Shown: one piece after another, positions 1-5,600 of the stretch | Layout of the letters: every line of letters starts with the position of its first letter | Numbering within the stretch: the stretch's first letter is position 1 | The notes under the pieces: model-generated | The model's input: the letters and a program-made list of their open reading frames with translations, nothing else | The model's database searches: none | Told to the model about the DNA's origin: nothing | Translations under genes and position numbers: made by a program | Origin: Candidatus Nanopelagicaceae bacterium | Lineage (GTDB): Bacteria; Actinomycetota; Actinomycetes; Nanopelagicales; Nanopelagicaceae | Assembly: GCA_023260175.1 (NCBI GenBank) | Contig: JALQWD010000099.1 | Coordinates: 1-5,600, forward strand | Direction of reading: 5' to 3' | Length of the DNA: 5,600 bases

Positions 1-1
1 G

Positions 2-409
2 GTAATTCTTGATCATTATAAGCGGCCACATCACAAGGGCTTAATTGCCGGCGATATTCAAGTACATCACATCAATCCAAGTTGTGGCGATGAGATTACG
101 CTCTCACTTAAATTGGAAGGTACAAAAATTGCCAGCATCACTTGGGAAGGTGTGGGTTGCTCAATCTCGCAAGCCAGCGTTTCTATTATGAGTGACCTTT
201 TGATTGATAAAGAGGTTGCTGAGGCAGATGCGGTTCTCAACTCATTTGTAGAGATGATGCAGAGCAAAGGTAAAGATTCCGGAAATGAAGCGATTCTCGA
301 AGATGGTGTGGCTTTAGCAGGTGTTTCAAAGTATCCAGCTCGTATAAAGTGTGCACTATTGGGTTGGATGGCTTACAAAGATGCAGTAACTCAAGTTGGG
401 GAGAGATAA
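2..409 (+). CDS. sufU: SufU-type Fe-S cluster assembly / sulfur-transfer protein (5' end outside window)
   Basis: Zinc-dependent sulfur acceptor of the SUF system: it takes persulfide sulfur from the cysteine desulfurase SufS and passes it to the SufBCD scaffold in the cytosol (family knowledge). The reading frame is open from the window edge; 135 residues are visible and roughly ten N-terminal ones are missing. It opens with VILDHYKRPHHKG, the usual SufU/IscU start region. The expected zinc ligands are present: Cys28 and Asp30 in NPSCGDE, Cys53 in GVGCSIS and Cys117 in RIKCALLGW (numbering from the first visible residue). The 25-residue Cys-Cys spacing and the long stretch between the second and third Cys fit SufU rather than IscU. 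It stops at 407-409 directly against sufT, so the two are co-transcribed and probably form the end of a suf operon lying to the left. Confidence 0.93.
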   Translation, partial: VILDHYKRPHHKGLIAGDIQVHHINPSCGDEITLSLKLEGTKIASITWEGVGCSISQASVSIMSDLLIDKEVAEADAVLNSFVEMMQSKGKDSGNEAILEDGVALAGVSKYPARIKCALLGWMAYKDAVTQVGER

Positions 410-721
410 ATGAGTGCAAAAGTAGATGATGTAACTGAAGCTATGAAAGATGTGGTGGATCCAGAACTAGGAATCAACGTGGTTGATTTAGGTTTGATTT
501 ACGACATTATGGTTGACGATAACAACACCGCAGTTCTCAATATGACACTGACATCTGCAGCCTGCCCACTACAAGATGTAATAGAAGATCAAACTCGCGC
601 TGCACTTGCGGGAATCACAGATGATGTGAAAATCAATTGGGTTTGGATGCCACCTTGGGGACCAGACAAAATTACCGATGATGGTCGCGATCAATTACGC
701 GCCCTCGGCTTTACAGTCTGA
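410..721 (+). CDS. sufT: SufT-like MIP18/DUF59 family Fe-S assembly factor
   Basis: Small cytosolic factor of the MIP18 (DUF59) family, which helps mature or deliver Fe-S clusters; its exact chemistry is not settled in the family. The 103 residues are full length for the bacterial form. Visible hallmarks are DPELGINVVDLGLIY (17-31), TSAACPL (48-54) with the conserved Cys52, and WMPPWGPDKIT (79-89). The ATG at 410 follows the sufU stop codon with no spacer, and the GGGGAG at 398-403 inside the end of sufU sits about 6 nt before it as a Shine-Dalgarno site, supporting this start and translational coupling. The sufU-sufT order is typical of actinobacterial suf clusters. PaaD-like phenylacetate proteins share the domain, but the suf context argues against that role. 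Confidence 0.92.
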   Translation: MSAKVDDVTEAMKDVVDPELGINVVDLGLIYDIMVDDNNTAVLNMTLTSAACPLQDVIEDQTRAALAGITDDVKINWVWMPPWGPDKITDDGRDQLRALGFTV

Positions 722-739
722 TTGGAATTAATCTACTAA

Positions 740-2608
740 ATGTCAATGCACGCTGGCTGGATGGCGATGCGCGCCCTAACCAGCGATCAATCTGTTAAAG
801 ATGCCAAGTTAAAACCTGGAACTTTAAAGCGAATCTTGAAGTACGCGATTCCTTATCGCTCCATTTTCATACTCTTCTTCTTTGCTTTAGTAATTGACGC
901 TGCCTTAACTATTGCAACGCCGCTTCTGCTCAAGCGATTAATTGATGATGCCGTAATTCCAAAGAATGGCACTTTAGTTACGCAATTGGCCCTAGCGGTT
1001 GGTTTCATAGCGATTCTTTCAGCTGCTTTCAATATTGTAATCAGATGGTGGTCATCACGTATAGGTGAAGGACTTATTTATGATCTTCGTTCACAGGTAT
1101 TCGAACATGTGCAGTCGCAATCAATCGCTTTCTTTACGCGAACGCAAACCGGTGCGTTAATCACCCGCATAAACAACGATGTAATTGGTGCACAACGCGC
1201 ATTTACAGCTACGTTTTCAGGAGTAATCAGTAACGCCATAACTTTGGTGCTGCTGTTGATCACGATGATTAGCCTCAGCTGGCAGATCACCGTTCTTTCC
1301 TTAGCGTTGTTGCCAGTATTTCTGGCGCCAACCCGTTTTGTTGGCCGTAAACTTCAACAATATACGCAACAGTCGTTTGAATTAAATGCTGACATGTCTA
1401 GCACCATGACAGAGCGATTCAATGTTTCAGGTGCGCTTTTGGTGAAGCTATATGGCAATCCAAAGAAAGAAGCCGCAATATTTAGATCTCGCGCACGTAA
1501 AGTGGCAGATATCGGCATCAGCATGGCGATGCTCAATACCTTCTTTTTCATTGCGTTGGTTTCGGTTGCAGCGGTAGCCACGGCAATCGCCTACGGAGTG
1601 GGCGGGCACTTAGCCATTGATGAGAAGATGACCGTGGGCGGCCTCATTGCAATAACTACTTTGCTTGCCCGTCTATATGGACCACTTACTGCACTTTCAT
1701 CAGTACGTGTCGATGTAATGGGTGCTTTGGTTTCTTTTGAAAGAGTCTTTGAAGTTCTAGATCTCGAGCCAATGGTTAAAGATGCGCCCAATGCTATTGA
1801 GCTTAAGGCAAGCAATCCAAAGATTGAATTTAAAGATGTGCACTTTAGCTATCCAAAATCTTCAGAAATTTCCTTGGCATCACTAGAAGGAGCAGCAAAA
1901 GCTGAAACTATAACTAGTGGAGAGATTCTCGGTGGAATTTCATTTGTTGTGCAGCCAGGCACGATGACTGCGCTAGTTGGCTCTTCCGGTGCTGGCAAAA
2001 CAACGATTAGCGCGTTACTGCCAAGACTTTATGATGTAACAAGCGGCGCTATTGAAATTAATGGCACAAACATTAAGGAGTTATCTGGAGAATCTCTTCG
2101 AAATTCAATCGGTGTTGTGATGCAGGATTCTCATCTATTTCATGACACCATCATCGAAAATCTTCGCTACGCAAAAGAAGATGCCACTATTGAAGAGATG
2201 AAAGAGGCGTGCAAGGCGGCACAAATTTGGGAACTAATTGAATCTCTACCGAATGGTTTAGAGACAATGGTCGGAGAGCGTGGACATCGTCTGTCCGGTG
2301 GCGAGAAACAACGATTAGCAATTGCGCGATTACTGCTCAAATCTCCAAGTATCGTAATTCTGGATGAAGCAACTGCCCATCTTGATTCTGAAAACGAAGC
2401 GCTGGTGCAAGCTGCGCTAAAAGAAGCGCTCAGAGGTCGTACAAGTATCGTTATTGCACACCGCTTAAGTACCATCAAAGAGGCAGATCAAATTCTGGTT
2501 CTTAATGAGGGAAAGATCGAACAGCGCGGCAAGCACGAAGATTTGGTAGAAGCGGGCGGTCTTTACAACGAGCTTTATCAGCGACAGGACTTATCGCTTA
2601 ATAACTGA
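740..2608 (+). CDS. ABC exporter half-transporter (fused membrane and ATPase domains)
   Basis: Type IV (B-family) ABC exporter of 622 residues, expected to dimerise in the cytoplasmic membrane; the substrate cannot be read from sequence. The membrane domain has about six helices, near residues 40-62, 83-104, 157-178, 180-200, 262-285 and 296-318. The ATPase domain shows an A-loop Tyr371, Walker A GSSGAGKTT (414-422), Q-loop Gln462, signature LSGGEKQ (518-524), Walker B IVILDEA with catalytic Glu543, D-loop HLD (547-549) and switch His574, so it should be active. An insert of about 22 residues (373-395, containing SLASLEG) separates the A-loop from the next strand; similar inserts are common in actinobacterial homologues. 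The start at 740 is 18 nt after the sufT stop and has no good Shine-Dalgarno site; Met3 at 746 is a possible alternative. A link to Fe-S assembly is not implied beyond proximity. The last 18 bp overlap the converging SURF1-family gene. Confidence 0.95.
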   Translation: MSMHAGWMAMRALTSDQSVKDAKLKPGTLKRILKYAIPYRSIFILFFFALVIDAALTIATPLLLKRLIDDAVIPKNGTLVTQLALAVGFIAILSAAFNIVIRWWSSRIGEGLIYDLRSQVFEHVQSQSIAFFTRTQTGALITRINNDVIGAQRAFTATFSGVISNAITLVLLLITMISLSWQITVLSLALLPVFLAPTRFVGRKLQQYTQQSFELNADMSSTMTERFNVSGALLVKLYGNPKKEAAIFRSRARKVADIGISMAMLNTFFFIALVSVAAVATAIAYGVGGHLAIDEKMTVGGLIAITTLLARLYGPLTALSSVRVDVMGALVSFERVFEVLDLEPMVKDAPNAIELKASNPKIEFKDVHFSYPKSSEISLASLEGAAKAETITSGEILGGISFVVQPGTMTALVGSSGAGKTTISALLPRLYDVTSGAIEINGTNIKELSGESLRNSIGVVMQDSHLFHDTIIENLRYAKEDATIEEMKEACKAAQIWELIESLPNGLETMVGERGHRLSGGEKQRLAIARLLLKSPSIVILDEATAHLDSENEALVQAALKEALRGRTSIVIAHRLSTIKEADQILVLNEGKIEQRGKHEDLVEAGGLYNELYQRQDLSLNN

Positions 2609-3310
2609 TTTTGGTTTAATCAAGATACGGCCATAGATAATCAAGCCAGCAAAGAAGAGCCATTGCAGCGCATAAGCCATATGCGGACCATCGCTTAACT
2701 CTGGTAATTCAGCTGGTACTTCTGGCGTTACTTTCTTTCCTTCAATCAAATCAATGTAGAAATCTGAAGTCTCGATTTTCGATTTTAGATTCCATGAACT
2801 GATCAAATCCCCACTTGCAGGTAGTGCAAAAAATGAGCCTCTAGGTAGAGAGGTTTCCATCCTTAGTCGCCCAATAATGGTGACTTCACCTTTTGGGGTA
2901 GCAGGGACGCTAGGGCGCTCAGTTGCGTTAGCACCTGCTTCAACCCAACCGCGATCAACCCAGAAAGTTTGGCTTTTGCTCCGAAAGAGCGTTAAATATT
3001 CGTAACCATATTTTCCGTCTGGGCTGTAACGATTGCGAAGCAGAACCTCATGTTTCTTATCGAAGCTGCCGGTAACTAGAACGCTCCGCCATTCGTTGGC
3101 TTTCAAGTTAGCAATGCTCTCCAAAGAGATTTCGGGTTTATTTGAATTATTAGCGATCTCAAAATTCTTAGCATGACGATCTACACCTCTTTGGTATTGC
3201 CAATTTGCAGCAACAAGACAGAGTGCGACCAATAGGAGAGCAACAAAAGTTTTGATGAATGCTTTCGGTTCTTTAGAACTCAATTTGCTTCTTGCTTTCG
3301 AAAGTTTCAT
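2591..3310 (-). CDS. SURF1-family cytochrome oxidase biogenesis protein
   Basis: Membrane protein of the SURF1/Shy1 family, which assists assembly of haem-copper cytochrome c oxidase. With the start chosen here it has 239 residues. It shows the family layout: an N-terminal helix (about 18-36) followed by WQYQRG, a large outward-facing domain with VTGSFD, LLRNR and the diagnostic VDRGWVE (118-124), and a C-terminal helix starting at HMAYALQW (210-217) and ending in GRILIKPK. The start is uncertain. ATG 3310 gives a normal short cytoplasmic tail but has no Shine-Dalgarno site and overlaps DUF3099 by 38 bp. ATG 3331, ATG 3340 and TTG 3346 are further upstream. TTG 3283 has an AAGAAG 4 nt before it and would reduce the overlap to 11 bp. 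Probably translated by coupling from the upstream DUF3099 gene. Family assignment is firm; the start is not. Confidence 0.88.
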   Translation of the reverse strand: MKLSKARSKLSSKEPKAFIKTFVALLLVALCLVAANWQYQRGVDRHAKNFEIANNSNKPEISLESIANLKANEWRSVLVTGSFDKKHEVLLRNRYSPDGKYGYEYLTLFRSKSQTFWVDRGWVEAGANATERPSVPATPKGEVTIIGRLRMETSLPRGSFFALPASGDLISSWNLKSKIETSDFYIDLIEGKKVTPEVPAELPELSDGPHMAYALQWLFFAGLIIYGRILIKPKSVIKR

Positions 3311-3539
3311 CAGGGGTGAAAGATTGTTCATGTCCAGCATTTGCAACTACTACTGCAATATAAGGAAGTATTAGAGAGCCTGCGATTAAGACCCATCTAA
3401 TCGCACCATCAGTAAAGATAGCTCCAATAAAACATCCAGTTCGGATCAGCATAGAAATTAAGTATTTCTTCATCCGTCCAGGAATTTCATCGCTATGCGC
3501 ATATTTGGCGCTAGAGATTGAAATCGGCTTCTCTTTCAC
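3273..3539 (-). CDS. DUF3099 family small membrane protein
   Basis: Eighty-eight residues with two predicted membrane helices (about 27-44 and 47-67). I recognise the DUF3099 pattern: GRMKKYLISMLIRTGCF before and into the first helix, and LPYIAVVVANAG (58-69) at the end of the second. No biochemical function is known to me for the family. The N terminus (to about residue 25) and the C-terminal tail (FTPDETFESKKQIEF) are polar. The GTG at 3539 has no Shine-Dalgarno site, but a TATTCT -10-like box lies 6 nt upstream, which fits a leaderless mRNA. The 3' end overlaps the SURF1-family gene in another frame, so the two probably form one transcript. That pairing hints at a membrane or respiratory role but does not show it. 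Confidence 0.85.
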   Translation of the reverse strand: MKEKPISISSAKYAHSDEIPGRMKKYLISMLIRTGCFIGAIFTDGAIRWVLIAGSLILPYIAVVVANAGHEQSFTPDETFESKKQIEF

Positions 3540-3545
3540 GGGTAA

Positions 3546-3551
3546 AGAATA
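3546..3551 (-). promoter_or_regulatory. Putative -10 box for the DUF3099-SURF1 transcript (leaderless)
   Basis: On the minus strand TATTCT (TAnnnT) is followed by 6 nt (TTACCC) and then the GTG start of the DUF3099 gene at 3539, the geometry of a leaderless actinobacterial promoter. A weak -35-like TTACCA at 3575-3570 lies 18 nt upstream. Motif reading only; no transcript evidence. Confidence 0.45.
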
Positions 3552-3572
3552 GGCTTACGCATGGGTAATTGG

Positions 3573-3578
3573 TAAGTT
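3573..3578 (+). promoter_or_regulatory. Putative -10 box for the fabG-fabI transcript (leaderless)
   Basis: TAAGTT (TAnnnT) is followed by 6 nt (ACGCAC) and then the GTG start of fabG at 3585. No convincing Shine-Dalgarno site precedes fabG, which supports a leaderless message. No good -35 is seen; at 17-nt spacing it would fall on 3550-3555, overlapping the opposing -10. A second TAnnnT, TAGGCT at 3550-3555, could instead start transcription near 3562 and give a 23-nt leader. Confidence 0.42.
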
Positions 3579-3584
3579 ACGCAC

Positions 3585-4298
3585 GTGAGCACAGATGCAA
3601 AAGTGGCCTTGGTAACTGGCGGCAACCGCGGTATTGGTTTAGCAATCGCCGAATCTCTAAAGAGCAATGGTTTTAATGTTGTAGTTACTCATAGATCAGG
3701 TAGCGCCCCTGCGGGCTTTAACGCAGTAAAAATGGATGTTACAGATTCTGAAAGCGTCGATGCAGGTTTTGCAGAGTGCGAAGAGAAATTCGGAATTCCT
3801 GAAGTAATTGTCTGCAATGCTGGCATCACCAAAGATGGCTTAGTCATGAGAATGTCTGATGAAGATTTCAATGACGTAATCAATGCAAATTTGGGCGGCG
3901 CATTTCGTACCGCTCGTCGCGCAACTAAAGGTTTATTGAAGTTAAAGCGCGGACGTCTCATTTTTATTGGGTCGGTAGTCGGTGGGATCGGCTCAGCTGG
4001 TCAAGTTAATTACTCAGCAAGCAAATCTGGATTACTAGGTATGGCGCGCTCCTTTGCACGCGAACTTGGCAGTCGTGGCATCACCGCTAATGTAATTGCA
4101 CCGGGCTTTGTTGAAACAGATATGACCGCTGAGCTAACAGAGGCTAGACGTGATGAAATTGCAAAAGCGGTGCCGATGCAGCGTTTCTGCAGCGCAGAAG
4201 AGATTGCACAGGTCGTATCATTTATCGCGTCTGATGCAGCAAGTTACATCTCCGGAGCGCTAATTCCGGTAGATGGTGGATTGGGAATGGGGCACTAA
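3585..4298 (+). CDS. fabG: 3-oxoacyl-[acyl-carrier-protein] reductase, FabG (MabA-like)
   Basis: NADPH-dependent reduction of beta-ketoacyl-ACP to beta-hydroxyacyl-ACP, the first reductive step of type II fatty acid elongation in the cytosol. The 237 residues form a full-length short-chain dehydrogenase/reductase: cofactor glycine motif TGGNRGIG (11-18), VTHR (34-37) resembling the NADPH-binding segment of mycobacterial MabA, CNAG (77-80), and a complete catalytic tetrad Asn102, Ser130, Tyr143 and Lys147 (YSASK). The C terminus, ISGALIPVDGGLGMGH, is very close to that of MabA as I remember it. GTG 3585 is the only sensible start: an in-frame TAA lies at 3573-3575. The stop codon abuts the ATG of the enoyl reductase gene, giving the same fabG-inhA order as in mycobacteria and other actinobacteria. 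Confidence 0.94.
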   Translation: MSTDAKVALVTGGNRGIGLAIAESLKSNGFNVVVTHRSGSAPAGFNAVKMDVTDSESVDAGFAECEEKFGIPEVIVCNAGITKDGLVMRMSDEDFNDVINANLGGAFRTARRATKGLLKLKRGRLIFIGSVVGGIGSAGQVNYSASKSGLLGMARSFARELGSRGITANVIAPGFVETDMTAELTEARRDEIAKAVPMQRFCSAEEIAQVVSFIASDAASYISGALIPVDGGLGMGH

Positions 4299-5069
4299 AT
4301 GGGAATCCTCGCTGGCAAGAAAATCTTGGTAACAGGAGTTCTAACTGATACATCAATCGCTTTCCATGTTGCGCGTCTTGCGCAAGAAGAGGGCGCAGAT
4401 ATAGTGCTAACTTCATTTGGTCGCGCCATGAGTATCACAACCCGAATTGCAGGTCGCCTGCCAAAGCCTGCTCCTGTTATCGAACTTGATGTAACTAATG
4501 ACGAACATCTAGCAACACTTGCCGATCGAGTTAAAGAGCACTTGCCGCACCTTGATGGCGTTGTGCACTCAATTGGTTTCGCTCCTGAATCTGCACTTGG
4601 TGGAAAGTTCCTAAGCACCGAGTGGCCAGATGTTGCTACCGCAGTTCAGGTTTCTGCATATTCATATAAGTCATTAACAATGGCTTGCAAACCACTTTTC
4701 CCAGCAACTGGTGCATCAGTAGTCGGTATGGATTTTGATGCACAAGTTGCATGGCCAAAGTACGACTGGATGGGCGTTGCAAAGGCAGCTCTTGAATCAA
4801 CTAATCGCTATCTTGCAAAATTCTTAGGGCCAGAAAATATTCGCTTCAATTTAGTTGCAGCAGGTCCAATTTCGACTATTGCGGCAAAATCAATTCCAGA
4901 TTTTCAGCAGTTCGAACATCTATGGGATTTGCGTTCACCATTGCGCTGGGATGTAACTGATCCAATTCCTGCAGCTAAGGGAGCAATTGCGCTTCTCTCA
5001 GATTGGCTGCCAGCTACAAGTGGCGAGATCATCCACGTTGATGGTGGTTTCCACGCAATGGGCGGCTAG
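4299..5069 (+). CDS. fabI: Enoyl-[acyl-carrier-protein] reductase, InhA/FabI type
   Basis: NADH-dependent reduction of trans-2-enoyl-ACP, the last step of each fatty acid elongation cycle; cytosolic. The 256 residues align by eye with mycobacterial InhA throughout: VTGVLTDTSIAFH (11-23) at the cofactor site, VVHSIGF (88-94) with Ser91 matching InhA Ser94, GMDFD with Phe146 matching InhA Phe149, and the Tyr155-(X6)-Lys162 catalytic pair in YDWMGVAKAALE matching InhA Tyr158/Lys165. NLVAAGPI and LLSDWLPATSGEIIHVDGG follow. From GPI (189-191) to RSP (212-214) it is about ten residues shorter than InhA, in the substrate-binding loop, suggesting ordinary chain lengths rather than very long mycolate precursors. 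Translation starts at the base after the fabG stop, so the two are coupled. A GGGG shortly before the ATG may act as a weak Shine-Dalgarno site. Confidence 0.94.
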   Translation: MGILAGKKILVTGVLTDTSIAFHVARLAQEEGADIVLTSFGRAMSITTRIAGRLPKPAPVIELDVTNDEHLATLADRVKEHLPHLDGVVHSIGFAPESALGGKFLSTEWPDVATAVQVSAYSYKSLTMACKPLFPATGASVVGMDFDAQVAWPKYDWMGVAKAALESTNRYLAKFLGPENIRFNLVAAGPISTIAAKSIPDFQQFEHLWDLRSPLRWDVTDPIPAAKGAIALLSDWLPATSGEIIHVDGGFHAMGG

Positions 5070-5090
5070 GTCGGTCGGCTCCGCACGGAT

Positions 5091-5119
5091 TTGGCGCTTT
5101 AGCCACCCTCACTTAAACT
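5091..5119 (+). promoter_or_regulatory. Putative infC promoter
   Basis: TTGGCG (5091-5096; four of six matches to TTGACA) and TAAACT (5114-5119; fits TAnnnT) are separated by exactly 17 nt, the optimum for the main sigma factor. Transcription would start near 5126, giving an infC leader of about 140 nt. It lies just after the fabI stop, so infC may also receive read-through from fabG-fabI; no clear terminator separates them. Confidence 0.45.
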
Positions 5120-5125
5120 TCTCTC

Positions 5126-5265
5126 ATTGACCGGCTATATGCCGCAAGAGGAGAAATCCCACCTACACCGCCTTGGCGGACTGGTAAAGTCAAAGAAGTT
5201 TTATTACTTCTTTTGCTCTTTTCTTGCGCGTTTGCATGTTAATAACCACGTAAGAAGGAGAAATC
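5126..5265 (+). promoter_or_regulatory. Structured infC leader RNA with two alternative folds
   Basis: The predicted 5' leader of infC has several self-complementary elements. Helix P1 pairs 5143-5154 with 5217-5228: 12 contiguous pairs, 2 of them G-U. It encloses hairpin P2 (CCGCC/GGCGG at 5168-5179, extendable by ACC/GGT to 5161-5185) and hairpin P3 (AAAGAAGT at 5192-5199 with ACTTCTTT at 5206-5213). The same segment 5216-5228 can instead pair with 5249-5260, 12 pairs including 2 G-U and one bulge, which covers the infC Shine-Dalgarno site. The two folds exclude each other. A small CGGC/GCCG hairpin (5132-5144) lies at the 5' side. The pairings are read directly; a regulatory role is inference. 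The ligand, if any, is unknown; IF3, ribosomal protein L20 or the 30S subunit are candidates because infC leaders are regulated by such factors in other bacteria. Confidence 0.5.
5192..5225 (+). terminator. Weak terminator-like hairpin with U-rich tail (possible attenuator)
   Basis: An 8-bp perfect stem (5192-5199 with 5206-5213) with a 6-nt loop is followed by a run of mostly T to 5225, as in an intrinsic terminator. The stem is A/U-rich with only two G-C pairs and the T run is broken by GC and C, so termination would be inefficient. It may be an attenuator inside the infC leader or simply hairpin P3 of the leader fold. Confidence 0.25.
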
Positions 5266-5268
5266 ATC
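5254..5268 (+). promoter_or_regulatory. infC Shine-Dalgarno site and AUC start codon
   Basis: GAAGGAG (5254-5260) is by far the best Shine-Dalgarno match in the window and sits 5 nt before ATC at 5266-5268. An in-frame TAA at 5251-5253 and the absence of ATG, GTG or TTG before 5374 force initiation at a rare codon. ATC 5266 is preferred over the adjacent ATC 5263, which would be only 2 nt from the site. Confidence 0.8.
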
Positions 5269-5600
5269 AGCACAGAACCACGTATCAACGATCGCATTCG
5301 CGTATCGCAGATTCGTTTAATTAATTACGACGGCGAACAAGTCGGCGTAGTTGAGACTGCAACTGCATTACAGATGGCGGACGAAGTTGGGCTAGATCTC
5401 GTAGAGATTGCACCTGATGCAAATCCACCAGTCTGCAAAATCATGGACTTCGGTAAGTACAAGTACGAGATGGCGCAGAAGGCACGCGAACAACGTCAGA
5501 ACCAGACCTACATTGTGGTTAAGGAGATACGTCTTCGTCCGAAGATTGAAAATCATGATTACGAAACAAAACGTAATCAGGTAATCAAATTCATCGGTGC
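5266..5600 (+). CDS. infC: Translation initiation factor IF3 (3' end outside window, AUC start)
   Basis: IF3 binds the 30S subunit, prevents premature 50S joining and rejects wrong start codons and non-initiator tRNA. About 111 of an expected 180 or so residues are present. The N-terminal domain is clear: [37 protein letters not shown], and [15 protein letters not shown] (54-68). The linker ([11 protein letters not shown]) and the start of the C-terminal domain ([19 protein letters not shown]) follow. The frame opens at TAA 5251-5253 and the codons to the conserved region are GAA GGA GAA ATC ATC AGC ACA, so no standard start exists; the first ATG (5374) would remove about 36 conserved residues. 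An AUC start with a strong Shine-Dalgarno site matches the autoregulation known for E. coli infC, which uses AUU: IF3 discriminates against such codons and so limits its own synthesis. rpmI and rplT would be expected next, beyond the window. Confidence 0.93.

Follow-up and report, generated by a model that had tools for sequence, protein, structure and literature searches.

A balanced two-state leader ahead of infC in a Nanopelagicaceae bacterium, probably read by ribosomal protein L20

Introduction

How is the start of infC translation controlled in a Nanopelagicaceae genome where one segment of the leader can pair either with an upstream strand or with the Shine-Dalgarno (SD) region? The question arises at the end of the 5,600-nucleotide stretch of Candidatus Nanopelagicaceae bacterium DNA analysed here (the window). 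An initial annotation, made from the sequence alone, had listed both pairings and had inferred a translational on/off switch from them. Here the pairings are examined in the window and in related leaders, together with the structures that compete with them and the factors that could act on them.

Results

The infC locus

The coordinates of the features discussed below are collected in Table 1. The window carries first SufU-like, SufT-like and ABC transporter genes and next, on the opposite strand, SURF1-like and small membrane-protein genes (all named by eye); fabG-like and fabI-like genes follow, and the 5′ part of infC closes it. The start of infC is AUC, not AUG, and the frame agrees with that of IF3 (TIGR00168). 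By protein, the closest infC relatives belong to Nanopelagicaceae- and Planktophila-type actinobacteria, according to the record titles. The nearest relative found (L104) is 93.2% identical to the window over 487 nt, from position 5111 onward, and its strands T, D and SD are identical to those of the window. Since this likeness starts only at 5111, fabI does not precede infC in the same manner there. The positions of rpmI and rplT fall past the end of the window, and the operon order infC-rpmI-rplT was read from L104, where rplT is the third gene, and from L007 (rpmI and rplT recognised by eye from translations).

To judge from the sequence, the leader together with infC seems to make up a separate unit that has a promoter of its own. 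We infer two promoter hexamers and a transcript start near 5126: TAnnnT-like hexamers occur at the corresponding place in relatives (by eye), and the point at which similarity to L104 begins also supports the −10 hexamer. A promoter scan reported none at 5091-5096. An upstream open reading frame using the GGAG of T was set aside, as by eye no ATG, GTG or TTG lies close behind it in the window.

Table 1. Features of the infC leader in the window (all on the forward strand)
Feature	Position	Strand	Basis or remark
Possible −35 hexamer TTGGCG	5091..5096	+	By eye; matches the −35 consensus at 4 of 6 positions; 17 nt before the −10
Possible −10 hexamer TAAACT	5114..5119	+	Predicts a transcript start near 5126
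Sensor domain (A fold)	5128..5192	+	MFE of 5126-5215 and of the imposed A state
Sensor outer stem UGAC/GUCA	5128-5131 x 5189-5192	+	A fold
Further hairpin of the sensor domain	5132-5144	+	A fold
Strand T	5143..5154	+	5′ half of sensor hairpin; first partner of D
Sensor AAG	5146-5148	+	A fold
Sensor hairpin GGA/UCC	5150-5159; pairs 5150-5152 x 5157-5159	+	A fold
Sensor ACC/GGU	5161-5163 x 5183-5185	+	A fold; encloses inner hairpin 5168-5179
Variable hairpin	5193..5212	+	Between sensor and strand D; MFE structures; relatives' hairpins there by eye
Strand D	5217..5228	+	Partner of T (on state) or of the SD region (off state)
SD-side strand (CGUAAGAAGGAG)	5249..5260	+	Partner of 5216-5228
SD AAGGAG of infC	5255..5260	+	5 nt ahead of AUC
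infC (IF3)	5266..5600	+	AUC start; runs off window end; TIGR00168, 153 bits

Two pairings in the window

Strand T (CGCAAGAGGAGA) and strand D form 12 contiguous pairs, ten Watson-Crick and two G-U (P1), and 5216-5228 forms 12 pairs of the same composition with the SD-side strand, with U5219 bulged (P2); P2 covers the SD sequence. Both sets of pairs are exactly as the initial annotation had given them, and they are not explained by chance: when 5126-5265 was shuffled 1000 times with its dinucleotides kept, 9 shuffles had a stem of at least 12 bp with at most two G-U pairs, and in none of the 1000 did the same segment have a second partner of at least 9 bp as well. The energies of the isolated duplexes are −15.7 kcal/mol for P1 and −11.5 kcal/mol for P2. 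P1 is contained in the minimum free energy (MFE) structures of 5126-5265 and of 5126-5290, the latter a fold that had been proposed as a check, and P2 in those of 5100-5300 and of 5070-5280. A second strand, 5207-5216 (CUUCUUUUGC), also fits T with 10 bp, so that T has two neighbouring downstream partners; this pairing was absent from the earlier list.

A probable sensor hairpin competes for T

T doubles as the 5′ side of a small, strongly conserved hairpin ahead of infC, with the arrangement AAGN-stem-CACC-hairpin-GGU. The fold containing it (the A fold) is further based on the consensus of 43 leaders and on the alignment of Rfam family RF00558 to 5140-5219. The stem of the sensor hairpin has only 3 bp in the window. 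By prediction, it is this hairpin, and not P1, that forms first during transcription: the MFE structure of 5126-5215 contains the hairpin, and the one of 5126-5228 contains P1. The order proposed in the initial annotation is thereby corrected. The hairpin that competes for T is likely a sensor.

Of 80 loci that had been fetched by the IF3 protein alone, 75 have the pattern AAGNGG..CCCACC in the 420 nt ahead of infC; the 80 include L002, whose upstream sequence is only 79 nt long. The 43 aligned leaders, whose rows were selected with this pattern, give the consensus AAGN-[GGA..UCC]-C-[ACC..hairpin..GGU]. Two-sided changes occur in 5 of its 11 pairs, all within the inner hairpin; GGA/UCC and ACC/GGU are nearly invariant in the 43 rows and give no covariation there. 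The phylum was sampled non-randomly through 90 loci (the 30 infC loci with the best scores and, from the next 119 in the list, every other one), 72 of which could be oriented. A looser motif, AAGN-stem-C[AG]CC with a hairpin and GG behind it, is present in 44 of these 72 infC leaders, as compared to 1.2 expected from shuffles. The stem sequences vary among the hits, and pair counts in them are to be read knowing that the hits had been required to pair.

A model of the sensor (R1) matched at E 0.01 in 41 of 296 phylum genomes; the search was strictly filtered and scored 18 candidates in each genome, which makes absence uninformative. Among 30 R1 loci examined, 19 precede an infC-like start, including the 16 best, and for the other 11 no such start was found within 330 nt. 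When nine genomes were scanned with the pattern, its reversed version was equally frequent in the larger ones.

Relation of the sensor to the L20 leader

RF00558, the L20 leader, is the best of 4227 Rfam families for window positions 5100-5300 (21.7 bits, E 0.026; cmscan), and the AAGN-stem-C[A/G]CC-hairpin-GG core is present in the aligned stretch. Neither the window nor any other leader reaches the gathering score of 58.7 bits; the best actinobacterial score seen is that of L333 (56.1 bits, E 1.3e-8). RF00558 fell on the infC leader in 12 of 20 phylum loci chosen for the motif, 7 of them with E <0.05, and in 2 of 20 other loci; among 20 close relatives it did so weakly in 4, with E between 0.09 and 0.79. 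The relation surfaced only with short stretches and permissive thresholds: a search with the whole window gave no RF00558 match at E 1, and Rfam at gathering scores missed the relation in 16 loci. Eight whole genomes yielded five hits below threshold, all of them away from infC; since 12 of 14 control genomes also give a match at E 1, little can be read from weak whole-genome hits. Like the members of RF00558, the leader precedes infC-rpmI-rplT, with infC in the window and rpmI and rplT in L104 and L007; as its score lies below the curated one and no terminator was found in the window, it is not filed as a member. In a passage of PMC7247131, the signature shared for L20 is described as two G-C pairs in a row together with an AA dimer; the AAG and the CC/GG of the sensor would fit it by analogy.

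A second family, RF02830 (Scr1601), sits on the infC leader at L046 (1697-1904), L080 (2688-2911) and L357 (135-294), where the Scr1601 stretch takes in the sensor, AAGUGGAG...CUCCCACC, and the terminator. The window has no RF02830 match (gathering score 100 bits). The Streptomyces "sRNA" Scr1601 is probably an attenuated infC leader, not an independent sRNA.

Both helices in relatives

Relatives of the window were gathered from IF3-protein and family searches. Among the 178 sequences sought, with some places fetched twice, 148 carry the motif and an AT[ACGT] start, and 131 of these are distinct. The 30 sequences left out comprise 23 in which the motif precedes an infC-like N-terminus, with GTC at the start position in 22 of these, and 7, including L002, in which no such arrangement was seen. 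A second group, L034-L080, bears titles of Streptomyces, Propionibacteriaceae, Arthrobacter and others (L043 is itself titled Nanopelagicales); 43 of its 47 loci have the motif within 420 nt, of which 19 are Streptomyces or Streptacidiphilus by title and hence not independent.

The infC start is ATC in the window and in all 131 leaders kept, a pattern having been demanded of AT plus any base, and the spacing from SD to start is 5 in 122 of the 131. GTC replaces ATC at this position in 22 loci, some of them single genomes fetched twice (L004, L010, L108, L112, L113, L122, L137, L140, L142, L160, L180, L182, L189, L202, L206, L207, L212, L213, L225, L226, L235 and L237), with the SD and the downstream protein unchanged. 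GUC would be a very unusual start codon, and GTC is taken here only as the codon at the putative start position.

Pairing of T with D (T:D) has a mean energy of −20.5 kcal/mol in the 131 leaders, with a mean z of −2.3 relative to shuffles of D, and is significant at the 5% level in 97; D usually lies about 60 nt ahead of the start. When T and D were permuted between leaders, using full-length D because pieces of D chosen by their own T would bias the test, the own combinations averaged −20.0 as compared to −17.1 kcal/mol for the permuted ones (38 T types), and none of 10000 permutations was as low. The same holds for L034-L080 (−25.4 as compared to −21.8; 31 types; 0 of 10000), where T:D has a mean z of −2.0 and reaches the 5% level in 25 of 43. 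For single leaders the match is less exclusive: a foreign D was as good in at most 5% of cases in only 28 of 128, and the own D is often not the best. T:D spans the 5′ half of the hairpin and changes in step across relatives. By eye, the loop and its partner occur as ACCGC/GCGGU, AGUCGC/GCGACU, AGCCGC/GCGGCU and CGCAC/GUGCG, and the flank both as CAAG/CUUG and as GAAG/CUUC.

Pairing of D with the SD region (D:SD) is also matched by species, with −14.2 kcal/mol for own and −12.3 for permuted combinations, and −7.9 as compared to −6.8 when the SD itself is taken out (0 of 10000 in both cases). The matching persists after row and column effects are removed. These permutations break relatedness too, so that the P values from both helices are optimistic. 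The best duplex between D and the stretch of up to 45 nt ahead of the start takes in 3 or more of the 5 SD bases in 114 of the 131 leaders. Leader by leader, D:SD is weak relative to shuffles, with 34 of 131 at the 5% level; a shortened SD stretch leaves 17 of 131. D:SD is the weaker of the two helices and the softer half of the case. The search for covariation in homologous leaders suggested earlier thus finds two mutually exclusive helices, both matched by species beyond permutation. It supports the inference of an on/off switch, which had overlooked the third structure competing for T.

A subclade that includes L181, L190 and similar leaders (also L019 and L120) has a main D helix that ends beside the SD, with 11 pairs and a bulge, as in GCUGUUUUCGCU with AGCGAAACAGC. 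None of the 5 SD bases is paired in L181 and L190.

Energy balance and exposure of the SD

Two states were imposed on each leader, T in the sensor hairpin (state A) or T:D (state B), in the 130 of 131 leaders in which the SD was found by pattern. The mean difference between A and B is −0.35 kcal/mol, as compared to −7.8 in 520 shuffled controls, and the two states lie within 4 kcal/mol of each other in 97 of 130 leaders (75%) and in 23% of the controls. For window positions 5126-5280 the ensemble energies are −41.6 (A) and −42.0 kcal/mol (B), that is about 0.4 kcal/mol apart; the earlier description of the folds as closely balanced holds, although the outcome varies with the ends assumed.

With a start at 5126, the predicted probability that the SD of the window is unpaired rises from 0.10 in A to 0.70 in B. 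The corresponding means are 0.28 and 0.52 over 130 leaders and 0.30 and 0.43 in shuffled controls, a shift of 0.24 as compared to 0.14. State B brings a gain of more than 0.2 in 78 of 130 leaders (60%, as compared to 34% of the shuffled ones) and a loss of more than 0.2 in 7; exposure is lost in L019, L120 and L015. These accessibility values hinge on a transcript start that is predicted from promoter-like hexamers and not mapped, and that was chosen after a first analysis, with an arbitrary 5′ end, had given a weaker shift. If transcripts begin about 28 nt further up, the shift is smaller, with 47 of 130 leaders gaining and 7 losing, and neither state exposes the SD of the window (0.08 and 0.17).

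Terminators in the window's relatives and in the phylum

No intrinsic terminator was found on the + strand of window 4900-5600 by the criteria of that scan. By the criteria applied to the relatives, 85 of the 131 have none. The other 46 have some terminator-like hairpin, mostly away from the partner of T, and clear terminators occur in few (L028, L031, L032, L102, L106). Overlap between the T-partner and a terminator 5′ arm is seen in 7 of the 131, and in 35 of 43 leaders of L034-L080. If only the strongest terminator is counted, the T-partner falls on the 5′ arm in 5 of the 131, and in L034-L080 on the 5′ arm in 28 of 43 and on the 3′ arm in 2. The arrangement is less regular in the phylum-wide sample: of 46 leaders, 21 have the T-partner on the 5′ arm, 11 have it on the 3′ arm and 13 elsewhere, and 1 leader has no terminator. 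In most of the other actinobacterial leaders examined, D thus serves as a terminator 5′ arm, which would place transcription under the same sensor there.

Three loci, L352, L353 and L359, keep AAGUGGAGUCCCACUCCCACC with T unpaired with the strongest terminator. They are Mycobacteriales-like, at a guess from the first residues of IF3, and their link between sensor and output may differ.

Discussion

What, then, controls infC at this locus? Sequence comparison and folding predictions together show T to be common to the sensor hairpin and to the T:D helix, and D to be common to T and to the SD region; the predicted alternatives are evenly matched in energy and vary together from species to species. 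A two-state switch is in this sense well supported. We infer L20 as its effector, as the best candidate, and the leader as a whole is probably an L20-controlled leader of infC-rpmI-rplT with covering of the SD as output. In the mechanism that we propose, the sensor hairpin would fold first as the leader is transcribed. When L20 is scarce, being taken up by 23S rRNA, T would quit the hairpin and pair with D, the SD would be open, and infC-rpmI-rplT would be made. When free L20 is plentiful, it would bind the sensor at AAG and at the ACC/GGU pairs, holding T there and leaving D free for 5249-5260; the SD would be covered and infC translation would drop. The initial annotation had a factor turning infC off by opening P1, which this mechanism does not need, since holding T in the hairpin would suffice.

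The alternative that survives best, though we consider it unlikely, is the same two-state switch with another effector on the sensor: IF3, L35, the 30S subunit or a small molecule. The operon also encodes IF3 and L35, and T resembles an SD sequence and contains GGAG, which would suit the 30S subunit. The AUC start also speaks for IF3, as E. coli infC, too, has a non-AUG start, to which its regulation by IF3 is linked. Such feedback by IF3 may also act on top of the switch. That E. coli infC is under IF3 control is stated in part of PMC10931766. Against another effector, the conserved AA dimer and the two G-C pairs beside a hairpin are parts of L20 leaders, according to a passage of PMC7247131, and RF00558 is the best Rfam match.

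An element that works without a ligand, a thermosensor or a purely kinetic device whose hairpins do no more than adjust the basal level of infC translation to temperature or to the speed of transcription, seems improbable: it would accord with the small energy gap between the folds of the window and with an SD-covering helix rich in A and U, but a thermosensor would have no need for the AAGNGG..CCCACC pattern kept in 75 of 80 loci. Still less probable is transcription attenuation in the window too, with T:D working through termination and not through the SD. This suits the five relatives with clear terminators and most of L034-L080, and some kind of terminator-like hairpin is present in 46 relatives; against it stand the 85 without a terminator by the criteria used and the + strand of window 4900-5600, where none was found. 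That D is complementary to T and SD only as a consequence of base composition, purine-rich in T and SD and pyrimidine-rich in D, with no regulation, is the least probable of all, because the species matching survives removal of the SD and of row and column effects and the energy balance is missing in shuffles, even if GGAG is common to T and SD, so that the complement of one partly fits the other, and D:SD is weak relative to shuffles.

Beyond the L20-controlled switch of the window, we lean towards a wider reading, in which infC leaders throughout Actinomycetota share one L20-type sensor whose output was rewired within the phylum: the strand competing with the sensor would be a terminator 5′ arm in most lineages and would have become an anti-SD in Nanopelagicaceae-type leaders, with AAGNGGAG of the sensor as a decoy SD. 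If true, infC-rpmI-rplT would have a regulator in a large phylum, an actinobacterial counterpart of the L20 leader. A catalogued Streptomyces "sRNA" would be recast as the attenuated leader of this operon, and the leaders would form a natural series in which one protein sensor is shifted from transcriptional to translational control.

Comparison with known systems

The L20 leader is described, in passages of the respective sources, as confined to Firmicutes and Thermotogales (PMC3766115) or to Firmicutes only (PMC6097659). In full-text literature searches, which leave most subscription journals outside, no title or beginning of an abstract among the matches listed names an actinobacterial L20 leader. 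The control of rpmI-rplT by L20 in E. coli is translational and acts on the same ribosomal genes, according to part of PMC10931766. It differs from the switch proposed here in that L20 binds a long-range pseudoknot and a hairpin, and in that infC is outside L20 control.

The infC 5′ UTR of M. tuberculosis is also long, 326 nt, and reads from the leader exceed those of the gene 2.6 and 4.9 fold, as reported in a section of PMC3207917. This excess is what attenuation would give. That account, in the part concerned (PMC3207917), leaves sensor and ligand unnamed and suggests a likeness to the infA leader instead. Scr1601 (RF02830), listed as a Streptomyces sRNA, shares the position on the infC leader at the three loci named above.

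The closest likeness is to the L20 leader of Firmicutes (RF00558), as in B. subtilis infC-rpmI-rplT: the operon and the sensor core are the same, and part of PMC10931766 describes alternative folds of one leader, as here. The window departs from it in a score under the gathering cut-off, in having no terminator found, and in its output, which would be the covering of the SD, with the partner of T acting as an anti-SD.
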